From Deltaproteobacteria bacterium (GTDB lineage Bacteria > Desulfobacterota > Desulfuromonadia > Geobacterales > Pseudopelobacteraceae), in contig JAJXWO010000012.1 in assembly GCA_021781535.1 (NCBI GenBank), forward strand, positions 1 through 64,000: DNA of 64,000 nucleotides, read 5' to 3'. This document shows, piece by piece, positions 1 through 64,000 of the stretch (position 1 is its first letter; each line of letters begins with the position of its first letter). The translations under genes were made by a program, and so were the position numbers. The notes beneath the pieces are model-generated. The model was not told where the DNA came from, searched no databases, and was given only the letters and a program-made list of their open reading frames with translations.

Positions 1-3000
1 AGTCACCGTATCGTCCGGCAGCCCGGCAGCGCCATGATGGCGGGTGATTTCATTGCCGAGGATGGTCCCGACAACGCGATTGACATTGGTAATCGGCAGT
101 TCAGCGGTAACCTTTTCGCCCCGCTCGATTGCCGGCTGGCAGAGTTCAAGCAGCCTGGTCATGTCGATCGATTTTTCCAGGCCGTGATCCTGCTGCTCGG
201 TACAGTAGCGCCCAACGTTCAAGGCAACTTTCGGCTGATAAAGAATGTTGGAGAAATCGAGCCCCTGTGCCTTCCAATGGTCAATAGCCTTGTTGGACTC
301 AAGGACATCACAGCGGCCGACCATTTCATTCAAGGTGCGGAAACCGAGTTGCGCCATGATTTCGCGCAGCTCCTGGGCGACAAAGCGCATGAAGTTGACA
401 ACGTACTCCGGCTTGCCGCTGAAGTTTTTGCGCAGTTTCGGGTCCTGGGTCGCCACTCCGGTCGGGCAGGTGTTGCTGTGGCAGACGCGCATCATGACGC
501 ATCCCAAAGTCACCAGCGGCGCAGTGGCAAAACCGAATTCCTCGGCACCCAGGAGGGCGGCAATGGCTACATCGCGGCCGGTCTTCAACTGCCCGTCAGC
601 TTCGATAATGATCCGGCTGCGCAGATTATTCAGCAGCAGGGTCTGGTGCGTTTCGGCCAGGCCGAGCTCCCAGGGAAGGCCGGCATGCTTGATACTGGAG
701 ATCGGTGACGCACCGGTGCCACCATCATAGCCGCTGATCAGCACGACATCAGCATGGGCCTTGGCGACACCCGCCGCAATCGTTCCGACACCGACTTCAG
801 ACACGAGCTTCACGCTGATGCGGGCACGGCGGTTGGCATTTTTCAGATCATGAATCAGTTCGGCCAGATCCTCGATGGAATAGATATCGTGGTGCGGTGG
901 TGGAGATACCAGACCGACTCCCGGAGTAGTATGACGAGTCTTGGCAATCCAGGGATAAACCTTGGTGCCGGGCAGCTCTCCCCCCTCGCCCGGCTTTGCC
1001 CCTTGAGCCATCTTGATCTGCAGTTCACCGGCATTGGTCAGGTAATCGCTGGTGACGCCGAAACGGCCGGAAGCAACCTGCTTGATGGCACTGTTTTTTG
1101 AATCCCCCAGCTCGTTGGTCCAGGTAAAGCGCTCAGGGTCCTCGCCCCCCTCGCCGGTATTGGATCTTCCCCCGATGCGGTTCATCGCAATCGCAAGCGC
1201 TTCGTGGGCCTCCTTGCTGATCGAACCGTAGGACATGGCGCCGGTCTTGAATCGTTTCATGATTTCTTCTACCGGCTCGACTTCATCAAGCGGCACTGAA
1301 GGCATATTGTCCTTGAACTCAAGCAGGCCGCGCAGTGTGTACTGATGTGTACTCTGTTCGTCGATCAACGAAGAGAATACCTTGAATTCGCGATAATCGT
1401 CATTACGGGTCGCTTTCTGCAGCGACGTTATGGTTAACGGATTATACTGATGTTCTTCGCCATCCTTGCGCCATTGATACACTCCGCCAGGTGCAAGCGT
1501 CACCTCGGGGGCAACCCGCTCCGGATAAGCTCGGGCGTGGCGTTCCATCAATTCCCGGGCAATTCCGTTAATATCAGTCCCCCCGATACGCGAGGGCGTC
1601 CAGACAAAATAACGGTCGATCACGGATTGATGCAGGCCGACCGCTTCAAAAATCTGTGCGCCTCGATAGCTCTGCACAGTGGAGATCCCCATCTTGGCCA
1701 TAGTCTTTACAATTCCCTTGATGGAGGCCTTGATATAGTTCTTGACCGCTGTTTTGTGGTCGAGTTCCGGCAGCATCCCTTGCAGAATCATGTCATCTAA
1801 AGATTCAAAGGCCAGATAAGGGTTGATTGCATTGACACCATAGCCGAGCAGCACGGCAAAATGATGGACCTCGCGCGGCTCCCCCGACTCCAGGACAAGT
1901 GAAGCCAACGTACGAGTGCCGCTGGTGACGAGATGGTGGTGAAGGCCGGAAACCGCCAGTAGCGCTGGAAGAGCGGCATTATCTTTATCGACGCCACGAT
2001 CTGAGAGGATAAGTATAGTGCACCCGCTCTCAACCGCCACATCGGCAGCAGCAAAGAGAGCCTCCAGACCCTTCTCCATGGCGCTGGCACCTCGTGCCGC
2101 TGGGAAAAGCAGTGAGAGAGTTGCGGATTTGAAACCAGGGCGGTCAATCTGGCGCAGTTTTTCCAGTTCCTGATTGCCCAGCAGCGGATGCTGAAGCTTG
2201 ATCCTCCGGGCGTTCGCTGCTGTCGGCTCCAGTATATTGCCCTCTGAGCCGATCAACGTGAAGGTTGATGTGACAATTTCTTCACGAATGGGGTCAATAG
2301 GCGGGTTGGTAACCTGGGCGAATAATTGTTTAAAATAATTGTACAGCAGCTGATTCTGGCTTGAGAGCACTGCCAACGGCGTGTCGGTACCCATGGAGCC
2401 GAGCGGCTGGATGCCGTCACGAGCCATAGGCCCCAGGACAACACGCTGATCCTCATACGTATAACCAAAAGCCTGCTGGCGCTGAATCAGGTCAGCATGA
2501 TCCGGAAGCGGGGCATCAGGTACGGCCGGCAGTTCTTCGAGGGTTACGTGGTGTTCTTCCAGCCACTGGCGATACGGATTTGCTGCTGCAAGTTCCTTCT
2601 TGATTTCCTCATCGGGTACAATGCGCCCCTGCTCCGTGTCAACCAGGAACATCTGCCCCGGCTGGAGCCGGCCCTTGCTCAGGATACGGCGTGGTTCAAT
2701 CTGCAGGACTCCGGCTTCAGAGGCCATGATAACCAGATCGTCGTTTGTTATGTAATACCTGGAAGGGCGCAGCCCGTTGCGGTCAAGAACCGCCCCGATG
2801 CAACGGCCATCGGTAAAGGCGATTGCGGCAGGGCCGTCCCATGGTGCCATAAGACAGGAGTGATATTCGTAAAACGCCCTCTTTTCGTCACTCATGCCGG
2901 TGTGGTTTTCCCATGGTTCAGGCACCATCATCATGACGGCGTGCGGCAGCGAACGACCGCTCATGACGAGCAGCTCCAGACAGTTGTCAAACATGGCAGA

Positions 3001-3888
3001 ATCCGAACCATTATCATTGATAATCGGCAGCGCCTTCTTGATATCATCACCAAACAGGGCGCTTTCAAAAAGATTCTGGCGGGCGTTCATCCAGTTGACA
3101 TTGCCGCGCAGGGTGTTGATCTCACCGTTATGGGCAAGATAATGATAGGGATGGGCACGATCCCAGCTGGGAAAGGTATTGGTAGAGAAGCGCGAATGCA
3201 CCAGAGCAATAGCGGTTTCCATGGCAGGATCGCGCAGTTCGGGGAAGTACTGGTCTACCTGCACCGGCATGAGCATGCCCTTGTAGATTATGGTCCGCGT
3301 CGAGAGGCTGCAGACATACCAATGATCATCGACATCGGCACGCCTGATCTCGTTGGTTGCCCGCTGATTGATGATATAAAGTTTACGCTCGAAATCCTGT
3401 TCATCAATGCAGCCGAGCGGACGCTTGAGAAACAGCTGCCGCACCATCGGCTCCCCTTCCCAGGCGGTATTCCCCAGCGAAGAGTTGTCGGTGGGCACGT
3501 TACGCCACCCGAGCAGCTCTACCCCTTCTTCGACCAGGATCTTTTCCATAATATGCCGGGCAGCATTGCGCTCGGTCGCTTTCGGAGAGGTAAACACCAT
3601 GCCGACGCCATAGTGAAACGGCTCGGGGAGCTCAATGCCGAGTGGCGAACACACTGACCGGAGGAAGCTGTCCGGCATCTGCATGAGAAGACCGGCGCCG
3701 TCCCCGGTGTTCGGTTCACTGCCGGTAGCACCGCGGTGATCAAGATTTATGAGTACCTCAAGCGCCTGACTGACGATCTCGTGGGACTTTTTACCTTTCA
3801 TATTGGCGACAAAGCCGACACCGCACGCGTCATGTTCGAATCGAGGATCGTAGAGGCCCTGTTTAACTGGTCGTTTATTGGTTTTCAT
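1..3888 (-). CDS. gltB: Glutamate synthase large subunit, 3' end outside window
   Basis: The large (alpha) subunit of glutamate synthase makes glutamate from glutamine and 2-oxoglutarate in the cytoplasm. An open frame runs 1,296 codons from an ATG at 3888 and leaves the window without a stop. A short propeptide precedes Cys22 (DACGVGF), the N-terminal nucleophile of the class II glutamine amidotransferase domain. A central domain follows, then the FMN/synthase domain with [12 protein letters not shown] and [10 protein letters not shown]. Near residue 1130 the cysteine pattern of the 3Fe-4S cluster is visible ([16 protein letters not shown]). The family is about 1,500 residues, so roughly 200 C-terminal residues are missing here. 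A sigma-54 promoter about 70 bp upstream suggests nitrogen control. The small subunit gene is not in the window. Confidence 0.97.
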
Positions 3889-3954
3889 GGAAGCAGCCTT
3901 CGTAAACGTATTCTTTTTTGAGTTCCCCGCAACGGGGGCGGGTTATTTTTGTAA

Positions 3955-3969
3955 GCAGGGAGTGTGCCA
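3955..3969 (-). promoter_or_regulatory. Sigma-54 (-24/-12) promoter of gltB
   Basis: The minus strand reads TGGCACACTCCCTGC. GG and GC have the exact spacing of the sigma-54 consensus TGGCAC-N5-TTGC, with one mismatch in the -12 block. Transcription would start near 3943, leaving a leader of about 55 nt that contains a small CCCCG/CGGGG hairpin near 3923-3935. Sigma-54 control fits an ammonium-assimilation gene. This is a motif-based prediction. Confidence 0.75.
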
Positions 3970-4039
3970 GACTTTATGGGGAATGTGTCTGGTAACCAAA
4001 TTCTGTTCACTATGTTAACACGTTATGCCGGTCATTTTA

Positions 4040-4069
4040 GCAAATGAGGTGATTCATCAGTTCATTTGC
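4040..4069. promoter_or_regulatory. Dyad upstream of gltB, candidate activator site
   Basis: GCAAATGA (4040-4047) and TCATTTGC (4062-4069) are perfect inverted arms around a 14-nt centre that itself contains TGAT..ATCA. The dyad lies about 70-100 bp upstream of the gltB sigma-54 promoter, the usual distance for an enhancer-binding protein. It does not match the classical NtrC site, so the binding factor is unknown. Confidence 0.4.
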
Positions 4070-4134
4070 AGCGCAATCGTGAGTAGTAATAGCACTCGAA
4101 TGGGTACACAATCTTTTGACAATATCCACACAAG

Positions 4135-4236
4135 AGCCCGGGGTACGCCCCTGGAACCTCATGGCGGTGACCTTCACCAACAAAACCGCCCGGGAGATGG
4201 CCGAACAGGTCGACACACTGTGTGGGGGAGCACAGG
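4135..4236 (+). pseudogene. Fragment of a UvrD/PcrA-type helicase gene
   Basis: About 100 bp closely match 9844-9945 inside the intact helicase gene of this window, covering the codons for [20 protein letters not shown]. The copy has a 2-bp deletion and scattered substitutions, and no ORF extends on either side. It is a non-functional relic, either a partial duplication or the remains of a paralogous helicase gene. It sits among mobile-element remnants. Confidence 0.75.
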
Positions 4237-4288
4237 CAGGCTAAGATGAAACCGTTGAAAACAATTACAGTTAACCTTTTTGAGCGGA

Positions 4289-4385
4289 AGTTATTCGGCC
4301 ACCTTTGCCGATAGTGTCAGGGGAGGGGGAGTTGCTGGAGGCATATGTGACCTATGCCCGTTCAGTTTTAGTGGCCCCTTTGGTC
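4289..4385. repeat. Two imperfect transposon-end-like repeats
   Basis: AGTTATTCGGCCACCTTTG (from 4289) and AGTTTTAGTGGCCCCTTTGG (from 4364) align over about 21 positions with one indel. Repeats built around GGCC in this style resemble the multiple terminal repeats of IS21-type elements. No IS21 gene is present, so they would be remnants only. The family assignment is tentative. Confidence 0.3.
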
Positions 4386-4408
4386 AAGACAACAATCTGT
4401 TGAGTTTA

Positions 4409-4640
4409 CAGATGGTAGCCCGGCATATTGATGCACTTTTTCATACATACGCCCTCATGCTAGACGCTTCGCCAGAGCCGTTCTACAAAAATATTGTTCA
4501 ATCCCCGACCGCGGTCGTTCATGCTGATAGCGATGCTGTCCAACGTTAGGACACCGGTAAAAGCATCGCTCGTGAACGGGCATTCCTGGTCTTGTATTAA
4601 AGATTTCCGGTGTGCCGAATGGCCGAAGCGACTGTTCGAT
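4409..4640 (-). pseudogene. IS3-family transposase (orfB) remnant
   Basis: The minus strand encodes pieces of an rve-type integrase domain in two frames. FCIEQSLRPFGTPEIFNT comes first, then after a one-base slip DQECPFTSDAFTGVL and ISMNDRGRGLNNIFVERLW. These match the IS3-family pattern PEIFNTDQGSQFTS..ISMDGRGRALDNIFVERLWRS. A TAG stop directly follows the WRSV segment and a TAA closes the frame further on. The catalytic-domain upstream part and the N-terminal orfA are absent. The relic abuts the 3' end of the beta-barrel gene. Confidence 0.8.
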
Positions 4641-4649
4641 GCAAAATGG

Positions 4650-6125
4650 TCAGAAAGTAACCGTCAGCATCACTCTCTGGATATTGCCCCCCGGATTATA
4701 GTTAATCTTATTGGCAATACTGGAAAAGATATCGGTGCCGCCACCCGAACTGCCGCTGGCAGTGGTAGTAGTAGAACCCTGCACCGGCTTTTCGTTGGCA
4801 TCGTGGGTAGCGATGGGAATAAATTGTCCAAAAGCATAACCAACCGACAGATGTTCCCACCTGTAACCTAAACCAATAGAAAAGAACAGCATCTGGATAC
4901 GGTCCGTAGTTAACTTCAAGCTGCCTGCACCCGTCTTTCCCAATCCAAAGAGAAGACTGCGCCAGTAATCCAGTTGGGCAACCGGCCTGATATCCAGATA
5001 CTGACATCCAAGCCCCATTGAAAAATGCTCCCCCTGATATTCCGTCCCCAAATGGTACTGTTCACTTTTTAATTCTGCATTAAAAGTGTGGTTGTAGTTA
5101 CCGACGACCAATGATGGCCAAAAGCTGACTACCGAAGAACTGTTCGCAATCCCACCGCCATTGGCGGCAAGATCCCCCCGACGGTAGTTTGCTTCCACTG
5201 TCCAGTGGTCACCCAACTGTGCCCCCAGACCGATGCGATATTGCTGCCATGCGGTCGTTCCCTTGAGGTAGCCTCCCGGGTTTGCTGCGACAAAAAAATC
5301 CTGATTAAAATCAGTATAATGCCGTACATAGTCCCCGACAAGATACAGAGAAGCCGGCAGAGCCAGTTTGGCGGTGAAATGCCGATTGTCGGGATGTTTG
5401 AGCTCATTGGCATATTTTGCGTAGAATATGTCATTGTAATGCCAGGAGACATACAACTCATCAACATTTTCCTGATAATGTATCGGAACAGTCCCGTCAT
5501 TTCCAGAAAGTCTGACCGTAAAATCACCAGCAACATCAACGTATGACCGTTTGTAACCGACTTTAACGGATTCAAGCGGAGAAATCTCCAGTGTCAGGGG
5601 AATTTCGGGAGCACTGCGGTAATCCGTATCTACAACAGAAAGCCCCAGGGAAGCCTTGTCATTAAGCTTTAAAAACAACCCTCCTTTAACTGCATTGAAC
5701 TTTTCATCACTGGCTACAAAAACATCATCTTTGACGCTGGCAGCCTTGACATCAAACGAACGATAGCCATAACCAGCTGCCACATTGCCGGAAACATTGC
5801 CGTCCCAAAGGGAAAAAGGGGCGGCAATGGCGCTCTCCAGATGCTCTGCATAGGCATGGCTTCCTGCCCAGCTGCCGTTGTAAATCCTGATGGTGCGCTG
5901 GTTTTCATATGCCGTATCAAGCCGATATTTCCCCTTGCTGTCAAGAAACAGCGGTGACTGAAAATCGAGGTGGTCCCTCCCCTCCGGTAAACGCTCCATG
6001 CCGCCCCGGCTAAGCGAATTGATGCCGTCATCAACTAATAGGCCAACAATCTCGGTATAGGCAAAGACCCGGCCGGGAGCGCTCACAATACAAACAAACA
6101 GTAAAAACTTAATAAAATTGCGCAT
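4650..6125 (-). CDS. Outer-membrane beta-barrel protein, unrecognised family
   Basis: A 491-residue protein with a signal peptide (about residues 1-22, ending near RVFA). The rest has alternating hydrophobic and aromatic stretches typical of transmembrane beta strands, many Tyr and Gly, and the sequence ends VMLTVTF with a terminal Phe, as in BamA-assembled barrels. No named domain was recognised. It follows the 973-residue lipoprotein gene in the same direction, separated by 76 bp holding a hairpin with a T-run. Both genes lie behind the GEMM riboswitch at 9230-9325. A likely role is an outer-membrane channel or scaffold working with that lipoprotein, by inference from neighbourhood only. 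Downstream DNA is mobile-element debris. Confidence 0.8.
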   Translation of the reverse strand: MRNFIKFLLFVCIVSAPGRVFAYTEIVGLLVDDGINSLSRGGMERLPEGRDHLDFQSPLFLDSKGKYRLDTAYENQRTIRIYNGSWAGSHAYAEHLESAIAAPFSLWDGNVSGNVAAGYGYRSFDVKAASVKDDVFVASDEKFNAVKGGLFLKLNDKASLGLSVVDTDYRSAPEIPLTLEISPLESVKVGYKRSYVDVAGDFTVRLSGNDGTVPIHYQENVDELYVSWHYNDIFYAKYANELKHPDNRHFTAKLALPASLYLVGDYVRHYTDFNQDFFVAANPGGYLKGTTAWQQYRIGLGAQLGDHWTVEANYRRGDLAANGGGIANSSSVVSFWPSLVVGNYNHTFNAELKSEQYHLGTEYQGEHFSMGLGCQYLDIRPVAQLDYWRSLLFGLGKTGAGSLKLTTDRIQMLFFSIGLGYRWEHLSVGYAFGQFIPIATHDANEKPVQGSTTTTASGSSGGGTDIFSSIANKINYNPGGNIQRVMLTVTF

Positions 6126-6150
6126 CAGATCCCTGCTTTATCAATAAATT

Positions 6151-6176
6151 AAAAAAGGGCGGCCGATTGGCCGCCC
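6151..6176 (-). terminator. Intrinsic terminator or attenuator between lipoprotein and barrel genes
   Basis: GGGCGGCC-GATT-GGCCGCCC forms a perfect 8-bp stem, and on the minus strand it is followed by six T. It lies after the lipoprotein stop and before the barrel gene ATG. It would either end the lipoprotein transcript or let only part of transcription continue into the barrel gene. Confidence 0.7.
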
Positions 6177-6201
6177 CCGATTGAATTACCGACTGATCAG
6201 T

Positions 6202-9123
6202 TTAAAAGAACTGGCCGAGCAAGCCGGTAAGCTTGGCAACACCGCCGGCAGGTGTGCCGGCGAATTTGATGATTTTACCGTCTTCGATTCGGTAGAAGTA
6301 ACCGCCAACCATCACGCTACTGCCGCCAACATTGGCATAGGAAGCCACAACTGAATAGCTGGATGCCGGATCGCGCTTCTCGCCGTTGGTATAGAGGAAA
6401 CCATTCTGGAAGGCCAAGCTGTCCACGTACTCCGATGTGGTAAAAAGAGAAACATCGGTGGAGAGATTGCTCAATTTCCGCACCTCGGCCGAATCCGTCC
6501 CGGTCAGCTGATCCCAGCTGGATATGGCATAATAAATATCCGTACCGTTCGCAGTAACTGCAGCGGGGTAAGCATTTGTTGGGACGATATACTGGAACGC
6601 AGGGGTCGTCCCGAGTGTCAAGGTAGTCGTATCTGAGATGGAATACATCTTTAATGTCATATCATACACATTAGTCGTGGAGTTCAACGTCTGCTCCACG
6701 ATAATGGCATTTAGCTGGCCGTTGTAGAAGAGCAATTGCATAATATTAGCTGATGTTGCCAGATCGCCGACCTTCGTAACGTTTCCGGTTGAGAGAGCTA
6801 CTTTCTTTATGACGTAGTTATTTGTATATGTGTAGTTAACATTGTCATATGTATTGCCATTGTAAATCAGAATATAGGCAGAGGTGCCGTCTGACGTAAA
6901 CTGACCATAACCATAGTAGCCATTGTCCAGAGATTCACCGGTCAGCAGTTTACCATCGATCACAGGCAAAATGCCGTTAAAGCCGGCCACATTGTTAACA
7001 AGGGTATTGCCCGGCAGGATGCCGTTGAGGGTGTAGTCAGGCAGATCGCTCTTGGGGACAATTTCGGAAGAGATCGGATAATATTTGGTAATAGTATTGC
7101 CTGAATAATCAGTATAACTATAGGACCTCTCACCGGCTACCGGCGTGTTATACGTGACAGACAGCGTTACATCACGCGGTACGTCGTAACCAAAGATAGG
7201 AAGGTTAGCCCTGGTCAGCGGGTTGGTGAAGAACTTGGTGGCGTCGATAGTCACCGACTTGCCGCCGATGGTCCATACTTTCGCCCCCTGGAGCGATGCA
7301 GTTATATCAGTGAGGGCAGTCGTGAAGTCTGTTTTTTGCAATGTAGTCCAGCTTGCGAGATCGAATGAACCTGCCCCTGCAGCGCGTAGGACAAGGGTGT
7401 CGTAAGCGCTTTTAGCCTTCGCAGCCGCGGCTTGGGCATTTGTCAAGGCACCTGACATTTTTGCCGCCCCCCCGCTCTTGAGGGTAAAGACCGTTGCACT
7501 GTTGATCAGCGCCAGTGGGTCCTGGCCGATGGTATTGTAGTTATATGGAGAAGGGATGTCGAAGTTGTAGGCTGTGGCGGTCTTGAAAAGAACCTGGAAA
7601 AGATTCAAAGCCGCATCCAAGGTATAAAACTCGCCATCGTTCAAGGTCACGTCCCGACCGTTGATCGGGTTTCCCTGCATCGCTTTGGTCACGGTAAAGG
7701 AATAGCTGTTTCCTTCCACTTTTGCCAGACGGGCAAGGATCTTATCGATCCTGGGGATGATCACGTTGTCGATGAGGGTCTGCATTTCGCTGATGGTCGG
7801 CGCTGTAGTCGGCACCAGGTTCAGCTGTTTTGCCAGCGATTTGAAACCGGTCTTCTGCTGCGGCAGTTTGCCTTGCAGGGCTTTGAAAGCAGCCAACACA
7901 TCCTGGGCGCTGCTTGTTGATGCAACGGTCTTTGCCGTTGACTTCATAAGGGAAGTGCCGCTGGTGAGTTGGATGGAGGTCATGTTGCCGAATGGAAGCT
8001 TGATCGGGCTGGTCCCCTGGACAAACTGGTTCACCGTCGGCAGCATGCCGCCCCATTTCGTAACGATAGACTTGACGTCAGCATCTTCCATCAGCATCAG
8101 GCCGCTGGTGATCGCCCCGCCGAAGTTGGCCTCTTTGTTTGTCGGGTCCGCAACAAGGGCATTTTCATAGTTTATACTGGCGTTAGCAATATCCTGCTTA
8201 GTGAGATAAGCATTGGCCATAGTGACATATTCCGCAGCTGTCAACCCTGTAGCCGGTGTAGTCGATGCAGGCGGTGTGTAGCTTCCTGAAGCTGTTGTAA
8301 TTGTCTCGGTCGCGGTTGCGCTCGTCATGGTGGTTGCTGATGTGGCAGCAGAACTTGTGTTTGTGGCAGTGTTATAGACGATTGTCTGTACAGTTATGGT
8401 TGTTGTCGATGTCCCTGCCATGAAATCGTGGGCGTCAAGCTTTTGCGTGATCGCCGCATTGACGATCAGATAGCTGTTTATAAGGTCTGCTTTTGCCTGA
8501 GTATCAATGCTTGACACACTGCCGTTAGCGAATGCGGTAGCAAGCGTGTTGATCTGGCTTTCTAAGTTTGCTGGCTGTATGTCCGTGCGGATAGTTTCAG
8601 ATACAATCCCTACAGATACAGCTGCGGGAAGCTGGGAGTTTTCTTCGCCAAGCTTGATAGCTCCGGCGGTAAGGCTATATGTGGATGCTATCTTATTTTC
8701 CGCCATGACTACTGCTGTGGTGGAAACCGGGTTGACAGTCTGCGCTGCGACGGTTCCAACAATTACTTTTTCCTTCTCGATGAGTTTTTTTACGACCTGG
8801 TTGGTAGATGTCCTTTTTGCTTTCAGCACGTAATCAACGTTTGGCGTCAGTCCGGTAACTTCGTAGGAATAAATCCGCGTTGTTTGTGCATCGTCGTATG
8901 TGGGTTTAACGGTTGCAATCTTTTTCCCGTTAAGGTCGTAAACTTCAACAGCGATATCATTTTCCGTAACCAGTTTTGCGGTAGTCTTGGCAGTGGTTGT
9001 CACGTCTGGAAATTCTACTGCTCCTTTTAATGTGGTGGTAGTCGTCCCGGTACTACCGCCTCCACATGCCGACAAGAGTGTCAAGTTCAACAACAGGAAT
9101 AACCATAATAAATTTCGTTTCAT
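6202..9123 (-). CDS. Large lipoprotein with TPR-like segment, unrecognised family
   Basis: A 973-residue protein with a lipoprotein signal peptide; the lipobox LLSAC places lipidated Cys at residue 20, followed by a Gly/Ser/Thr-rich tether. Residues about 30-130 look like an Ig or carboxypeptidase-regulatory beta domain. Around 240-290 is a Ser/Thr-rich linker. Around 295-335 there is a TPR-like helical pair (AYLTKQDIANASINYENALV). A helical middle and a Tyr/Asn/Thr-rich C-terminal third with propeller-like beta repeats follow. No enzyme motif was seen. The ATG at 9123 has a strong AAGGAGAGG site. The gene is controlled by a GEMM-I riboswitch and terminator, and is followed by the beta-barrel gene. 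It is probably on the cell surface or in the outer membrane; function unknown. Confidence 0.85.
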   Translation of the reverse strand: MKRNLLWLFLLLNLTLLSACGGGSTGTTTTTLKGAVEFPDVTTTAKTTAKLVTENDIAVEVYDLNGKKIATVKPTYDDAQTTRIYSYEVTGLTPNVDYVLKAKRTSTNQVVKKLIEKEKVIVGTVAAQTVNPVSTTAVVMAENKIASTYSLTAGAIKLGEENSQLPAAVSVGIVSETIRTDIQPANLESQINTLATAFANGSVSSIDTQAKADLINSYLIVNAAITQKLDAHDFMAGTSTTTITVQTIVYNTATNTSSAATSATTMTSATATETITTASGSYTPPASTTPATGLTAAEYVTMANAYLTKQDIANASINYENALVADPTNKEANFGGAITSGLMLMEDADVKSIVTKWGGMLPTVNQFVQGTSPIKLPFGNMTSIQLTSGTSLMKSTAKTVASTSSAQDVLAAFKALQGKLPQQKTGFKSLAKQLNLVPTTAPTISEMQTLIDNVIIPRIDKILARLAKVEGNSYSFTVTKAMQGNPINGRDVTLNDGEFYTLDAALNLFQVLFKTATAYNFDIPSPYNYNTIGQDPLALINSATVFTLKSGGAAKMSGALTNAQAAAAKAKSAYDTLVLRAAGAGSFDLASWTTLQKTDFTTALTDITASLQGAKVWTIGGKSVTIDATKFFTNPLTRANLPIFGYDVPRDVTLSVTYNTPVAGERSYSYTDYSGNTITKYYPISSEIVPKSDLPDYTLNGILPGNTLVNNVAGFNGILPVIDGKLLTGESLDNGYYGYGQFTSDGTSAYILIYNGNTYDNVNYTYTNNYVIKKVALSTGNVTKVGDLATSANIMQLLFYNGQLNAIIVEQTLNSTTNVYDMTLKMYSISDTTTLTLGTTPAFQYIVPTNAYPAAVTANGTDIYYAISSWDQLTGTDSAEVRKLSNLSTDVSLFTTSEYVDSLAFQNGFLYTNGEKRDPASSYSVVASYANVGGSSVMVGGYFYRIEDGKIIKFAGTPAGGVAKLTGLLGQFF

Positions 9124-9180
9124 TTACCTCTCCTTTTTTTAGATAACTACCGCCTATGCGGAAAATACTGATCACAAATA

Positions 9181-9216
9181 AAAAACGCCCACTCTAGGCC
9201 AAGAACGGGCGTTTTT
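9181..9216 (-). terminator. Riboswitch expression-platform terminator
   Basis: AAAAACGCCC and GGGCGTTTTT form a 10-bp stem with a 16-nt loop, and the minus strand continues into a T-run. It begins about 20 nt after the GEMM aptamer and about 60 nt before the lipoprotein ATG, so it is the likely switch between early termination and read-through. The hairpin is symmetrical and could also work on the plus strand. Confidence 0.8.
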
Positions 9217-9229
9217 TAATTCAAAACTC

Positions 9230-9325
9230 CACTTGCTCTTCGGTAACCGGCAATCCATATATATGGACCCTTGGGTTTTGCGTCACCAGATTACTCTGAT
9301 TTTGCTCTTATCGGCAGCTGCACAT
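9230..9325 (-). ncRNA. GEMM-I riboswitch, cyclic AMP-GMP-type (GEMM-Ib)
   Basis: Read on the minus strand, the segment has the conserved GEMM-I parts in order: GATAAGAGCAAA, a stem CAGA/UCUG capped by a GUAA tetraloop, GUGACGCAAAACC, a second arm ending UCCAUAUAUAUGGA, and GCCGGUUACCGA. In the well-studied Vc2 aptamer the first motif is AGGGCAAA and its middle G (G20) contacts the ligand. Here the motif is AGAGCAAA, so the base at 9306 is A. That change is the known signature of Geobacter GEMM-Ib aptamers that prefer 3',3'-cyclic AMP-GMP over cyclic di-GMP. An intrinsic terminator follows. Ligand choice is inferred from this one residue. Confidence 0.88.
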
Positions 9326-9530
9326 TATGTATACATCATTTAATGTCTCATATATAAACTCTTTTAAGTTACTTATGCAAGAAGTTTATTTATTTTTAAT
9401 ATCAGACATTTTAAAATATCTTACAGGGATACGAGAAAGAGTTATTAACGTTAAAATCTTATGTACTGGCGTTGGATGAGGTATCAAACGCTCTAAACGG
9501 GCTTGACACCGTTCATCTTTGCATGACACA

Positions 9531-9645
9531 CCTGCCAGAGATGTGTTATGCGTAAGGTGTGCCGTGGAGCGGCGGTGCTAAAAAATGAGGGAAGATAACA
9601 ACGAGTTCCAACCATCGGCACGACCTGCCCAAAAACTGGCAGTCC
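9531..9645. other. Structured intergenic segment before the helicase gene
   Basis: Nested inverted repeats are visible: TGCCAG (9533-9538) with CTGGCA (9636-9641), and inside them GGTGTGCCGTGG (9556-9567) with CCATCGGCACGACC (9612-9625), pairing with two single-base bulges. The 44-nt apical part is purine-rich. The fold could be a small RNA or leader on either strand, or a decayed mobile-element end. No known family was recognised. The rest of 9326-9530 is AT-rich promoter-like DNA upstream of the riboswitch. Confidence 0.35.
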
Positions 9646-9700
9646 AGCCGAAGCCACGTTCACTCCGTCGTTCGACAAAAAAGGAACAAACTATATTCCC

Positions 9701-11998
9701 ATGACAACAGACCTCCTTTCCCACCTTAACACTCCTCAAAAGGAAGCCGTGCTGCACGGCGAAGGGCCGCTTTTGATTCTGGCCGGCGCCGGCTCGGGCA
9801 AAACCCGCGTTATCACCAACCGCATAGCACACCTGATTCGCGAACGGGGAGTACGCCCCTGGAACATCATGGCGGTGACCTTCACCAACAAGGCCGCCCG
9901 GGAGATGGCCGAACGGGTCGGCAAACTGCTGGGAGGGGGCGATCTGCCGCTTATATCCACCTTTCACGCTGCCTGCGGACGCATCCTGCGCCGCGACATT
10001 CACCATCTCGGCTTTCAATCCTCGTTTGCAATCTATGATGACCGGGACAGCGACCGACTGCTGAAAGACGTTATTGCCGAAATGGACCTTGATGAAAAGC
10101 GCTTTGCTGTCAAAGCGGTCTCCGGGCGAATTGATGACTTCAAGAACCGCGGCCTCTTTCCGGAGGATATCGGCTCCATCCCTCCCGGCGACGTCTATAA
10201 CCAGAAGGTGGTGGAGATTTACGCGACCTACCAGGAACGCCTTAAAAAATGTAATGCTCTCGATTTCGGCGACATGATGATTCAGACCGTCCGCCTCCTG
10301 TCCCGTTTCCCTGAAGTCTGCAGCTATTACCGGGAACGTTTTCAGTGGCTGCTGGTGGACGAATACCAGGACACCAACCCGGTGCAATACAGCCTGATTC
10401 GATTGCTGGCGGGGGATCGCCGCAACCTGTGCGTTGTTGGTGATGACGACCAGTCCATCTACTCATGGCGCGGGGCGGACATCCGTAATATTCTCGAGTT
10501 TGAAAAAGATTTTCCCGGCGTGAAAATCATCCGGCTGGAACAGAACTACCGTTCCACTGCCACCATTCTGGCCGCAGCCGGCGAGGTAGTGAAACAGAAT
10601 TTCGGGCGCAAAGGGAAGACTCTCTGGACTGAAAACCCGCAGGGAGAGAAGATCCACTACGAACGGGTCGAGTCCGACCGCGAAGAGGCCCGCTTTGTCA
10701 GGAGCGAGATTAGTCGCCTGAGAAACTGCGGCGTGCCCCTGGAGGAGACGGCCGTTTTTTATCGCACCAATGCCCAGTCCCGGCTGATTGAGGAAGCGCT
10801 GGTCAGCGGCGCACTGCCTTACCACATCGTCGGCGGCGTCCGTTTTTACTCCCGCATGGAGGTAAAGGATATTCTGGCGTACCTGCGGGTACTGGACAAC
10901 CCGGCCGATGAGGTCTCGCTGAAACGGATTATCAACGTCCCCGCCCGGGGCATCGGCACCACAACGGTGGACAAGATATCACTCCAGGCCGCCCGGCAGG
11001 GGGGCACCTTTTTTGACGCCCTGCGGGATGCCGCGCAGGATGGACTGCTGAGCGCCGGACCACGCGGCAAGGTTGGTGCCTTTGCCACCCTGCTGGAAAA
11101 CTTTAGTAAAACCGCCGCCACCAGCAGCCTGGCGGAACTGGCCCGCTCGGTCATGCAGGGGAGCGGCTATCTGGATCGCCTGAAGAGCAGCCGCGACGAA
11201 GAAGACGCCGAGCGCCTGGAGAACCTGGAGCAGCTTCTGGCTGCAATCGAGGAATTCAGTGAAAAGAACCCCGACGCGGGTCTGTCCGAATTTCTGGAGC
11301 AGGTCTCGCTGGTTTCCGATCTTGAACAGGGAGAGGCCGGCCAGCCATCAGTCACCCTGATGACACTCCACGCCGCCAAGGGGCTGGAATTCAAAGCGGT
11401 ATTCATGATTGGCATGGAGGAGCGCCTTTTCCCCCATGCCCGTTCACTGGACGATCTGGACGGCATGGAGGAGGAGCGGCGCCTCTGCTATGTCGGCATG
11501 ACCCGCGCCCGCGAACGGCTCTACCTGCTGAATGCCCGCAGGAGGTACCTGTATGGCCAGGAGCAGTGCAATCCGCCGTCGCGGTTTTTAAAGGATATAC
11601 CACCGGAGTTGCTGGATGATTCGGTGGACACGGGCAGAGTCTCCACCCATGCAATGGGCGCCACCCCCTATCCCTCTGCTGCTGAGAGAGGCTCCGTTGC
11701 CGCCTCAAGCCGAATACGAGGCGCTGGCGCTGCCATTACCCGACCCGAAAATACTGCTCCGGCCCATAACCTGTCCGCTATTGCCGGTGCCTTCAGCGAC
11801 GAAATTGAAATTGTCCCGGAACCGCCGGAAGAGCAAGACGGCGTCTATCTCGGCATGCGGGTGAAGCACGGCAAGTTCGGGGTCGGCACCGTTCGAAAAA
11901 TTGAAGGTGAAGGCGATGGGCAGAAGGTAGTAGTCTGGTTCAATTCGGTCGAGTGCAAGAAACTGATGCTTCGCTTTGCAGGACTGGAGCGGGCATAA
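9701..11998 (+). CDS. ATP-dependent 3'-5' DNA helicase, UvrD/PcrA family
   Basis: A 765-residue superfamily 1A helicase that unwinds DNA in repair and replication restart. Visible motifs are Walker A GAGSGKT (29-35), motif Ia TFTNKAAREM, Walker B DEYQD, motif III QSIYSWRGAD, motif IV QNYRS, motif V TLHAAKGLEF and motif VI VGMTRARERLYL. The C-terminal end (KHGKFGVGTV..GDGQKVVVWF) is the Tudor-like polymerase-binding tail of PcrA/UvrD. Length is usual. The ATG at 9701 has only a distant AAAGGA, about 14 nt upstream. A 100-bp relic of a related gene lies at 4135-4236. The gene stands alone, convergent with the MATE gene. Confidence 0.95.
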   Translation: MTTDLLSHLNTPQKEAVLHGEGPLLILAGAGSGKTRVITNRIAHLIRERGVRPWNIMAVTFTNKAAREMAERVGKLLGGGDLPLISTFHAACGRILRRDIHHLGFQSSFAIYDDRDSDRLLKDVIAEMDLDEKRFAVKAVSGRIDDFKNRGLFPEDIGSIPPGDVYNQKVVEIYATYQERLKKCNALDFGDMMIQTVRLLSRFPEVCSYYRERFQWLLVDEYQDTNPVQYSLIRLLAGDRRNLCVVGDDDQSIYSWRGADIRNILEFEKDFPGVKIIRLEQNYRSTATILAAAGEVVKQNFGRKGKTLWTENPQGEKIHYERVESDREEARFVRSEISRLRNCGVPLEETAVFYRTNAQSRLIEEALVSGALPYHIVGGVRFYSRMEVKDILAYLRVLDNPADEVSLKRIINVPARGIGTTTVDKISLQAARQGGTFFDALRDAAQDGLLSAGPRGKVGAFATLLENFSKTAATSSLAELARSVMQGSGYLDRLKSSRDEEDAERLENLEQLLAAIEEFSEKNPDAGLSEFLEQVSLVSDLEQGEAGQPSVTLMTLHAAKGLEFKAVFMIGMEERLFPHARSLDDLDGMEEERRLCYVGMTRARERLYLLNARRRYLYGQEQCNPPSRFLKDIPPELLDDSVDTGRVSTHAMGATPYPSAAERGSVAASSRIRGAGAAITRPENTAPAHNLSAIAGAFSDEIEIVPEPPEEQDGVYLGMRVKHGKFGVGTVRKIEGEGDGQKVVVWFNSVECKKLMLRFAGLERA

Positions 11999-12020
11999 TA
12001 AATAACAGCGTAAAACGACT

Positions 12021-13373
12021 TTACATCACTATTCCATGCAGATCCCGCCGGTGGTACCGCCAGGCGAAAGCCACTCCGCGGAAATACCAGTCGATCAGAA
12101 AGACCGCCCACACGGCATAGAGAGAAAGGTGCAGCCAACTCGACGCCACCCATGACAGCGCCACCCGTATCCCCCACATGGCAACCAGCGTAACGATAAA
12201 GACGTAGAAGGTATCTCCGGTGCCGCGCAGACTGCCGGCATACACGAACGATAGTGCCAGCGGAATCTGGGCGAAGGCTACCAGCTTCAAAAACATGCTT
12301 CCCTTCTCGATCACATCGGGGTCGTGGCTGAAGAGACCGATCAGGAAGTGCGGCGCAAAGAAAAATATGAGCGCCATAACGGTCATCACGGCAACCGCCA
12401 GCCGCAGCGCCTCGTTGTGGCTGATCCTGGCACGGCGGACCTTGCCGGCACCAAGGGACTGCCCCATCAGCGTTGCCGCGGCGATTCCCATACCGGCTCC
12501 CGGCATGAAGGAGAGTGATTCGATTGAAAGGCCGATCTGATGAGCGGCGTAGGCGGTTGTACCGTACCCGATAATAAAGCTGGAGTAGAACAGCTGGCCG
12601 CTTTGCTGGGCGACCCGTTCCAAAGCTACTGGCCAGCCGACTTTCCAGATTCTCCCAAAGAGCCCGAAATCGGGACGGCTGAACGTAATATATCTCTTGC
12701 GCAGGGCTTGAATCAGCAGGTAGGTAAAGCCGACGAACTCGGAGCTGTTGATGGCGATCGCCGCCCCTTTGACTCCCAGAGCAGGCATCCCGAATGTACC
12801 GTATATCAACGGCCAGGCCAACAGTACATGCAGGACATTCACCAGGATGATTGCTTCCATCGGGGTGCGGGTGTCGCCGGTACCATGCATGATTGCCGAA
12901 AGGAGATTCAACCCGGTAGTCCAGATCATCCAGAGGAACACCAGCCGGATATATTCGGCAGCCATTTCCTGGACACCCCCCGATGCACCCATCAGCCGGG
13001 CGATATCTCCGCCCCATCGAGAACCGGCCAGCGAGCAGAGCGCCGTCATCGCCAAACCAACCAGACACGCCACTGAAGCTGCCCTCCCGGCATCTTTTCG
13101 CCGTCCGGCACCCCACAGATGTGAAATCACAACGGTAACACCTGTCGAGAGCCCCCAGAAAACCGTCATGGTGGTGACCATCAAGAGTTGGCCGAGCCCG
13201 GTAGCAGCAATTGCAGAGGCTCCAAGACCGCCGGTCAGAAAGACATCAACAATGGAGACCAACCGCTGGAAAAGGGATGAGAGCAGGACCGGCAGTGAGA
13301 GGCGAAAAACATCGCGGCGGATTGAGACCGGCTTACGGCGTTTCGAGGTAATGGTGGAAATAGGAAGCAGCAT
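12021..13373 (-). CDS. MATE family multidrug/Na+ (H+) antiporter
   Basis: A 450-residue inner-membrane protein with about 12 hydrophobic segments in two similar halves. The N-terminal half has FRLSLPVLLSSLFQRLVSIVDVF and the family-typical AATGLGQLL; the second half has AAHQIGLSIESLSFMPG and GQSLGAGK, matching the MATE signature. These proteins export cationic drugs or metabolites using a Na+ or H+ gradient. The substrate cannot be read from the sequence. The purA terminator lies just upstream, so it probably has its own promoter. The gene is convergent with the helicase gene, 22 bp apart. Confidence 0.93.
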   Translation of the reverse strand: MLLPISTITSKRRKPVSIRRDVFRLSLPVLLSSLFQRLVSIVDVFLTGGLGASAIAATGLGQLLMVTTMTVFWGLSTGVTVVISHLWGAGRRKDAGRAASVACLVGLAMTALCSLAGSRWGGDIARLMGASGGVQEMAAEYIRLVFLWMIWTTGLNLLSAIMHGTGDTRTPMEAIILVNVLHVLLAWPLIYGTFGMPALGVKGAAIAINSSEFVGFTYLLIQALRKRYITFSRPDFGLFGRIWKVGWPVALERVAQQSGQLFYSSFIIGYGTTAYAAHQIGLSIESLSFMPGAGMGIAAATLMGQSLGAGKVRRARISHNEALRLAVAVMTVMALIFFFAPHFLIGLFSHDPDVIEKGSMFLKLVAFAQIPLALSFVYAGSLRGTGDTFYVFIVTLVAMWGIRVALSWVASSWLHLSLYAVWAVFLIDWYFRGVAFAWRYHRRDLHGIVM

Positions 13374-13461
13374 GACTCATTTATAAGACCGGCCAGCGGG
13401 CAGGTCAAGGTTTCCGGCAGAAAAGAGATGCGTCACCATGGGCCCTCTTTAGCATATATTG

Positions 13462-13491
13462 AAAAACCCCGCCTGAAAAGACGGGGTTTTT
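13462..13491 (-). terminator. Terminator after purA
   Basis: AAAAACCCCG and CGGGGTTTTT form a 10-bp stem with a 10-nt loop and T-runs on both strands. It lies about 60 bp past the purA stop. Confidence 0.85.
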
Positions 13492-13551
13492 TTCCAGCAC
13501 ATTGAAACGCCAGGTTACCGGTTGTTCCTTATTCAGAGTCCGGTGTCACCA

Positions 13552-16154
<2,603 letters not shown>

Positions 16155-16247
16155 GCATTTTTTCCGGGTGTGCATTAGTACACCGGTACGAATCAGCGCC
16201 GGTGATGTATAAATCTGTTACAGCAATCAAAGGTTGCTGCAAACTTT

Positions 16248-16277
16248 TATTGTCGCAAAATCCGGATGGCATGTCAA
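16248..16277 (-). promoter_or_regulatory. Sigma-70-type promoter of hisZ-purA
   Basis: The minus strand has a perfect -35 TTGACA (16272-16277), an 18-bp spacer and ACAATA (16248-16253) as -10. The leader to the hisZ ATG is about 85 nt and contains a CAGCAA/TTGCTG hairpin at 16221-16240. Confidence 0.6.
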
Positions 16278-16297
16278 AATAAAAGACAAACAAATGA

Positions 16298-17332
16298 TTA
16301 GCGGGTACTCCCGGTGGCCGGAACTATTTCGATTGGTCCCGCGGAAGGAGTATCGGGCGCCTTAACAGCTTTCTCTGCCACCGGCACTTCAGCAGGGGCC
16401 TGAACAGGTGTTTCAGCAGCTGGTGCCAGGACTGGAGATTGGCCGGGAACAGCCGACTGCACCGGCGATTCAGCCGGCATTAGTGAGCCGTCCGCAAGCG
16501 GCAGCGATTTTCGGTTAACGACCACACCTCCCTTTGTTTGATTATCGTTATCATGTTTGATCAACGAGGCCATTTCATCAAACAGCCTGCCGTATACCTC
16601 AGGCTCCTGAGTCTCCCGGTGTAGCCAGTCGCGTTTTTTCTGCTCAAGAGTTCGGCGAATTCCGTCAATTGACTTGAAACGCAACTCCGTCCTTTTGGAC
16701 AGGTTTGCTTCTGTCTCGCTAAAATCCGGATATTGCAGGTTTACCAGCGGGTAATAGGTTAACAATCTCGTGCGAAAATTCGGGTATTCCCACAGGACGG
16801 TGCCGTCGGGGCCAAGTATCTGCGCCGTCATCGTCAAAAAATTGAAGTCGGTTTCAAGAGAAGCGAGCAGATTGCTGGAATAAATTTTGCTGGTTTTTGT
16901 CAGCCCACTGACAACAACCAGCATGACGGCATCCAGCCGGTTTTTCTTTATGTACGTACCGATTTCATCATTTTTCCAAAAATATTTGTTGTACTGAATG
17001 CCGGCATCATCCCGTTTTTCACGGCGCGCTACCAGTGAACTGAAAAGGTGCCCCGGATCATCAGCCAACTGGGTTACCGCAGAGAAGTTGCCCGTGCTCT
17101 GGAGTTTCCGCACAAGCAGCTGTTCATATTTCCGATTCAGTTCAGTAATGAGCGGCAGCAGAAACTCTTTTTGCGGGTAGATAATGTCTGAGTCGGCATC
17201 AATAAAAATCGGAGCGATACCAAGAACCTTTACTTTTTCAGAGAACGTATCGGCCGGAATATTGAAATGATTCTGGGCACAGCCAAGCATTATTGCGGCA
17301 ACGGCAAACAAACTAACAACGAATCGTTTCAT
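16298..17332 (-). CDS. Lipoprotein, unrecognised family
   Basis: A 344-residue protein with a lipoprotein signal peptide; lipobox IMLGC puts the lipidated Cys at residue 18. The body (about 25-265) looks like an alpha/beta domain (KVKVLGIAPIFIDADSDI, RLDAVMLVVVSGL, GPDGTVLWEYPNFRTR) resembling lipoproteins that assess or bind envelope factors, but no named family was recognised. The last 80 residues are Pro/Ala/Val-rich (repeats of PVQ, APA, AEVPV), a flexible tail. The gene lies upstream of hisZ on the same strand, separated by 120 bp that hold the hisZ promoter. Its own promoter should lie in 17333-17560. Function unknown. Confidence 0.8.
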   Translation of the reverse strand: MKRFVVSLFAVAAIMLGCAQNHFNIPADTFSEKVKVLGIAPIFIDADSDIIYPQKEFLLPLITELNRKYEQLLVRKLQSTGNFSAVTQLADDPGHLFSSLVARREKRDDAGIQYNKYFWKNDEIGTYIKKNRLDAVMLVVVSGLTKTSKIYSSNLLASLETDFNFLTMTAQILGPDGTVLWEYPNFRTRLLTYYPLVNLQYPDFSETEANLSKRTELRFKSIDGIRRTLEQKKRDWLHRETQEPEVYGRLFDEMASLIKHDNDNQTKGGVVVNRKSLPLADGSLMPAESPVQSAVPGQSPVLAPAAETPVQAPAEVPVAEKAVKAPDTPSAGPIEIVPATGSTR

Positions 17333-17579
17333 TTAAAACTCCACATGGCATAAAGTTTGGGAAAAAGAACGGGGCCATCGCTTTTCCCAGATCCCTGTCC
17401 TTGATCAAAGACAACTCTTGGCGGTGCTCCGCAGTATACATTTAACAGGGCTCGTTCGATTTCTTAATTCTCATAATTCCTGATTTTATGTAGCACTTAT
17501 AGCAGAAAGCAAGCTTGTTTTCTACTCAATTTGACTGCGTGGCGAGGGGCTGCGATGGCACTCTTTGTATTCAATTTGA

Positions 17580-17608
17580 TTGACAAAATGCGGCATTATT
17601 TCGTATCG
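17580..17608 (+). promoter_or_regulatory. Promoter upstream of the SAM riboswitch
   Basis: TTGACA at 17580-17585 is a perfect -35. At 17 bp spacing the -10 would be GTATCG, which is weak; TACTAT at 17615-17620 is an alternative. Transcription would begin just before the aptamer. The rest of 17333-17579 holds no gene that I can see. Confidence 0.45.
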
Positions 17609-17625
17609 TCTTGCTACTATACCTG

Positions 17626-17723
17626 CTTATCGAGAGTGGTGGAGGGAAAAGGCCCTGTGAAACCACAGCAACCGGTCACATGACGCCAGGTGCTAAATCC
17701 TGCCGCAAGGCAAAGATGAGAGG
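17626..17723 (+). ncRNA. SAM-I (S-box) riboswitch
   Basis: The S-box core is clear: CTTATCGAGAGTGGTGGAGG, GGCCCTGTGAAACC, CAGCAACCGG, AGGTGCTAAATCC, then AAAGATGAGAGG closing P1 against the 5' CTTATC. These RNAs bind S-adenosylmethionine and turn off methionine genes. The 3' P1 strand AUGAGA (17716-17721) can instead pair with UCUCAU (17749-17754) in the terminator loop, giving a readable antiterminator. It controls metX and probably ttcA. Confidence 0.95.
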
Positions 17724-17740
17724 TGTGCTGTGCCGTTACC

Positions 17741-17775
17741 AGCCCCTTTCTCATATGATGTGAAGGGCTTTTTTT
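17741..17775 (+). terminator. SAM riboswitch terminator running into the metX start codon
   Basis: AGCCCCTT (17741-17748) pairs with AAGGGCT (17763-17769), followed by a run of T that ends directly at the metX ATG (17776). The only Shine-Dalgarno-like sequence (GUGAAGGG) lies inside the 3' stem, so the hairpin could block both transcription and ribosome binding. Confidence 0.9.
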
Positions 17776-18873
17776 ATGTCTGAAGATTACATCACTGAAC
17801 AATCCATAACCTTTGAATCCGGCATCCGTCTCGATAGCGGCCGGATACTGGCTCCGGTTACTCTGGCGTACGAAACCTACGGCACCCTTAACAAGCAAAG
17901 GACCAATGCCATTCTTGTTGAGCATGCCTGGACCGGCGATGCTCATCTGGCCGGAAGACGGAACGCCTCTGAAACAAAACCCGGCTGGTGGGATGCCATT
18001 GTCGGCCCTGGCCGCCTGCTTGATACCGACCGTTATTTTATTATCTGCTCAAATGTCATCGGCTCCTGTTTCGGCTCTACCGGGCCCACCTCGATCAATC
18101 CCAAAACTGGTAAACGCTATAACCTCTCTTTTCCGGTTGTCACCATTCGCGACATGGTTCGCGCCCAAAAACTGCTGATCGAAGCCCTTGGTATCGAGCG
18201 GTTACTGTCCGTCATGGGTGGAAGCATGGGGGGCATGCAGGCTCTGGAGTGGGCGACGCAATACCCTGACAGCATTGCTTCAGCGATTGTCCTGGCTACG
18301 ACACCGCGGCCGTCTCCACAAGCCATTTCGCTCAACGCCATCGCCCGCTGGGCAATATTCAATGACCCCACCTGGCGCAAGGGTGAATACAAGTATAATC
18401 CCAAAGACGGCCTGGCGCTGGCCCGTGGTATCGGCCATATTACCTTTCTTTCCGACGAATCAATGAACGCCAAGTTCGGACGCCGCTTTTCGGCACGGGA
18501 TGGCCAGTTTGACTTCTTCGGCCAGTTCGAGGTCGAGCGGTACCTGAATTATAATGGCTATAATTTTGTAGATCGTTTTGATGCCAACTCTTTTCTTTAT
18601 CTGGCCAAGTCCTTGGATCTTTACGATGTTTCCTGGGGATATGAGTCAATGTCCGAGGCTTTCAGCCAGGTCCAGGTCCCGATTCAATTCTATGCGTTCA
18701 GCTCTGACTGGCTCTATCCCCCGTATCAAACGGAAGAGATGGTCACCTGCCTCAAGGAACTCGACAAACATGCTGAATATCATCTAATTACGTCGGCATA
18801 TGGTCACGATGCTTTTCTGCTGGAGCATGAGACCTTCACCCCCATGGTGCGCGATTTTCTTGAGCGGATCTGA
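17776..18873 (+). CDS. metX: Homoserine O-acetyltransferase
   Basis: MetX activates homoserine with acetyl-CoA for methionine synthesis by sulfhydrylation. It is a 365-residue alpha/beta-hydrolase with the family-typical start ([26 protein letters not shown]). The nucleophile elbow GGSMGGMQ has Ser150; an Asp in the SSDWLYPP region and His in [11 protein letters not shown] complete the triad. MetX-type enzymes may use acetyl- or succinyl-CoA, and that choice is not resolved here. It sits directly behind a SAM-I riboswitch, consistent with methionine feedback. The stop at 18873 is one base before the ttcA start, so the two are one operon. Confidence 0.96.
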
Positions 18874-18874
18874 A

Positions 18875-19759
18875 ATGGTGAATACCCCTAACAAACAAAA
18901 TCCATCCGCAGAATTCAAGCATGACCGGCTGTTCAGAAAGTTGCGGCATGGTACCGGCAAAGCCATCGGTGACTTCGGACTGATTGAGAAGGGAGATCGT
19001 ATCGCGGTAGCGGTTTCCGGAGGGAAGGATTCCTACACGCTGCTCCTGCTGCTGGAGGAACTCCGCAGGAGGGCTCCGGTGCCATTTGAGCTTATCGCCG
19101 TCAATATTGATTCCGGCTACCCCGGCTACCGGTCTGATATCATCGAAGATTTTCTCCGGAAAAACGGTTTTTCCTATCGGATGGTGCCAAGTGAGCACTA
19201 TGATATTATTAAAGAGAAACGCCGTCCCGGCTCCTCCTACTGTTCGATCTGTTCGCGCCTGAAGCGGGGTGCGCTCTATGGAGCCGCCCAAGCATTAGGG
19301 TGCAACAAGCTTGCACTCGGTCATCATCGGGAGGATTTTATTGAAACGCTCCTGCTGAACCAGTTTTTCGTCGGCTCACTGAAGTCAATGTCCGCGTCCA
19401 TGCTGGCCGATAACGGCATAATTACTGTCATCAGGCCACTTGTCTATCTCGCCGAAGAAGACATCATTTCATTTTCACGCCAGGCGCAGTTGCCGGTAGT
19501 CTGCTGCTCTTGTCCTGTCAGCGGTAGTGCCGATATGCAGCGCAAGCGGATGAAACAGTTGCTTGAAGAGTTGCAGACCACTATTCCGCATGTCAAAAGC
19601 AGCCTGTTGAAAGCTCTTTCAAATGTTCACCCCCGCCACCTGCTTGACACATCGCTGTGCAGGGATGCGGTGGGAAATGGAGAGACCGCTACTCGGCATG
19701 CAAACCCGGCTGTGCTTGCTGATCCGGATTCCCCTGCCTGCCAGAAGATCGATGGATGA
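18875..19759 (+). CDS. ttcA: TtcA-like tRNA 2-thiocytidine biosynthesis protein
   Basis: TtcA-family enzymes thiolate cytidine 32 of tRNA using ATP and an iron-sulfur cluster. The 294-residue protein has the PP-loop SGGKDS (48-53), a CSIC motif (SSYCSICSRLKRG), the GHHREDFIETLLLN segment and a later CCSCPVSGS. These fit the TtcA/CTU1 architecture. The ATG at 18875 lies 1 bp after the metX stop; the open frame extending further upstream is only overlap. Linking a sulfur-transfer tRNA enzyme to a SAM-regulated methionine gene is plausible but not an established pairing that I can cite. The C-terminal 40 residues are poorly conserved-looking. Confidence 0.88.
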   Translation: MVNTPNKQNPSAEFKHDRLFRKLRHGTGKAIGDFGLIEKGDRIAVAVSGGKDSYTLLLLLEELRRRAPVPFELIAVNIDSGYPGYRSDIIEDFLRKNGFSYRMVPSEHYDIIKEKRRPGSSYCSICSRLKRGALYGAAQALGCNKLALGHHREDFIETLLLNQFFVGSLKSMSASMLADNGIITVIRPLVYLAEEDIISFSRQAQLPVVCCSCPVSGSADMQRKRMKQLLEELQTTIPHVKSSLLKALSNVHPRHLLDTSLCRDAVGNGETATRHANPAVLADPDSPACQKIDG

Positions 19760-19867
19760 ATGATTCAGATGAGTGGCTGCGTGAACTGCGAGGGACTGTT
19801 GTGCGGAGATCAATATCTGGAAAAGGTTGAAATGACTGCGGTCAAGCCAGCACCGGGTGTACGCGCG

Positions 19868-20653
19868 TCAGGGTTCGCCGCGCTCTGCTTCACCTGAAAG
19901 CATGACAAGATCAACCCGCCGGTTTTTGGCGCGTCCCTCGGGAGTGGCATTATCGGCGATCGGCCGGAACTCGGCATAGCCGGCTGCCGATATTTTATTG
20001 GGATCTATGTCAAAGTGTTTTATCAGATATTTCAGGCCATTTGTCGCACGTGCCGTTGACAGCTCCCAGTTGGATGGGAATTGGGCCGTGCTGATCGGCA
20101 TGTTATCGGTATGCCCCTCGAGCCGCAATGGGTTGTTATACTGGCTCATCACTTCCGCGATTGTATTAATCAGATCATAAGCCTCAGGCTTGATGGTTGC
20201 CTGGCCGGAATTAAAAAAGCCGGCTTCCTTGAGGCTGACGATCAGGCCGCGACGCGTTATCTCCAGGGTCACCTTGTTTTGCGCGCCCTGCTTAACAAGG
20301 TATGCTTCCACGGCCGATTTAATTTGCCGGAAATCCTTCTCTTCAGCCCGTGTTTTTGCATGCCCGCTCCGCGCCCTGCCCATCGGCGCCAACTTTATCT
20401 CCGGGACGAGCGATGGAATTACAGTAATCGCCTGCGAAGGAATGACGTTGACTTTCGGGGCAGTTGCACCGGCAGCCGCCATGCCGAAAGACTGCTGAAT
20501 AGCCTGCATGACCTCTTCAACCTTCTTCTTGTCGCTCTGCCCCATCGCATACAGAACCACGAAGACAGCAAACAGCAACGTGATGAAGTCTGCGTAGGAA
20601 ACGAGCCAGCGCTCGTGGTTTCCCTCTTTTTCCGGTTTTCTTTTGATTGCCAT
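19868..20653 (-). CDS. motB: Flagellar motor stator protein MotB
   Basis: A 261-residue stator subunit that anchors to peptidoglycan and couples ion flow to flagellar rotation. A short cytoplasmic N-terminus precedes one membrane segment, WLVSYADFITLLFAVFVV, where Asp22 is the conserved ion-binding residue. A linker follows, then an OmpA-like peptidoglycan-binding domain (about 140-255) with LRLEGHTDNMPI, NWELSTARA and GRAKNRRVDLVM. The gene follows motA by 6 bp. Whether the ion is H+ or Na+ cannot be read here. Confidence 0.95.
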   Translation of the reverse strand: MAIKRKPEKEGNHERWLVSYADFITLLFAVFVVLYAMGQSDKKKVEEVMQAIQQSFGMAAAGATAPKVNVIPSQAITVIPSLVPEIKLAPMGRARSGHAKTRAEEKDFRQIKSAVEAYLVKQGAQNKVTLEITRRGLIVSLKEAGFFNSGQATIKPEAYDLINTIAEVMSQYNNPLRLEGHTDNMPISTAQFPSNWELSTARATNGLKYLIKHFDIDPNKISAAGYAEFRPIADNATPEGRAKNRRVDLVMLSGEAERGEP

Positions 20654-20659
20654 GGCTGG

Positions 20660-21406
20660 TTAGTGCCCACCTACGAAGGCCATCAGTTTCTGTTCAATGA
20701 AATGCGGGTTCTCGCCATTCTGGATGGCGATAAGCCCCTCCAGAATCATGACTCGCCTGAGCACTTCTTCTTTCATCCGTATTTTAATCTTGGTTCCGAT
20801 TGGAATACAGACGATGTTAGCGACAATCAGGCCATAGATGGTGGCAACGAACGCAACAGCGATCCCCCCCCCGAGCTTGGAAGTGTCGGAAAGGTTGGCC
20901 ATAACGTGGATCAGACCAAGAACGGCCCCGATAATACCAATTGTCGGAGAATATCCACCCGCGGCCTCGTAGAACTCGGCACTGTGCTTGGTGGTATCTT
21001 CGTAAGCCATAATATCCGCTTCAAGAGTCTCACGAAGTTTTTGGGGGTCGATGCCGTCAACCACCAGCGATATCCCTTTTTTGATGAAGGGATCGCGAGC
21101 CGACTGCGCCTCCTGCTCCAGCGAAATCAACCCGTTGCGCCGGGCTTTGGTGGCATAGTTAATAATGTCTTTTACCACCTGCTCGTGATCAACCTTTGCA
21201 GGAAGGAACGCGATCTTGATGTTTTTTAGTGCTCCGATGATTGCAGACAGCGGGAATGAGACGAACGTGGCACCAAAAGTGCCCCCCAGAACAATCAGCG
21301 CTGCTGTCGGCTGTATCAGCGCTGATATGTGGACACCTTCGATCGCCGCTCCGCCAAAAATGGCGCCGAAGCCCATCAACAATCCTATGATCGTAGCTAA
21401 ATCCAT
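20660..21406 (-). CDS. motA: Flagellar motor stator protein MotA
   Basis: A 248-residue inner-membrane stator subunit with four hydrophobic segments, the large cytoplasmic loop between segments 2 and 3, and the conserved proline region EAAGGYSPTIGIIGAVLGLI before segment 3. It works with MotB, whose gene is 6 bp downstream, and with the FliG rotor. It starts 3 bp after the flbD stop, so flbD-motA-motB is a tight operon. Confidence 0.95.
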   Translation of the reverse strand: MDLATIIGLLMGFGAIFGGAAIEGVHISALIQPTAALIVLGGTFGATFVSFPLSAIIGALKNIKIAFLPAKVDHEQVVKDIINYATKARRNGLISLEQEAQSARDPFIKKGISLVVDGIDPQKLRETLEADIMAYEDTTKHSAEFYEAAGGYSPTIGIIGAVLGLIHVMANLSDTSKLGGGIAVAFVATIYGLIVANIVCIPIGTKIKIRMKEEVLRRVMILEGLIAIQNGENPHFIEQKLMAFVGGH

Positions 21407-21409
21407 ATG

Positions 21410-21733
21410 CTATAAATCCCGACTGTGGAATGGAATAGTGTTCTGTTCACCCTGTAAATCCGCCGAAGCCTCTTCCACCCGGTCCTTTGACCAATCAAGG
21501 CGATGAGCCAAAGTGCGGCCGAGATACCGTCTGGCAGCCGGAAACGCCGCCCGGCGCGAAATTTTGGCGCGAAAGGCAACGATCCGGCTTATAATGGCGC
21601 TTGCGCGATCAATCACAATATACCGATTGCCATTAAAGAGAGTAATGACCGTATCCGGCGTTTCTTCGATACATATAATATGGTCCGGGTTCAGGTACAT
21701 CCGCTGTTTATCCAGACGCGTCACGACAATCAT
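21410..21733 (-). CDS. flbD: FlbD-family flagellar protein
   Basis: A 107-residue protein whose first 60 residues match the short FlbD family (MIVVTRLDKQRMYLNPDHI, IEETPDTVITLFNGNRYIV). FlbD proteins of this type occur just before motA in many flagellar clusters; their role is poorly defined. The C-terminal 45 residues are Arg- and Ala-rich and extend beyond the usual length. It is the first gene of flbD-motA-motB, 101 bp downstream of the BioD-like gene, with a candidate promoter in between. It is not the NtrC-like Caulobacter FlbD. Confidence 0.85.
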   Translation of the reverse strand: MIVVTRLDKQRMYLNPDHIICIEETPDTVITLFNGNRYIVIDRASAIISRIVAFRAKISRRAAFPAARRYLGRTLAHRLDWSKDRVEEASADLQGEQNTIPFHSRDL

Positions 21734-21764
21734 GAAAACTCCGCTCGACTGATGGGTATTTTTC

Positions 21765-21793
21765 TATAAATATCAAAACCTGTACCAGGTCAA
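21765..21793 (-). promoter_or_regulatory. Candidate promoter of flbD-motA-motB
   Basis: On the minus strand TTGACC (21788-21793), a 17-bp spacer and TTTATA (21765-21770) form a good sigma-70-like pair about 30 bp before the flbD ATG. A poor sigma-54 resemblance (TGGTAC..TTGA) overlaps it but lacks the essential GC. Confidence 0.5.
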
Positions 21794-21834
21794 GAACTTT
21801 CTGCTGCTTATGACTCCCCTGATGCGGGAATCGG

Positions 21835-22926
21835 TCAGATCATGGCATCGATGGCATCGAAGTCAATATGGCGCTCTGCAATCGAATTTATCAGTTCAAT
21901 CTTTTCGCGATCCTCGGGACCGATTTTTGAAACGTGCTCGCGTAACTGGTAAAAAACTTCTGATGATGTCTCTACAATGCGGATATAGGGAATTTTACTG
22001 TCATCGATAATACGCTGGGTAATATCGGAAACCGCCACATGCCCGCCGATAACAAGACCGGCCAGTTTTTTCTTGTATTCCGGTATATGGTGAAGTGATG
22101 AGGCGGTAACCAGTAACTCGTCTCGTGAACTTGTCACAATCAGTAGCGTTGAGTCATCGAGATTGTCGATAACGCGTTGCGATGACGCCGCTCCCAGTTG
22201 AATGGTGTGGCAGAGGCGCTTCCGGTCGGCAGGATCACCATTAAGAGGCCGTCCCAGCAAATCGGCGATATGGAGAAGCGTCGGATCTGCCAATGTCGGC
22301 AGATAGTCAAAAGCGCTTGTGACCATAACGTTCCTTCCTGCAAAAGCTTTCTCAAGATAGCCGAGGGTATTCTCCCTCTTTGCAGGAACCAGCTTGTTGG
22401 CCATGATGAAGCGAACATCCGCTTTCTCCCGTTGATACAGCGCCAGATTAAGTTCAACGGCATCTACGACATTCCCGATTCCACCTCCGGTAACCAGGAG
22501 GACCGGAGCGTTCAGTTCAGCTGCTATTTGCGCGTTATTCATACCGACGACCGAACCGACTCCACCATGACCGGCGCCCTCGATAATCAGGAAATCATAC
22601 TTCTTTTCAAGCTCTTCACAGGCGAAGCGAATCGCTTTGCGCGGAGCTGAAGAGTCAATAACACCGTCAAGATACCGACGGGTCGTCCCGGGAGTCAGGG
22701 TAACCGGAGACATGAGCGCTACGTCACGTTCAACACCAAAAACGCTGGAGAACATGGCGGCATCCTTGTCGACAATAGTACCGTTAAACTCGGTCCATTT
22801 GGGACCAATCGGTTTCATGAAGCCGACTCGCCCGTACTTCTTCAGTGCCAGATGCATCAATGAGAGACTGATGGTGGTTTTTCCGCAATGCTGCCCGGTC
22901 GCACCTATAAAAATTTTTCTACACAT
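21835..22926 (-). CDS. BioD-like P-loop ATPase with DRTGG domain
   Basis: A 363-residue protein. The N-terminal half is a dethiobiotin-synthetase-like nucleotide-binding domain with P-loop GATGQHCGKTT (8-18), LIIEGAGHGGVGSVVG as the switch-like motif and ALYQREKADVRFIMANKLVP. The C-terminal part (about 215-330) resembles the DRTGG domain seen in phosphotransacetylase-type proteins. This pairing is like the N-terminal part of long bacterial Pta proteins, without the acetyltransferase domain. The substrate is unknown; biotin synthesis is unlikely as no bio genes are near. Its start overlaps the end of the PilZ gene by 22 bp, so the two are co-expressed. Confidence 0.8.
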   Translation of the reverse strand: MCRKIFIGATGQHCGKTTISLSLMHLALKKYGRVGFMKPIGPKWTEFNGTIVDKDAAMFSSVFGVERDVALMSPVTLTPGTTRRYLDGVIDSSAPRKAIRFACEELEKKYDFLIIEGAGHGGVGSVVGMNNAQIAAELNAPVLLVTGGGIGNVVDAVELNLALYQREKADVRFIMANKLVPAKRENTLGYLEKAFAGRNVMVTSAFDYLPTLADPTLLHIADLLGRPLNGDPADRKRLCHTIQLGAASSQRVIDNLDDSTLLIVTSSRDELLVTASSLHHIPEYKKKLAGLVIGGHVAVSDITQRIIDDSKIPYIRIVETSSEVFYQLREHVSKIGPEDREKIELINSIAERHIDFDAIDAMI

Positions 22927-23291
22927 GGCTGCGTCTCTCCTGCAACGGATGTATGCGGCGTTGCTATGTTTTCGAAAAAATTGTCATACGCATCTTCGCC
23001 TGCATGAAAGCGTAAAAAACGTACCCCCATGCCGCTTTTCTTGACGAGATGAAAGAGATTCGGCGGGACTTTTTTCGCCCACATGACACGTGCCTCCAAC
23101 TCTACAATTGCTCCTCCCGGGAGCACGATCTCAATTTTTATTTTTGAGTTAGGAGGGATGATATACGGAGACCTGATAAACATCCCGATCATGGAAATGT
23201 CTTCCGTATACGCAACTCTTGCGGGTTCATCAATGCCAAAACGGATTGCAATGCGTTTTTTGATGCGCCTAATGTCACGTTTATCAGCCAC
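22905..23291 (-). CDS. PilZ domain protein
   Basis: A 128-residue single-domain protein. The cyclic di-GMP-binding signature is present: an Arg-rich start (RDIRRIKKRIAIRF) and EDISMIGMFI, matching the D/N-x-S-x-x-G motif, with a following beta barrel (VELEARVMWAKK, GMGVRFLRF). PilZ proteins transmit cyclic di-GMP signals to motility, pili or polysaccharide machinery. A GTG start at 23291 is the only suitable start. The gene overlaps the BioD/DRTGG gene and lies upstream of the flagellar stator genes, so motility is a reasonable but unproven target. Confidence 0.88.
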   Translation of the reverse strand: MADKRDIRRIKKRIAIRFGIDEPARVAYTEDISMIGMFIRSPYIIPPNSKIKIEIVLPGGAIVELEARVMWAKKVPPNLFHLVKKSGMGVRFLRFHAGEDAYDNFFENIATPHTSVAGETQPCVEKFL

Positions 23292-23436
23292 TCTGCCCGT
23301 CCCCGCGCTTTATCAAGAAAGAATCAAACCGACGCGTTCGTATAATGCCAGAAACATACCATAATTTCAATAACTAGCAGAATAATCGATAAAACACTTC
23401 ACTTTGAGCGGCAGCACATACGTCACTAAAATTGAA

Positions 23437-23465
23437 TTGACAGAGCATCGGCAATCAACTACCTT
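23437..23465 (+). promoter_or_regulatory. Promoter of the thiamine operon
   Basis: A perfect TTGACA (23437-23442), a 17-bp spacer and TACCTT (23460-23465) precede the TPP aptamer by a few bases. Confidence 0.65.
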
Positions 23466-23471
23466 GGTTTT

Positions 23472-23556
23472 GCTGGGGGAGTTTAGACTGAGAGCGGCTG
23501 ATATACGCCGCGACCCTTCGTACCTGATCCGGGTAATGCCGGCGTAGGGAAGCGCG
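23472..23556 (+). ncRNA. TPP (THI-box) riboswitch
   Basis: The thi-box core is present: GGGGGAGTTTAGACTGAGAG, an arm CGGC..GCCG, CGACCCTTCG, TACCTGATCCGGGTAATGCC and GGCGTAGGGAAGCG. It binds thiamine pyrophosphate and controls thiS-thiG-thiE. A terminator hairpin follows at 23577. Confidence 0.95.
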
Positions 23557-23576
23557 ACCGATTGTTGTATTCAAAC

Positions 23577-23598
23577 AAGCCGCTTCTGCGGTTTTTTT
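23577..23598 (+). terminator. TPP riboswitch terminator
   Basis: AAGCCGC-TTCT-GCGGTTT forms a 7-bp stem (one G-U pair) followed by a T-run. It lies between the aptamer and the thiS ribosome binding site (TGTGGAGG, 23603-23610), so control is at least by transcription termination. Confidence 0.85.
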
Positions 23599-23615
23599 CG
23601 TTTGTGGAGGTTGAC

Positions 23616-23816
23616 ATGCGGATCATATTAAATGGTGATGCCGTTGAAAAAGCAGAGGGTTTAACGGTCGAGACTCTGTTGCTGCAGCTCGGAATTAGCC
23701 GGGACCGCGTAGCGGTCGAGTTAAATGCCGGCATCGTGCCAAAGGCCGGCTATGAAAAGCAGCTTCTGTCTGATGGCGATAAAATCGAAATAGTCCATTT
23801 TGTTGGTGGGGGGTAA
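23616..23816 (+). CDS. thiS: Sulfur carrier protein ThiS
   Basis: A 66-residue ubiquitin-like sulfur carrier. Its C-terminal Gly-Gly is adenylylated and thiocarboxylated, then donates sulfur to the thiazole ring in ThiG. The sequence starts [20 protein letters not shown] and ends HFVGGG, as expected, with one extra Gly. The frame is open 54 bp further upstream, but the ATG at 23616 has a strong GGAGG site and fits the family; the upstream start would lie in the riboswitch terminator. thiG begins 4 bp downstream. Confidence 0.95.
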
Positions 23817-23820
23817 CGAG

Positions 23821-24600
23821 ATGACGCAGACTGCGGACAAATTGATTATTGGCGGGCGGGAATTTACTTCACGCCTGATGGTGGGTACCGGCAAGTATGC
23901 CAGCTTCGAACAGACCGCCCGGGCGCTGGAAATGTCCGGAGCCGAGATTATTACGGTAGCGGTCCGGCGGGTAAATCTCGATCGCAGCAAAGAGTCGTTG
24001 CTCGATTACATTGACCCGAAAAAATATACCCTGCTTCCCAACACTGCTGGATGCTACACCGCTGATGATGCCGTACGGACCTGCCGCCTGGCCCGAGAAG
24101 CCGGTATGTCTGATTTCGTCAAGCTAGAAGTGCTGGGAGATGAAAAAACCCTTTTCCCGGACAATGAAGAGCTGCTTAAAGCCGCAAAAATACTGGTGGC
24201 CGAGGGTTTCACCGTACTTCCCTACTGCAGTGATGATGTAATCGTCTGCAAAAAACTGGAAGATCTGGGGTGTGTGGCCGTTATGCCGTTGGGGGCTCCG
24301 ATCGGGAGCGGCCTTGGTATTCGTAACCCTTACAATATTCGTATCATCCTCGAGAATGTCAGCGTGCCGGTCATTGTGGACGCGGGCGTCGGTTCGGCAT
24401 CTGATGCCGCCATCGCAATGGAGTTGGGCTGCTCCGGCGTCCTCATGAACACTGCCATTGCCGGAGCGCAAGATCCGATTGCCATGGCGGAGGCAATGAA
24501 ACTGGCGGTAATTGCCGGTAGATTGTCATTCAAGGCTGGCCGGATACCGCGTAAACTCTATGCCAATGCCTCCAGTCCGCTGGATGGCATGATCGGTTAA
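23821..24600 (+). CDS. thiG: Thiazole synthase ThiG
   Basis: ThiG condenses deoxyxylulose phosphate, dehydroglycine and ThiS-bound sulfur to the thiazole phosphate of thiamine. The 259-residue TIM-barrel has [16 protein letters not shown] at the start, the Schiff-base lysine in [26 protein letters not shown], and the phosphate-binding [12 protein letters not shown] and LMNTAIAGA. The start at 23821, 4 bp after thiS, is preferred over an upstream in-frame start inside thiS. The dehydroglycine-making gene (thiH or thiO) is not adjacent. Confidence 0.97.
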
Positions 24601-24614
24601 ACACCTCGGCATTG

Positions 24615-25256
24615 ATGCAACTAACTGATATCAGGCTGTATCTGATCACCGATCGGCACCAGACCGGCAGCAGGCCATTGACAGAAGTAGTGCGTCAGGC
24701 GCTGGAGGGGGGCGTTACAGCCGTCCAGCTGCGGGAGAAGGATCTTTCCAGCGCGGAATTATGCCGGCTGGCTGCGGATTTGCGACGCCTTACCTCTGAT
24801 TTTGACGCCCGCCTTATCATCAACGACCGACTGGATATCGCCCAGGCGGTGGAGGCAGATGGCGTTCATCTTGGAGTCAACAGCGTTCCGGTGGCCATTG
24901 TTCGCCGGGTGCTCGGACAGGATAAGATTATCGGTTACTCTGCCCATGCCGTTCATGAGGCAGAACGTGCCCAGGCCGATGGCGCCGATTTCGTCACGTT
25001 CAGCCCGGTGTACTACACCCCCTCCAAAGCGGCTTACGGCGAGCCGTGCGGTGTCAAGAAACTGGCAGATGCTGTTTCTGTGCTGGAAATACCGGTCATT
25101 GGCCTGGGAGGGATTTCACAGGCCACCGTCATTGAAGCCTTGTCTGCCGGCATACAGGGCATTGCTGTTATATCATCCATATTGGCCGCAGCTGATCCGT
25201 GCCTTGCAGCCGCAGCCCTGCTGAAAAAGATTGAAGAGTATGCCCATCGCCCCTGA
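24615..25256 (+). CDS. thiE: Thiamine-phosphate synthase
   Basis: ThiE couples the pyrimidine and thiazole halves to thiamine phosphate. The 213-residue TIM-barrel shows LYLITDRHQTG, GGVTAVQLREKDLS, LIINDRLDIAQAVEADGVHLG, GYSAHAVHEAERAQADGADF, FSPVYYTPSK and VIGLGGISQ, all family signatures. A TTG precedes the ATG by one codon; the ATG at 24615 is taken as the start. It belongs to the TPP-riboswitch operon and its end overlaps the next gene by 17 bp. Confidence 0.96.
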   Translation: MQLTDIRLYLITDRHQTGSRPLTEVVRQALEGGVTAVQLREKDLSSAELCRLAADLRRLTSDFDARLIINDRLDIAQAVEADGVHLGVNSVPVAIVRRVLGQDKIIGYSAHAVHEAERAQADGADFVTFSPVYYTPSKAAYGEPCGVKKLADAVSVLEIPVIGLGGISQATVIEALSAGIQGIAVISSILAAADPCLAAAALLKKIEEYAHRP

Positions 25257-26199
25257 CGAAAGAATCCACCCACAACTTCATATAAACTCCTATGGCCTCT
25301 ATCTGCGCCGTCGCTTCGGCTTCCGCATCAGCAAGGTTAACGTGGATGCCGGTTTCACCTGTCCAAATCGCGATGGCAGCAAAGGGACAGGCGGGTGCAT
25401 CTACTGCAATAACGTATCATTCTCCCCCAAAGAGACTCAAGCCGTCGTACCGCTTGAAGAGCAGATAGCGGCAGGAATTGCCTATCACCGTATTCGGCTC
25501 GGCTCTCAAAAGTTCATCATCTATTTCCAGAAGTACACCAACACGTACGGTTCGGCAGAACTATTGTCCGACCTGTATCGGCGTGCGTTGAATCATCCGG
25601 ATGTAATCGGCATTTCGGTCGGAACACGCCCCGATTCCTTGAGCGATGAGGCTCTCGATCTGCTGACGGAGATAGCACGGACAAAATACGTTTGTCTTGA
25701 ACTGGGATTGCAATCGATGGATGATGCTATTCTGAATCGTATCAACCGGGGGCATACGCTGGAGGATTTTGTACAGACAGCCAACCGCGCTTCTGGTCGG
25801 AATTTTGACATCTGCGCCCATCTCATTTATGGCTTTCCGGGAGAGAGCCCCACAGAGTTTCTAAAAACCGCCGATCTGATGGCAGCTCTGCCGATCGACT
25901 CACTCAAACTTCACCAACTGCATGCCGTAGCGGGAACCGAGTTGGCTAAGCTTTACCGTCGGGGAGAGTTTGTGCCGCTGACTTTGGAGCAATATATAAC
26001 AACAGTGGCCGACTTTCTGGAACAGCTCTCACCGGGGATAACCATCCAGCGCCTGTATGGCTCGGCCCCTCTGGAGATAAGCGTTGCCCCGCGGTGGGGA
26101 CTGAAGAACAACCAGATGTGGTACGCAATTGTCAACGAATTGACAAGACGAGGGAGTTGGCAGGGGTGCCGGTTGGTGGAAAACCAGGGACTGATATAG
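25240..26199 (+). CDS. Radical SAM protein, YhcC/TIGR01212-type
   Basis: A 319-residue radical SAM protein of the YhcC type. The cluster cysteines are in GFTCPNRDGSKGTGGCIYC, with the long first spacing typical of this subfamily, not the usual CxxxCxxC. KFIIYFQKYTNTYG, GISVGTRPDSLSDEALDLL and CLELGLQSMDDAILNRINRG follow. Its function is not established; it is not ThiH. It overlaps thiE by 17 bp and is probably the last gene of the thiamine operon, which is suggestive but could be chance. The ATG at 25240 is preferred over an upstream TTG. Confidence 0.9.
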   Translation: MPIAPDERIHPQLHINSYGLYLRRRFGFRISKVNVDAGFTCPNRDGSKGTGGCIYCNNVSFSPKETQAVVPLEEQIAAGIAYHRIRLGSQKFIIYFQKYTNTYGSAELLSDLYRRALNHPDVIGISVGTRPDSLSDEALDLLTEIARTKYVCLELGLQSMDDAILNRINRGHTLEDFVQTANRASGRNFDICAHLIYGFPGESPTEFLKTADLMAALPIDSLKLHQLHAVAGTELAKLYRRGEFVPLTLEQYITTVADFLEQLSPGITIQRLYGSAPLEISVAPRWGLKNNQMWYAIVNELTRRGSWQGCRLVENQGLI

Positions 26200-26217
26200 T
26201 TCATTGAACCTGGCGGC

Positions 26218-28080
26218 TTAATGACCGGTTGAAATACTGGCCTCCACGGCGAAGCGTTTAATCTTGCGGGTCGTTGTTTTGGGAAATTCGTCTTCGCGGA
26301 TCGTAAACTTGCGAACCCGCTTGTAATCCGCCAGACCGTTGCAGGCTTTCTGGACTTCAACCCTCAGCAGTGCTTCAACATCCGCCTCGCTCATCGGGCA
26401 TGTACCGTTCATTCGACATTGGCTGTCGAGCGCTTCCTGCTCGGGATAGATTATCGCGTGAATCTCCTCGGACGTTGTGCCGACCCGGTAGCCATAGACC
26501 ATTACCTCGGAAATGAACGGGCTTTTCAGAAGCTCGTTTTCCACTTCTTCCGGATACACGTTCTTGCCATTGGGGGTCACAATCAGGTTCTTGACTCGGC
26601 CACTGATAGTCAGAAATCCGTCCGGGCTGAGAAACCCGAGGTCGCCAGTGCGATACCATCCATCGACGAGCACTTCAGCCGTTGCGTGGGGATTTTTGTA
26701 GTACCCCTGCATGACGTTAGGCCCTTTTACAATTATCTCTCCCACTCCGTCATCGTTCGGCTCATCAATCCTCACTTCAACACGATCCAGCGGCCGCCCG
26801 ATCGTGCCCAACCGCTTGGCTCCGGGCTGTTCCGCACTGATTATCGGCGCTGTTTCCGTAATGCCGTAGCCCTGATACACCGACAATCCGAATTCCGTCA
26901 TTCCCTTGGCAATAGCCGGATCAAGCGCCGCCCCGCCACTGATAAAGATTGTGCCGGAACCAAACGCGTGCCGCACTTTCGAGGTCACGATCGACCTCAT
27001 AACCGGGACAGAAAAAAGCAGCCGTGAAAGTTTCTTTGAAGAAACATTCTTGGCAATCCGGTCAAGAATCATCCGGTACACGGCCGGGACTGCCAGAAAA
27101 AAGGTCGGCTTGACTTCCGCAAGATTCTCCCCCAGTTTCTTCAGTGATTCGCTGAAGGAAACCTGCCCCCCCAGCGAGAGCGGCAGCAGGACTCCGCACA
27201 CTTGCTCGAATACATGGTTGATCGGGAGGAACGACAACGTGTGGATGCTGTTATCGAGATGAAAATGGCGGGCAGCTCCGTTGATGTTGGAGACGATATT
27301 TGCGTGGCTGAGCATGGCGCCCTTGGAGCGCCCGGTGGTCCCGGAGGTGTAAAGAATCACGGCTGTATCGGTATCGCTCCGTGGTTTTACCGGGAGCGGC
27401 GCACTGTGGCAAAGTGCGTTTAGCGAGAGCAGTTTGCCATCGCGGTTGAGCTTGCTGCGAAGCCGCTCCACCGGGTCAAAAGGGTCAGCTGGCCCGGTCA
27501 CGGCCCCTGCCTTGGAACCTGAAGAGCATAACAGCCGGTGTGCCTGACGAGCCAGCACCTCCATTGCCGTGCGCCGGTCCGCCGGCAGATCTACTGCAGC
27601 GACCAGATCTCTCCACTCTTCAACCAGAGCGTCAAGCACCTGCACAATCCGGGGGTCTCCACCTGCTGCCGGGGCGGAAGCAAGCGTCACCAGACATTCC
27701 AGACCCGGGATATCCGGAAAAACTTCCAGCAGCAGATCAAGACAGGGTGGTGCACTGAACACGATACGGGCATCACAGTCAGCGAGAACATGGCGCAGTT
27801 CCGCCGCCTTCAATTCCTTGTCGATAGGGACAACGACTCCACCAGCCTTGAGAATCCCCAGGTAGGCTGCCACCCACTCCGGTGATGAAGGCGCCAGCAA
27901 GGCCGCGTGGTCTCCAGAATTGAAACCGATTTTGATCATACCGGCAGCAATCCGGTCCGACAGTTCCCACAGCGCGCCATAGGTCATGTGGTGCCAAACC
28001 CCGGCACGCTTATATCGTAATGCCGGCTGCTCGCTATACTTCTGGCAACTTTCCCTGATCAAGGAATCTATGGTCTGCAT
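26218..28080 (-). CDS. Long-chain acyl-CoA synthetase-like AMP-binding enzyme
   Basis: A 620-residue ANL-superfamily ligase that activates a carboxylic acid as the acyl-AMP and then forms a CoA thioester. Motifs are YTSGTTGRSKGAMLSH (ATP loop), YGITETAP, GWYRTGDLGFL and the C-terminal lysine region PKTTTRKIKRF. The length and order resemble FadD/LC-FACS enzymes. About 40 residues around 165-210 before the ATP loop look like an insertion. The ATG at 28080 (GAGG upstream) is chosen over a TTG at 28092. Acid chain length cannot be read. It is convergent with the radical SAM gene, 18 bp apart. Confidence 0.92.
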   Translation of the reverse strand: MQTIDSLIRESCQKYSEQPALRYKRAGVWHHMTYGALWELSDRIAAGMIKIGFNSGDHAALLAPSSPEWVAAYLGILKAGGVVVPIDKELKAAELRHVLADCDARIVFSAPPCLDLLLEVFPDIPGLECLVTLASAPAAGGDPRIVQVLDALVEEWRDLVAAVDLPADRRTAMEVLARQAHRLLCSSGSKAGAVTGPADPFDPVERLRSKLNRDGKLLSLNALCHSAPLPVKPRSDTDTAVILYTSGTTGRSKGAMLSHANIVSNINGAARHFHLDNSIHTLSFLPINHVFEQVCGVLLPLSLGGQVSFSESLKKLGENLAEVKPTFFLAVPAVYRMILDRIAKNVSSKKLSRLLFSVPVMRSIVTSKVRHAFGSGTIFISGGAALDPAIAKGMTEFGLSVYQGYGITETAPIISAEQPGAKRLGTIGRPLDRVEVRIDEPNDDGVGEIIVKGPNVMQGYYKNPHATAEVLVDGWYRTGDLGFLSPDGFLTISGRVKNLIVTPNGKNVYPEEVENELLKSPFISEVMVYGYRVGTTSEEIHAIIYPEQEALDSQCRMNGTCPMSEADVEALLRVEVQKACNGLADYKRVRKFTIREDEFPKTTTRKIKRFAVEASISTGH

Positions 28081-28248
28081 AACTGACCTCAAAACGGTAT
28101 TTTGTGTATACTAGCACGACCGCGCCGCATGTTGTCAAAGCTAAATGAGCCGTTATCCGGCAGAAAATGCTTTTTCGGCGTAGCCGGGAATGCTATAGTG
28201 CTGTTCCTATATTTACCTCAGGGAGAACCATTTCAAAGGAGTTGCTCA

Positions 28249-29652
28249 ATGTCTGAACTTCGTGTCCGCTTTGCCCCCAGCCCAACCGGTTACCTTCACG
28301 TCGGCGGCGCCCGTACCGCGCTTTTCAACTGGCTGCTGGCCAAAAACAAGGGTGGCACATTCATTTTGCGTATTGAGGACACCGACGTGGAGCGTTCCAC
28401 GAAAGAATCTGTTGATGCAATTCTTGATGGAATGAAGTGGCTCGGACTGGAGTGGGACGAGGGTCCGTTCTATCAATCAGATTCGTTTCCGCTCTACAAG
28501 GAGCATGTCCAGAAACTGCTGGATTCCGGCCAGGCCTACAAATGTTACTGCACAACCGAAGTGCTTGATGCCAAACGTACCCTCGCAATGCAGGAAGGGC
28601 GCAAACCGAAGTATGACGGCACCTGCCGCGAGCGGGCGGATCAGCCTGACGGCCAGCCATACGTTGTTCGCTTCCGGGCGCCGCAGGGCGGAGTGACCGC
28701 TTTTGATGACCTGATCAAAGGGGTTATCACGTTCCCGAACGAAGAGCTGGACGACCTGATCATCCAGCGCACCGACGGGACGCCGACCTACAATTTCTGC
28801 GTGGTGATTGACGATGCCACCATGCGTATCACGACCGTCATCCGGGGGGACGATCATGTCAACAATACGCCGCGCCAGATTCAACTCTACGAAGCACTCG
28901 GCTTTCCGGTGCCGCAGTTCGCGCATGTTCCGATGATCCTCGGCTCCGACAAGGCCCGTCTCTCCAAACGGCATGGTGCCACCAGCGTTATTGCCTACCG
29001 TGATATGGGTTTTTTGCCGGAGGCGTTACTAAACTACCTGGTGAGGTTGGGATGGAGTAACGGCGATGATGAGATTTTCAGCCGTGACGAGATGATTCAG
29101 AAATTTGACATCCACAATGTGGGACGTTCCGCTTCGGTATTCAATACCGAAAAACTACTCTGGCTGAATGCCCACTACATCAAGAGCGGCGACCCGGAAC
29201 GGTTGGCAGGCTTGTTGCTGCCGCACCTGTCCAGCCGGGAAGTGACGACGCTTGGCGGACCGGATCTGATGGCGGTCGTCAAAACACTGCAGGAACGGGC
29301 CCAGACACTGGTAGAAATGGCTGACCGCGCCGTATTCTACTACAATGCACCGGACAGTTATGATGACGCGGCTCTTGCCAAGTTTGACAAGGGACAGGTT
29401 CTGGCTGTTTTTGACGCAGTCACCGAAAAGCTTTCTTCGGCACCTGTCGATGCAGCTGCCGGGGTGGATACACTCTTTAAAGAAATCTGCACTGAAAAGG
29501 GCTGGAAGATGGGTCAGGTTGGCCAGCCGGTCCGGATCGCCCTCTCCGGCGGTACACAGGCGCCGGGGATTGGTGAAATCGTGGTAACACTTGGAATAGA
29601 CGAGACTCTCAGGCGGATTAGCAGGACACGGGAGTATATGGCTGGAAAATAA
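28249..29652 (+). CDS. gltX: Glutamyl-tRNA synthetase
   Basis: GltX charges tRNA-Glu. The 467-residue class I synthetase has the HIGH-type motif in [20 protein letters not shown] and the KMSKS-type motif in [15 protein letters not shown]. The ATG at 28249 follows AAAGGA and fits the family N-terminus ([14 protein letters not shown]); the longer open frame is not coding. There is one copy in the window, so whether it is discriminating cannot be said. A strong hairpin follows at 29676. Confidence 0.97.
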
Positions 29653-29675
29653 CCGTTCCCGGTATGAATTAATAA

Positions 29676-29708
29676 CAGGGTTGCCGGAATAGTACACCGG
29701 CAGCCCTG
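29676..29708. terminator. Strong hairpin after gltX
   Basis: CAGGGTTGCCGG and CCGGCAGCCCTG form a 12-bp stem with one G-U pair and a 9-nt loop. No T-run follows on the plus strand, so termination efficiency is uncertain. It also follows the end of the minus-strand GGDEF relic. Confidence 0.55.
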
Positions 29709-29719
29709 ATTACACAAAT

Positions 29720-30929
29720 ACGACCCGTCGTTCTTGCCACAATTCTTTGCCGAATACATCGCCTCGTCGATCCGTTTGACAAACGGGATCAATTCTTATC
29801 CGGGCCGGTAACTGCCGCCGCCGATACTTATGGTCATATGGCACCGTTCTCCCGAGGCTGTCGTAAATTCCCGCTCCGCAAAAGCTCGACGCAATCGTTC
29901 GGCAACAACCTGTGATTCATCAGGAATCGTTTCCGGGAATATCACGATGAATTCCTCGCCACCATAACGATAGGCGGAGTCGGAACCGCGAATCTCCGTC
30001 CTGATGACCTCCGCCAGTCCCGCCAGCACTGTCGGCAGATTGTCGACAACAATAAGTTTATCGCCCGGCGCACATTCCATTGAATCGCGTAATTTTGCAA
30101 AAAAAGATTCCAGAGCTATATCCTGAACGGTTATTATTGCATTACCGACCCGGGAAAACTCCAGCAAGTCGGTCACCAGTTCATCGCCATGTCGCAAAGC
30201 ACTGCCGATCCCCTCGAAATAGCCCTGTTGCTCTTCGGTCAGCACCGGTTCAAGTTCTTCACGAAGAAAATCTGCATAGTTGCGTACGGCGCGAAGCGGT
30301 GCACGAATATCATGTGAAGCAACAAAGGCATATTGCGACAGCTCCTCGTTCGCCTGCTCCAAAATCGCAGCCTTCGCCACCAGCTCGCCATGCGCCTCCC
30401 TTAACTCTGCCGTGCGCAGGCGTACCAACCCCTCCAGATTGTCACGATACGTTTTCAAATCAGTTTCAGCCTGTTTACGAGCGGTAATATCCTGCAATGT
30501 TTCGATTACGTCGATCATGCGGCCGTTTGCATCGGTGATAGGAGAGGCCGTAAAAAAAAGCCAGACACCATCCTTTCCCATATCCGGGAAAAAATCTTCA
30601 GATTCATACGCTCCTTCAATAGTGCAGGAGCGGCGCCAGATATTGCTGTAGCGTCGATTTATTTCCTCGTCAGAAGCACCGGACATGATCAGATCAGCCA
30701 TGAGCGGGCGCTCCAAGGGATAAAATGCTTTCCAGGCCTGTCTGGTTCCAATTACTTCATCGGAGTCCAATCCGGTAATATGCTCACAGGCGCGATTCCA
30801 GAGGATAACCGTATTAGTTTCATTGATAACAAAGGTTGGGATCGGGCTTCCCTGTAACAGGTGACAGACTCTCGCCTGTTCATAAACCCGGCACATGCTT
30901 GCAGATCCTTCCGAGATCGCTTGTTTCAT
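29720..30929 (-). pseudogene. Broken sensor kinase fused to half a GGDEF domain
   Basis: From the ATG at 30929 (GAGG upstream) the frame encodes a PAS domain (SPIPTFVINETNTVILWNRA), a PAC segment, a coiled coil and a HisKA dimerisation domain with phospho-acceptor His (FVASHDIRAPLRAVRNYADF). The kinase then stops being recognisable at NLPTVLA, just before its ATP-binding domain, and joins LAEVIRTEIRGSDSAYRYGG, the middle of a GGDEF domain with a GGEEF motif. The Mg-binding first half of GGDEF is missing. After SIGGGSYRPG there is an in-frame TAA, and the domain's tail (KRIDEAMYSAKNCGKND) continues in frame after it. So both enzymatic domains are incomplete and the reading frame is interrupted. 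A residual PAS-HisKA polypeptide may still be made. Confidence 0.85.
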
Positions 30930-31034
30930 GATGAGCCTCGTGATATCGTAGTCTCCTATATTGTTGGCATGCCCCAGACGTAGTTTTGTTGCCTCGTGCC
31001 ACCAGCTCTGTACACAATTGAACGGATGCACCTA

Positions 31035-31063
31035 TTGCTTTTATAGAACAGCAGTATATACTG
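31035..31063 (+). promoter_or_regulatory. Candidate uvrB promoter with palindrome
   Basis: TTGCTT (31035-31040), a 16-bp spacer and TATACT (31057-31062) form a promoter-like pair. The 12-bp perfect palindrome CAGTATATACTG (31052-31063) covers the -10 and could be an operator. It is not the usual LexA box, and no good ribosome site precedes the uvrB ATG. Confidence 0.4.
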
Positions 31064-31075
31064 ACATACCATATT

Positions 31076-33091
31076 ATGACAACCTTCAATCTCACAACTA
31101 CCTACACTCCCCGCGGCGACCAGCCACAGGCTATCACGGAGCTGACCGAGGGAATCGAACGGGGCGACCGCCACCAGACCCTGCTTGGGGTTACCGGCTC
31201 AGGCAAGACCTTCACCGTCGCCAACGTTATCGCACGCACCGGCCGACCTGCGCTGGTGCTGGCTCCCAACAAGACTCTGGCGGCGCAGCTTTACGGCGAG
31301 TTCAAGGAGCTTTTTCCGGATAATGCCGTCGAGTATTTTGTTTCTTACTACGACTACTATCAGCCGGAAGCCTATATCCCGTCCAGCGATACCTTTATTG
31401 AAAAAGATTCTGCCATCAACGACGAAATTGACAAGATGCGTCATTCGGCAACGCGCAGCCTGCTGACACGGCGCGATGTCATTATCGTTGCTTCGGTGTC
31501 CTGCATTTACGGCATCGGTTCACCCGCCGCATATCAAGCCATGCACATCTTCTTTCATCAAGGGGACGAATACGGTCGCGACGAGCTGCTCAAGAAACTA
31601 ATTGAGATACAGTACGAACGTAATGACACGGATTTCCATCGCGGTACATTCCGGGTGCGGGGTGATGTTATAGAAATTTTCCCTGCTTATGACAGTGAAC
31701 GGGCGCTCCGGATCGAATTTTTCGGTGATGGGGTTGAGGCCATCAGCGAAATTGATCCTCTTCGAGGGATCGTACTGCAAAAACTCTCCAAGTGCTCCAT
31801 TTATCCCGCCTCGCATTATGTCTCCACACGGGAAACCCTGGAACGGGCGGTGGAGCAGATTCGGGTCGATCTGGCGGAGCGGATCAGCTATTTTCGCGAA
31901 CGGAACATGCTGCTGGAAGAACAACGTATCGAGCAGCGCACCTTTTATGATATTGAAATGATGGAGGAGATGGGATTCTGCCACGGTATAGAAAACTATT
32001 CGCGCTACTTTGATGGTCGTCTGCCGGGTGAAGCCCCGTACACCCTCATCGACTACTTTCCGGATGACTTTGTACTCTTTGTGGACGAGTCCCATATCAC
32101 CATCCCCCAGACCGGAGCCATGTACCGGGGTGACCGCTCGCGCAAGGAAACATTGGTCAACTACGGGTTTCGCCTGCCTGCAGCGCTTGATAACAGGCCA
32201 CTCAATTTTCAGGAATTCCAGGCCCGCATCCGGCAGGCAGTCTACGTCTCGGCAACTCCGGCCGACTATGAGCTTGAGTCGAGTGGCGGAGTATTTGTCG
32301 AACAGGTCATCCGTCCCACCGGGTTGGTTGATCCGGTTATCGAGGTGCGCCCGGCAACGGCAAAGGGAGACGGATTCGGCCAGGTAGACGACCTCCTTCA
32401 TGAAGTACGCGAGACTGTTGCCCGTGGTGAACGGGTCCTGGTAACAACCCTGACCAAACGAATGGCCGAAGAGCTGACGAACTATTATCGTGAATTGGGA
32501 GTCCGGATCAAATATCTCCATTCAGACATCGTTACCATTGAACGTATGCAGATTATTCGTGACCTGCGCTTAGGGGAATTCGACGTGCTGGTCGGCATCA
32601 ACCTGTTGCGTGAGGGTCTGGATCTGCCTGAGGTCTCTCTGGTTGCCATTCTTGATGCCGACAAAGAGGGGTTCCTCCGTTCGCAACGGTCATTGATCCA
32701 GACCTGTGGTCGTGCCGCCCGCAATATCAATGGCAGGGTACTGATGTATGGCGATATCGTGACCCGTTCCATGCAGGCCTGTATCGATGAAACCGGGCGG
32801 CGCAGAACCAGACAGCTCGACTACAATGAAGAACACGGCATTACACCAGAAACAGTTAAAAAAGGGTTGCGCAGTATTCTTGAGTCGATTGAGGAGAAGG
32901 ACTATGTCACGCAGCCGGCTGTAATCGCCGAGGCAGGAGTGGAATACATCGCACCGAAAGATATCCCGAAACGTGTTAAAAAGCTCCGCAAGGAGATGCT
33001 GGCGGCGGCGAAAGAACTGAACTTCGAAAAAGCGGCCGAGCTTCGCGATCAGGTAAAAAGGTTGGAAACGATGGAGCTGGCGTTGCGGTGA
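31076..33091 (+). CDS. uvrB: UvrABC excinuclease subunit B
   Basis: UvrB verifies DNA damage loaded by UvrA and directs UvrC incision in nucleotide excision repair. The 671-residue protein has Walker A GVTGSGKT, the beta-hairpin region [21 protein letters not shown], the helicase motif [29 protein letters not shown] and a C-terminal UVR domain ([15 protein letters not shown]). Length is normal. The stop TGA overlaps the GTG of the next gene by 4 bases (GTGA), coupling it to the MutY-like gene. Confidence 0.98.
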
Positions 33092-33957
33092 AACCGCTGA
33101 CACCCGCATATCTGACGAGTATCCATTGCAGGACGAAGGTGCTCCCCCCACAGGTCATCGGCGCTTTTCGCGCGATGGTCTACACCTATCACCGTGCTCA
33201 TCCCCGCCCGATGCCGTGGCGCGAAACCGATGACCCGTACCGGATTTTGGTGTCGGAAATAATGCTGCAGCAGACGCAGGTAGAGCGGGTAAGGCTCAAA
33301 TATGCCGAATTTATACGTGCTTTCCCGACCGTGCAGACGTTGGCAGACGCACTGTTGTCTGATGTACTGCATGTCTGGCAGGGGCTGGGCTACAACCGCC
33401 GGGCTCTGTATCTGAAGCGCTGCTCCGAAATGATCGCCACCCAATATGCAGGCTGCTTTCCTCACACTCCCGTGGAACTTCAGACGTTGCCAGGAATCGG
33501 CCCCTACACTGCCCGTGCCGTAGCGGCCTTTGCGTATGGTATAGCCGAGCCATTGATCGAGACCAACATACGTACCATTTTTATCCACTTTTTTTTTCAT
33601 GGCTGTGAAAAGGTTTCCGACAGCAGGATCATGCCGTTGGTCGCGGCGACTCTTGACCGGGATAATCCTCGCGAATGGTATTATGGGCTGATGGATTATG
33701 GGGCCATGCTCAAACAGGCCCATACCAATCCGGGGCGTCGCAGCAGTCACCACACACAGCAGAGCCCTTTTGAAGGTTCCAACAGGCAGATGCGCAGTCG
33801 GCTATTACGGGAGATAATGGTACAGCCGGGAATAACACGGGAAGAATTGATCAGGATTGTGGCAGCAGGTCATGAAGCCGTGGAACGGAATCTTGATGCG
33901 TTGCAGCAGGAGGGATTTCTGTTTAAGCAGGGCGATTGCTTCAGAATAGCAGGATAA
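33088..33957 (+). CDS. MutY-like adenine glycosylase without Fe-S cluster
   Basis: A 289-residue HhH-GPD glycosylase. MutY features are [17 protein letters not shown], the catalytic Glu in [23 protein letters not shown] and the helix-hairpin-helix [12 protein letters not shown]. The Asp of MutY's LDGNV is replaced by Glu (IETNIR). The four cysteines of the 4Fe-4S loop are absent; that position reads [21 protein letters not shown]. The C-terminal NUDIX-like domain that recognises 8-oxoG is missing, and a small winged-helix-like tail is present instead. It is therefore a divergent subgroup that may remove A opposite 8-oxoG or act on another mismatch. It is coupled to uvrB, which supports a DNA-repair role. 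Confidence 0.85.
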
Positions 33958-33958
33958 A

Positions 33959-33990
33959 ACAAGGGGGGCAGTGTGGCATGCCCCCCTTGT
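33959..33990. terminator. Bidirectional terminator-like hairpin
   Basis: ACAAGGGGGGCA (33959-33970) and TGCCCCCCTTGT (33979-33990) form a perfect 12-bp stem with an 8-nt loop. It sits between the convergent glycosylase and cytochrome genes and probably ends both transcripts, although T-runs are short. Confidence 0.75.
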
Positions 33991-34017
33991 CAGCCATTAC
34001 TCAAAAGATCACGCAGC

Positions 34018-34296
34018 TTATTTCTTGTGGCACTCTTTGCATTTCGTCGGGCCCATCTTCATTTCAGTGTGGCACCCTTTGCAGTTCTTGTGAGCCCAAT
34101 CCTTGCCGAATCCGGCGATTTTGCCAGGGGCGCCTTCATGGCATTTTTTGCAATCTTTCAGTTTTTCCTGATGCATCTTGTGGGGAAAGGATACCGTACC
34201 AAAGGATGCCGGCAACTCTATTACATCGGCTGCAAAGGCTGCTCCGGCAAAAGCGGTTACCGCAAACATTGCTACTACTGCGCTGATCTTTTTCAT
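34018..34296 (-). CDS. Periplasmic triheme cytochrome c7 (PpcA-like)
   Basis: A 92-residue precursor with a signal peptide ending AGAAFA (about residue 22). The mature part has three CXXCH haem sites (CKKCH, CKGCH, CKECH) and conserved axial histidines (FPHKMHQEKLKD), many Lys, and the VIELPASFGTVSFPHKMH start typical of PpcA-type cytochrome c7. In Geobacter these shuttle electrons across the periplasm to outer-membrane conduits during metal or electrode reduction. It is a single gene with its own promoter. Which of the five usual paralogues it corresponds to cannot be said. Confidence 0.95.
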   Translation of the reverse strand: MKKISAVVAMFAVTAFAGAAFAADVIELPASFGTVSFPHKMHQEKLKDCKKCHEGAPGKIAGFGKDWAHKNCKGCHTEMKMGPTKCKECHKK

Positions 34297-34352
34297 CTGA
34301 TTTTCTCCTTGTTGGTTTATTTCTGCGCTATAACGCAGACGTAATTTTTTTA

Positions 34353-34380
34353 ATTATGTCCTAATTTTCCCTTTTGTCAA
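34353..34380 (-). promoter_or_regulatory. Promoter of the cytochrome c7 gene
   Basis: On the minus strand TTGACA (34375-34380), a 16-bp spacer and CATAAT (34353-34358) are near consensus. The 5' leader has a CTGCG/CGCAG hairpin and the gene has a good AAGGAG. The remaining AT-rich DNA to 34604 separates it from divergent gspG; no RNA or ORF is seen there. Confidence 0.7.
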
Positions 34381-34604
34381 TGATTTAGCATATTGAATAC
34401 CAATCCGCAATAATAATTGTAACTACTTATAAATATTTGATAAAATAATTTATACTGAAAAACATGGCGGAATCTTATGCCGCAATTGAAGCGTAGCTAA
34501 ACGTATTTGAAGCAATCGTCAATACCGAAAGAGCTTGCCATACAGTTGATCAATTGAGTAAACTTTAAAAGCTATATCAATTTACGCAGGGGGAATACAT
34601 CAAC

Positions 34605-35045
34605 ATGCAGATTGTAAAAAATAGAAAAGGTTTTACGTTGATTGAGATCATGGTTGTAATTGTCATACTGGCGCTGTTGGCGGCACTGGTCGCTCCAAAG
34701 CTGATGGGGCGCGCTGATGATGCCAAGATCACCGATGCACATGTACAGATCAAAAACATCGAGACCGCTCTCAAGCTTTACAAGCTTGACAACGGGAACT
34801 ATCCGACTACGGAGCAGGGGCTGAGCGCACTTGTTACAAAGCCGACTGTTGGCGTGATACCGAAAAGCTACAAGGAAGATGGCTATCTGGAGAAAAAAAC
34901 GATTCCCAAGGACCCATGGGGCAACGACTACCTGTACCTTTCCCCGGGAGAACACGGCGACTACGATCTCTACTCCTACGGCTCTGATGGCGCCAAAGGG
35001 GGGGAAGGGAAGAATGCCGATATCACCAGTTGGGAGACCAAATAA
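34605..35045 (+). CDS. gspG: Type II secretion major pseudopilin GspG (OxpG-like)
   Basis: A 146-residue type II secretion pseudopilin. The prepilin-peptidase site is [24 protein letters not shown] with Glu5, followed by the GspG domain with [26 protein letters not shown] and the C-terminal calcium-site region. GspG forms the short pseudopilus of the type II system, which in Geobacter secretes surface enzymes (OxpG). No other gsp genes are nearby. Its AGGGGG ribosome site is strong. Divergent from the cytochrome gene. Confidence 0.93.
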
Positions 35046-35067
35046 TAAAATATTTCGCACAATATGG

Positions 35068-35095
35068 TTGATATTTTATAAATCTGCGCTATAGT
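35068..35095 (+). promoter_or_regulatory. Promoter of ppdK
   Basis: TTGATA (35068-35073), a 16-bp spacer and TATAGT (35090-35095) are near consensus. The leader to the ppdK ATG is about 90 nt; the ribosome site is AAAGAGGAGG. Confidence 0.6.
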
Positions 35096-35188
35096 CTGAT
35101 CCTCTAAACTATTATTTTAATTATGAATAAATGTTTTTAGTGCCTGTAAAGCACACATGAATCATCTACGAAAGAGGAGGCGGTACAA

Positions 35189-37840
35189 ATGGCGCAGAAG
35201 TTTGTGTATTTCTTTGGTAATGGTCAGGCTGAAGGTCGGGCCGATATGAAAAATCTTCTGGGAGGCAAAGGAGCCAATCTGGCCGAAATGTCCAGTATCG
35301 GACTTCCGGTTCCGCCCGGATTCACTCTGAGTACGGAAGTATGTACCGAGTTTTACAAAAACAACAGTAATTACCCCGACGCGCTGGCGGCAGAAGTTGC
35401 CACCCACCTTTCTCAGGTTGAAGCTCTGATGGGCCGGAAGTTCGGCGATCCCCAAAACCCCCTGCTGGTTTCAGTCCGTTCCGGTGCCCGGGCTTCCATG
35501 CCGGGCATGATGGACACCGTCCTGAATCTTGGCCTCAATGACACCACGGTGCAGGGCATTATTGCCCAGAGCGGTGATGAACGTTTTGCTTACGATGCCT
35601 ACCGTCGTTTTGTCCAGATGTATTCCGATGTTGTCATGGGGATGGACAAACACTCCCTTGAACACCTGCTGGAGCAAAAAAAGGAAGAGCGTGGCGTTCA
35701 CCTCGATACGGAGTTGAGCGCTGAAGACTGGAAGGGTCTGGTTGGCGCATTCAAAGCCAAAATAAAGGAAGAGCTCGGAGTAGCGTTCCCTGAAGATCCG
35801 CAGGATCAATTATGGGGAGCGATCGGCGCTGTGTTCGGTTCGTGGATGAATCAACGCGCTATCACCTACCGCCGTCTGAATAATATCCCGGCTGAATGGG
35901 GCACCGCCGTCAATGTCCAGTCAATGGTCTATGGAAACATGGGTGATGATTGTGCCACCGGTGTGGCATTTACCCGCGACCCCTCTACCGGTGAAAATTA
36001 TTTCTATGGAGAATACCTGGTAAATGCCCAGGGTGAAGATGTCGTTGCCGGCATTCGCACTCCGCAACCGATCAACCGCGCCAAAGCCACGACGTTGCCC
36101 CCGATGGAAGAGGTAATGCCGGAGTGCTACCAGCAGTTGGCTTCCATCCGGTCAATCCTCGAAAAACATTACAAGGATATGCAGGACATAGAGTTCACGA
36201 TTGAAAAAGGCAAGCTCTTCATGCTGCAAACCCGTAATGGCAAGCGAACCGCGCCTGCCGCCATCAAAATTGCGGTGGATATGGTTGCCGAAGGACTGAT
36301 TGATGAGAAAACAGCCGTAAAACGTGTAGCTCCCGAGCAGCTTGATCAGCTGCTGCACCCGTCTCTTGATCCCAAAGCGGTAAAAAATATTATTGCCAAA
36401 GGATTGCCGGCATCTCCAGGGGCAGTCTCAGGCACAGTTGTATTTACCGCAGATGAGGCCGAATCTGAAGCGAAAACCGGCCGTAAAGTGATTCTCGTGC
36501 GGGTTGAAACGTCACCTGAGGACATCCACGGCATGCACGCTGCCCAGGGGATTCTGACTGCTCGCGGTGGCATGACATCGCATGCAGCGGTTGTTGCCCG
36601 AGGCATGGGCAAGTGCTGTGTCGCCGGCTGCGGAGATATCAAAGTTGATTATGCCAACCATTGCTTCACTGCCAAAAACGGCGTTGTTGTCAAAAAAGGG
36701 GAGATGATCACGCTTGATGGCACAAATGGTGAGGTCATGCTGGGTGAGGTTCCAACCGTAACAGCCCAATTAACCGGCGATTTCAACACACTGATGGGGT
36801 GGGTGGATGGTCTCCGTCGCCTGAAGGTGCGGGCCAATGCCGATACGCCGCATGATGCAAAAGTGGCCCGGCAGTTCGGGGCCGAAGGGATCGGCCTCTG
36901 CCGCACCGAGCATATGTTTTTTGATGCTGAGCGGATCGCTGCCGTGCGTGAGATGATTCTGTCCGAAGATGTCGAAGGGCGTGAACTTGCCCTGGCCAAG
37001 ATCCTCCCGATGCAAAAAAGCGACTTCATCGGCCTGTTCCGCGAAATGAAAGGGCTGCCGGTGACCATTCGCCTGCTCGACCCGCCACTGCACGAGTTCC
37101 TGCCGCAGGAAGACAAGGATATCGAGGAGCTGTGCAAAACCATGAAGGTGCCGGTCAGCGCCCTCAAACACAAAATCGAGTCGCTGCACGAGTTCAACCC
37201 GATGCTGGGACACCGCGGCTGCCGCCTCGGCATCACCTATCCGGAAATTTACAATATGCAGGTCACCGCCATCATGGAAGCTGCCTGCGAACTGGTCAAA
37301 AATGAAGGCTTCAGCATCGTTCCGGAGATCATGATTCCGCTGATCGCTACAGCCAAGGAGTTATCGGTCCTCAAACAGAATGCCGTGGCCATCTGCGACG
37401 AAACCATCGCCCGTTATGGTGTCAAGGTCGAGTACCTCATCGGCACGATGATCGAGCTGCCGCGTGCCGCTCTGACCGCCGACGAAATTGCGGTCGAGGC
37501 CGAGTTCTTCTCTTTCGGCACCAATGACCTGACCCAGACAACGTTCGGCCTGTCGCGTGACGATGCCGGCAAGTTCCTGCCATTTTATGTCGACAACAAT
37601 ATCCTCCCGGAAGATCCTTTCGTCTCTCTTGATCAGAATGGTGTCGGCAAACTGGTCAAGATGGCATGCGAACTGGGACGCACCACCCGCCCGGGCATCA
37701 AGCTCGGCATCTGCGGTGAGCATGGCGGCGACCCATCGTCAGTCATTTTCTGCCACAACGCCGGGCTCGATTATGTCTCCTGTTCGCCGTTCCGGGTTCC
37801 GATTGCTCGGCTGGCTGCGGCTCATGCGGTTCTGGGATAG
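35189..37840 (+). CDS. ppdK: Pyruvate, phosphate dikinase
   Basis: PPDK reversibly converts pyruvate, ATP and phosphate to PEP, AMP and PPi; in anaerobes growing on acetate it supports gluconeogenesis. The 883-residue protein has the N-terminal ATP-grasp domain ([53 protein letters not shown]), the phosphohistidine swivel domain with [16 protein letters not shown] (His465) and the C-terminal PEP barrel ([32 protein letters not shown] with the catalytic Cys). Full length. No regulatory protein gene is adjacent. A bidirectional terminator follows. Confidence 0.98.
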
Positions 37841-37880
37841 GAAGATTCAGATCATATAACGTTTTCCAACATCACATAAA

Positions 37881-37927
37881 AAGTCCGTTCATCCCTGCAA
37901 TGGCAGTGGCCGAACGGACTTTTTTTA
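37881..37927. terminator. Bidirectional terminator between ppdK and cbiL
   Basis: AAGTCCGTTC (37881-37890) and GAACGGACTT (37912-37921) form a 10-bp stem, flanked by A-run on the left and T-run on the right, so it serves both convergent genes. Confidence 0.85.
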
Positions 37928-37963
37928 TTTTGTTTTCGCGAGGTTAATTGAGAATGGAGGAGA

Positions 37964-38662
37964 TCACTTGATAATCAGCAGCGACAGATAATCCGGCGAA
38001 TGGGCAGCAATCTGGCTGAATTCGGTCAACACCCGCTGACGGGGAGAGCCCACCCGCTCGACAAAGACAGTGGTTTGTTCCTTGCCGGTTTTACGGAGAA
38101 GATCCATAATCACCGGGAAAAGCGGTTTTACCTTCAGCAGCACGACTGTTTCATATGTTTCCAAAGCAGCTTGTATCTGCTCTATCCCCGCCGTGGCCGG
38201 TATCACAACCATCTTTTCATCCCCTTCCACCAGCGGGATGGCCGCCTGGGCAGCTGCGGCATTGATACTCGATATGCCGGGAACGATTTCAACCGGGATC
38301 AACGGCCATTGTTCGCGCAGGATGCGCAGCAGGTAGATGAAGGTTGAATAGAACAGCGGATCGCCGATAGTAATGAAGGCGACAGAGCGCCCCCTCTCCG
38401 CATGAGCTGCAATCAGTGCTGCCGCCTCCTGCCAGGCGGGAATCAGGCGTGACCGGTCGGAGGTCATCGGAAACTGGTGAATGATAATTTCCTGGCGGCT
38501 CTCGTCGATGAATTCCCGGATCGTACTCAGGGCGACACTGGCTTCGGATGGATTTGAGACCGGAGCCAGGATCACATCGACACTCCGCAGAATCCGTTCA
38601 GCCTTTCGGGTCAGCAGTTCCGGGTCTCCCGGTCCGACCCCGACGGCGTACACTGAGCTCAC
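37964..38662 (-). CDS. cbiL: Precorrin-2/cobalt-factor II C20-methyltransferase
   Basis: CbiL/CobI adds the C-20 methyl to the corrin precursor using SAM in cobalamin synthesis. The 232-residue tetrapyrrole methylase has VGVGPGDPELLTRKAERIL, ITIGDPLFYSTF, PVEIVPGISSINAAAAQA and VVLLKVKP, all family motifs. A GTG start at 38662 shares its G with the upstream TAG stop, so it is translationally coupled to the preceding cobalamin gene. Other cob/cbi genes are not in the window; aerobic or anaerobic route is not decided by this gene alone. Confidence 0.93.
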   Translation of the reverse strand: MSSVYAVGVGPGDPELLTRKAERILRSVDVILAPVSNPSEASVALSTIREFIDESRQEIIIHQFPMTSDRSRLIPAWQEAAALIAAHAERGRSVAFITIGDPLFYSTFIYLLRILREQWPLIPVEIVPGISSINAAAAQAAIPLVEGDEKMVVIPATAGIEQIQAALETYETVVLLKVKPLFPVIMDLLRKTGKEQTTVFVERVGSPRQRVLTEFSQIAAHSPDYLSLLIIK

Positions 38663-39879
38663 TATTCACCACCCTTGCGGGCGGAAATCACGTAAACCGG
38701 GTTCTGGGCTTCAAACATCTTGTATTCGGTCAGGGCACGGGTTTTGGCAACATTGATACACGTTGCCTCAACGGCAAAACCATGGTCTTCAAGAAACTCC
38801 ACCGCCCTGGTGAGGGTATCTAGAGTCACGGCATTGATCACCACCACTCCGTCAGGCTTCAGTCGCTGGGAGATGACGTCGATGATCTCATCCAGCTTGC
38901 CGCCGGCCCCGCCGATGAAGACGCGGTCGGGGTCAGGAAGATCATCCAGCCCATCCGGCGCGTACGCCTCAATCAGTTTAATATTGCGCGTGCAGAATTT
39001 CTTCAGATTTTCATTGATGAATCCGACGCATTGCTGGTTCTTTTCCACGGCAAAAATGCGGCCGTCAGGCATCAGGTTGGAGGCTTCGATCGATACGGAA
39101 CAGCTTCCTGCGCCGATGTCCCAGAGGACCAGATCATCCTGCAACTGGAGCTTAGCCAGGGTGACCGCCCGTACTTCCTGCTTGGTAATCAGTTTTTTCG
39201 AGGTATGGAACTCTTCATCATCAATGCCGATCAGTGGATAATGAACGAGGTTCGGCTCATAGGTGCGAATCAGAATCAGAATATTCAGCTCGGACGCTTC
39301 GATATCCTGGAGCCCGCGTACGGTTGTCTTGGTAAATTTCTCGCACGGCATACCCAGGTCTTCGCAAAGCCAGGCTTCGTAGCCTTCGGCACCCCGCTCT
39401 ATCAGTTCGGCGGCAATGGCGGCCGGAGTATTTATCTTGTCGGTCAGAACGCAGGCTTTTTCGGCGGCAATAATCTTATCTATCGCCTGATTCATGCCGC
39501 GGCCATGCACCGATACAAAAATACCGTCATCCCACGGCTCCTTGATCCGGGCAAAGGCGTACTGCATGCTGGTTACATTGGGGAAGATCTCGATGCGTTC
39601 TTTAGGGAGATTGCGCAGCAGGAAGCGGGAAATGCCAAAAAAGGTCGGATCCCCCGACGCAAGAAGCACCACGCGCTGATCGGTCTTTTTGAGAAAATCG
39701 ATCAGCTCCGGGAGGCTGCCAAGCTCTCTTTTCTCACCGGTAAAATTTGGAAAGATTTCCAAGTGCCGCTGGTGGCCGATCATGATGTCGGCCTTGTCGA
39801 TAATATCCAGCGCCTTGGCCGGGAAGCCATCCCAACCGGTAAAACCGGCTCCTATCAGATAAATCGTTTGTTGCGCCAT
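38662..39879 (-). CDS. cobL: Precorrin-6Y C5,15-methyltransferase/decarboxylase (CbiE-CbiT fusion)
   Basis: A 405-residue fused enzyme for two methylations and C12 acetate decarboxylation of the corrin ring. The N-terminal CbiE tetrapyrrole-methylase domain (about 1-205) has YLIGAGFTGWDGFPAKAL, VVLLASGDPTFFGISRFL and VSVHGRG. The C-terminal CbiT domain (about 215-400) has the SAM loop VLWDIGAGSCSVSIEAS and FIGGAGGKLDEI. The ATG at 39879 has AAGG 9 nt upstream. It forms a two-gene unit with cbiL. Confidence 0.94.
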   Translation of the reverse strand: MAQQTIYLIGAGFTGWDGFPAKALDIIDKADIMIGHQRHLEIFPNFTGEKRELGSLPELIDFLKKTDQRVVLLASGDPTFFGISRFLLRNLPKERIEIFPNVTSMQYAFARIKEPWDDGIFVSVHGRGMNQAIDKIIAAEKACVLTDKINTPAAIAAELIERGAEGYEAWLCEDLGMPCEKFTKTTVRGLQDIEASELNILILIRTYEPNLVHYPLIGIDDEEFHTSKKLITKQEVRAVTLAKLQLQDDLVLWDIGAGSCSVSIEASNLMPDGRIFAVEKNQQCVGFINENLKKFCTRNIKLIEAYAPDGLDDLPDPDRVFIGGAGGKLDEIIDVISQRLKPDGVVVINAVTLDTLTRAVEFLEDHGFAVEATCINVAKTRALTEYKMFEAQNPVYVISARKGGE

Positions 39880-39999
39880 TATTTGTACCTTATCTTGATA
39901 ATTTTGTAGTATTTCTGCAAACTATAGCATTCACCCAACCAAAAATCATCAGATTACTTTGACAATTCCTTACCGTCTCAAAACGGGGCGGCACTGTTT

Positions 40000-40650
40000 T
40001 CAGAAGGAGGAGGTCAAGCCTTCACGCAGGGCATATTTAGTAAGAGACGCTACACTACTGAGATTAAGTTTCTTCATAATGTTGTGGCGATGGACTTCGA
40101 TGGTTTTAGTGCTTACGCCATAATGATGAGCTATCTCTTTTGAGTTCTGGCCGTCGGCAATCATCTGGATGATTTCACGCTCGCGGGTCGTCAGTAATTC
40201 AAATGTCAACGGCAACTTGTCCGGTATTCTTTGGATATAGTCTTTAACGATCATTTCCGTTATTCGAGGGCCAAGATAGGTCTCATTATCGACCACCGTG
40301 TGGATGGCCGTTACAAGTTCGGCAAATACAGATTCCTTCAAGACATATCCCATGGCGCCTGAACCGAGTGCCTCAACGACGAATCTTCTGTCCGATTCCA
40401 TGGAAAGGACCAGCACTTTCGTGTCCGGAAGTTCAGCAACTATCCTGCGAGTCGCCTCGATGCCGTTCATGCTTGGCATGCTGATATCCATGATAACGAC
40501 ATCAGGCCGCAGCTCAAGAGCAATGCGTACCGCTTCGGAACCATTCCCAGCCTCGCCGGCAACAGTCATGTCCGGTTCCTTATCCAGCAGGCTTTTTAAG
40601 CCTTCACGAAAAATGGCATGGTCGTCAACGACAAGAATATTCAAGCTCAT
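40000..40650 (-). CDS. NarL/FixJ-family response regulator
   Basis: A 216-residue regulator with a receiver domain (VVDDHAIFREGLKSLL; phospho-acceptor Asp55 in VVIMDISMPSMNG; Lys in YVLKE) and a C-terminal LuxR-type helix-turn-helix (LLTTREREIIQMIADGQNSK, VSTKTIEVHRHNIMKKL). It is paired with the histidine kinase gene 26 bp upstream, which is presumably its partner. Target genes are unknown; the pilus operon lies immediately upstream of the pair on the same strand. Confidence 0.95.
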   Translation of the reverse strand: MSLNILVVDDHAIFREGLKSLLDKEPDMTVAGEAGNGSEAVRIALELRPDVVIMDISMPSMNGIEATRRIVAELPDTKVLVLSMESDRRFVVEALGSGAMGYVLKESVFAELVTAIHTVVDNETYLGPRITEMIVKDYIQRIPDKLPLTFELLTTREREIIQMIADGQNSKEIAHHYGVSTKTIEVHRHNIMKKLNLSSVASLTKYALREGLTSSF

Positions 40651-40676
40651 GCGTACCTCTCCTGACTTCTATAATT

Positions 40677-42617
40677 TCATGCGCTTATATCGGGCGTAAA
40701 TGGCATCGTTATGAAAACCCTTGTGCCGCGACCCGGTACCGAATCAATGTGCATGTGACCGCCATGATACTTGATCTTCTGCTGTATATTAAAGAAGCCG
40801 AAGCTGTTTGAATGCACTGCATGATCATGGGGCAAAGAGAAACCGATCCCATCGTCTTCGACAATGACAACAAGCGTGCCGGGATTCACGTCGAGAGTGA
40901 TGCATATGTTCCTGGCCGAGGCATGCTTAACGACATTCAGCAGCAGCTCACGCACTGACTGGAATAAGGTAACACTTATACCATATTCCAGTGCAAGCGG
41001 GGCATCATCGTGGCGGACTCTTACCCGGATGCCATGTTGTTGTTCAAATTCCTGTCCGAGCCATCTCAGCGCTGCTTCAAGCCCGGCATTGGCAAGGATT
41101 GGTGGACGGAGCTGAAAAGTCAGTGATCTGATGTCTTGAATGGATTTGTTTATGAATTCTTTTATCTCCTCAAAATCTTCCTCACTATCTGTGCCAGGGA
41201 AACGGGCCTGCAGTTGGTCAATTTTCAACTTGCCCAGCAGAAGATTCGGGCCGACCTGATCATGGAGTTCGCTTGCAATCCGGTTCCGCTCGCGTTCTTC
41301 CGCAAGAGATACTTCGATCGCCATGCTGTTCACCTTGTTATGATACTCAATCAGTTTTTGTTCCATAGCCTTGTAAGCGGAAACATCATGCATGAAGCAT
41401 TGAATGGTCCCATCCGGCAAGTTCTTTGAAGTGAGCTCGACAAAATTGTGCTCTCCGTCCTTGCATACAAGGATTTGCTCAACACCTTGGGTGCCATTAT
41501 CCAGCAGTAATTTCTCAAACGGTGGCTCCATTGTCTCATGCATCTCAAACAGTTCACCAAAACGCATCCCCTGCAATTCCTCCCGGGAATATCCTGTCAT
41601 TTGACATACTCTGGAGTTGACTTTGAGTATCGATCCGCTGCTGCTGATGCTAAAAAAACCGTCAACTGCCAGCTCAATGAATGAATGGAGTTGATCCTTG
41701 ATCTCCTGCTCGTTCCGGTTGACTATGGTCAGTTTATTGCGCAGCGGCAGGAAAATGGAGACGACAGCAAAGCACATTAGGACGTACAGCAGAATCATAA
41801 TCCATGTTGTCTGCTGGGCTTCGTGATAGATAGTGCGCGGCTTTTCCAGCCTGACAAGGCCTGCAACCTTCCCATAAATATCAGATAGTTGTGCATATCC
41901 AGTAATGCAATTATTCTGGCCGGGTCGAATCAAAACCATATCGTGATTCGTAAAGTGCGGCAAGTGATCCATAAAATCCGGATTGTTACTATTTGAAACA
42001 TAATTGAGTGCTTCGATTCTGTAATTGAGCAGAGTACTGATGTGTGACATCACGGACGGGTCAAGAAATCGCCCGATTATCAGCATTCCACGCGGGGGCC
42101 CCTTGTCTTCGGATGTCAATATCGGGCGGGCAACAACCATCAGCAAGCCCTCTGGAAGGGAAAGAAGTCCACGGAACCCTTCTTTCCGAGAGACATTTTT
42201 CAGCAGGAGATTCCAGGATTTGAAATGGGCACTGAGAGAAGGCGGGACGACGGAATGTACATTCTGCTGGTAGTCATGGGCAGTGGCGAAAACCATCTTG
42301 CCATCATTTGCCACCAGACAGAATATGTTCAGGCGGAGTTTTGAGTAAAATGATTCGCCGAGACTGCTCGATATGAACTTCGGATTGCCGTCCTGCATGA
42401 AGGCATAGGTATCATCCCACCCGGCATAATCACCGGCCGTGATGTACAGTTGTTGCACCTCTTCATCGATGATATTGCGTGCCTGCAGGGTGTCTTGACT
42501 GACCTCCCCTTGCTCGATCTGGGAAAAGTTGTGAAGCGAGTTTATCGGGGAGATAAAAAGGAGGATGCCAACAAAGATGGCAAAGAAAAACGCAAAAAGT
42601 TGAAGGTATTTACTCAC
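40677..42617 (-). CDS. CHASE4/PAS sensor histidine kinase, NarX-like
   Basis: A 646-residue membrane kinase. After an N-terminal membrane segment (about 5-25) lies a periplasmic CHASE4-type sensor (ITAGDYAGWDDTYAFMQDGN) to about residue 275, then a second membrane segment (WIMILLYVLMCFAVVSIFL), a PAS domain (AVDGFFSISSSGSILKVNS), a HisKA_3 dimerisation helix with ERNRIASELHDQVGPNLLLG (phospho-His) and a HATPase_c (FQSVRELLLNVVKHA, VEDDGIGFSL). This layout is that of NarX/DegS-like kinases pairing with NarL regulators. The start is GTG. The signal sensed is unknown. Confidence 0.94.
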   Translation of the reverse strand: MSKYLQLFAFFFAIFVGILLFISPINSLHNFSQIEQGEVSQDTLQARNIIDEEVQQLYITAGDYAGWDDTYAFMQDGNPKFISSSLGESFYSKLRLNIFCLVANDGKMVFATAHDYQQNVHSVVPPSLSAHFKSWNLLLKNVSRKEGFRGLLSLPEGLLMVVARPILTSEDKGPPRGMLIIGRFLDPSVMSHISTLLNYRIEALNYVSNSNNPDFMDHLPHFTNHDMVLIRPGQNNCITGYAQLSDIYGKVAGLVRLEKPRTIYHEAQQTTWIMILLYVLMCFAVVSIFLPLRNKLTIVNRNEQEIKDQLHSFIELAVDGFFSISSSGSILKVNSRVCQMTGYSREELQGMRFGELFEMHETMEPPFEKLLLDNGTQGVEQILVCKDGEHNFVELTSKNLPDGTIQCFMHDVSAYKAMEQKLIEYHNKVNSMAIEVSLAEERERNRIASELHDQVGPNLLLGKLKIDQLQARFPGTDSEEDFEEIKEFINKSIQDIRSLTFQLRPPILANAGLEAALRWLGQEFEQQHGIRVRVRHDDAPLALEYGISVTLFQSVRELLLNVVKHASARNICITLDVNPGTLVVIVEDDGIGFSLPHDHAVHSNSFGFFNIQQKIKYHGGHMHIDSVPGRGTRVFITMPFTPDISA

Positions 42618-42706
42618 CGTTAGAAAACCGATCCGGTCGATTCATACTTTGATTGCCGGCTACTTCCTGAGGTGAGTCAATGATGGCCATTAATGCAGTA
42701 CACATT

Positions 42707-43339
42707 TCAATATGCGTAGAGCACCGACAAATTTGCCTTTTCCGACGGGTTTGAGACCTTCTCGCTCGACACCTCTATACGATACAAATATGGTGCCCCT
42801 ACATCCCCGGGAGGCGCTCCGGTTGTCGATTGCCCTTCGAGATTTCTGCCACTCATATCGGTGGAACCGGGCGTTGTGGACACGATCTTTGTGTACACTT
42901 TGTATCCAGATGGTGCATTAGGAAGCTGAGACTGAAGTGTAAATGTCAGATCTGGCGTGTCTTTGGCATTAATATTCGAGCTGGCTGTTCCACACGCGGT
43001 ACCCCAATCTTTGCTGGTCAGTTTTGCTTTGAGGCAATCATCCGTTACCCCAGCGGTGGCATCCAGAAGGCCCGGCATGCTGGAAGTTAATCTATCAATA
43101 AAGGATGTTGCATTCGGGTCCACGGCAAAACTAAGCAGGTATGGCAGCGCATCCATGGTTACAATATCCACTCCGCCTGTCGCGGCATCAAGGGAGTTTT
43201 TATAGCGTTTCTGCGCCCCGGACATCTGGGTGCTTTGCAGCACCATATAGAGCATCACCATCGAAATAGTGAGGGTAAGCAGGGTAAGCATGAGAGATGT
43301 TACCAATGCTATCCCTCTATCATTATTGAGAAGTTTCAC
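42707..43339 (-). CDS. pilX: PilX-like minor pilin
   Basis: A 210-residue PilX-N-type protein. The short leader ends NNDRG, followed by a hydrophobic helix (IALVTSLMLTLLTLTISMVM) and STQMSGAQKRYKNSLDAATG, characteristic of PilX. The usual Glu5 of pilins is replaced by Thr. Minor pilins of this type prime assembly of the pilus tip with PilV, PilW, FimU and PilY1. It starts with GTG and is the last gene of the operon, 13 bp after pilW. Confidence 0.82.
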   Translation of the reverse strand: MKLLNNDRGIALVTSLMLTLLTLTISMVMLYMVLQSTQMSGAQKRYKNSLDAATGGVDIVTMDALPYLLSFAVDPNATSFIDRLTSSMPGLLDATAGVTDDCLKAKLTSKDWGTACGTASSNINAKDTPDLTFTLQSQLPNAPSGYKVYTKIVSTTPGSTDMSGRNLEGQSTTGAPPGDVGAPYLYRIEVSSEKVSNPSEKANLSVLYAY

Positions 43340-43351
43340 AACTCACCACCC

Positions 43352-44587
43352 TTACTGAGAAATGTTACCGGTAAGATTACTCGGACGGGCAACTATCTGG
43401 TACACCCGCCATCGGTAGTTTTGCCAATCAGGAATACCGCTGGTTGCAAAGTTATACGTGCTCCCGGTACCGTCCCCGGGTCCGACACTAATTGTCGTAT
43501 TGGGATAGGTATAATTTCTGTCCCGCCCACCATCATGGGTCAAAATATATACTTTGACCGCTTTCACCTGTTCGCGTACCTCTTGGGGAGTTAAGGGGCG
43601 TACCACATCAGGTGGTTGAGTATTTAGAACGTCGGAATTTGTCGGTATATTACTGCCGGCTGTCCTCAATTCGTACACCACCTGCATGTCAAGCACACAT
43701 TCAAGCAGTGGGAATTCCTGATACGCACCAGTATCCTGGCGCACAACTCCTTTGAACAAGACCCCGGTTGACGGGTTACAGCGTTGTGGGAGTTTCAGAT
43801 AACCGTTTTCACTTGCTGCGGGACGACGTACATAAAAATCGGCGCGATTGAACGGCATCCTGAGGTCGGTGCTGCCATCTACACCATAAATAATATAGGC
43901 ATCCGATTTTTTCTCTGCATCATTGTATACTGGCGGTTTGCCGATGGTAGAGTAATTGTTGAATGGCGCTGTCCAGGAACCGGATGTACTATTTACAACG
44001 AGCTGGTTAGTCGGCTTCAGGTTCGCAATTGGATTAATCAGCACAACCCTGTCCGTGTCCGCAAGATTGTCTGCAGACCAGCGGTGTTTGTCGGGGTTAG
44101 GGTTAGTGTCGGGACGCACGGCTGATTCAATATACGTCCACCGTTTTGACGCCGTATTGGTAGCAACAGTTTGGCCACGCACCGTCATCACGTCGGAGCC
44201 ATTGAAAACAACCGCCTGATCTGTAGAGACAATATTATTCGTACTCATGATGGCTCGTGGTACATTATTCTGTGTGGGATCAGACGCATAGGTTCTGTCG
44301 TTATCGTTCAACGCGGTTCCTTGAACTGCAGTGGCCTCACTGTAGGTGATTGGCTGTGAAAATGACCAGGGTAAACCATAACCGGCTGCTTCAACGTCAA
44401 CCCGCATCAACTCAAGCCCCACAATGCCGGCAATATTCGATTCCGCAGTTTTGGTAAGAGAAAGAGCTTGAGTAACGATACGATTAAAAGCTGAGCCGGT
44501 AATGCCGATCACAATGACAAAGATCGCCATAACAATAACCATTTCAACCAGTGTAAAACCCTTGTTGGAGCGTACATTTCCAAACAT
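43352..44587 (-). CDS. pilW: PilW-like minor pilin
   Basis: A 411-residue minor pilin. The prepilin site is NKG/FTLVEMVIVMAIFVIVIGIT with Glu5, and the segment ELMRVDVEAAGYGLPW is typical of PilW. The rest is a large beta-rich globular domain. The open frame begins at a TTG (44605) overlapping the pilV stop, but the ATG at 44587 has GAGG nine bases upstream and gives a normal leader (MFGNVRSNKG). It is a predicted component of the tip complex. Operon position: after pilV, before pilX. Confidence 0.85.
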   Translation of the reverse strand: MFGNVRSNKGFTLVEMVIVMAIFVIVIGITGSAFNRIVTQALSLTKTAESNIAGIVGLELMRVDVEAAGYGLPWSFSQPITYSEATAVQGTALNDNDRTYASDPTQNNVPRAIMSTNNIVSTDQAVVFNGSDVMTVRGQTVATNTASKRWTYIESAVRPDTNPNPDKHRWSADNLADTDRVVLINPIANLKPTNQLVVNSTSGSWTAPFNNYSTIGKPPVYNDAEKKSDAYIIYGVDGSTDLRMPFNRADFYVRRPAASENGYLKLPQRCNPSTGVLFKGVVRQDTGAYQEFPLLECVLDMQVVYELRTAGSNIPTNSDVLNTQPPDVVRPLTPQEVREQVKAVKVYILTHDGGRDRNYTYPNTTISVGPGDGTGSTYNFATSGIPDWQNYRWRVYQIVARPSNLTGNISQ

Positions 44588-44601
44588 TGCCATTGTCCTC
44601 G

Positions 44602-45024
44602 TCAATTCCCGGTTGAAAGTTCGGTACTCCCAATAGCGGAAGCGGTTTGGTGTTCATACGGTTTGCCGCGATAATTCCACCAGACACGGATTGAGACCTG
44701 TTTTGTCTTGGAGTCTGTAGTTGCCAAGTCATTTATCTGTCTCTGAACGGAGATATTCTTGAAAACCGCACCGCTGGCTACTGACACAAAACCACTGGTG
44801 TTACCGGTGATATTATTGAATGTCCGGCCCTTAAGATCGTTCAGCTCTTGTTCAGCAACAGCAACGCCCTTCTGCCGCAACTGGTTTTCAAGGTTTTTAT
44901 CCAGGGCGAGATTTATGGCCTGGAACATGCCGAGCAGACCCACCATAAGAATAATTATGGAGACCATAACCTCAATAAGCGTAAAACCACGCCGGTTCAG
45001 ATCCTGCCTATTTTTGCGTAACAT
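44602..45024 (-). CDS. pilV: PilV-like minor pilin
   Basis: A 140-residue minor pilin with prepilin site RRG/FTLIEVMVSIIILMVGLLGM (Glu5) followed by QAINLALDKNLENQLRQKGVAVAEQELNDLK split by a helix typical of PilV. The start is uncertain: ATG at 45024 is used, with GTG codons further upstream at 45042. Either start overlaps the fimU end. It should act with FimU, PilW, PilX and PilY1 in pilus tip initiation. Confidence 0.85.
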   Translation of the reverse strand: MLRKNRQDLNRRGFTLIEVMVSIIILMVGLLGMFQAINLALDKNLENQLRQKGVAVAEQELNDLKGRTFNNITGNTSGFVSVASGAVFKNISVQRQINDLATTDSKTKQVSIRVWWNYRGKPYEHQTASAIGSTELSTGN

Positions 45025-45511
45025 TGGTCTGTGCACAGGCACTCCCCCGATTGGTAACCTTACCCATGCTGGTAAGGGCTGGTGTAATAATCAAGGCATC
45101 GTATGCCGCATCCTCGGTTGTCGTAAAACAGATAACCTGGACATTCGAATCAACCATGATCCCTCTGGTGTCAAAATCGATGTTCGTGCTTGGCGCCGGT
45201 ACGTCGGCAGTATTCCGGGTAAAAGAGAGCGGAAGGGTTTTAGTACTCACTTTTGTACCAAGCACATCTCCCTCACTTGAAAAGCTTCGGAAGACAACCT
45301 GTTGTGCTCCGAATTCTATACGTTGCACCCTCTTGGTAAACGCTGCTCTCATCCGTGCATCCTGCACATCACTGTAAAGCTCCTTGGTATACCGTTCAAC
45401 CATGGACTTACGCTGCCAGGCACCGAAATTAATAGTCGCCAGGGCCAGCAGGATGGACATCAGTCCGATTACGATAATCAGTTCCATGAGAGTGAAGCCA
45501 TCCCTGTTCAT
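45008..45511 (-). CDS. fimU: FimU/GspH-type minor pilin
   Basis: A 167-residue minor pilin with a very short leader MNRDG/FTLMELIIVIGLMSILLALA (Glu5), then QRKSMVERYTKELYSDVQDAR and a beta domain, as in FimU and GspH. GGAGAG from the end of pilY1 serves as its ribosome site; the start is 2 bp after the pilY1 stop. FimU links the tip complex to the major pilus in Pseudomonas, which suggests the same role here. Confidence 0.87.
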   Translation of the reverse strand: MNRDGFTLMELIIVIGLMSILLALATINFGAWQRKSMVERYTKELYSDVQDARMRAAFTKRVQRIEFGAQQVVFRSFSSEGDVLGTKVSTKTLPLSFTRNTADVPAPSTNIDFDTRGIMVDSNVQVICFTTTEDAAYDALIITPALTSMGKVTNRGSACAQTNVTQK

Positions 45512-45513
45512 CG

Positions 45514-48500
45514 TTATCTCTCCATGATGTGAAGAATCTTGCGAACCGGCTGGGAAGCATTTTGCAGGCTGCCACCGCGGCTACCGGCAAGTCCATGACC
45601 GGAAAGGCTTGCCTTCATACGACGATCTCCATGGGTCTGCTGGGTATCGTCGCCATTTGCCTTGAATGCTGATGCCAGGTCTACCGTTACAAACTCGCCC
45701 CCAGACAACTGAACCAGCAGTTTTCCTTTCATGGTGGAACCTGGAGGCGTGCCGCCGCTTAAATAGTCAACAGCCCAGACCAGTGTATTCCCACCGTAAC
45801 CACAAATATCATCAGTCGGCAAGAAGCTGGTAAAGAAGACGACACCGTTAAATGCGGCAGTCGTGTTCGTAATCACTCGTTCTGCTTTGTAGGATGATGT
45901 GACCATTTGTGCTCCGAGGGCATAGTCGCCCGGGGGGTCAAGCGCAATGTACCACCCTTTTTTGCCGGACGGGAGCGTTGAGACAACTGTTGTTGACTGG
46001 TTCTGAAGATCTGTTAGTCCAAGCGCAGCCGGCGCTGTCGCTCCGCACCCCTGCTTGGTCCAGACATTGTTTATTTTTTTATATCCGGCGTTCATCGTAT
46101 TTGCCGTACCGTTGTAACAGGTATCCGTGATACCCATCAGATACCTCTGGCTATCGGGGTCATCTGTCCCACTGTTATTCTTGTAGAAATAGCGCCCAGT
46201 CCCAAAAAACACCCACGATTTGCCATTTTTTCGATCTTGAAGTTTTGTAGGTGAAGATGTTACCGGCCCGATCCCGTCGATCATCGTGCTCAACGACCAG
46301 TTGGCAGGATCAAGACTGTCGTTTGTCAGCAACCTCAGTACGCCGCCATCGGTCCACTCAACCGGGCTGGTTCCTGATTTCGGCTTGGTATATCCAATAT
46401 AAACCGCATCATCACTGTAGTAGCTTGAGGATGATGAGTTCCACCTGTCGACGTCAATGACACTATCGGTCAGGTCGCTGGCAAAGGCATTTGCAATTCC
46501 GGAGGAGAGCACCCAGTAATTTGTACCCTTCACCCACCCGTTGCTCATATCCGGATGAATATCGACGACATAAATTTTCAGTTCATTATCCGAGCGCCCC
46601 ATGAACTGATGCGATGCAGTATCAATCGGCCCGGAAGGCCCGGTGGCAAATACGGCAAACCAGCGGCCGTTTTTGGTTGTGTCCGCATCCCCAATAGTTG
46701 CTGATGCAGGAGATTTGGTGTTGATGCGAACAATCGCCGGACCGGATGTGGTATAGCCAAGCCCCTTGTCAGCATCCGGCAAAACAGCATCGGAAAACTC
46801 CCACATGAACGCGGGGGTTTTGGGATCAGTTACATCAAGGGCAAAAAACGATGACAGACCGGAACCTGGAATTGGTGACTTTACACAATCGAGCCTTGTC
46901 TCCTGTGCCGAGCTTGTCGGCGTGGTACCGTCATCTTTGTTGCAGTAGCCACTATAGTCGCGGCTTGCGCCGCCAAACCCCATACCGCCGATAAGCACGG
47001 TACGCCAGCTGGTTTCATCAGCGTTCAACGTCTTGGTGGCAGCATCTGAATACGTGGTTTTCTTGGCGCATTTCCAGTATTCCGCCTGGGTACAGGCCGG
47101 ATCAGGATCACTTGCGGTTTTGTTAATGCTCACGTCCAATAGGGCAACCGTGTTGTTAACATAAAAGAGATGATTGTACGCGGGATCAGGCAAGTATTTC
47201 AGATACGGCAGCGCATTTTGAGGGATAAATGCCCATTCTTCGTCACCAAGGTTCAACGTGTTATCCAGGTTATTAATCTTTGCGATCCTGTTCGGAACGG
47301 CCGAATCATATTGTGTCTTGGCCACCTGCCCGACCCTGAACGCATGCAACATGCCATCATTGGCTCCGGCATAAACCATGTTTTTTATTGAGTAATCCGC
47401 TGATCCATAAAACAGGGAGTAACTGTTATCCTTATAAGAACTGTCATATGCCTGCAGCTGCTTGGATGTCTGCGCCTGCGGCGTTGATGAGACGATATCG
47501 CCCAGTTTCCAGGTTTTATCAGCAATGGTTGTGTTTAATGGAGCCGCGGCTGTTGTAGGATACGTTATGGTTACGGTTCTGCTTCTATACAGCGGGTCGT
47601 TCAAGTAATCGACACCACGGATGTAATTTATGATCTTGTTGCCTGTAGTAAGACCATCAACGTTGAGCAGATTGTTCGCGGATGTGGCGGCGCTCGGAAT
47701 GTTTGCTTTGGCATAATCCAGAGAGACGATGCTTGCTCCATGCGCGGTGTCAAACAGGGTCAACCCGCTTGTGACGCCTGATGCGAGCGGCACGGTATTG
47801 CTGAGATAGCCACTGTTGTAACTGCCCAGTGTCGTGAAGATGGTACGGGTCGATGGATCACGGTAGTGCAGCAGCGCTCCGGCCTTCCAGAGGGCATGAA
47901 TATTATCGGGGCTGCCGGTGCCTACCGGCGTGAAGATGCCGGTGCCTGACGTATCGCGGAACCAGTTGGCAACGGTCTGGTTTTTGGTGGTGTCGTAGTC
48001 AACTGTCACCTTGTAATCTTGTTTAAGATCGAGCTGTTTGTCGTTATTGGTATCTTCGCGGATGGAACTGGTGCCTAAATACGGGTCGAGATAATACCAC
48101 ATATTTTGCAGTTCCCCTATCCAGTACAGATCGCGATCACCCACGCTTTTCTTTGGATAAAATACCGCCTGGAACAGGTTTGCACCGCTTTCGCCTCTGT
48201 TATTGACAATGGATGCCGAAGTGCCTGAGGACACTTTTGAGAGAATGTCGTTAAAAGCTTCAAGCAGTTTTGCCTGCAACACATCGCCATTATTTGCCAT
48301 ATAAAAGGTATCGGGCAAACCATCGCCATTTGAATCCCATTTTGCTGTTGAATCCGGCAAACTGCTTGATGACATGGCCGAGTCCTCGAACCCGCCATAT
48401 TTTGAGGTAAGTTTCAGAAGATCCTGGGCATTTGTACTGTCATCAAATGCAAGCACGGTATAAATGGTTATGTTCTGCATGCCGGGGAGATTGTTTTTTC

Positions 48501-50676
48501 CGATTGTGTCACTGCGTTGGTCGGTCGTGTGTGCAAACAAGGCAACTCCCGGGAGATACCACGACCCTTCATCGGTATTTGGAGACACCGCCCACTTGCT
48601 GGCAGTTCCTTCATTTGCAGCGATCTTGGCCATATAGTCCTTGGCGTTAAAATTGCTGTCTGAAACCGTCGGAGTTCCCCAGTTTCCTCCAGGGATATTA
48701 CGGTCTTTGGTCGATTCGCCATCCGTAAGTATCAGGACAAAATTCTTCATGCAATTGGCGGTAATGGGATCTTTACCCGAATATGTCCCGCCATTGTAGG
48801 CACTGGTCGTGGCCTGGAAATAGCGCAGAGATTCATACAGGGTTTCCGCAAGCGGAGTCCACGTGGTCGGATCGGTGTTTTCAACCTGTGTTATCAGATT
48901 GGTTCCTGTTGAGCCGATATCAACCGTTACCTGCCCGCCATCTCGCACCGAATTCTGATTGTCTTCAAACTTGTACCCGTCATTAAAATTCATGATCCCG
49001 AAATTGAGTTTATCGGCTGCCTGCAGCAGGATGCCATCTTGCGGCTGCTTGGTACCGATATAAACCTTCATGTTATATGCAGCGGTATGGCTGCTACAGG
49101 TACTGTTACAAACGTACAACTTGTCATCAACTTCATATCGTACACTGTCATAGGTTTTATAAAAATTCCTGTCGGAGTTGTTTGACACAAGAAGATAGTT
49201 TGCCTGATTTGCTGAGCGAGGAATTGTTTTCCCGCCGACAAGCACCTTGCGGACGACATCAACCCGCCTCATGGTAAGCCAGTTCAGCATGTTACCAGAC
49301 CAGAACGACGTATCGTCTTGTGGCTTCTTGGTCCCATCTACATAAAAATTACCGTTGGATGTATCGTACGAGTACATCTTTGTGTTGTCGAAATAACCGT
49401 AATAAGGAGTGACCGAGCTGTAGCTGTCATCCCAGTCGATGATGCCATGTGAACTGTCGCCTTTACCAGATGCTTTATAGGCGAATTCATTCATTGAGCC
49501 TGAATTGTCGATAATCAATAATACATTGGGGTTCAAGGCGTTGGCACCGCTGGTAACAAACGGCGGCACGCTGCAGTAATTGTTTAGTGGAGCGGTCGTT
49601 GTCGCATAGTTACCGGAGGTAACAAACGTCCAGACTTTGTTCTGGACCAGATGATTGCCGGCTTCATCCGTCACCGCAGTCGAGATGGTCGCCGTATAGG
49701 TCGTATTCTTGGCAAGCAGCGTTGATGGCGTAAAGGTGGCAACCCAGGTAGTAGGGTTATAGGAGACCGTACCGGTTATTCCGTTATTCAGGACAAAACT
49801 GCCGGCAGCCTCAACAGTTGTCTGAGCCATGGCTTCGCTGAAGGTGGCCGTGATTACCGCATTCTGGGCGATGTCCGTGGCACCGTTGGCCGGAGAGGTG
49901 GAAGTCACCGTCGGCGGGGTTGTATCTGGGGGTTTTGTCGTAAAAGACCAGACCTTGTTTGCCGCCATAGAGGTGCCAGTGGTATCTTTTACAGCTGTGG
50001 TAATGGTTACGGTGTAGGTGGTTGAAAATGACAGATTCGCGGATGGGGTAAAAGTGACCGTTTTGGTGGCAGAATTGTAACTTATTCCATTTACGGCAGC
50101 AGGGGTAACACCGTTACTGACAGAGAAGCTGGCACTGGTAAGGGTACTGCTGTCAATATCTGCTGAAAATGTGGCGGAAATGGTTGTAGTCAGCGCTATG
50201 CCGGTGGCGCCATCTGCCGGACTGACCGTGATAACCGCGGGCGGCACGGCCGCAGCTCCGCCGGTCGTAAATGAGTATCCATCGTAATTGTAGCCACCAT
50301 TTATTTGGGTACCGGCACTGGTTTTAATACTATTATTATAAAACCCACTCTTAAGGCGAATCGTGTATGACGTATTTGCTGCAAGGCCAGTAAAAGAAGC
50401 GACGGCGGTTCTGGTCGTACTGTCGTATGTAATCGATGTCGGGTTTATGTTTGGGTTGTTTCCATACTTGCGCAAAACAATATTGTTGGTGCCGGCAATG
50501 GTTACATTGTTCATATCCACATTAAAGACCACCACAACCTGCATCGTAAGAGCAACACCCGTGGCGCCGTTGGCGGGTGTGATTGAGTTAACCTCCGTCG
50601 GGAACGCCCATGCCTTAAGAGGGACCATGCACAGCATCGTAACCAGCAACAGCGCAGAAAAAATTATGCGGTTCAT
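45514..50676 (-). CDS. pilY1: PilY1-like pilus tip adhesin with Ig-like and VWA domains
   Basis: A 1,720-residue exported protein. After a signal peptide (cleaved near AWA/FPTEV) come three Big_5/SbsA-type Ig-like repeats starting ITPANGATGV, VSPADGATGI and TSPANGATDI (about residues 30-355). A von Willebrand A domain follows with the MIDAS-type DNSGSMNE near residue 390. The C-terminal 800 residues are the PilY1 propeller (GANDGMLHAFRVG, WAFIPQNALPYLKYLPDP, TVLIGGMGFGG, VFFGTGRYF). Possible calcium loops are DSNGDGLPD and DTNNDKQLD. Ig-like domains at the N-terminus are additional to classical PilY1. Start overlaps the upstream stop (ATGA). It is likely the tip adhesin or mechanosensor. Confidence 0.93.
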   Translation of the reverse strand: MNRIIFSALLLVTMLCMVPLKAWAFPTEVNSITPANGATGVALTMQVVVVFNVDMNNVTIAGTNNIVLRKYGNNPNINPTSITYDSTTRTAVASFTGLAANTSYTIRLKSGFYNNSIKTSAGTQINGGYNYDGYSFTTGGAAAVPPAVITVSPADGATGIALTTTISATFSADIDSSTLTSASFSVSNGVTPAAVNGISYNSATKTVTFTPSANLSFSTTYTVTITTAVKDTTGTSMAANKVWSFTTKPPDTTPPTVTSTSPANGATDIAQNAVITATFSEAMAQTTVEAAGSFVLNNGITGTVSYNPTTWVATFTPSTLLAKNTTYTATISTAVTDEAGNHLVQNKVWTFVTSGNYATTTAPLNNYCSVPPFVTSGANALNPNVLLIIDNSGSMNEFAYKASGKGDSSHGIIDWDDSYSSVTPYYGYFDNTKMYSYDTSNGNFYVDGTKKPQDDTSFWSGNMLNWLTMRRVDVVRKVLVGGKTIPRSANQANYLLVSNNSDRNFYKTYDSVRYEVDDKLYVCNSTCSSHTAAYNMKVYIGTKQPQDGILLQAADKLNFGIMNFNDGYKFEDNQNSVRDGGQVTVDIGSTGTNLITQVENTDPTTWTPLAETLYESLRYFQATTSAYNGGTYSGKDPITANCMKNFVLILTDGESTKDRNIPGGNWGTPTVSDSNFNAKDYMAKIAANEGTASKWAVSPNTDEGSWYLPGVALFAHTTDQRSDTIGKNNLPGMQNITIYTVLAFDDSTNAQDLLKLTSKYGGFEDSAMSSSSLPDSTAKWDSNGDGLPDTFYMANNGDVLQAKLLEAFNDILSKVSSGTSASIVNNRGESGANLFQAVFYPKKSVGDRDLYWIGELQNMWYYLDPYLGTSSIREDTNNDKQLDLKQDYKVTVDYDTTKNQTVANWFRDTSGTGIFTPVGTGSPDNIHALWKAGALLHYRDPSTRTIFTTLGSYNSGYLSNTVPLASGVTSGLTLFDTAHGASIVSLDYAKANIPSAATSANNLLNVDGLTTGNKIINYIRGVDYLNDPLYRSRTVTITYPTTAAAPLNTTIADKTWKLGDIVSSTPQAQTSKQLQAYDSSYKDNSYSLFYGSADYSIKNMVYAGANDGMLHAFRVGQVAKTQYDSAVPNRIAKINNLDNTLNLGDEEWAFIPQNALPYLKYLPDPAYNHLFYVNNTVALLDVSINKTASDPDPACTQAEYWKCAKKTTYSDAATKTLNADETSWRTVLIGGMGFGGASRDYSGYCNKDDGTTPTSSAQETRLDCVKSPIPGSGLSSFFALDVTDPKTPAFMWEFSDAVLPDADKGLGYTTSGPAIVRINTKSPASATIGDADTTKNGRWFAVFATGPSGPIDTASHQFMGRSDNELKIYVVDIHPDMSNGWVKGTNYWVLSSGIANAFASDLTDSVIDVDRWNSSSSSYYSDDAVYIGYTKPKSGTSPVEWTDGGVLRLLTNDSLDPANWSLSTMIDGIGPVTSSPTKLQDRKNGKSWVFFGTGRYFYKNNSGTDDPDSQRYLMGITDTCYNGTANTMNAGYKKINNVWTKQGCGATAPAALGLTDLQNQSTTVVSTLPSGKKGWYIALDPPGDYALGAQMVTSSYKAERVITNTTAAFNGVVFFTSFLPTDDICGYGGNTLVWAVDYLSGGTPPGSTMKGKLLVQLSGGEFVTVDLASAFKANGDDTQQTHGDRRMKASLSGHGLAGSRGGSLQNASQPVRKILHIMER

Positions 50677-50972
50677 TTCGGTCCCTCCTCAACAACAATC
50701 TGCAGGCAGAGCCCGTCACCGTTCACTGCTGCCTGTACATGCGAGTTGGGCTTAATGCGCGTGAACGGTACAATGCGGCCACTGGCAAAGGCCTTGGTAT
50801 TCTTGTTCATTTTGATGGTCCTTTCGCCGCCATTCTTCAACAACAACGTCATCCTGTCATCATGAATAGTGCGAACCGTCCCAAAATAAACCGCTATATT
50901 GCCAGCACCAAGGAGCATAAACGATAACAGCACGACCATCAAAATAATCATTTCAAAACGAATACGTTTCAT
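50673..50972 (-). CDS. Small membrane-anchored protein preceding pilY1
   Basis: A 99-residue protein: an N-terminal membrane helix (EMIILMVVLLSFMLLGAGNI) then a small beta domain (VRTIHDDRMTLLLKNGGERTIKMNKNTKAF..HVQAAVNGDGLCLQIVV) with the alternating pattern of small OB- or SH3-like folds. It was not recognised as a named family. It is the first gene of the pilus tip operon and its stop overlaps the pilY1 start (ATGA), so it is made in step with PilY1 and may help its export or anchoring. The ATG at 50972 has AGGTGA upstream. Confidence 0.78.
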   Translation of the reverse strand: MKRIRFEMIILMVVLLSFMLLGAGNIAVYFGTVRTIHDDRMTLLLKNGGERTIKMNKNTKAFASGRIVPFTRIKPNSHVQAAVNGDGLCLQIVVEEGPK

Positions 50973-51060
50973 AAGTCACCTCATTGCACGTTATATGTTT
51001 TATATCCGCGAGGGTAATTTTTAAAATGTGCGATTTAAGCGTTTACTTTAAAATAGGCAA

Positions 51061-51075
51061 GCAAAAGAGATGCCA
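51061..51075 (-). promoter_or_regulatory. Sigma-54 promoter of the pilus tip operon
   Basis: The minus strand reads TGGCATCTCTTTTGC, matching TGGCAC-N5-TTGC with one mismatch and exact GG/GC spacing. Transcription would start near 51049, about 77 nt before the first gene's ATG. Sigma-54 with PilR-type activators is known to control type IV pili in several bacteria. Confidence 0.8.
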
Positions 51076-51135
51076 CCACAAGAGAATGTGTATCTCACCT
51101 GAATTATTGCTATTTATATGGCTGCCTGTTGCATG

Positions 51136-51200
51136 TATGCAATTTATTCATAGTCAGGTACGTGCGGGAGAGCTTTTACTATGCAATTCGTTCATAGTCA
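51136..51200. promoter_or_regulatory. Two 21-bp direct repeats, candidate enhancer sites
   Basis: Positions 51136-51156 and 51180-51200 are identical at 19 of 21 bases (shared TATGCAATT..TTCATAGTCA), start to start 44 bp apart, about four helical turns. They lie 60-140 bp upstream of the sigma-54 promoter at 51061-51075, where enhancer-binding proteins bind. The rest of 51201-51437 holds nothing I can identify. Confidence 0.55.
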
Positions 51201-51440
51201 CTACCCCCTTGCTCAATGTCACTCTACCTTGAAATAATTACGGGTGAATACTCGTTTTCTGGCTGCATTCAGGGCTAAGGAGAAGAATAGCGAATGAAAG
51301 TTTATAAACGAGTTTGATTTTGCACATGTGGCTCGTACATAAATACTGGCCATGATTTTGAGAGGATACATGAAATGCGTGCGGAGAGATACTAAGGTAT
51401 TACTACCTGATTGGTACGGTTTTCTTTAGATAAATTCTGT

Positions 51441-51473
51441 AAAAAAACCGGAACCTTAATTAAGGCTCCGGTT
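51441..51473 (-). terminator. Terminator after typA
   Basis: AACCGGA (51446-51452) and TCCGGTT (51467-51473) flank the palindrome CCTTAATTAAGG, making a long hairpin. The minus strand then runs into seven T. Confidence 0.9.
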
Positions 51474-51500
51474 GTCAGACTGATAATTATTGTGGCAACA

Positions 51501-53306
51501 TCACGACTTGTTAGATCGTTTACGGCGGGTCGGATCAAGTTCTTTCTTGCGCAGACGGATCGAGTTTGGAGTGACCTCAACCAGTTCATCGTCCTCGATG
51601 AACTCCAGTGCCTGCTCAAGTGTCATCACTTTCGGGGGAGTAAGCTTGATGGCATCGTCGGTACCGGAGGCGCGCACGTTGGTCAATTTTTTCCCTTTGC
51701 AGGGGTTGATTTCAAGATCATTGTCCTTGTTGTTCTGCCCGATAATCATCCCTCCGTACACTTCGACCCCGGCACCGATAAACAGTGTGCCGCGCGGTTG
51801 CAGGGCGTCCAGTGAGTAGGCGGTGGTTTCGCCATGGTCCATGGCCATCAGGGCGCCGTTTTTACGGCCGGGAATCTCGCCCTTGTAGGGTGCGTATTCG
51901 TGGAAGGTGTGGGTCATAATGGCGGTGCCGCGTGTGTCGGTCAGGACATCGCCGCGCAGGCCGATCAGGCCGCGCGCCGGTATGATGAATTCGAGTCGAA
52001 CCATATCGCCCATGGGGGCCATGGCGACCATCTCTCCCTTGCGTGGGCCCATTTTCTCGATAATGGCACCCTGAAACTCGGAGGCAACATCCACCACCAG
52101 GTATTCCATCGGCTCCATCTTGACGCCGTCCTTGATCCGGACGATAACCTCAGGCTTGGAAACAGCCAGCTCAAACCCTTCGCGACGCATGGTCTCGATC
52201 AGGATAGAGAGGTGAAGTTCACCGCGCCCGGAGACCCGGAATGTGTCCGGGCTGTCTGTATCCTCGACCCGCAGGGAAACGTTGGTACGCAACTCCTTGG
52301 TAAGACGCTCGCGGATGTTGCGCGAGGTGACCCATTTTCCTTCACGGCCGGCAAAAGGGGACGTGTTGACGATGAAGTTCATCGACAGGGTTGGTTCGTC
52401 GATTGAGACATACGGTACCGCGATCGGGGTCTCGGCCGAAGCCAGGGTCTCGCCGATGCTGACATTCTCAAATCCGGCAACGGTGACGATATCGCCTGTT
52501 CCGGCTTCTTCGATTTCGATCTGCTTCAGCCCTTCGTAGCCGAGCAGTTTGGTGATGCGCCCTTTCGTGATTGATCCGTCCTGCTTGATCATCGCAACAG
52601 TTTCGCCGGCCTTGACCGTGCCGTTGAAGATACGGCCGGTGGCCATACGGCCGATGTAATCGTTGTAATCGATGTTGGCGATCAGCATCTGGAACGGGGC
52701 GTTGGCATCACCCTTGGGAGGGCGAACGTTGGACTCCACCACTGCAAAGAGCGGTTCCATGTTGTTTGACTCAACGTTGATATCCAGTTTTGCATAGCCC
52801 ATCTTGGCGCTCGTATAAACTACCGGAAAATCAAGCTGATCGTCGGAGGCATTCAGTTCGCAGAACAGGTCGAAAACCATGTTGAGTACTTCGTCCGGGC
52901 GGCTGCCGGGACGGTCGATTTTATTGATGACGACAATCGGTTTCAAACCGAGATCGAGCGATTTTTTCAAGACAAAACGGGTTTGCGGCATCGGGCCATC
53001 CAGGGCGTCCACCAGCAACAGAACGGAGTCAACCATCTTGAGCACTCGTTCCACCTCGCCACCGAAGTCAGCGTGACCGGGGGTATCAACGATGTTGATT
53101 TTGTAGGGGCCGTGGTGGATTGAGAGGCTTTTGGCCAGAATGGTGATGCCACGTTCTTTTTCAAGGTCGTTCGAGTCCATGACCCGCTCGGTGATGGCTT
53201 CATTGGCGCGATAAACTCCGGCATGTTTAAGCATGGCATCAACCAGGGTGGTCTTGCCGTGGTCGACGTGTGCAATGATGGCTATATTTCTGATTCGTTC
53301 CTGCAT
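51501..53306 (-). CDS. typA: Ribosome-binding GTPase TypA/BipA
   Basis: A 601-residue translational GTPase that binds ribosomes and assists assembly and stress responses. G motifs are AHVDHGKTT (12-20), [13 protein letters not shown] and [16 protein letters not shown]-like domains II, III and V follow and the C-terminal domain unique to TypA ([32 protein letters not shown]) is present. Length is normal. Single-gene unit with a strong terminator. Confidence 0.98.
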
Positions 53307-53427
53307 GGGTAAAACTCCTCAATTCCGCAAAATAAAACGACGGGCATTGCTGCCCGTCGAAGATTAGACACTATGTCAGGTTTTTGTTTATTTGACAAGT
53401 GTTTACTGGCTGGCTGCGGAAAATTAT

Positions 53428-54225
53428 CTAAATGCCCTGCCACCCCAAAATCCCGCCGCCGACGATAACTTCAACGCGAACCTGGTCTCCATCGTTGACA
53501 TGGAGCAGTTCGGTCAATGATTGAGTCAATATTATTTTGCCATCGTAGACATGGTCCCGGTCATGCTTTATCACCGTAATCGGAACGTTTTTGCTGATTC
53601 CGGCGGTGCGGTTGGTTACCGTCAGTTTCTTGAACGGGCCGACTTTAAAAAAACTGCTGATTTCAAGCGCGGTATCCCGGTTGATGCTGGCGCTGTCGGT
53701 CATTGAATCCCAGAAAGTTCCCGCTGTCTTTTTCATGGTTTCACACGTCAGCAGTACCCCCTTTGCATCTGCCAGCGCCCGATAGGTGGAGTACGCTGCT
53801 GCACCGGCAGAGGGCGGAGCGACCGCCGCGAGCGGCGGGTTTCTGACTGGCGATACCTCCGCGTGGGCGCTCTGTGCGCTGCTCTGGTCGCTTGACAGTT
53901 TTTCAAGTTTTTTGCTGGCAACATTCAAAGAAATGAGCAGGAGCTGGATATTTACTGAAGGCTGACAGAGCACAACAACGAACATGCGCGGAAGAGTCTT
54001 GATGATTAAGCGCCCAAGTTCAAAACGGATATCAAAGAGCTTTACGCCGCCGGTTACATCATGAAGACCGATCGTGTTATCCTGGAGCAGTTCGGCGGCG
54101 CCCTTGATCGTGGCGGCGTCAAAGTAGGGGGGAAAGGAATGGGCCATAACAGTGCCCCGCTCATCGGAAAGCATCCCCCCCATGACGCCGGGGATCGAGT
54201 TCAAACCAAACAGTATTGTCTGCAT
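53428..54225 (-). CDS. Roadblock/LC7-type protein with C-terminal beta domain
   Basis: A 265-residue cytoplasmic protein. The first 120 residues follow the roadblock/LC7 pattern (IPGVMGGMLSDERGTVMAHSFP, GVKLFDIRFELGRLIIKTLP, MFVVVLCQPSVNIQLLLISLNVA). A Pro/Ala/Ser-rich linker (about 125-150) is followed by a second domain of 110 residues not recognised (helical, then KVGPFKKLTVTNRTAG and DGDQVRVEVIVGGG). Roadblock proteins regulate small Ras-like GTPases such as MglA. The gene lies 10 bp after the PATAN-roadblock gene and is surely co-transcribed. No MglA-type GTPase is in the window. Confidence 0.78.
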   Translation of the reverse strand: MQTILFGLNSIPGVMGGMLSDERGTVMAHSFPPYFDAATIKGAAELLQDNTIGLHDVTGGVKLFDIRFELGRLIIKTLPRMFVVVLCQPSVNIQLLLISLNVASKKLEKLSSDQSSAQSAHAEVSPVRNPPLAAVAPPSAGAAAYSTYRALADAKGVLLTCETMKKTAGTFWDSMTDSASINRDTALEISSFFKVGPFKKLTVTNRTAGISKNVPITVIKHDRDHVYDGKIILTQSLTELLHVNDGDQVRVEVIVGGGILGWQGI

Positions 54226-54235
54226 GCGAACCCCC

Positions 54236-54952
54236 TTATTTTCGCCCCAGTACCGTGCGGATTTCGGAATCGAGTGAATTCACGTTGGCGCTACCCTTGG
54301 CTGAAATACAGAGAAGGTGGCGCTTGGAATCGAATAGAAACAGATGATGATCTCTGCCGCTAACAATGGCCGATTTTAATTCCCCGATGCCGAACTGAGA
54401 TCCGATCTGCCCCGAGAAAAGGGCAAGGAACAGGCCATTGGCCCCGACAAGTTCGGCCTGATATGATGTATCATCAACAATGACGCCGTCTTTGGTCATA
54501 ACGAGCGCCTGCTCAATTTCCGGTATGACCGAAAGCTTTGCACTGATATCACTCATTCCTGCACCCTCCCCGGAAGAGCCGGCTTTAATCCGTTGCCCCT
54601 GGTATGAACTTTTTTTTGCTTCATCCATGCGGCGAAGTGCCTCAAGGATCAAAAACCCGACTGACTGGTTGATTGTCCGACTGGTTGTGGAGACTTTCGG
54701 TTCGCTCCGGAACGTGCCATCGGCCCACCCCATAACCGCGTAGAAAGCCTCTTCCCCGGTACTATCCCCCTGTTCTGCATGAACAATGTCGCCATCCCGG
54801 AAAAAAATGACACCGGTATCACCACGGTGATCCACTACCAGACAGCCCGAATAACGGTTGCCCCCTTTAACCTGGATGATATCAGCCAGAGACATGCCGC
54901 TGACAGCGCCCACAAATCCACGCTGCTCTGTGCTTACTGCCGATTGGGTCAT
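54236..54952 (-). CDS. PATAN (DUF4388)-roadblock protein
   Basis: A 238-residue protein. The N-terminal PATAN/DUF4388 domain is clear: FVGAVSGMSLADIIQVKGG, GCLVVDHRGDTGVIFFRDGDIVHAEQGD and GEEAFYAVMGWADGTF. The C-terminal 110 residues have a roadblock-like pattern (IPEIEQALVMTKDGVIVDDT, LGANGLFLALFSGQIG-like run, HHLFLFDSKRHLLCISAKG). PATAN proteins act in response-regulator and GTPase signalling. It is paired with the downstream roadblock gene, a set seen in Geobacter and myxobacteria for polarity or motility control. Exact role unknown. Confidence 0.8.
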   Translation of the reverse strand: MTQSAVSTEQRGFVGAVSGMSLADIIQVKGGNRYSGCLVVDHRGDTGVIFFRDGDIVHAEQGDSTGEEAFYAVMGWADGTFRSEPKVSTTSRTINQSVGFLILEALRRMDEAKKSSYQGQRIKAGSSGEGAGMSDISAKLSVIPEIEQALVMTKDGVIVDDTSYQAELVGANGLFLALFSGQIGSQFGIGELKSAIVSGRDHHLFLFDSKRHLLCISAKGSANVNSLDSEIRTVLGRK

Positions 54953-55097
54953 GGGATTCTGTCCTTCCTGTTTTTTAGAGCTATGTGACTATTTCGGCAG
55001 CTAAACATGTCTTTGAGGTTGGCACAATAAAGCATCCGCAGTAATTTTGCAAAACATTTTTATATATTTGAATTTGTTGCAACTCATATGCAGAAAA

Positions 55098-55127
55098 TAT
55101 AGAACTTTATTTGTGTCAACATGTCAA
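55098..55127 (-). promoter_or_regulatory. Candidate promoter of the PATAN-roadblock operon
   Basis: On the minus strand TTGACA (55122-55127) is followed after 17-18 bp by TTCTAT/TCTATA (55098-55104). A second TTGACA at 55114-55119 is badly spaced. The AT-rich 54953-55173 stretch holds no ORF. Confidence 0.5.
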
Positions 55128-55173
55128 TTTTGTTTTGTTTAATTGTTAATTACGATAACAAACAGCCATTCTA

Positions 55174-55212
55174 TTAAGAAAGCCATCCTCAGGAGAGAGA
55201 TGGCTTTCTTAA
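55174..55212. terminator. Terminator after the CoA-binding gene
   Basis: TTAAGAAAGCCATC (55174-55187) and GATGGCTTTCTTAA (55199-55212) form a perfect 14-bp stem with an 11-nt loop, just past the minus-strand stop. Confidence 0.85.
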
Positions 55213-55240
55213 TCATTTTTCGGAGTGCCGAGCGGGCGCG

Positions 55241-55645
55241 TCAGTGTTCGTGATATCCCAACACAACCAGCACACAACTGCCGTCGGCAATCACGTTAAT
55301 CCCCTGTGCGCGGCAGAGTGCCACGGCATCCGGATGCTCGGCGCCCGGCTGCATCCAGATGTTTTTGATCCCCTTTTCCAGCGCAATCGGCACCAGCTGC
55401 GCAGTGACGGCTGGCGGGGTGATCATGGATATGCTCAAGGCGTCCGGCGGCAGGTCGCTGATCGTGGCGGCACAGGATACCCCCTCGATTTCCGCTTCAT
55501 TGGGGTTGACCGGGATGGCTCTTTTGCCATTTTGCAGGTAACAGCGGAGGACCTTGTTACCGTACTTCTGACGATTCGTTGATGCACCAACCACCCCAAA
55601 GGCGGGTGAAACGAGGAATTGGCTGATCTGTTCTTGGATGGTCAT
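55241..55645 (-). CDS. CoA-binding domain protein (YccU family)
   Basis: A 134-residue single Rossmann-fold protein of the CoA-binding family: FGVVGASTNRQKYGNKVLR, GKRAIPVNPNEAEIEGV, ISMITPPAVTAQLVPIALEKGIKNIWMQPGAEHPDAV and NVIADGSCVLV. It resembles the CoA-binding half of succinyl-CoA synthetase alpha. Members are thought to bind CoA or CoA thioesters and their function is not established. Single gene with its own terminator. Confidence 0.9.
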   Translation of the reverse strand: MTIQEQISQFLVSPAFGVVGASTNRQKYGNKVLRCYLQNGKRAIPVNPNEAEIEGVSCAATISDLPPDALSISMITPPAVTAQLVPIALEKGIKNIWMQPGAEHPDAVALCRAQGINVIADGSCVLVVLGYHEH

Positions 55646-55686
55646 GCTAGGCTCCTTGTCTGCTGAGGTTACAATGAGTAATGAAG

Positions 55687-56097
55687 TTAGGGAGTGATCA
55701 GTCTAAGCGAAGGAAAATAGGTACGGTAACGTGCGGCATCGCGAGTCAATAGCGTTAGCCCCGAAACCGATGCATGGGCGCCGATAAAAAAATCCGGCAG
55801 TGGTGAACTCTTTGTCCCGCCAAGCTTGCGGTAGCGTATAAAACATTTGCCGGCAAGAAACGCTGCTTCCCATGGAAGCGGCATTCTTTGGAAGAAATTC
55901 AACGGCAGAGCGTCTTCCAATTCTTCGATTCGTTGAAAACCGACTGAAACCTCGGCGTAGATGACCGGATTGATTATTAATGAACAGCGGTCAGCTGCTT
56001 TTTGCAGATGCGTGGATGACCATTCGTACCAGTGTGCGTCCTCCTCCAACACATCAAGCAAAACGTTACTATCCACAAGCACGTCGGTCGTTCTCAC
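55687..56097 (-). CDS. vapC: PIN-domain toxin VapC
   Basis: A 136-residue PIN-domain ribonuclease toxin. The acidic residues expected for the metal site are present: VDSNVLLDV, VIYAEVSVGF, LPDFFIGAHA and LLTRDAARYRTYFP. VapC toxins cleave tRNA or rRNA until bound by VapB. The start at 56097 overlaps the antitoxin stop by 4 bp (ATGA), the usual coupling in such modules. Confidence 0.93.
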   Translation of the reverse strand: MRTTDVLVDSNVLLDVLEEDAHWYEWSSTHLQKAADRCSLIINPVIYAEVSVGFQRIEELEDALPLNFFQRMPLPWEAAFLAGKCFIRYRKLGGTKSSPLPDFFIGAHASVSGLTLLTRDAARYRTYFPSLRLITP

Positions 56098-56324
56098 CCC
56101 TCGCCTCTCGTAAGCGCCATTATTTCGTCGGTTGTCATCCGGACGGTGGCGCGTCCGCGCAGAGTTTCAACCAGCCTCTTCCCCCTGCTGGTATCTCCGG
56201 TAACGGTACGTAAAATAGCCGTATTGCCCTCCACCACAAATTCGACTTCACTCTGGGGGAATATACCGAGTCGCTGACGAACGTTGCGTGGTATTGTTAC
56301 CTGCCCCTTGCTGGTTACCCGCAT
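56094..56324 (-). CDS. vapB: AbrB/MazE-type antitoxin VapB
   Basis: A 76-residue antitoxin. The N-terminal swapped-hairpin DNA-binding domain reads MRVTSKGQVTIPRNVRQRLG. The C-terminal TSRGKRLVETLRGRATV tail would wrap the toxin. The ATG at 56324, with AGAGG upstream, is chosen over an upstream frame extension that would cross the operator. VapB with VapC represses their own promoter, matching the palindrome directly upstream. Confidence 0.9.
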   Translation of the reverse strand: MRVTSKGQVTIPRNVRQRLGIFPQSEVEFVVEGNTAILRTVTGDTSRGKRLVETLRGRATVRMTTDEIMALTRGEG

Positions 56325-56344
56325 GATTTGTGTACCTCTTTTTC

Positions 56345-56390
56345 GATGTAATACTTTGGGAAGTATTACATCACGAGGCGAATATGTCAA
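56345..56390 (-). promoter_or_regulatory. vapBC promoter with embedded palindromic operator
   Basis: GATGTAATACTT (56345-56356) and AAGTATTACATC (56361-56372) are perfect 12-bp arms with a TGGG spacer. On the minus strand TTGACA (56385-56390), a 16-bp spacer and TAATAC (56363-56368) form the promoter, so the -10 lies inside one arm. Binding by VapBC would directly block it. Confidence 0.82.
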
Positions 56391-56452
56391 TCGACCACTT
56401 TGGCGCTACATTGCATTTTTCGTGATCTGAATAGGCCTGCTCGATAAACAAT

Positions 56453-56487
56453 AAAAAAACGCCCCGCAGGAACAACTCCGGCGGGGC
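56453..56487 (-). terminator. Terminator after proA
   Basis: GCCCCGC (56461-56467) and GCGGGGC (56481-56487) form the stem, and on the minus strand it leads into a T-run. Confidence 0.8.
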
Positions 56488-56514
56488 ATTTTTGTGTTTT
56501 ATGTGACCCGAATA

Positions 56515-57771
56515 CTATTCCCGTATCTGGCCGTCACCATAGACGATGAACTTGGTGGTGGTCAGATCCTCCAGTCCCATCGGGCCGAAGGAATGCAATT
56601 TGGTGGTGGAGATGCCGATTTCGGCCCCCAGGCCAAGCTGGCCGCCATCGGCAAAGCGGGTCGACGCATTGACCATCACACAGGAGGAGTTTACCTCGCG
56701 GATGAAGCGCTGCGCACGACCATAGTCACTGGTGATGATCGATTCAGTGTGCAGAGAGCAGTAACGGTTGATGTGGTCGATAGCGGCATCAATATCGTCA
56801 ACCACCCGGCAGGCCAGGATCAATTCAAGATATTCCGCATGCCAATCCGCTTCCGTGGCCGGCTTCGCCTGCGGTGCGTAGCCGCAGAAAGCTTCATCGC
56901 CGCGCAATTCCACGTCGAGTGCAGACAGCGTAGCGGCAATTCTCGGGATGAATTCTGCCGCAATATCCCTATGGATCAGGAGCGTTTCCAATGCGTTGCA
57001 GACGCCGGGGCGCTGTGTCTTGCTGTTGACAATTATCTGTTCGGCCTTGTCGAAATCAGCTGACTGGTCGACAAAGATGTGGCAGACCCCCTTATAATGT
57101 TTGATTACCGGGATGCGTGAATTCTCCACCACAAACCGGATCAGGCTTTCGCCACCACGTGGGATGATCAGGTCGATGGACTCTTCCTGCTTGAGCATTT
57201 CCAGCACCCCTTCACGCTCGGTAAAAGGGATCAACGATAGTGCTGCCGGGGGGATACCCATCTCTTTCAGCACATTCCGGAGGATCCCGGCAATGGCCAC
57301 ATTTGAATTGATCGCTTCGGAACCACCGCGCAAGACCACGGCATTACCGGCCTTGAGGCAGAGGGCCGCGGCATCTGCAGTTACGTTCGGTCGCGACTCG
57401 TAGATAATCCCTATCGTGCCGAGTGGAATCCGCATCTTGCCAACCATCAGTTCATTGGGGCGTTTCCACATTTTTGTCACTTCGCCGACAGGATCCGGAA
57501 GGGTGGCGACCTCGCGCAGAGCATTGGCAATTCCGCGGATACGACCTTCATCGAGCATCAGACGGTCCAGCATGGCCGGTGAAAGCCCTTTTTGACGACC
57601 GGCTTCAAGATCTTTCCGGTTCTCCGCGATCAGAACTGAAACTGCATGCTCAAGAGCAGTGGCCATTTTCAGCAGCATATCATTTTTGACAGCGGCTGAT
57701 AGGCGCGCCATGGCCAATGAGGCCTGGCGGGCATCCTGCGCGATTTTTACGACCTTTTCAGTAATACTCAC
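56515..57771 (-). CDS. proA: Gamma-glutamyl phosphate reductase
   Basis: ProA reduces gamma-glutamyl phosphate with NADPH to glutamate semialdehyde in proline synthesis. The 418-residue aldehyde-dehydrogenase-type enzyme has IPLGTIGIIYESRPNVT, CLKAGNAVVLRGGSEA, LIIPRGGESLIRFV, the catalytic Cys in QRPGVCNALETLL and NASTRFADGGQLGLGAEIGI. A GTG start at 57771 with GGAG eight bases upstream is used. proB is not adjacent. Followed by a terminator. Confidence 0.97.
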   Translation of the reverse strand: MSITEKVVKIAQDARQASLAMARLSAAVKNDMLLKMATALEHAVSVLIAENRKDLEAGRQKGLSPAMLDRLMLDEGRIRGIANALREVATLPDPVGEVTKMWKRPNELMVGKMRIPLGTIGIIYESRPNVTADAAALCLKAGNAVVLRGGSEAINSNVAIAGILRNVLKEMGIPPAALSLIPFTEREGVLEMLKQEESIDLIIPRGGESLIRFVVENSRIPVIKHYKGVCHIFVDQSADFDKAEQIIVNSKTQRPGVCNALETLLIHRDIAAEFIPRIAATLSALDVELRGDEAFCGYAPQAKPATEADWHAEYLELILACRVVDDIDAAIDHINRYCSLHTESIITSDYGRAQRFIREVNSSCVMVNASTRFADGGQLGLGAEIGISTTKLHSFGPMGLEDLTTTKFIVYGDGQIRE

Positions 57772-57934
57772 AATGTCAGCTCCGACGCATAAAATAATTT
57801 CAGGTAATTATTACCCAAAATTGCCCCGCCAGCAAGACAAATGAGCCAGTTGCGCGGCAAATGGCAAATTGTTCGGGGATAAAATTTCCGCATGCGGATT
57901 GACACCGGCGGTGCCCAATGCTACAAGAACCGGA

Positions 57935-59206
57935 ATGAATCCCATTTTTTCAAAATTCAGGCCGATCCGGCATAGTAGCATCCTCTTCTGCGCATGCGCG
58001 GTGCTGCTGGCCGGGTGTACCAGCTACATACCACGTAAAGATTTACTCCTGCCTCTGACCGGCGATTCCGCAGACGACAAGATAAAACTGGTTACGATTC
58101 CGCTGCCGGTGATCGCGTCAAGCCCCAATGAGGGGATCACGTCCGGAGCTCTGACGGCATTTCTTGCTCATAACAGGAAGGATGAGGTCACAACACTGGT
58201 CGCTCCCCAGGTGACTTACAACAACAATTTCGGCGTTACCGCATCGCTGTATGGCGCCTTCTATCCGACCCCCGAGCGGAACATTGAAACCAACCTCTCC
58301 CAGTCCGCCAAAGTAAATCATGATTACGAACTTCGGGTCAGGGATACTTCTCTGCTCGGCAAAAAACTTGAATTGAACGGATTCATCTTCAAGCTGTCTG
58401 ACGGTTCTTCACGCTTCTTCGGTTTTAACGCCAACAGTTCGCAACAGATGGAAACAAATTATGCCAATGATGAACTCGGCTATACCATCTCCGCCGGCTA
58501 CCAAATCGGGCCACACTATCAGATTACCGTTGGGGATCGTTTTCGTGATGTCAACATCCGCAGGGGAGCTTTTGAACGTCTTCCGTATATCAAGGACAAG
58601 TTTTCGTTGGCAACCGTGCCGGGTATTGACGGTTTTACGACTCATGCCATGCGTATTTCGCTGGTATACAGTACGCTTGACAATCGGGAGACTCCCACGT
58701 ATGGCGGTTATGCCCGCTTTACGTTCGAGCCGACAGTGAGGGCCTTGGGGGGAGCAGCCGATTACCGGCATTACGAAGTTGAAACCAAGGGGTTCATTCC
58801 TCTCGATAATGCACGGTATATCAGCGTGTTCCGCCTGATGTATAATCAGACCCTTGGTGCCGATGTCCCGTTTCTGGAACAAAGTATCCTGGGGGGGGAA
58901 TCCAGCCTGCGGGGATTCGGCCGTAACCGCTTCATCGACAACAGCTATCTGCTCTGCAATCTCGAAGAGCGTATCCTGCTCTTCCGCTGGGAGGTATTCG
59001 GCGTGACCGCAGACTGGGAGGTAGCGCCGTTTCTTGATTTGGGAGCGGTGATGGAGTCGTTGGACAAGGCAAAAAGTTCTGACTTCGAGCTTAACCCCGG
59101 AGTCGGTTTCCGCGCAATTGTACGCCCGAATATAATCGGCAGGGTGGACGTAGGATTAGGCAAGGATGGCCCGGCTGTGTTTGTCGGATTAGGGTACCCA
59201 TTTTAG
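57935..59206 (+). CDS. Surface antigen (D15/BamA-type) outer membrane protein
   Basis: A 423-residue outer membrane protein with a lipobox-like signal sequence (ILFCACAVLLAGCTSY), so it may be a lipidated barrel. The remainder resembles the C-terminal barrel of the bacterial surface antigen family, without POTRA domains: PVIASSPNEGITSGALTAFLA, LDNRETPTYGGYARFTFEP, LGGESSLRGFGRNRFIDN, and a final Phe (GLGYPF). The loop LRGFGRNRF corresponds to the conserved R-G-F motif of loop 6 in BamA relatives. The start at 57935 has a weak ribosome site; an upstream in-frame start would add 22 residues. Function unknown. Confidence 0.82.
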   Translation: MNPIFSKFRPIRHSSILFCACAVLLAGCTSYIPRKDLLLPLTGDSADDKIKLVTIPLPVIASSPNEGITSGALTAFLAHNRKDEVTTLVAPQVTYNNNFGVTASLYGAFYPTPERNIETNLSQSAKVNHDYELRVRDTSLLGKKLELNGFIFKLSDGSSRFFGFNANSSQQMETNYANDELGYTISAGYQIGPHYQITVGDRFRDVNIRRGAFERLPYIKDKFSLATVPGIDGFTTHAMRISLVYSTLDNRETPTYGGYARFTFEPTVRALGGAADYRHYEVETKGFIPLDNARYISVFRLMYNQTLGADVPFLEQSILGGESSLRGFGRNRFIDNSYLLCNLEERILLFRWEVFGVTADWEVAPFLDLGAVMESLDKAKSSDFELNPGVGFRAIVRPNIIGRVDVGLGKDGPAVFVGLGYPF

Positions 59207-59240
59207 CACATCAAATTATAGCCCGCATAATTGGTACAGA

Positions 59241-60626
59241 CTATCTTGAGCGCTTATCCGGACGTTCGATCGCAAACTTGTCCAGACGATATTGCAGGGT
59301 TTTATAGCTCATCCCCAACAGAGGCGCAGCTTTGCCGATCACCCATTCCGCCCGTTCCATCGCCTTAACGATCAGCCCCTTTTCGAGCGCCTCAAAATCA
59401 ATGCCCTCTGCCGGAAGATCAAAATTAACGCCGCCGGTCAATGAGCCGCATGCCGTGATCTCGGTCGGAAGGTCGTCCGGTTCAATATAGTTGCTTTCCG
59501 CCATCAGAATCGAGCGTTCGATCACCGATTCCAGTTGCCGGACGTTACCGGGCCACCTGTAGTTAACCAACAGTTTCAGCGCCTGTTTCGAGATGCCGGC
59601 CATGGCAATCCCCGCCTCCTTGCTGTATTTTTCGAGGAAAAATTCCGCCAAAGTCTTGATGTCGCTCCCCCGCTCACGCAAAGGGGGGAGATTAACGCGG
59701 ATGACATTCAACCGGTAGAACAGATCCTCCCGGAAGGTCCCTTTTTTTATCGCCTGTTCCAGATCCTTGTTGGTCGCCGAGATCAATCGTACGTCCAGAC
59801 CTATATTGGCCTTGCCTCCCACCCGGCGGATCTCCTTTTCCTGAATGGCCCGCAGCAACTTGGCCTGCATGGCAACATTCATCTCGCCGATTTCATCCAG
59901 AAATACCGTGCCGTCGTTGGCCGCCTCGAAGATGCCGATCTCACGGGTGTTGGCGCCGGTAAAGCTCCCTTTTTCGTGGCCGAACAGCTCGCTTTCAATC
60001 AGAGTTTCCGGGATGGCGGCACAGTTGATCGCGATAAATGGATTGTCACGGCGGGGGCTTCCTTCGTGAATCGCCCGGGCAATCAATTCTTTTCCGGTCC
60101 CGGATTCCCCCACGATCAGGACGGTTGAATTAGAAGGAGCAACCTTGGTAATAACCCTGAAAACTTCCCTCATTTTAGGATGTTCACCCTGCATATTAGG
60201 GATTGTTGCAATCGATTGAACCCGTTTTTGCAACACCCGGTTTTCACGCACCAAACCGATACGCTCGAAGGCCCGCATCAGGGTCAGTACCAGATTGTCG
60301 CGATCCAGCGGTTTTTCGAGATAGTCAAAGGCACCTTTGCGCATCGCTTCCACCGCCGAATCAACAGAACCGTGAGCCGTCATCATAATGATGCATTGCT
60401 GCGGATCGTCGGCAAGGACCGCATCCAGCAGATCAAGCCCGCTCTGCCCCTGCATCTTGAGATCGGTTATGATCAGATCAAACTCGCGCTTTTCCAGCTG
60501 CGCCAGAGCCTCGCGCACGCCGGGCACATCAACGATATCGTACCCTTCTTTATTCAGAATCAGGTTGAGGATATCGCGCTGGCCTTTTTCATCATCAACA
60601 ATCAGTATGCTGCCCTTATTTGTCAT
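59241..60626 (-). CDS. NtrC-family sigma-54-dependent response regulator
   Basis: A 461-residue activator: receiver domain with phospho-acceptor Asp55 (LIITDLKMQG), AAA+ domain with Walker A GESGTGKE, the sigma-54 contact loop ESELFGHEKGSFTGA (Ser for Ala, GSFTGA), Walker B GTVFLDEIGEM, and a Fis-type HTH (APLLGMSYKTLQYRLDKF). Paired with the upstream kinase gene 18 bp away. Two sigma-54 promoters in the window are possible but unproven targets. Confidence 0.96.
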   Translation of the reverse strand: MTNKGSILIVDDEKGQRDILNLILNKEGYDIVDVPGVREALAQLEKREFDLIITDLKMQGQSGLDLLDAVLADDPQQCIIMMTAHGSVDSAVEAMRKGAFDYLEKPLDRDNLVLTLMRAFERIGLVRENRVLQKRVQSIATIPNMQGEHPKMREVFRVITKVAPSNSTVLIVGESGTGKELIARAIHEGSPRRDNPFIAINCAAIPETLIESELFGHEKGSFTGANTREIGIFEAANDGTVFLDEIGEMNVAMQAKLLRAIQEKEIRRVGGKANIGLDVRLISATNKDLEQAIKKGTFREDLFYRLNVIRVNLPPLRERGSDIKTLAEFFLEKYSKEAGIAMAGISKQALKLLVNYRWPGNVRQLESVIERSILMAESNYIEPDDLPTEITACGSLTGGVNFDLPAEGIDFEALEKGLIVKAMERAEWVIGKAAPLLGMSYKTLQYRLDKFAIERPDKRSR

Positions 60627-60644
60627 GGTTCCTCTATCGTCATG

Positions 60645-62057
60645 TCAGGTTTCTGTCGGCTGCAACGGCAGCGAAACGGAAAAGGTCGTTCCGGTGCCAA
60701 TGGTGCTTTCAACCTCTATCTTCCCGCCATGCTCCTTGATGATCCGTTCGGTAATAGCAAGCCCCAAACCGATGCCGACATCTTTGGTGGTGAAATAGGG
60801 CTGGAATATTTTGCCGACATCCTCCGGAGCTATGCCGTTCCCTTGGTCGTCGAAGGTCAGTTTTACCACTCCACCTTCAAGCCGCGCCCCCAGAGTAATC
60901 GTACCGCCATCCGGCATAGCCTGGGAAGCATTCGTGACGAAGTTGAGAATGCAGTTACGAAACAACTCTCCATCAATCCAGAGCGGCGGCAGATCAGACG
61001 GTATCTGCAGGTCGACACCAATATGCTGCTCGGTTAATCGGTCCTCCAATACCGGCAGCACTTTTGCCAGCAGTTCCCGATACTCGACCTTTGTCCGGCG
61101 CAGCTTGAGCGGCCGGCCATAGTTCATGAAGTTCACCACCATATAATTTGCGCGGCGCACTTCTTCTTTGATCTTATCTGTCAGCTCTTCCAGCTCGGAA
61201 CAGTTGTTGCCGCACCGGGGAAGCATCTCGGCTTTGAGGTGATCAATCGCCAGACTGATGTAGTTAAGCGGATTCCGGATCTCGTGGGCAATACCTGATG
61301 CCAGTTGCCCAACCCGTGAGAGGTGTTCTGCCTCATAGAGGCGTTTCTCCAGCGCTTCACGTTCACGCAGCTTTTCAACCATGCTGTTGAAGCCTTTTGC
61401 CATCTCTCCGATCTCGTCATTGCTTTCCACCGGTATGGTCACCGACAGGTCGCCGGCCGAGATCCGCTTGAAGTCATCCACCAGGTTTCTGATCGGAGTC
61501 GTATATCGCTGGGCAAGAAAGACAATCAGTGCGATGCCGACGGCGAAAACCATGCCGGTTGCAAACAGGCGACGGACAAAATTAGCCCGCTGTATATCAT
61601 GAATATTGTCCATCAACATGTTAATCTGAACAAAGCCCAACTGCTCGTCTCCCACAATAACCGGCACAACAACTTCATACTGCTTCTGGGAGAGCATTGC
61701 TCCGCTAACATGGCGATGAACCGCGTGAATCCCTTTTTCCAATTTTTTGAGTTCGCGCTTTTTACCGATCTGACCAGGATCGGACGAGTCGATAATCTCC
61801 CCTTCCGTATTGTAAATATTGATTTCGTTTATACCCTTTTCGCGGGCTTTGGTTAAATAATCCGTCAGGCTGGAGGTCTCGGCATCGGAGGTAAGGTCCT
61901 CAATGCTCATTTGAATCGCTTTGGATATCTCTTGGGAACTATTCTGGATTTCGTTCACCAGAGCGTTCTGGGCAGACTGGTTAAGGATGAAGAGTGTCAG
62001 CAGGGCCAGCATAAACATCGACAGCATAATTATAATCAGCTTGATATTAAGTTTCAT
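60645..62057 (-). CDS. Membrane sensor histidine kinase
   Basis: A 470-residue NtrB-like kinase with an N-terminal membrane helix (IKLIIIMLSMFMLALLTLFIL), a periplasmic region to about 150, a second helix, a HAMP linker (YTTPIRNLVDDFKRISAGDL), HisKA with GIAHEIRNPLNYISLAI and HATPase_c (NCILNFVTNASQAM, DQGNGI, GIGLGLAITERIIKEHGG). The ATG at 62057 starts directly with the membrane helix; an open frame extending 27 codons upstream is unlikely. It forms an operon with the NtrC-type regulator; the signal is unknown. Confidence 0.93.
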   Translation of the reverse strand: MKLNIKLIIIMLSMFMLALLTLFILNQSAQNALVNEIQNSSQEISKAIQMSIEDLTSDAETSSLTDYLTKAREKGINEINIYNTEGEIIDSSDPGQIGKKRELKKLEKGIHAVHRHVSGAMLSQKQYEVVVPVIVGDEQLGFVQINMLMDNIHDIQRANFVRRLFATGMVFAVGIALIVFLAQRYTTPIRNLVDDFKRISAGDLSVTIPVESNDEIGEMAKGFNSMVEKLREREALEKRLYEAEHLSRVGQLASGIAHEIRNPLNYISLAIDHLKAEMLPRCGNNCSELEELTDKIKEEVRRANYMVVNFMNYGRPLKLRRTKVEYRELLAKVLPVLEDRLTEQHIGVDLQIPSDLPPLWIDGELFRNCILNFVTNASQAMPDGGTITLGARLEGGVVKLTFDDQGNGIAPEDVGKIFQPYFTTKDVGIGLGLAITERIIKEHGGKIEVESTIGTGTTFSVSLPLQPTET

Positions 62058-62076
62058 GGGTGCCTTTAAAAGCGGC

Positions 62077-62132
62077 CCCCCACCCGTTACTGTCCGTTTG
62101 AAAGCACCTGGTTTTAGCAAAATGGGTGGGGG
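62077..62132 (-). terminator. Long-loop hairpin between rimO and the sensor kinase gene
   Basis: CCCCCACCC and GGGTGGGGG are perfect 9-bp arms around a 38-nt loop, about 20 bp upstream of the kinase ATG. It may be a weak terminator, a leader structure or a site for a regulator; the following T-run is short. Confidence 0.4.
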
Positions 62133-62153
62133 TAGCACGTTGGTGACGTTACA

Positions 62154-63500
62154 TTACTCCACCATCTCACCGATCAGATCATAGTCAGATGAGTCGGTAA
62201 TTTTGAGCGTGATGATGGCTCCAATGTCTGCTGTTCCGGAGGTGATGTAGACCTGCCCGTCGATGTCAGGGGCCTGGCGTGATGAGCGCCCCTTGAGCAG
62301 CAGTTCGGTTTCCTCGCTGTACCCTTCCACTATAACCTGTTCCGTTGTCCCGATCAAAGTGCGGTTGTGGCGGAAGGAAAGCCGCGCCTGGGTACGCATC
62401 AGCTTGCGGTAGCGTTCCCGTTTGACCCGTTCGGACACCTGATCCGGCATTTCTGCCGCTGGAGTGCCTTCTTCCCGTGAATAGCAGAATACACCCAGCC
62501 GGTCGAAGCGGGTCTGTTCAACAAAGTGGGTCAGGGTGGCAAAGTCTTCAAGAGTTTCCCCCGGAAAACCAACAATCAGTGACGTACGCAAGGCAATTCC
62601 GGGAATTTCGCTCCTGAGCTTGAAGATCAGATCACGAATCTGCTGTTCTGAACTCCTCCGTTTCATCGCCTTCAGCACCCGATCGGAAATATGCTGGATC
62701 GGAATATCCAGGTACTTGCAGACCTTGGGCTCATCCCGTATCAGTGTAATCAGGCTGTCGGTAATCCCGTCAGGATAGGCGTAAAGCAGCCGTATCCACA
62801 GAAGGCCGTCAATCGCGGCCAGGCGCCGGACCAGCGTTTCCAGTGTTGTGCCGTCAGCCATGTCGCTGCCGTAACGGGTAATGTCCTGGGAGATGACATT
62901 GATCTCCTTGACTCCGCGGGCGACAAGCCGCTCCGCCTCGTCCACCAATGCGTCGACAGGCCGCGAACGATAGGCTCCCCGCAATGTGGGAATGATGCAG
63001 TACGAGCAGCAGTTTGAGCACCCTTCGCCGATTTTGAGGTACGAAAACCAGGCAGGCGAGGAGTTGAGACGCGGCAGTGTTTCGTCATAGATAAAATCGG
63101 GATCACCGATATAGCGGAGCTGTCCTTCAGTGCCGCTCTTTTCGGTCAGAATCTCGGCGATACGGGGATAGTCTCCGGTACCGATAAAAATATCGACTTC
63201 CGGCAACTCCTTGGCCAATTCTTCCTGGTAGCGCTGCGGGAGACAGCCGGATACGATCAGGGTATGACAGCGCCCGTCATGCTTCCGTTCGGCCAAATCA
63301 AGGATTGCATCGATACTCTCCTGTTTGGCTTCCTTGATGAATGAGCAGGTGTTGACGATGATGATATCGGCATCCTTCTCGTCGGTGGTGATCTCGTATT
63401 CCTGCTTCGAGAGTATCCCGAGCATGACTTCGGCATCAACCAGGTTTTTCGGGCAGCCAAGGCTGACCATGCTGACTTTCTGTTTTGCTTTTTCGCTCAA
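62154..63500 (-). CDS. rimO: Ribosomal protein S12 methylthiotransferase RimO
   Basis: RimO adds a methylthio group to Asp88-type of ribosomal protein S12 using two Fe-S clusters. The 448-residue protein has the UPF0004 cysteines ([20 protein letters not shown]), the radical SAM motif in [18 protein letters not shown] and a C-terminal TRAM domain ([24 protein letters not shown]). The TTG at 63500 (GAGGG upstream) gives the family N-terminus; the ATG at 63470 would remove ten residues. Gap to yajQ is 13 bp. Confidence 0.95.
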
Positions 63501-63513
63501 AATATCCCTCGTT

Positions 63514-63999
63514 CTACTCCCTGAAATTGGTAAACTGCATCTCGACATCAAGGTCTTTCCCTTTAAGTGCGGCAATAGCTTCCTGCAGATCGTCGCGATT
63601 CTTGCCGGTAACCCGCACCTGTTCATCCTGTATCTGGGCCTGCACCTTGAGTTTTGATTCCTTGATAACGGCAATGATCTCTTTGCCCTTCTCCTTGGAA
63701 ATGCCCTGCTGGACGGTGATAATCTGGCGTACCATGCCTCCCGACGCCTGTTCAACCTTGCCGTACTGCAGCGCCTTGATAGATATGTTGCGCTTCAAAA
63801 ACTTGGACTGCAGCACATCAATGACTGCCTTCAGTTTGTAATCATCATCCGCGAGTACTTTGACGGCATCCTTCTCAGGTGTGATGGTGCTCTTTGATCC
63901 CTTGAAATCATAGCGCTGGCTGATCTCTTTGGAAGCCTGAGTAACGGCATTGTCAACCTCCTGCATGTCAACCTTTGATACAATGTCAAATGACGGCAT
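63514..63999 (-). CDS. yajQ: YajQ-family nucleotide-binding protein
   Basis: A 161-residue YajQ/UPF0234 protein with two ferredoxin-like domains: [54 protein letters not shown] and [18 protein letters not shown]. Family members bind cyclic di-GMP in Xanthomonas and other nucleotides elsewhere; the ligand here is unknown. It starts at the window edge and precedes rimO in the same direction, 13 bp apart. Confidence 0.94.
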
Positions 64000-64000
64000 A

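Follow-up and report, generated by a model that had tools for sequence, protein, structure and literature searches.

The window analysed here, that is, the whole stretch of 64,000 nucleotides at the start of contig JAJXWO010000012.1 from a deltaproteobacterium of the Pseudopelobacteraceae, carries three riboswitches as judged by cmscan: c-di-GMP-I, SAM and TPP. The first lies on the minus strand at 9316-9239 and matches the c-di-GMP-I model RF01051 over its full length (1-87) with 58.4 bits, against a gathering score of 35; its E-value is 7.9e-9 in the scan of the whole window and 1.1e-10 in a covariance search of the whole genome. The preliminary description of this DNA had read a GEMM-I aptamer core on this strand and had proposed scoring by covariance model, and the match above the gathering score bears the reading out. 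A pattern shaped on the aptamer matches the window a single time and never matched any of 100 shuffles. P3 contains one non-standard pair, and the P2 pairs and all ligand-site bases except that at position 20 agree with RF01051. The element is a riboswitch of the cyclic-dinucleotide class and adds a member to that known class.

The unusual base is the A at 9306 (minus strand), which the cmscan alignment sets at model position 11, unpaired and beside the two lower P2 pairs. By Vc2 numbering, we take this position to be that of the ligand-contact base Vc2 G20, and the claim that the equivalent of G20 is A here is confirmed by the alignment. The window aptamer is devoid of G20, the mark of c-di-GMP-selective GEMM-I, and has A20 as in the cyclic AMP-GMP riboswitches of the GEMM-Ib type. 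Its lower P2 pairs, G9305-C9280 and C9304-G9281 (9280-9305, minus strand), are of the canonical c-di-GMP type and are directly followed by A9279, the equivalent of A47. A weak P1, predicted between 9318-9316 (GCU) and 9237-9235 (AGC), closes the aptamer (9235-9318, minus strand). Upstream, a weak promoter-like site (ATGAGA-16-CATAAT, 9324-9351, minus strand) has 9 of 12 matches and would place the transcription start just ahead of the aptamer; sites this good number 8 within 4000-12000, compared with 6.9 in shuffles. The intrinsic terminator noticed earlier, 20 nt past the aptamer, was found again at 9218-9179 (minus strand), with 17 pairs and about -21 kcal/mol.

Behind the riboswitch, a ribosome-binding site (GGAGAGG, 9127-9133) precedes the start codon of a 973-aa lipoprotein (6202-9123, minus strand) with lipobox LLSAC, which has no haem motif and no Pfam family. 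A lipoprotein had been named as target, and this open frame corroborates it. A terminator-like hairpin (6155-6178) separates it from a gene for a 491-aa exported protein ending in F (4650-6125, minus strand), probably an outer-membrane beta-barrel. The 491-aa protein matched no Pfam or NCBIfam family and none of the solved structures, and a single-sequence prediction gave no usable fold (pLDDT 28.6). Both proteins would function at the cell surface. The earlier proposal that lipoprotein and barrel stand under one switch holds for the former; for the barrel gene the hairpin in between makes such control doubtful, and this gene would be coupled only by read-through of 6178-6155 or through a promoter of its own.

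The other two riboswitches are on the plus strand. The SAM riboswitch (17624-17722) lies before an alpha/beta-hydrolase gene (17776-18873), at a guess a homoserine acetyltransferase, which is followed by a PP-loop ATPase gene. The TPP riboswitch (23465-23567), with a terminator-like hairpin discerned by eye, precedes a small frame that looks ThiS-like (also by eye), together with thiG and a gene for thiamine monophosphate synthase.

The riboswitch, lipoprotein and barrel gene form a cassette of about 5.56 kb (4150-9710) between the gltB side and uvrD. By PurA (98% and 97%) the window contig groups with its two nearest relatives, G086 and G095, in which the cassette is absent from the site: about 168 bp separate there the equivalents of window 1-4150, on the side of gltB, and of 9710 onward, on that of uvrD. 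The G+C content of the cassette is 0.486, compared with 0.552 and 0.567 in the flanks, and at its far end lies an 81-bp copy (91%; 4140-4220, minus strand) of the 5' part of uvrD (9848-9928). At the gltB end, a short stretch at 4490-4560 (minus strand) resembles by eye the end of an IS3-family transposase; the fragment, of 26 residues near 4500, gave no Pfam match. Lipoprotein matches occur in 10 of the 141 genomes of the order, including its own, and are full length in three others, where the barrel gene follows; neither G086 nor G095 has one. Conservation of the riboswitch together with the operon was considered and is not supported: none of the nine homologue loci, covered for about 1.5 kb upstream (683 bases only for L022), has an RF01051 match above the cut-off, and five of them have none even at E up to 1. 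In the three genomes that keep the pair no GEMM-I was found in the upstream DNA covered, and the riboswitch was therefore either joined to the pair in the lineage of the window or lost in the others.

Aptamer types and a lipoprotein-associated subgroup

The genome to which the window belongs has 20 GEMM-I matches, 19 of them above the cut-off. Typing on base 20 and on the two base pairs of the lower P2 placed 17 of these in three groups: 11 with A20 and the pairs C21-G46/U22-G45 (A20/CU), two with A20 and the canonical pairs G21-C46/C22-G45 (A20/GC), namely the window aptamer and L002, and four with G20. Of the 20 own aptamers the typing script left 3 untyped, one of which is degenerate, and of 58 others it left 11; a few odd types may be mis-set; by eye, the three own ones are A20/CU (L018), G20 (L006) and degenerate (L020). 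The window, with G-C/C-G, is without the lower P2 of the Geobacter cyclic AMP-GMP type, a criterion of our own that comes from the typing and from the U-G pair of pilM (PMC9262584). Since C21-G46 is found with G20 as well, in 6 of 26 typed loci of the genus and in 2 of 21 in G058 and G064, the lower P2 is an imperfect marker of the ligand.

Several other loci are worth recording. L002 (1501-1575 of contig C87), the second aptamer with A20 and canonical P2, has its own terminator and a hairpin that is possibly an antiterminator; it may be contamination, its contig being 4.3 kb long and its P2 resembling one of another genus (G068). Six aptamers (L072, L074, L079, L080, L083 and L087) combine G20 with a lower P2 of C-G/C-G (GCCAAA...GGAAA), between the c-di-GMP and the cyclic AMP-GMP types. 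L064 and L070, of the genus of the window, were typed as C20 with the canonical scaffold, possibly a further ligand variant. The G20 aptamer L236 (contig C21) precedes, at a distance of about 1.2 kb, a gene whose product has a GGDDF domain and a C-terminal part that looks EAL-like by eye; this could form a feedback loop.

The arrangement of the terminator differs between the types. Its 5' arm lies within the aptamer in 10 of the 12 own A20/CU aptamers, the other two, L012 (a weak hairpin 61 nt off only) and L018 (none), being scored as not found; in both A20/GC aptamers and in 4 of the 5 own G20 aptamers the terminator is separate, 13-33 nt past the aptamer. With the arm inside the A20/CU aptamers, ligand and terminator exclude each other, which is an ON logic. 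By sequence, the window aptamer is nearer to the G20/GC than to the A20/CU aptamers of the order, with mean identities of 81% (n=16) and 75% (n=6) over aligned positions, gaps omitted, for those of 20 loci of each type that a pattern cut out; within its own genome the ranges overlap (70-85% to G20 and 72-80% to A20/CU).

Across the order, pattern matches to A20/CU were found in 114 of 141 genomes, to G20/GC in 77 and to A20/GC in at most 29, an upper figure since several of the 46 rows are by eye not aptamers (e.g. G029, G034 and G035). In a pattern scan of named genomes, A20/GC matched at least 118 stretches, which by record title belong to Bacillota, Desulfuromonadales, Omnitrophota, Chloroflexi, Actinomycetota and others; A20 on a canonical scaffold is common outside Geobacter.

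The window aptamer is one of eight that form a subgroup, in six genomes of the order: the window, two each in G032 (Citrifermentans bremense R1) and G046, and one each in G038, G030 and G049. They share the invariant core CCGATAAGAGCAAA...GACGCAAAACC...GGTTACCGAAGA; of ten distinct cores that matched in the search, L099 and L129 were left out as their leader and P2 differ. The seven other members score 52.6-65.0 bits with RF01051 and are 87-99% identical to the window aptamer (aligned positions, gaps omitted). Two-sided changes were seen in 6 of 20 aptamer pairs among the eight sequences (4 in P2, 2 in P3), a count that omits the partly misaligned terminator columns. A20 is kept in all eight, as would be expected under selection for another ligand, and is partly circular as evidence given that the search patterns required A20.

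The first gene behind the riboswitch encodes an outer-membrane lipoprotein in 7 of the 8 loci and a multihaem protein in none (0/8); the operons include TraT (twice), LPP20 proteins (two operons), a CsgG/LpoB cluster and unnamed lipoproteins. A fixed lipobox rule, which misses TraT (LLPGC), finds 5 of 8 first genes (7 of 8 with both TraT), compared with 1 of 20 for G20/GC (Fisher p 0.003) and 3 of 20 for A20/CU (p 0.02); these p values, for 5/8, are uncorrected and count related loci separately, and the comparison loci, from related genomes, were chosen by the analyst and include some doubtful open frames as first genes. The literature search recognised no paper describing the subgroup, which may well be in print. 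A non-cytochrome lipoprotein had also been put forward as a new kind of target, which it is not: the cyclic AMP-GMP regulon of G. sulfurreducens includes a lipoprotein transpeptidase operon (PMC6456294). The ordinary A20/CU switches of the lineage control lipoproteins too, and those of the window's own genome include some before an MtrC-like multihaem cytochrome, another multihaem cytochrome, an L,D-transpeptidase with an Lpp-type lipoprotein, and a DUF4382 lipoprotein, which agrees with that regulon.

Terminator and sign of regulation

The gene for the 973-aa lipoprotein would be controlled by transcription attenuation. A predicted antiterminator hairpin (9201-9240, minus strand) pairs AAGAGC (9240-9235), which includes the 3' strand of P1, together with the linker, with GUUCUU (9206-9201) of the 5' arm of the terminator. 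In the best fold of the window RNA before the 3' arm of the terminator exists, the aptamer core is kept and the antiterminator is formed. Ligand binding would close P1, and closed P1 would withhold its strands from the antiterminator, so that the arm is released, the terminator forms and the lipoprotein is switched OFF. The P1 strand that pairs with the arm is the 3' strand in the window and the 5' strand in four relatives, and in either case closing P1 favours termination; an OFF switch is accordingly the sign to which we lean, with some reserve. The opposite sign is a weaker though serious candidate. In the full-length fold of the window RNA an alternative pairing of 9280-9274 with 9230-9222 breaks the aptamer, and this would make the ligand an ON signal.

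Across the ten sequences folded (the eight members of the subgroup and two from outside), the antiterminator varies. In four of them the leader is the partner of the arm (0.24-0.67), and the linker is its best partner in four others: the window (mean pairing probability 0.71), L214 (0.60), L252 (0.38) and L099 (0.27). In L216 the arm pairs with the body of the aptamer, and L129 yielded no plausible terminator. Four relatives have a P1 whose 5' strand (GGGCUGCU) complements the terminator arm, at -12.0 to -15.3 kcal/mol. Over the eight members of the subgroup, binding of leader to arm beats shuffled leaders (z -4.9), and matched pairs are no better than swapped ones (-8.45 vs -8.21). The pairing of linker and arm, which is the design of the window, is not clearly above shuffles (z -1.35) and is weaker than in swapped pairs (-8.72 vs -9.38). 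Covariation support for the antiterminator was not obtained from the alignment, which misplaces two terminators.

The P1 of the window, with 3 pairs (duplex -3.6 kcal/mol), is weaker than that of five members of the subgroup, which have 5 or more pairs (-6.7 to -8.1), and is matched in weakness by those of L251 and L252. Together with the insertion of the cassette, as judged against the two closest relatives, this could suggest that the aptamer is a passenger, a riboswitch that does not work in its new host, its terminator uncoupled and its gene constitutively attenuated. Such decay agrees poorly with P2 pairs and ligand-site bases that, except for A20, fit RF01051, and with a core invariant across the subgroup, and it is considered very improbable. 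A working attenuator, probably of OFF sign, is the preferred reading.

Cyclic AMP-GMP synthesis and the choice of ligand

The lineage very probably makes cyclic AMP-GMP, judging from the signatures of its GGDEF proteins, and the tie between lineage and messenger drawn in the preliminary description finds support here. The signature of synthesis is Ser or Thr at the selectivity position (PMC9140294). Each of the two nearest relatives, G086 and G095, has a GacA orthologue with Ser, and the own assembly holds L058 (contig C125), a frame of 444 aa in which a GGDDF domain, with Ser in the selectivity position, follows a membrane/HAMP-like part. The second synthase of G. sulfurreducens, GSU1937, is likewise of the HAMP type with Ser and GGDDF (PMC8835794), and by this combination of features L058 is likely the organism's own synthase. 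The own assembly also encodes a GGDEF domain of the Thr type (L054). Another candidate for this role, the GacA-like L049 (contig C9; Ser, GGDEY), was set aside, being 97% identical to a sequence of another genus (G068); contamination of the assembly is 8.9%, and the contig is probably foreign. In its place the evidence was taken from G086, G095 and L058. Within the window, a 411-aa frame at 29796-31031 (minus strand) with PAS and HisKA domains and no more than the later portion of a GGDEF domain has the look of a chimaeric or decayed signalling gene; the GGDEF match at 29730-30029 in the whole-genome search reads across one TAA.

Whether A20 assigns a ligand is a separate matter. According to PMC9262584, the counterpart of G20 contributes to selectivity and is no hard filter, point mutations in the lower P2 alter selectivity, and c-GAMP riboswitches are said, citing Keller et al., to bind c-di-GMP still, via a protonated A. 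In Desulfobacca acetoxidans, an A20 aptamer that closely resembles neighbours binding c-di-GMP has acquired affinity for cyclic AMP-GMP and largely kept that for c-di-GMP, which is perhaps slightly reduced (PMC9481103). Of the preference for cyclic AMP-GMP that had been read from A20, the base itself is upheld; A20 alone does not assign the ligand. Nor can it serve as the sole sign of one here, in view of the canonical lower P2, the different platform and the occurrence of A20 in genomes in whose GGDEF domains the Ser/Thr signature was not found.

The last point comes from four genomes with A20/GC aptamers, Cellulomonas triticagri, Cryobacterium tepidiphilum, Planococcus citreus and Papillibacter cinnamivorans, in which all 42 GGDEF domains found were checked and none carries Ser or Thr in the selectivity position; the count covers synthases of the GGDEF kind. 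In three of the 42 the aligned residue is N, and two of these domains are degenerate, with unreliable alignment. The aptamers of Papillibacter and Planococcus, to which 20 of the 42 domains belong, match RF01051 strongly; those of Cellulomonas and Cryobacterium match the sibling model RF03167 (c-di-GMP-I-GGC) best and make a weaker comparison. Two genomes of the window's genus, G106 and G108, had been considered as further genomes without cyclic AMP-GMP synthesis, and their use is weakened by one Thr-type GGDEF domain in each (no Ser, among 13 and 25 domains, respectively). The likely synthase of the organism itself (L058) and the two less apt comparison genomes shift the odds on the ligand little.

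Given the binding of the A20 aptamer of D. acetoxidans and the presence of A20/GC in genomes without the signature in their GGDEF domains, dual binding is to be expected over clean selectivity. An aptamer with useful affinity for cyclic AMP-GMP and c-di-GMP alike is tentatively favoured, a little short of an even chance; a preference for c-di-GMP is a distinctly smaller possibility, and strict selectivity for cyclic AMP-GMP is more doubtful again.

Two fuller readings follow from the one-sided cases. The element could be a c-di-GMP riboswitch that tolerates A20, cyclic AMP-GMP being irrelevant to it in the cell. The 0/42 count in distant genomes, the closeness of the window to G20/GC aptamers of the order and the c-di-GMP binding via protonated A attributed to Keller et al. 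(as cited in PMC9262584) all point this way; the marked gain of cyclic AMP-GMP binding in D. acetoxidans (PMC9481103), the overlapping identities in the own genome, and the limits of the count, restricted to GGDEF domains and with two of four aptamer sets fitting RF03167 best, weigh against it, and it is rather unlikely. The other reading, which stays closest to the preliminary description, is of a cyclic AMP-GMP-selective ON switch like those of G. sulfurreducens. It would account for A20 at 9306 in a genome with 11 typed aptamers of the ordinary cyclic AMP-GMP type, with GacA orthologues bearing Ser in G086 and G095 and a GSU1937-like Ser/GGDDF protein of its own, and ON logic is published (PMC6456294 and PMC9262584). 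Yet the lower P2 of the window is of the c-di-GMP type, its terminator is separate where that of 10 of the 12 own A20/CU aptamers has an arm inside the aptamer, and the printed A20 example among highly similar c-di-GMP aptamers was not selective (PMC9481103). This reading is improbable, and an aptamer open to both ligands is retained as the working view.

Comparison with known systems

The subgroup points to a lipoprotein regulon, possibly of a sign opposite to that of the ordinary switches. In its boldest form, which we regard as improbable though worth stating, a branch of A20 aptamers on the canonical scaffold in Citrifermentans and relatives would turn haem-free outer-membrane lipoproteins OFF in response to cyclic AMP-GMP, or to both dinucleotides, while ordinary cyclic AMP-GMP switches within that cell turn cytochromes ON, and the branch would spread by cassettes. 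If this were true, one messenger would remodel the outer membrane in two directions. For annotation, A20 alone should not serve to name cyclic AMP-GMP switches, and the co-existence of A20/CU, A20/GC and G20 aptamers in one assembly offers a natural set for finding the determinants of ligand choice.

Among known systems, the GEMM-Ib cyclic AMP-GMP switches of Geobacter, e.g. those of pgcA (GSU1761) and pilM (Gmet_0970), resemble the window riboswitch in A20, in related genomes and in lipoprotein or surface targets. Those of this type in the own genome differ from it in that they have the pairs C21-G46/U22-G45 and mostly use their own 3' strand as terminator arm, and the window does neither; GSU1761 itself presumably has this lower P2. 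With the GEMM-I c-di-GMP-I riboswitches (RF01051; Vc2 and Cd1), the window has in common the full aptamer, the canonical lower P2, A47-A48, the 3' CCGAA and a separate downstream terminator, the last as in 4 of 5 own G20 aptamers; unlike them, it has A and not G at position 20. A20 is shared with the cluster-3 aptamer of Desulfobacca acetoxidans, which, unlike that of the window, stands in tandem with AdoCbl riboswitches (PMC9481103). The nearest counterpart is the riboswitch before traT of Citrifermentans bremense (L141), whose aptamer is about 99% identical (gaps omitted) and whose target is also a lipoprotein; it differs in its longer P3 loop, its stronger P1 and the complementarity of its leader with the terminator arm, and the lipoprotein it precedes is unrelated to that of the window.
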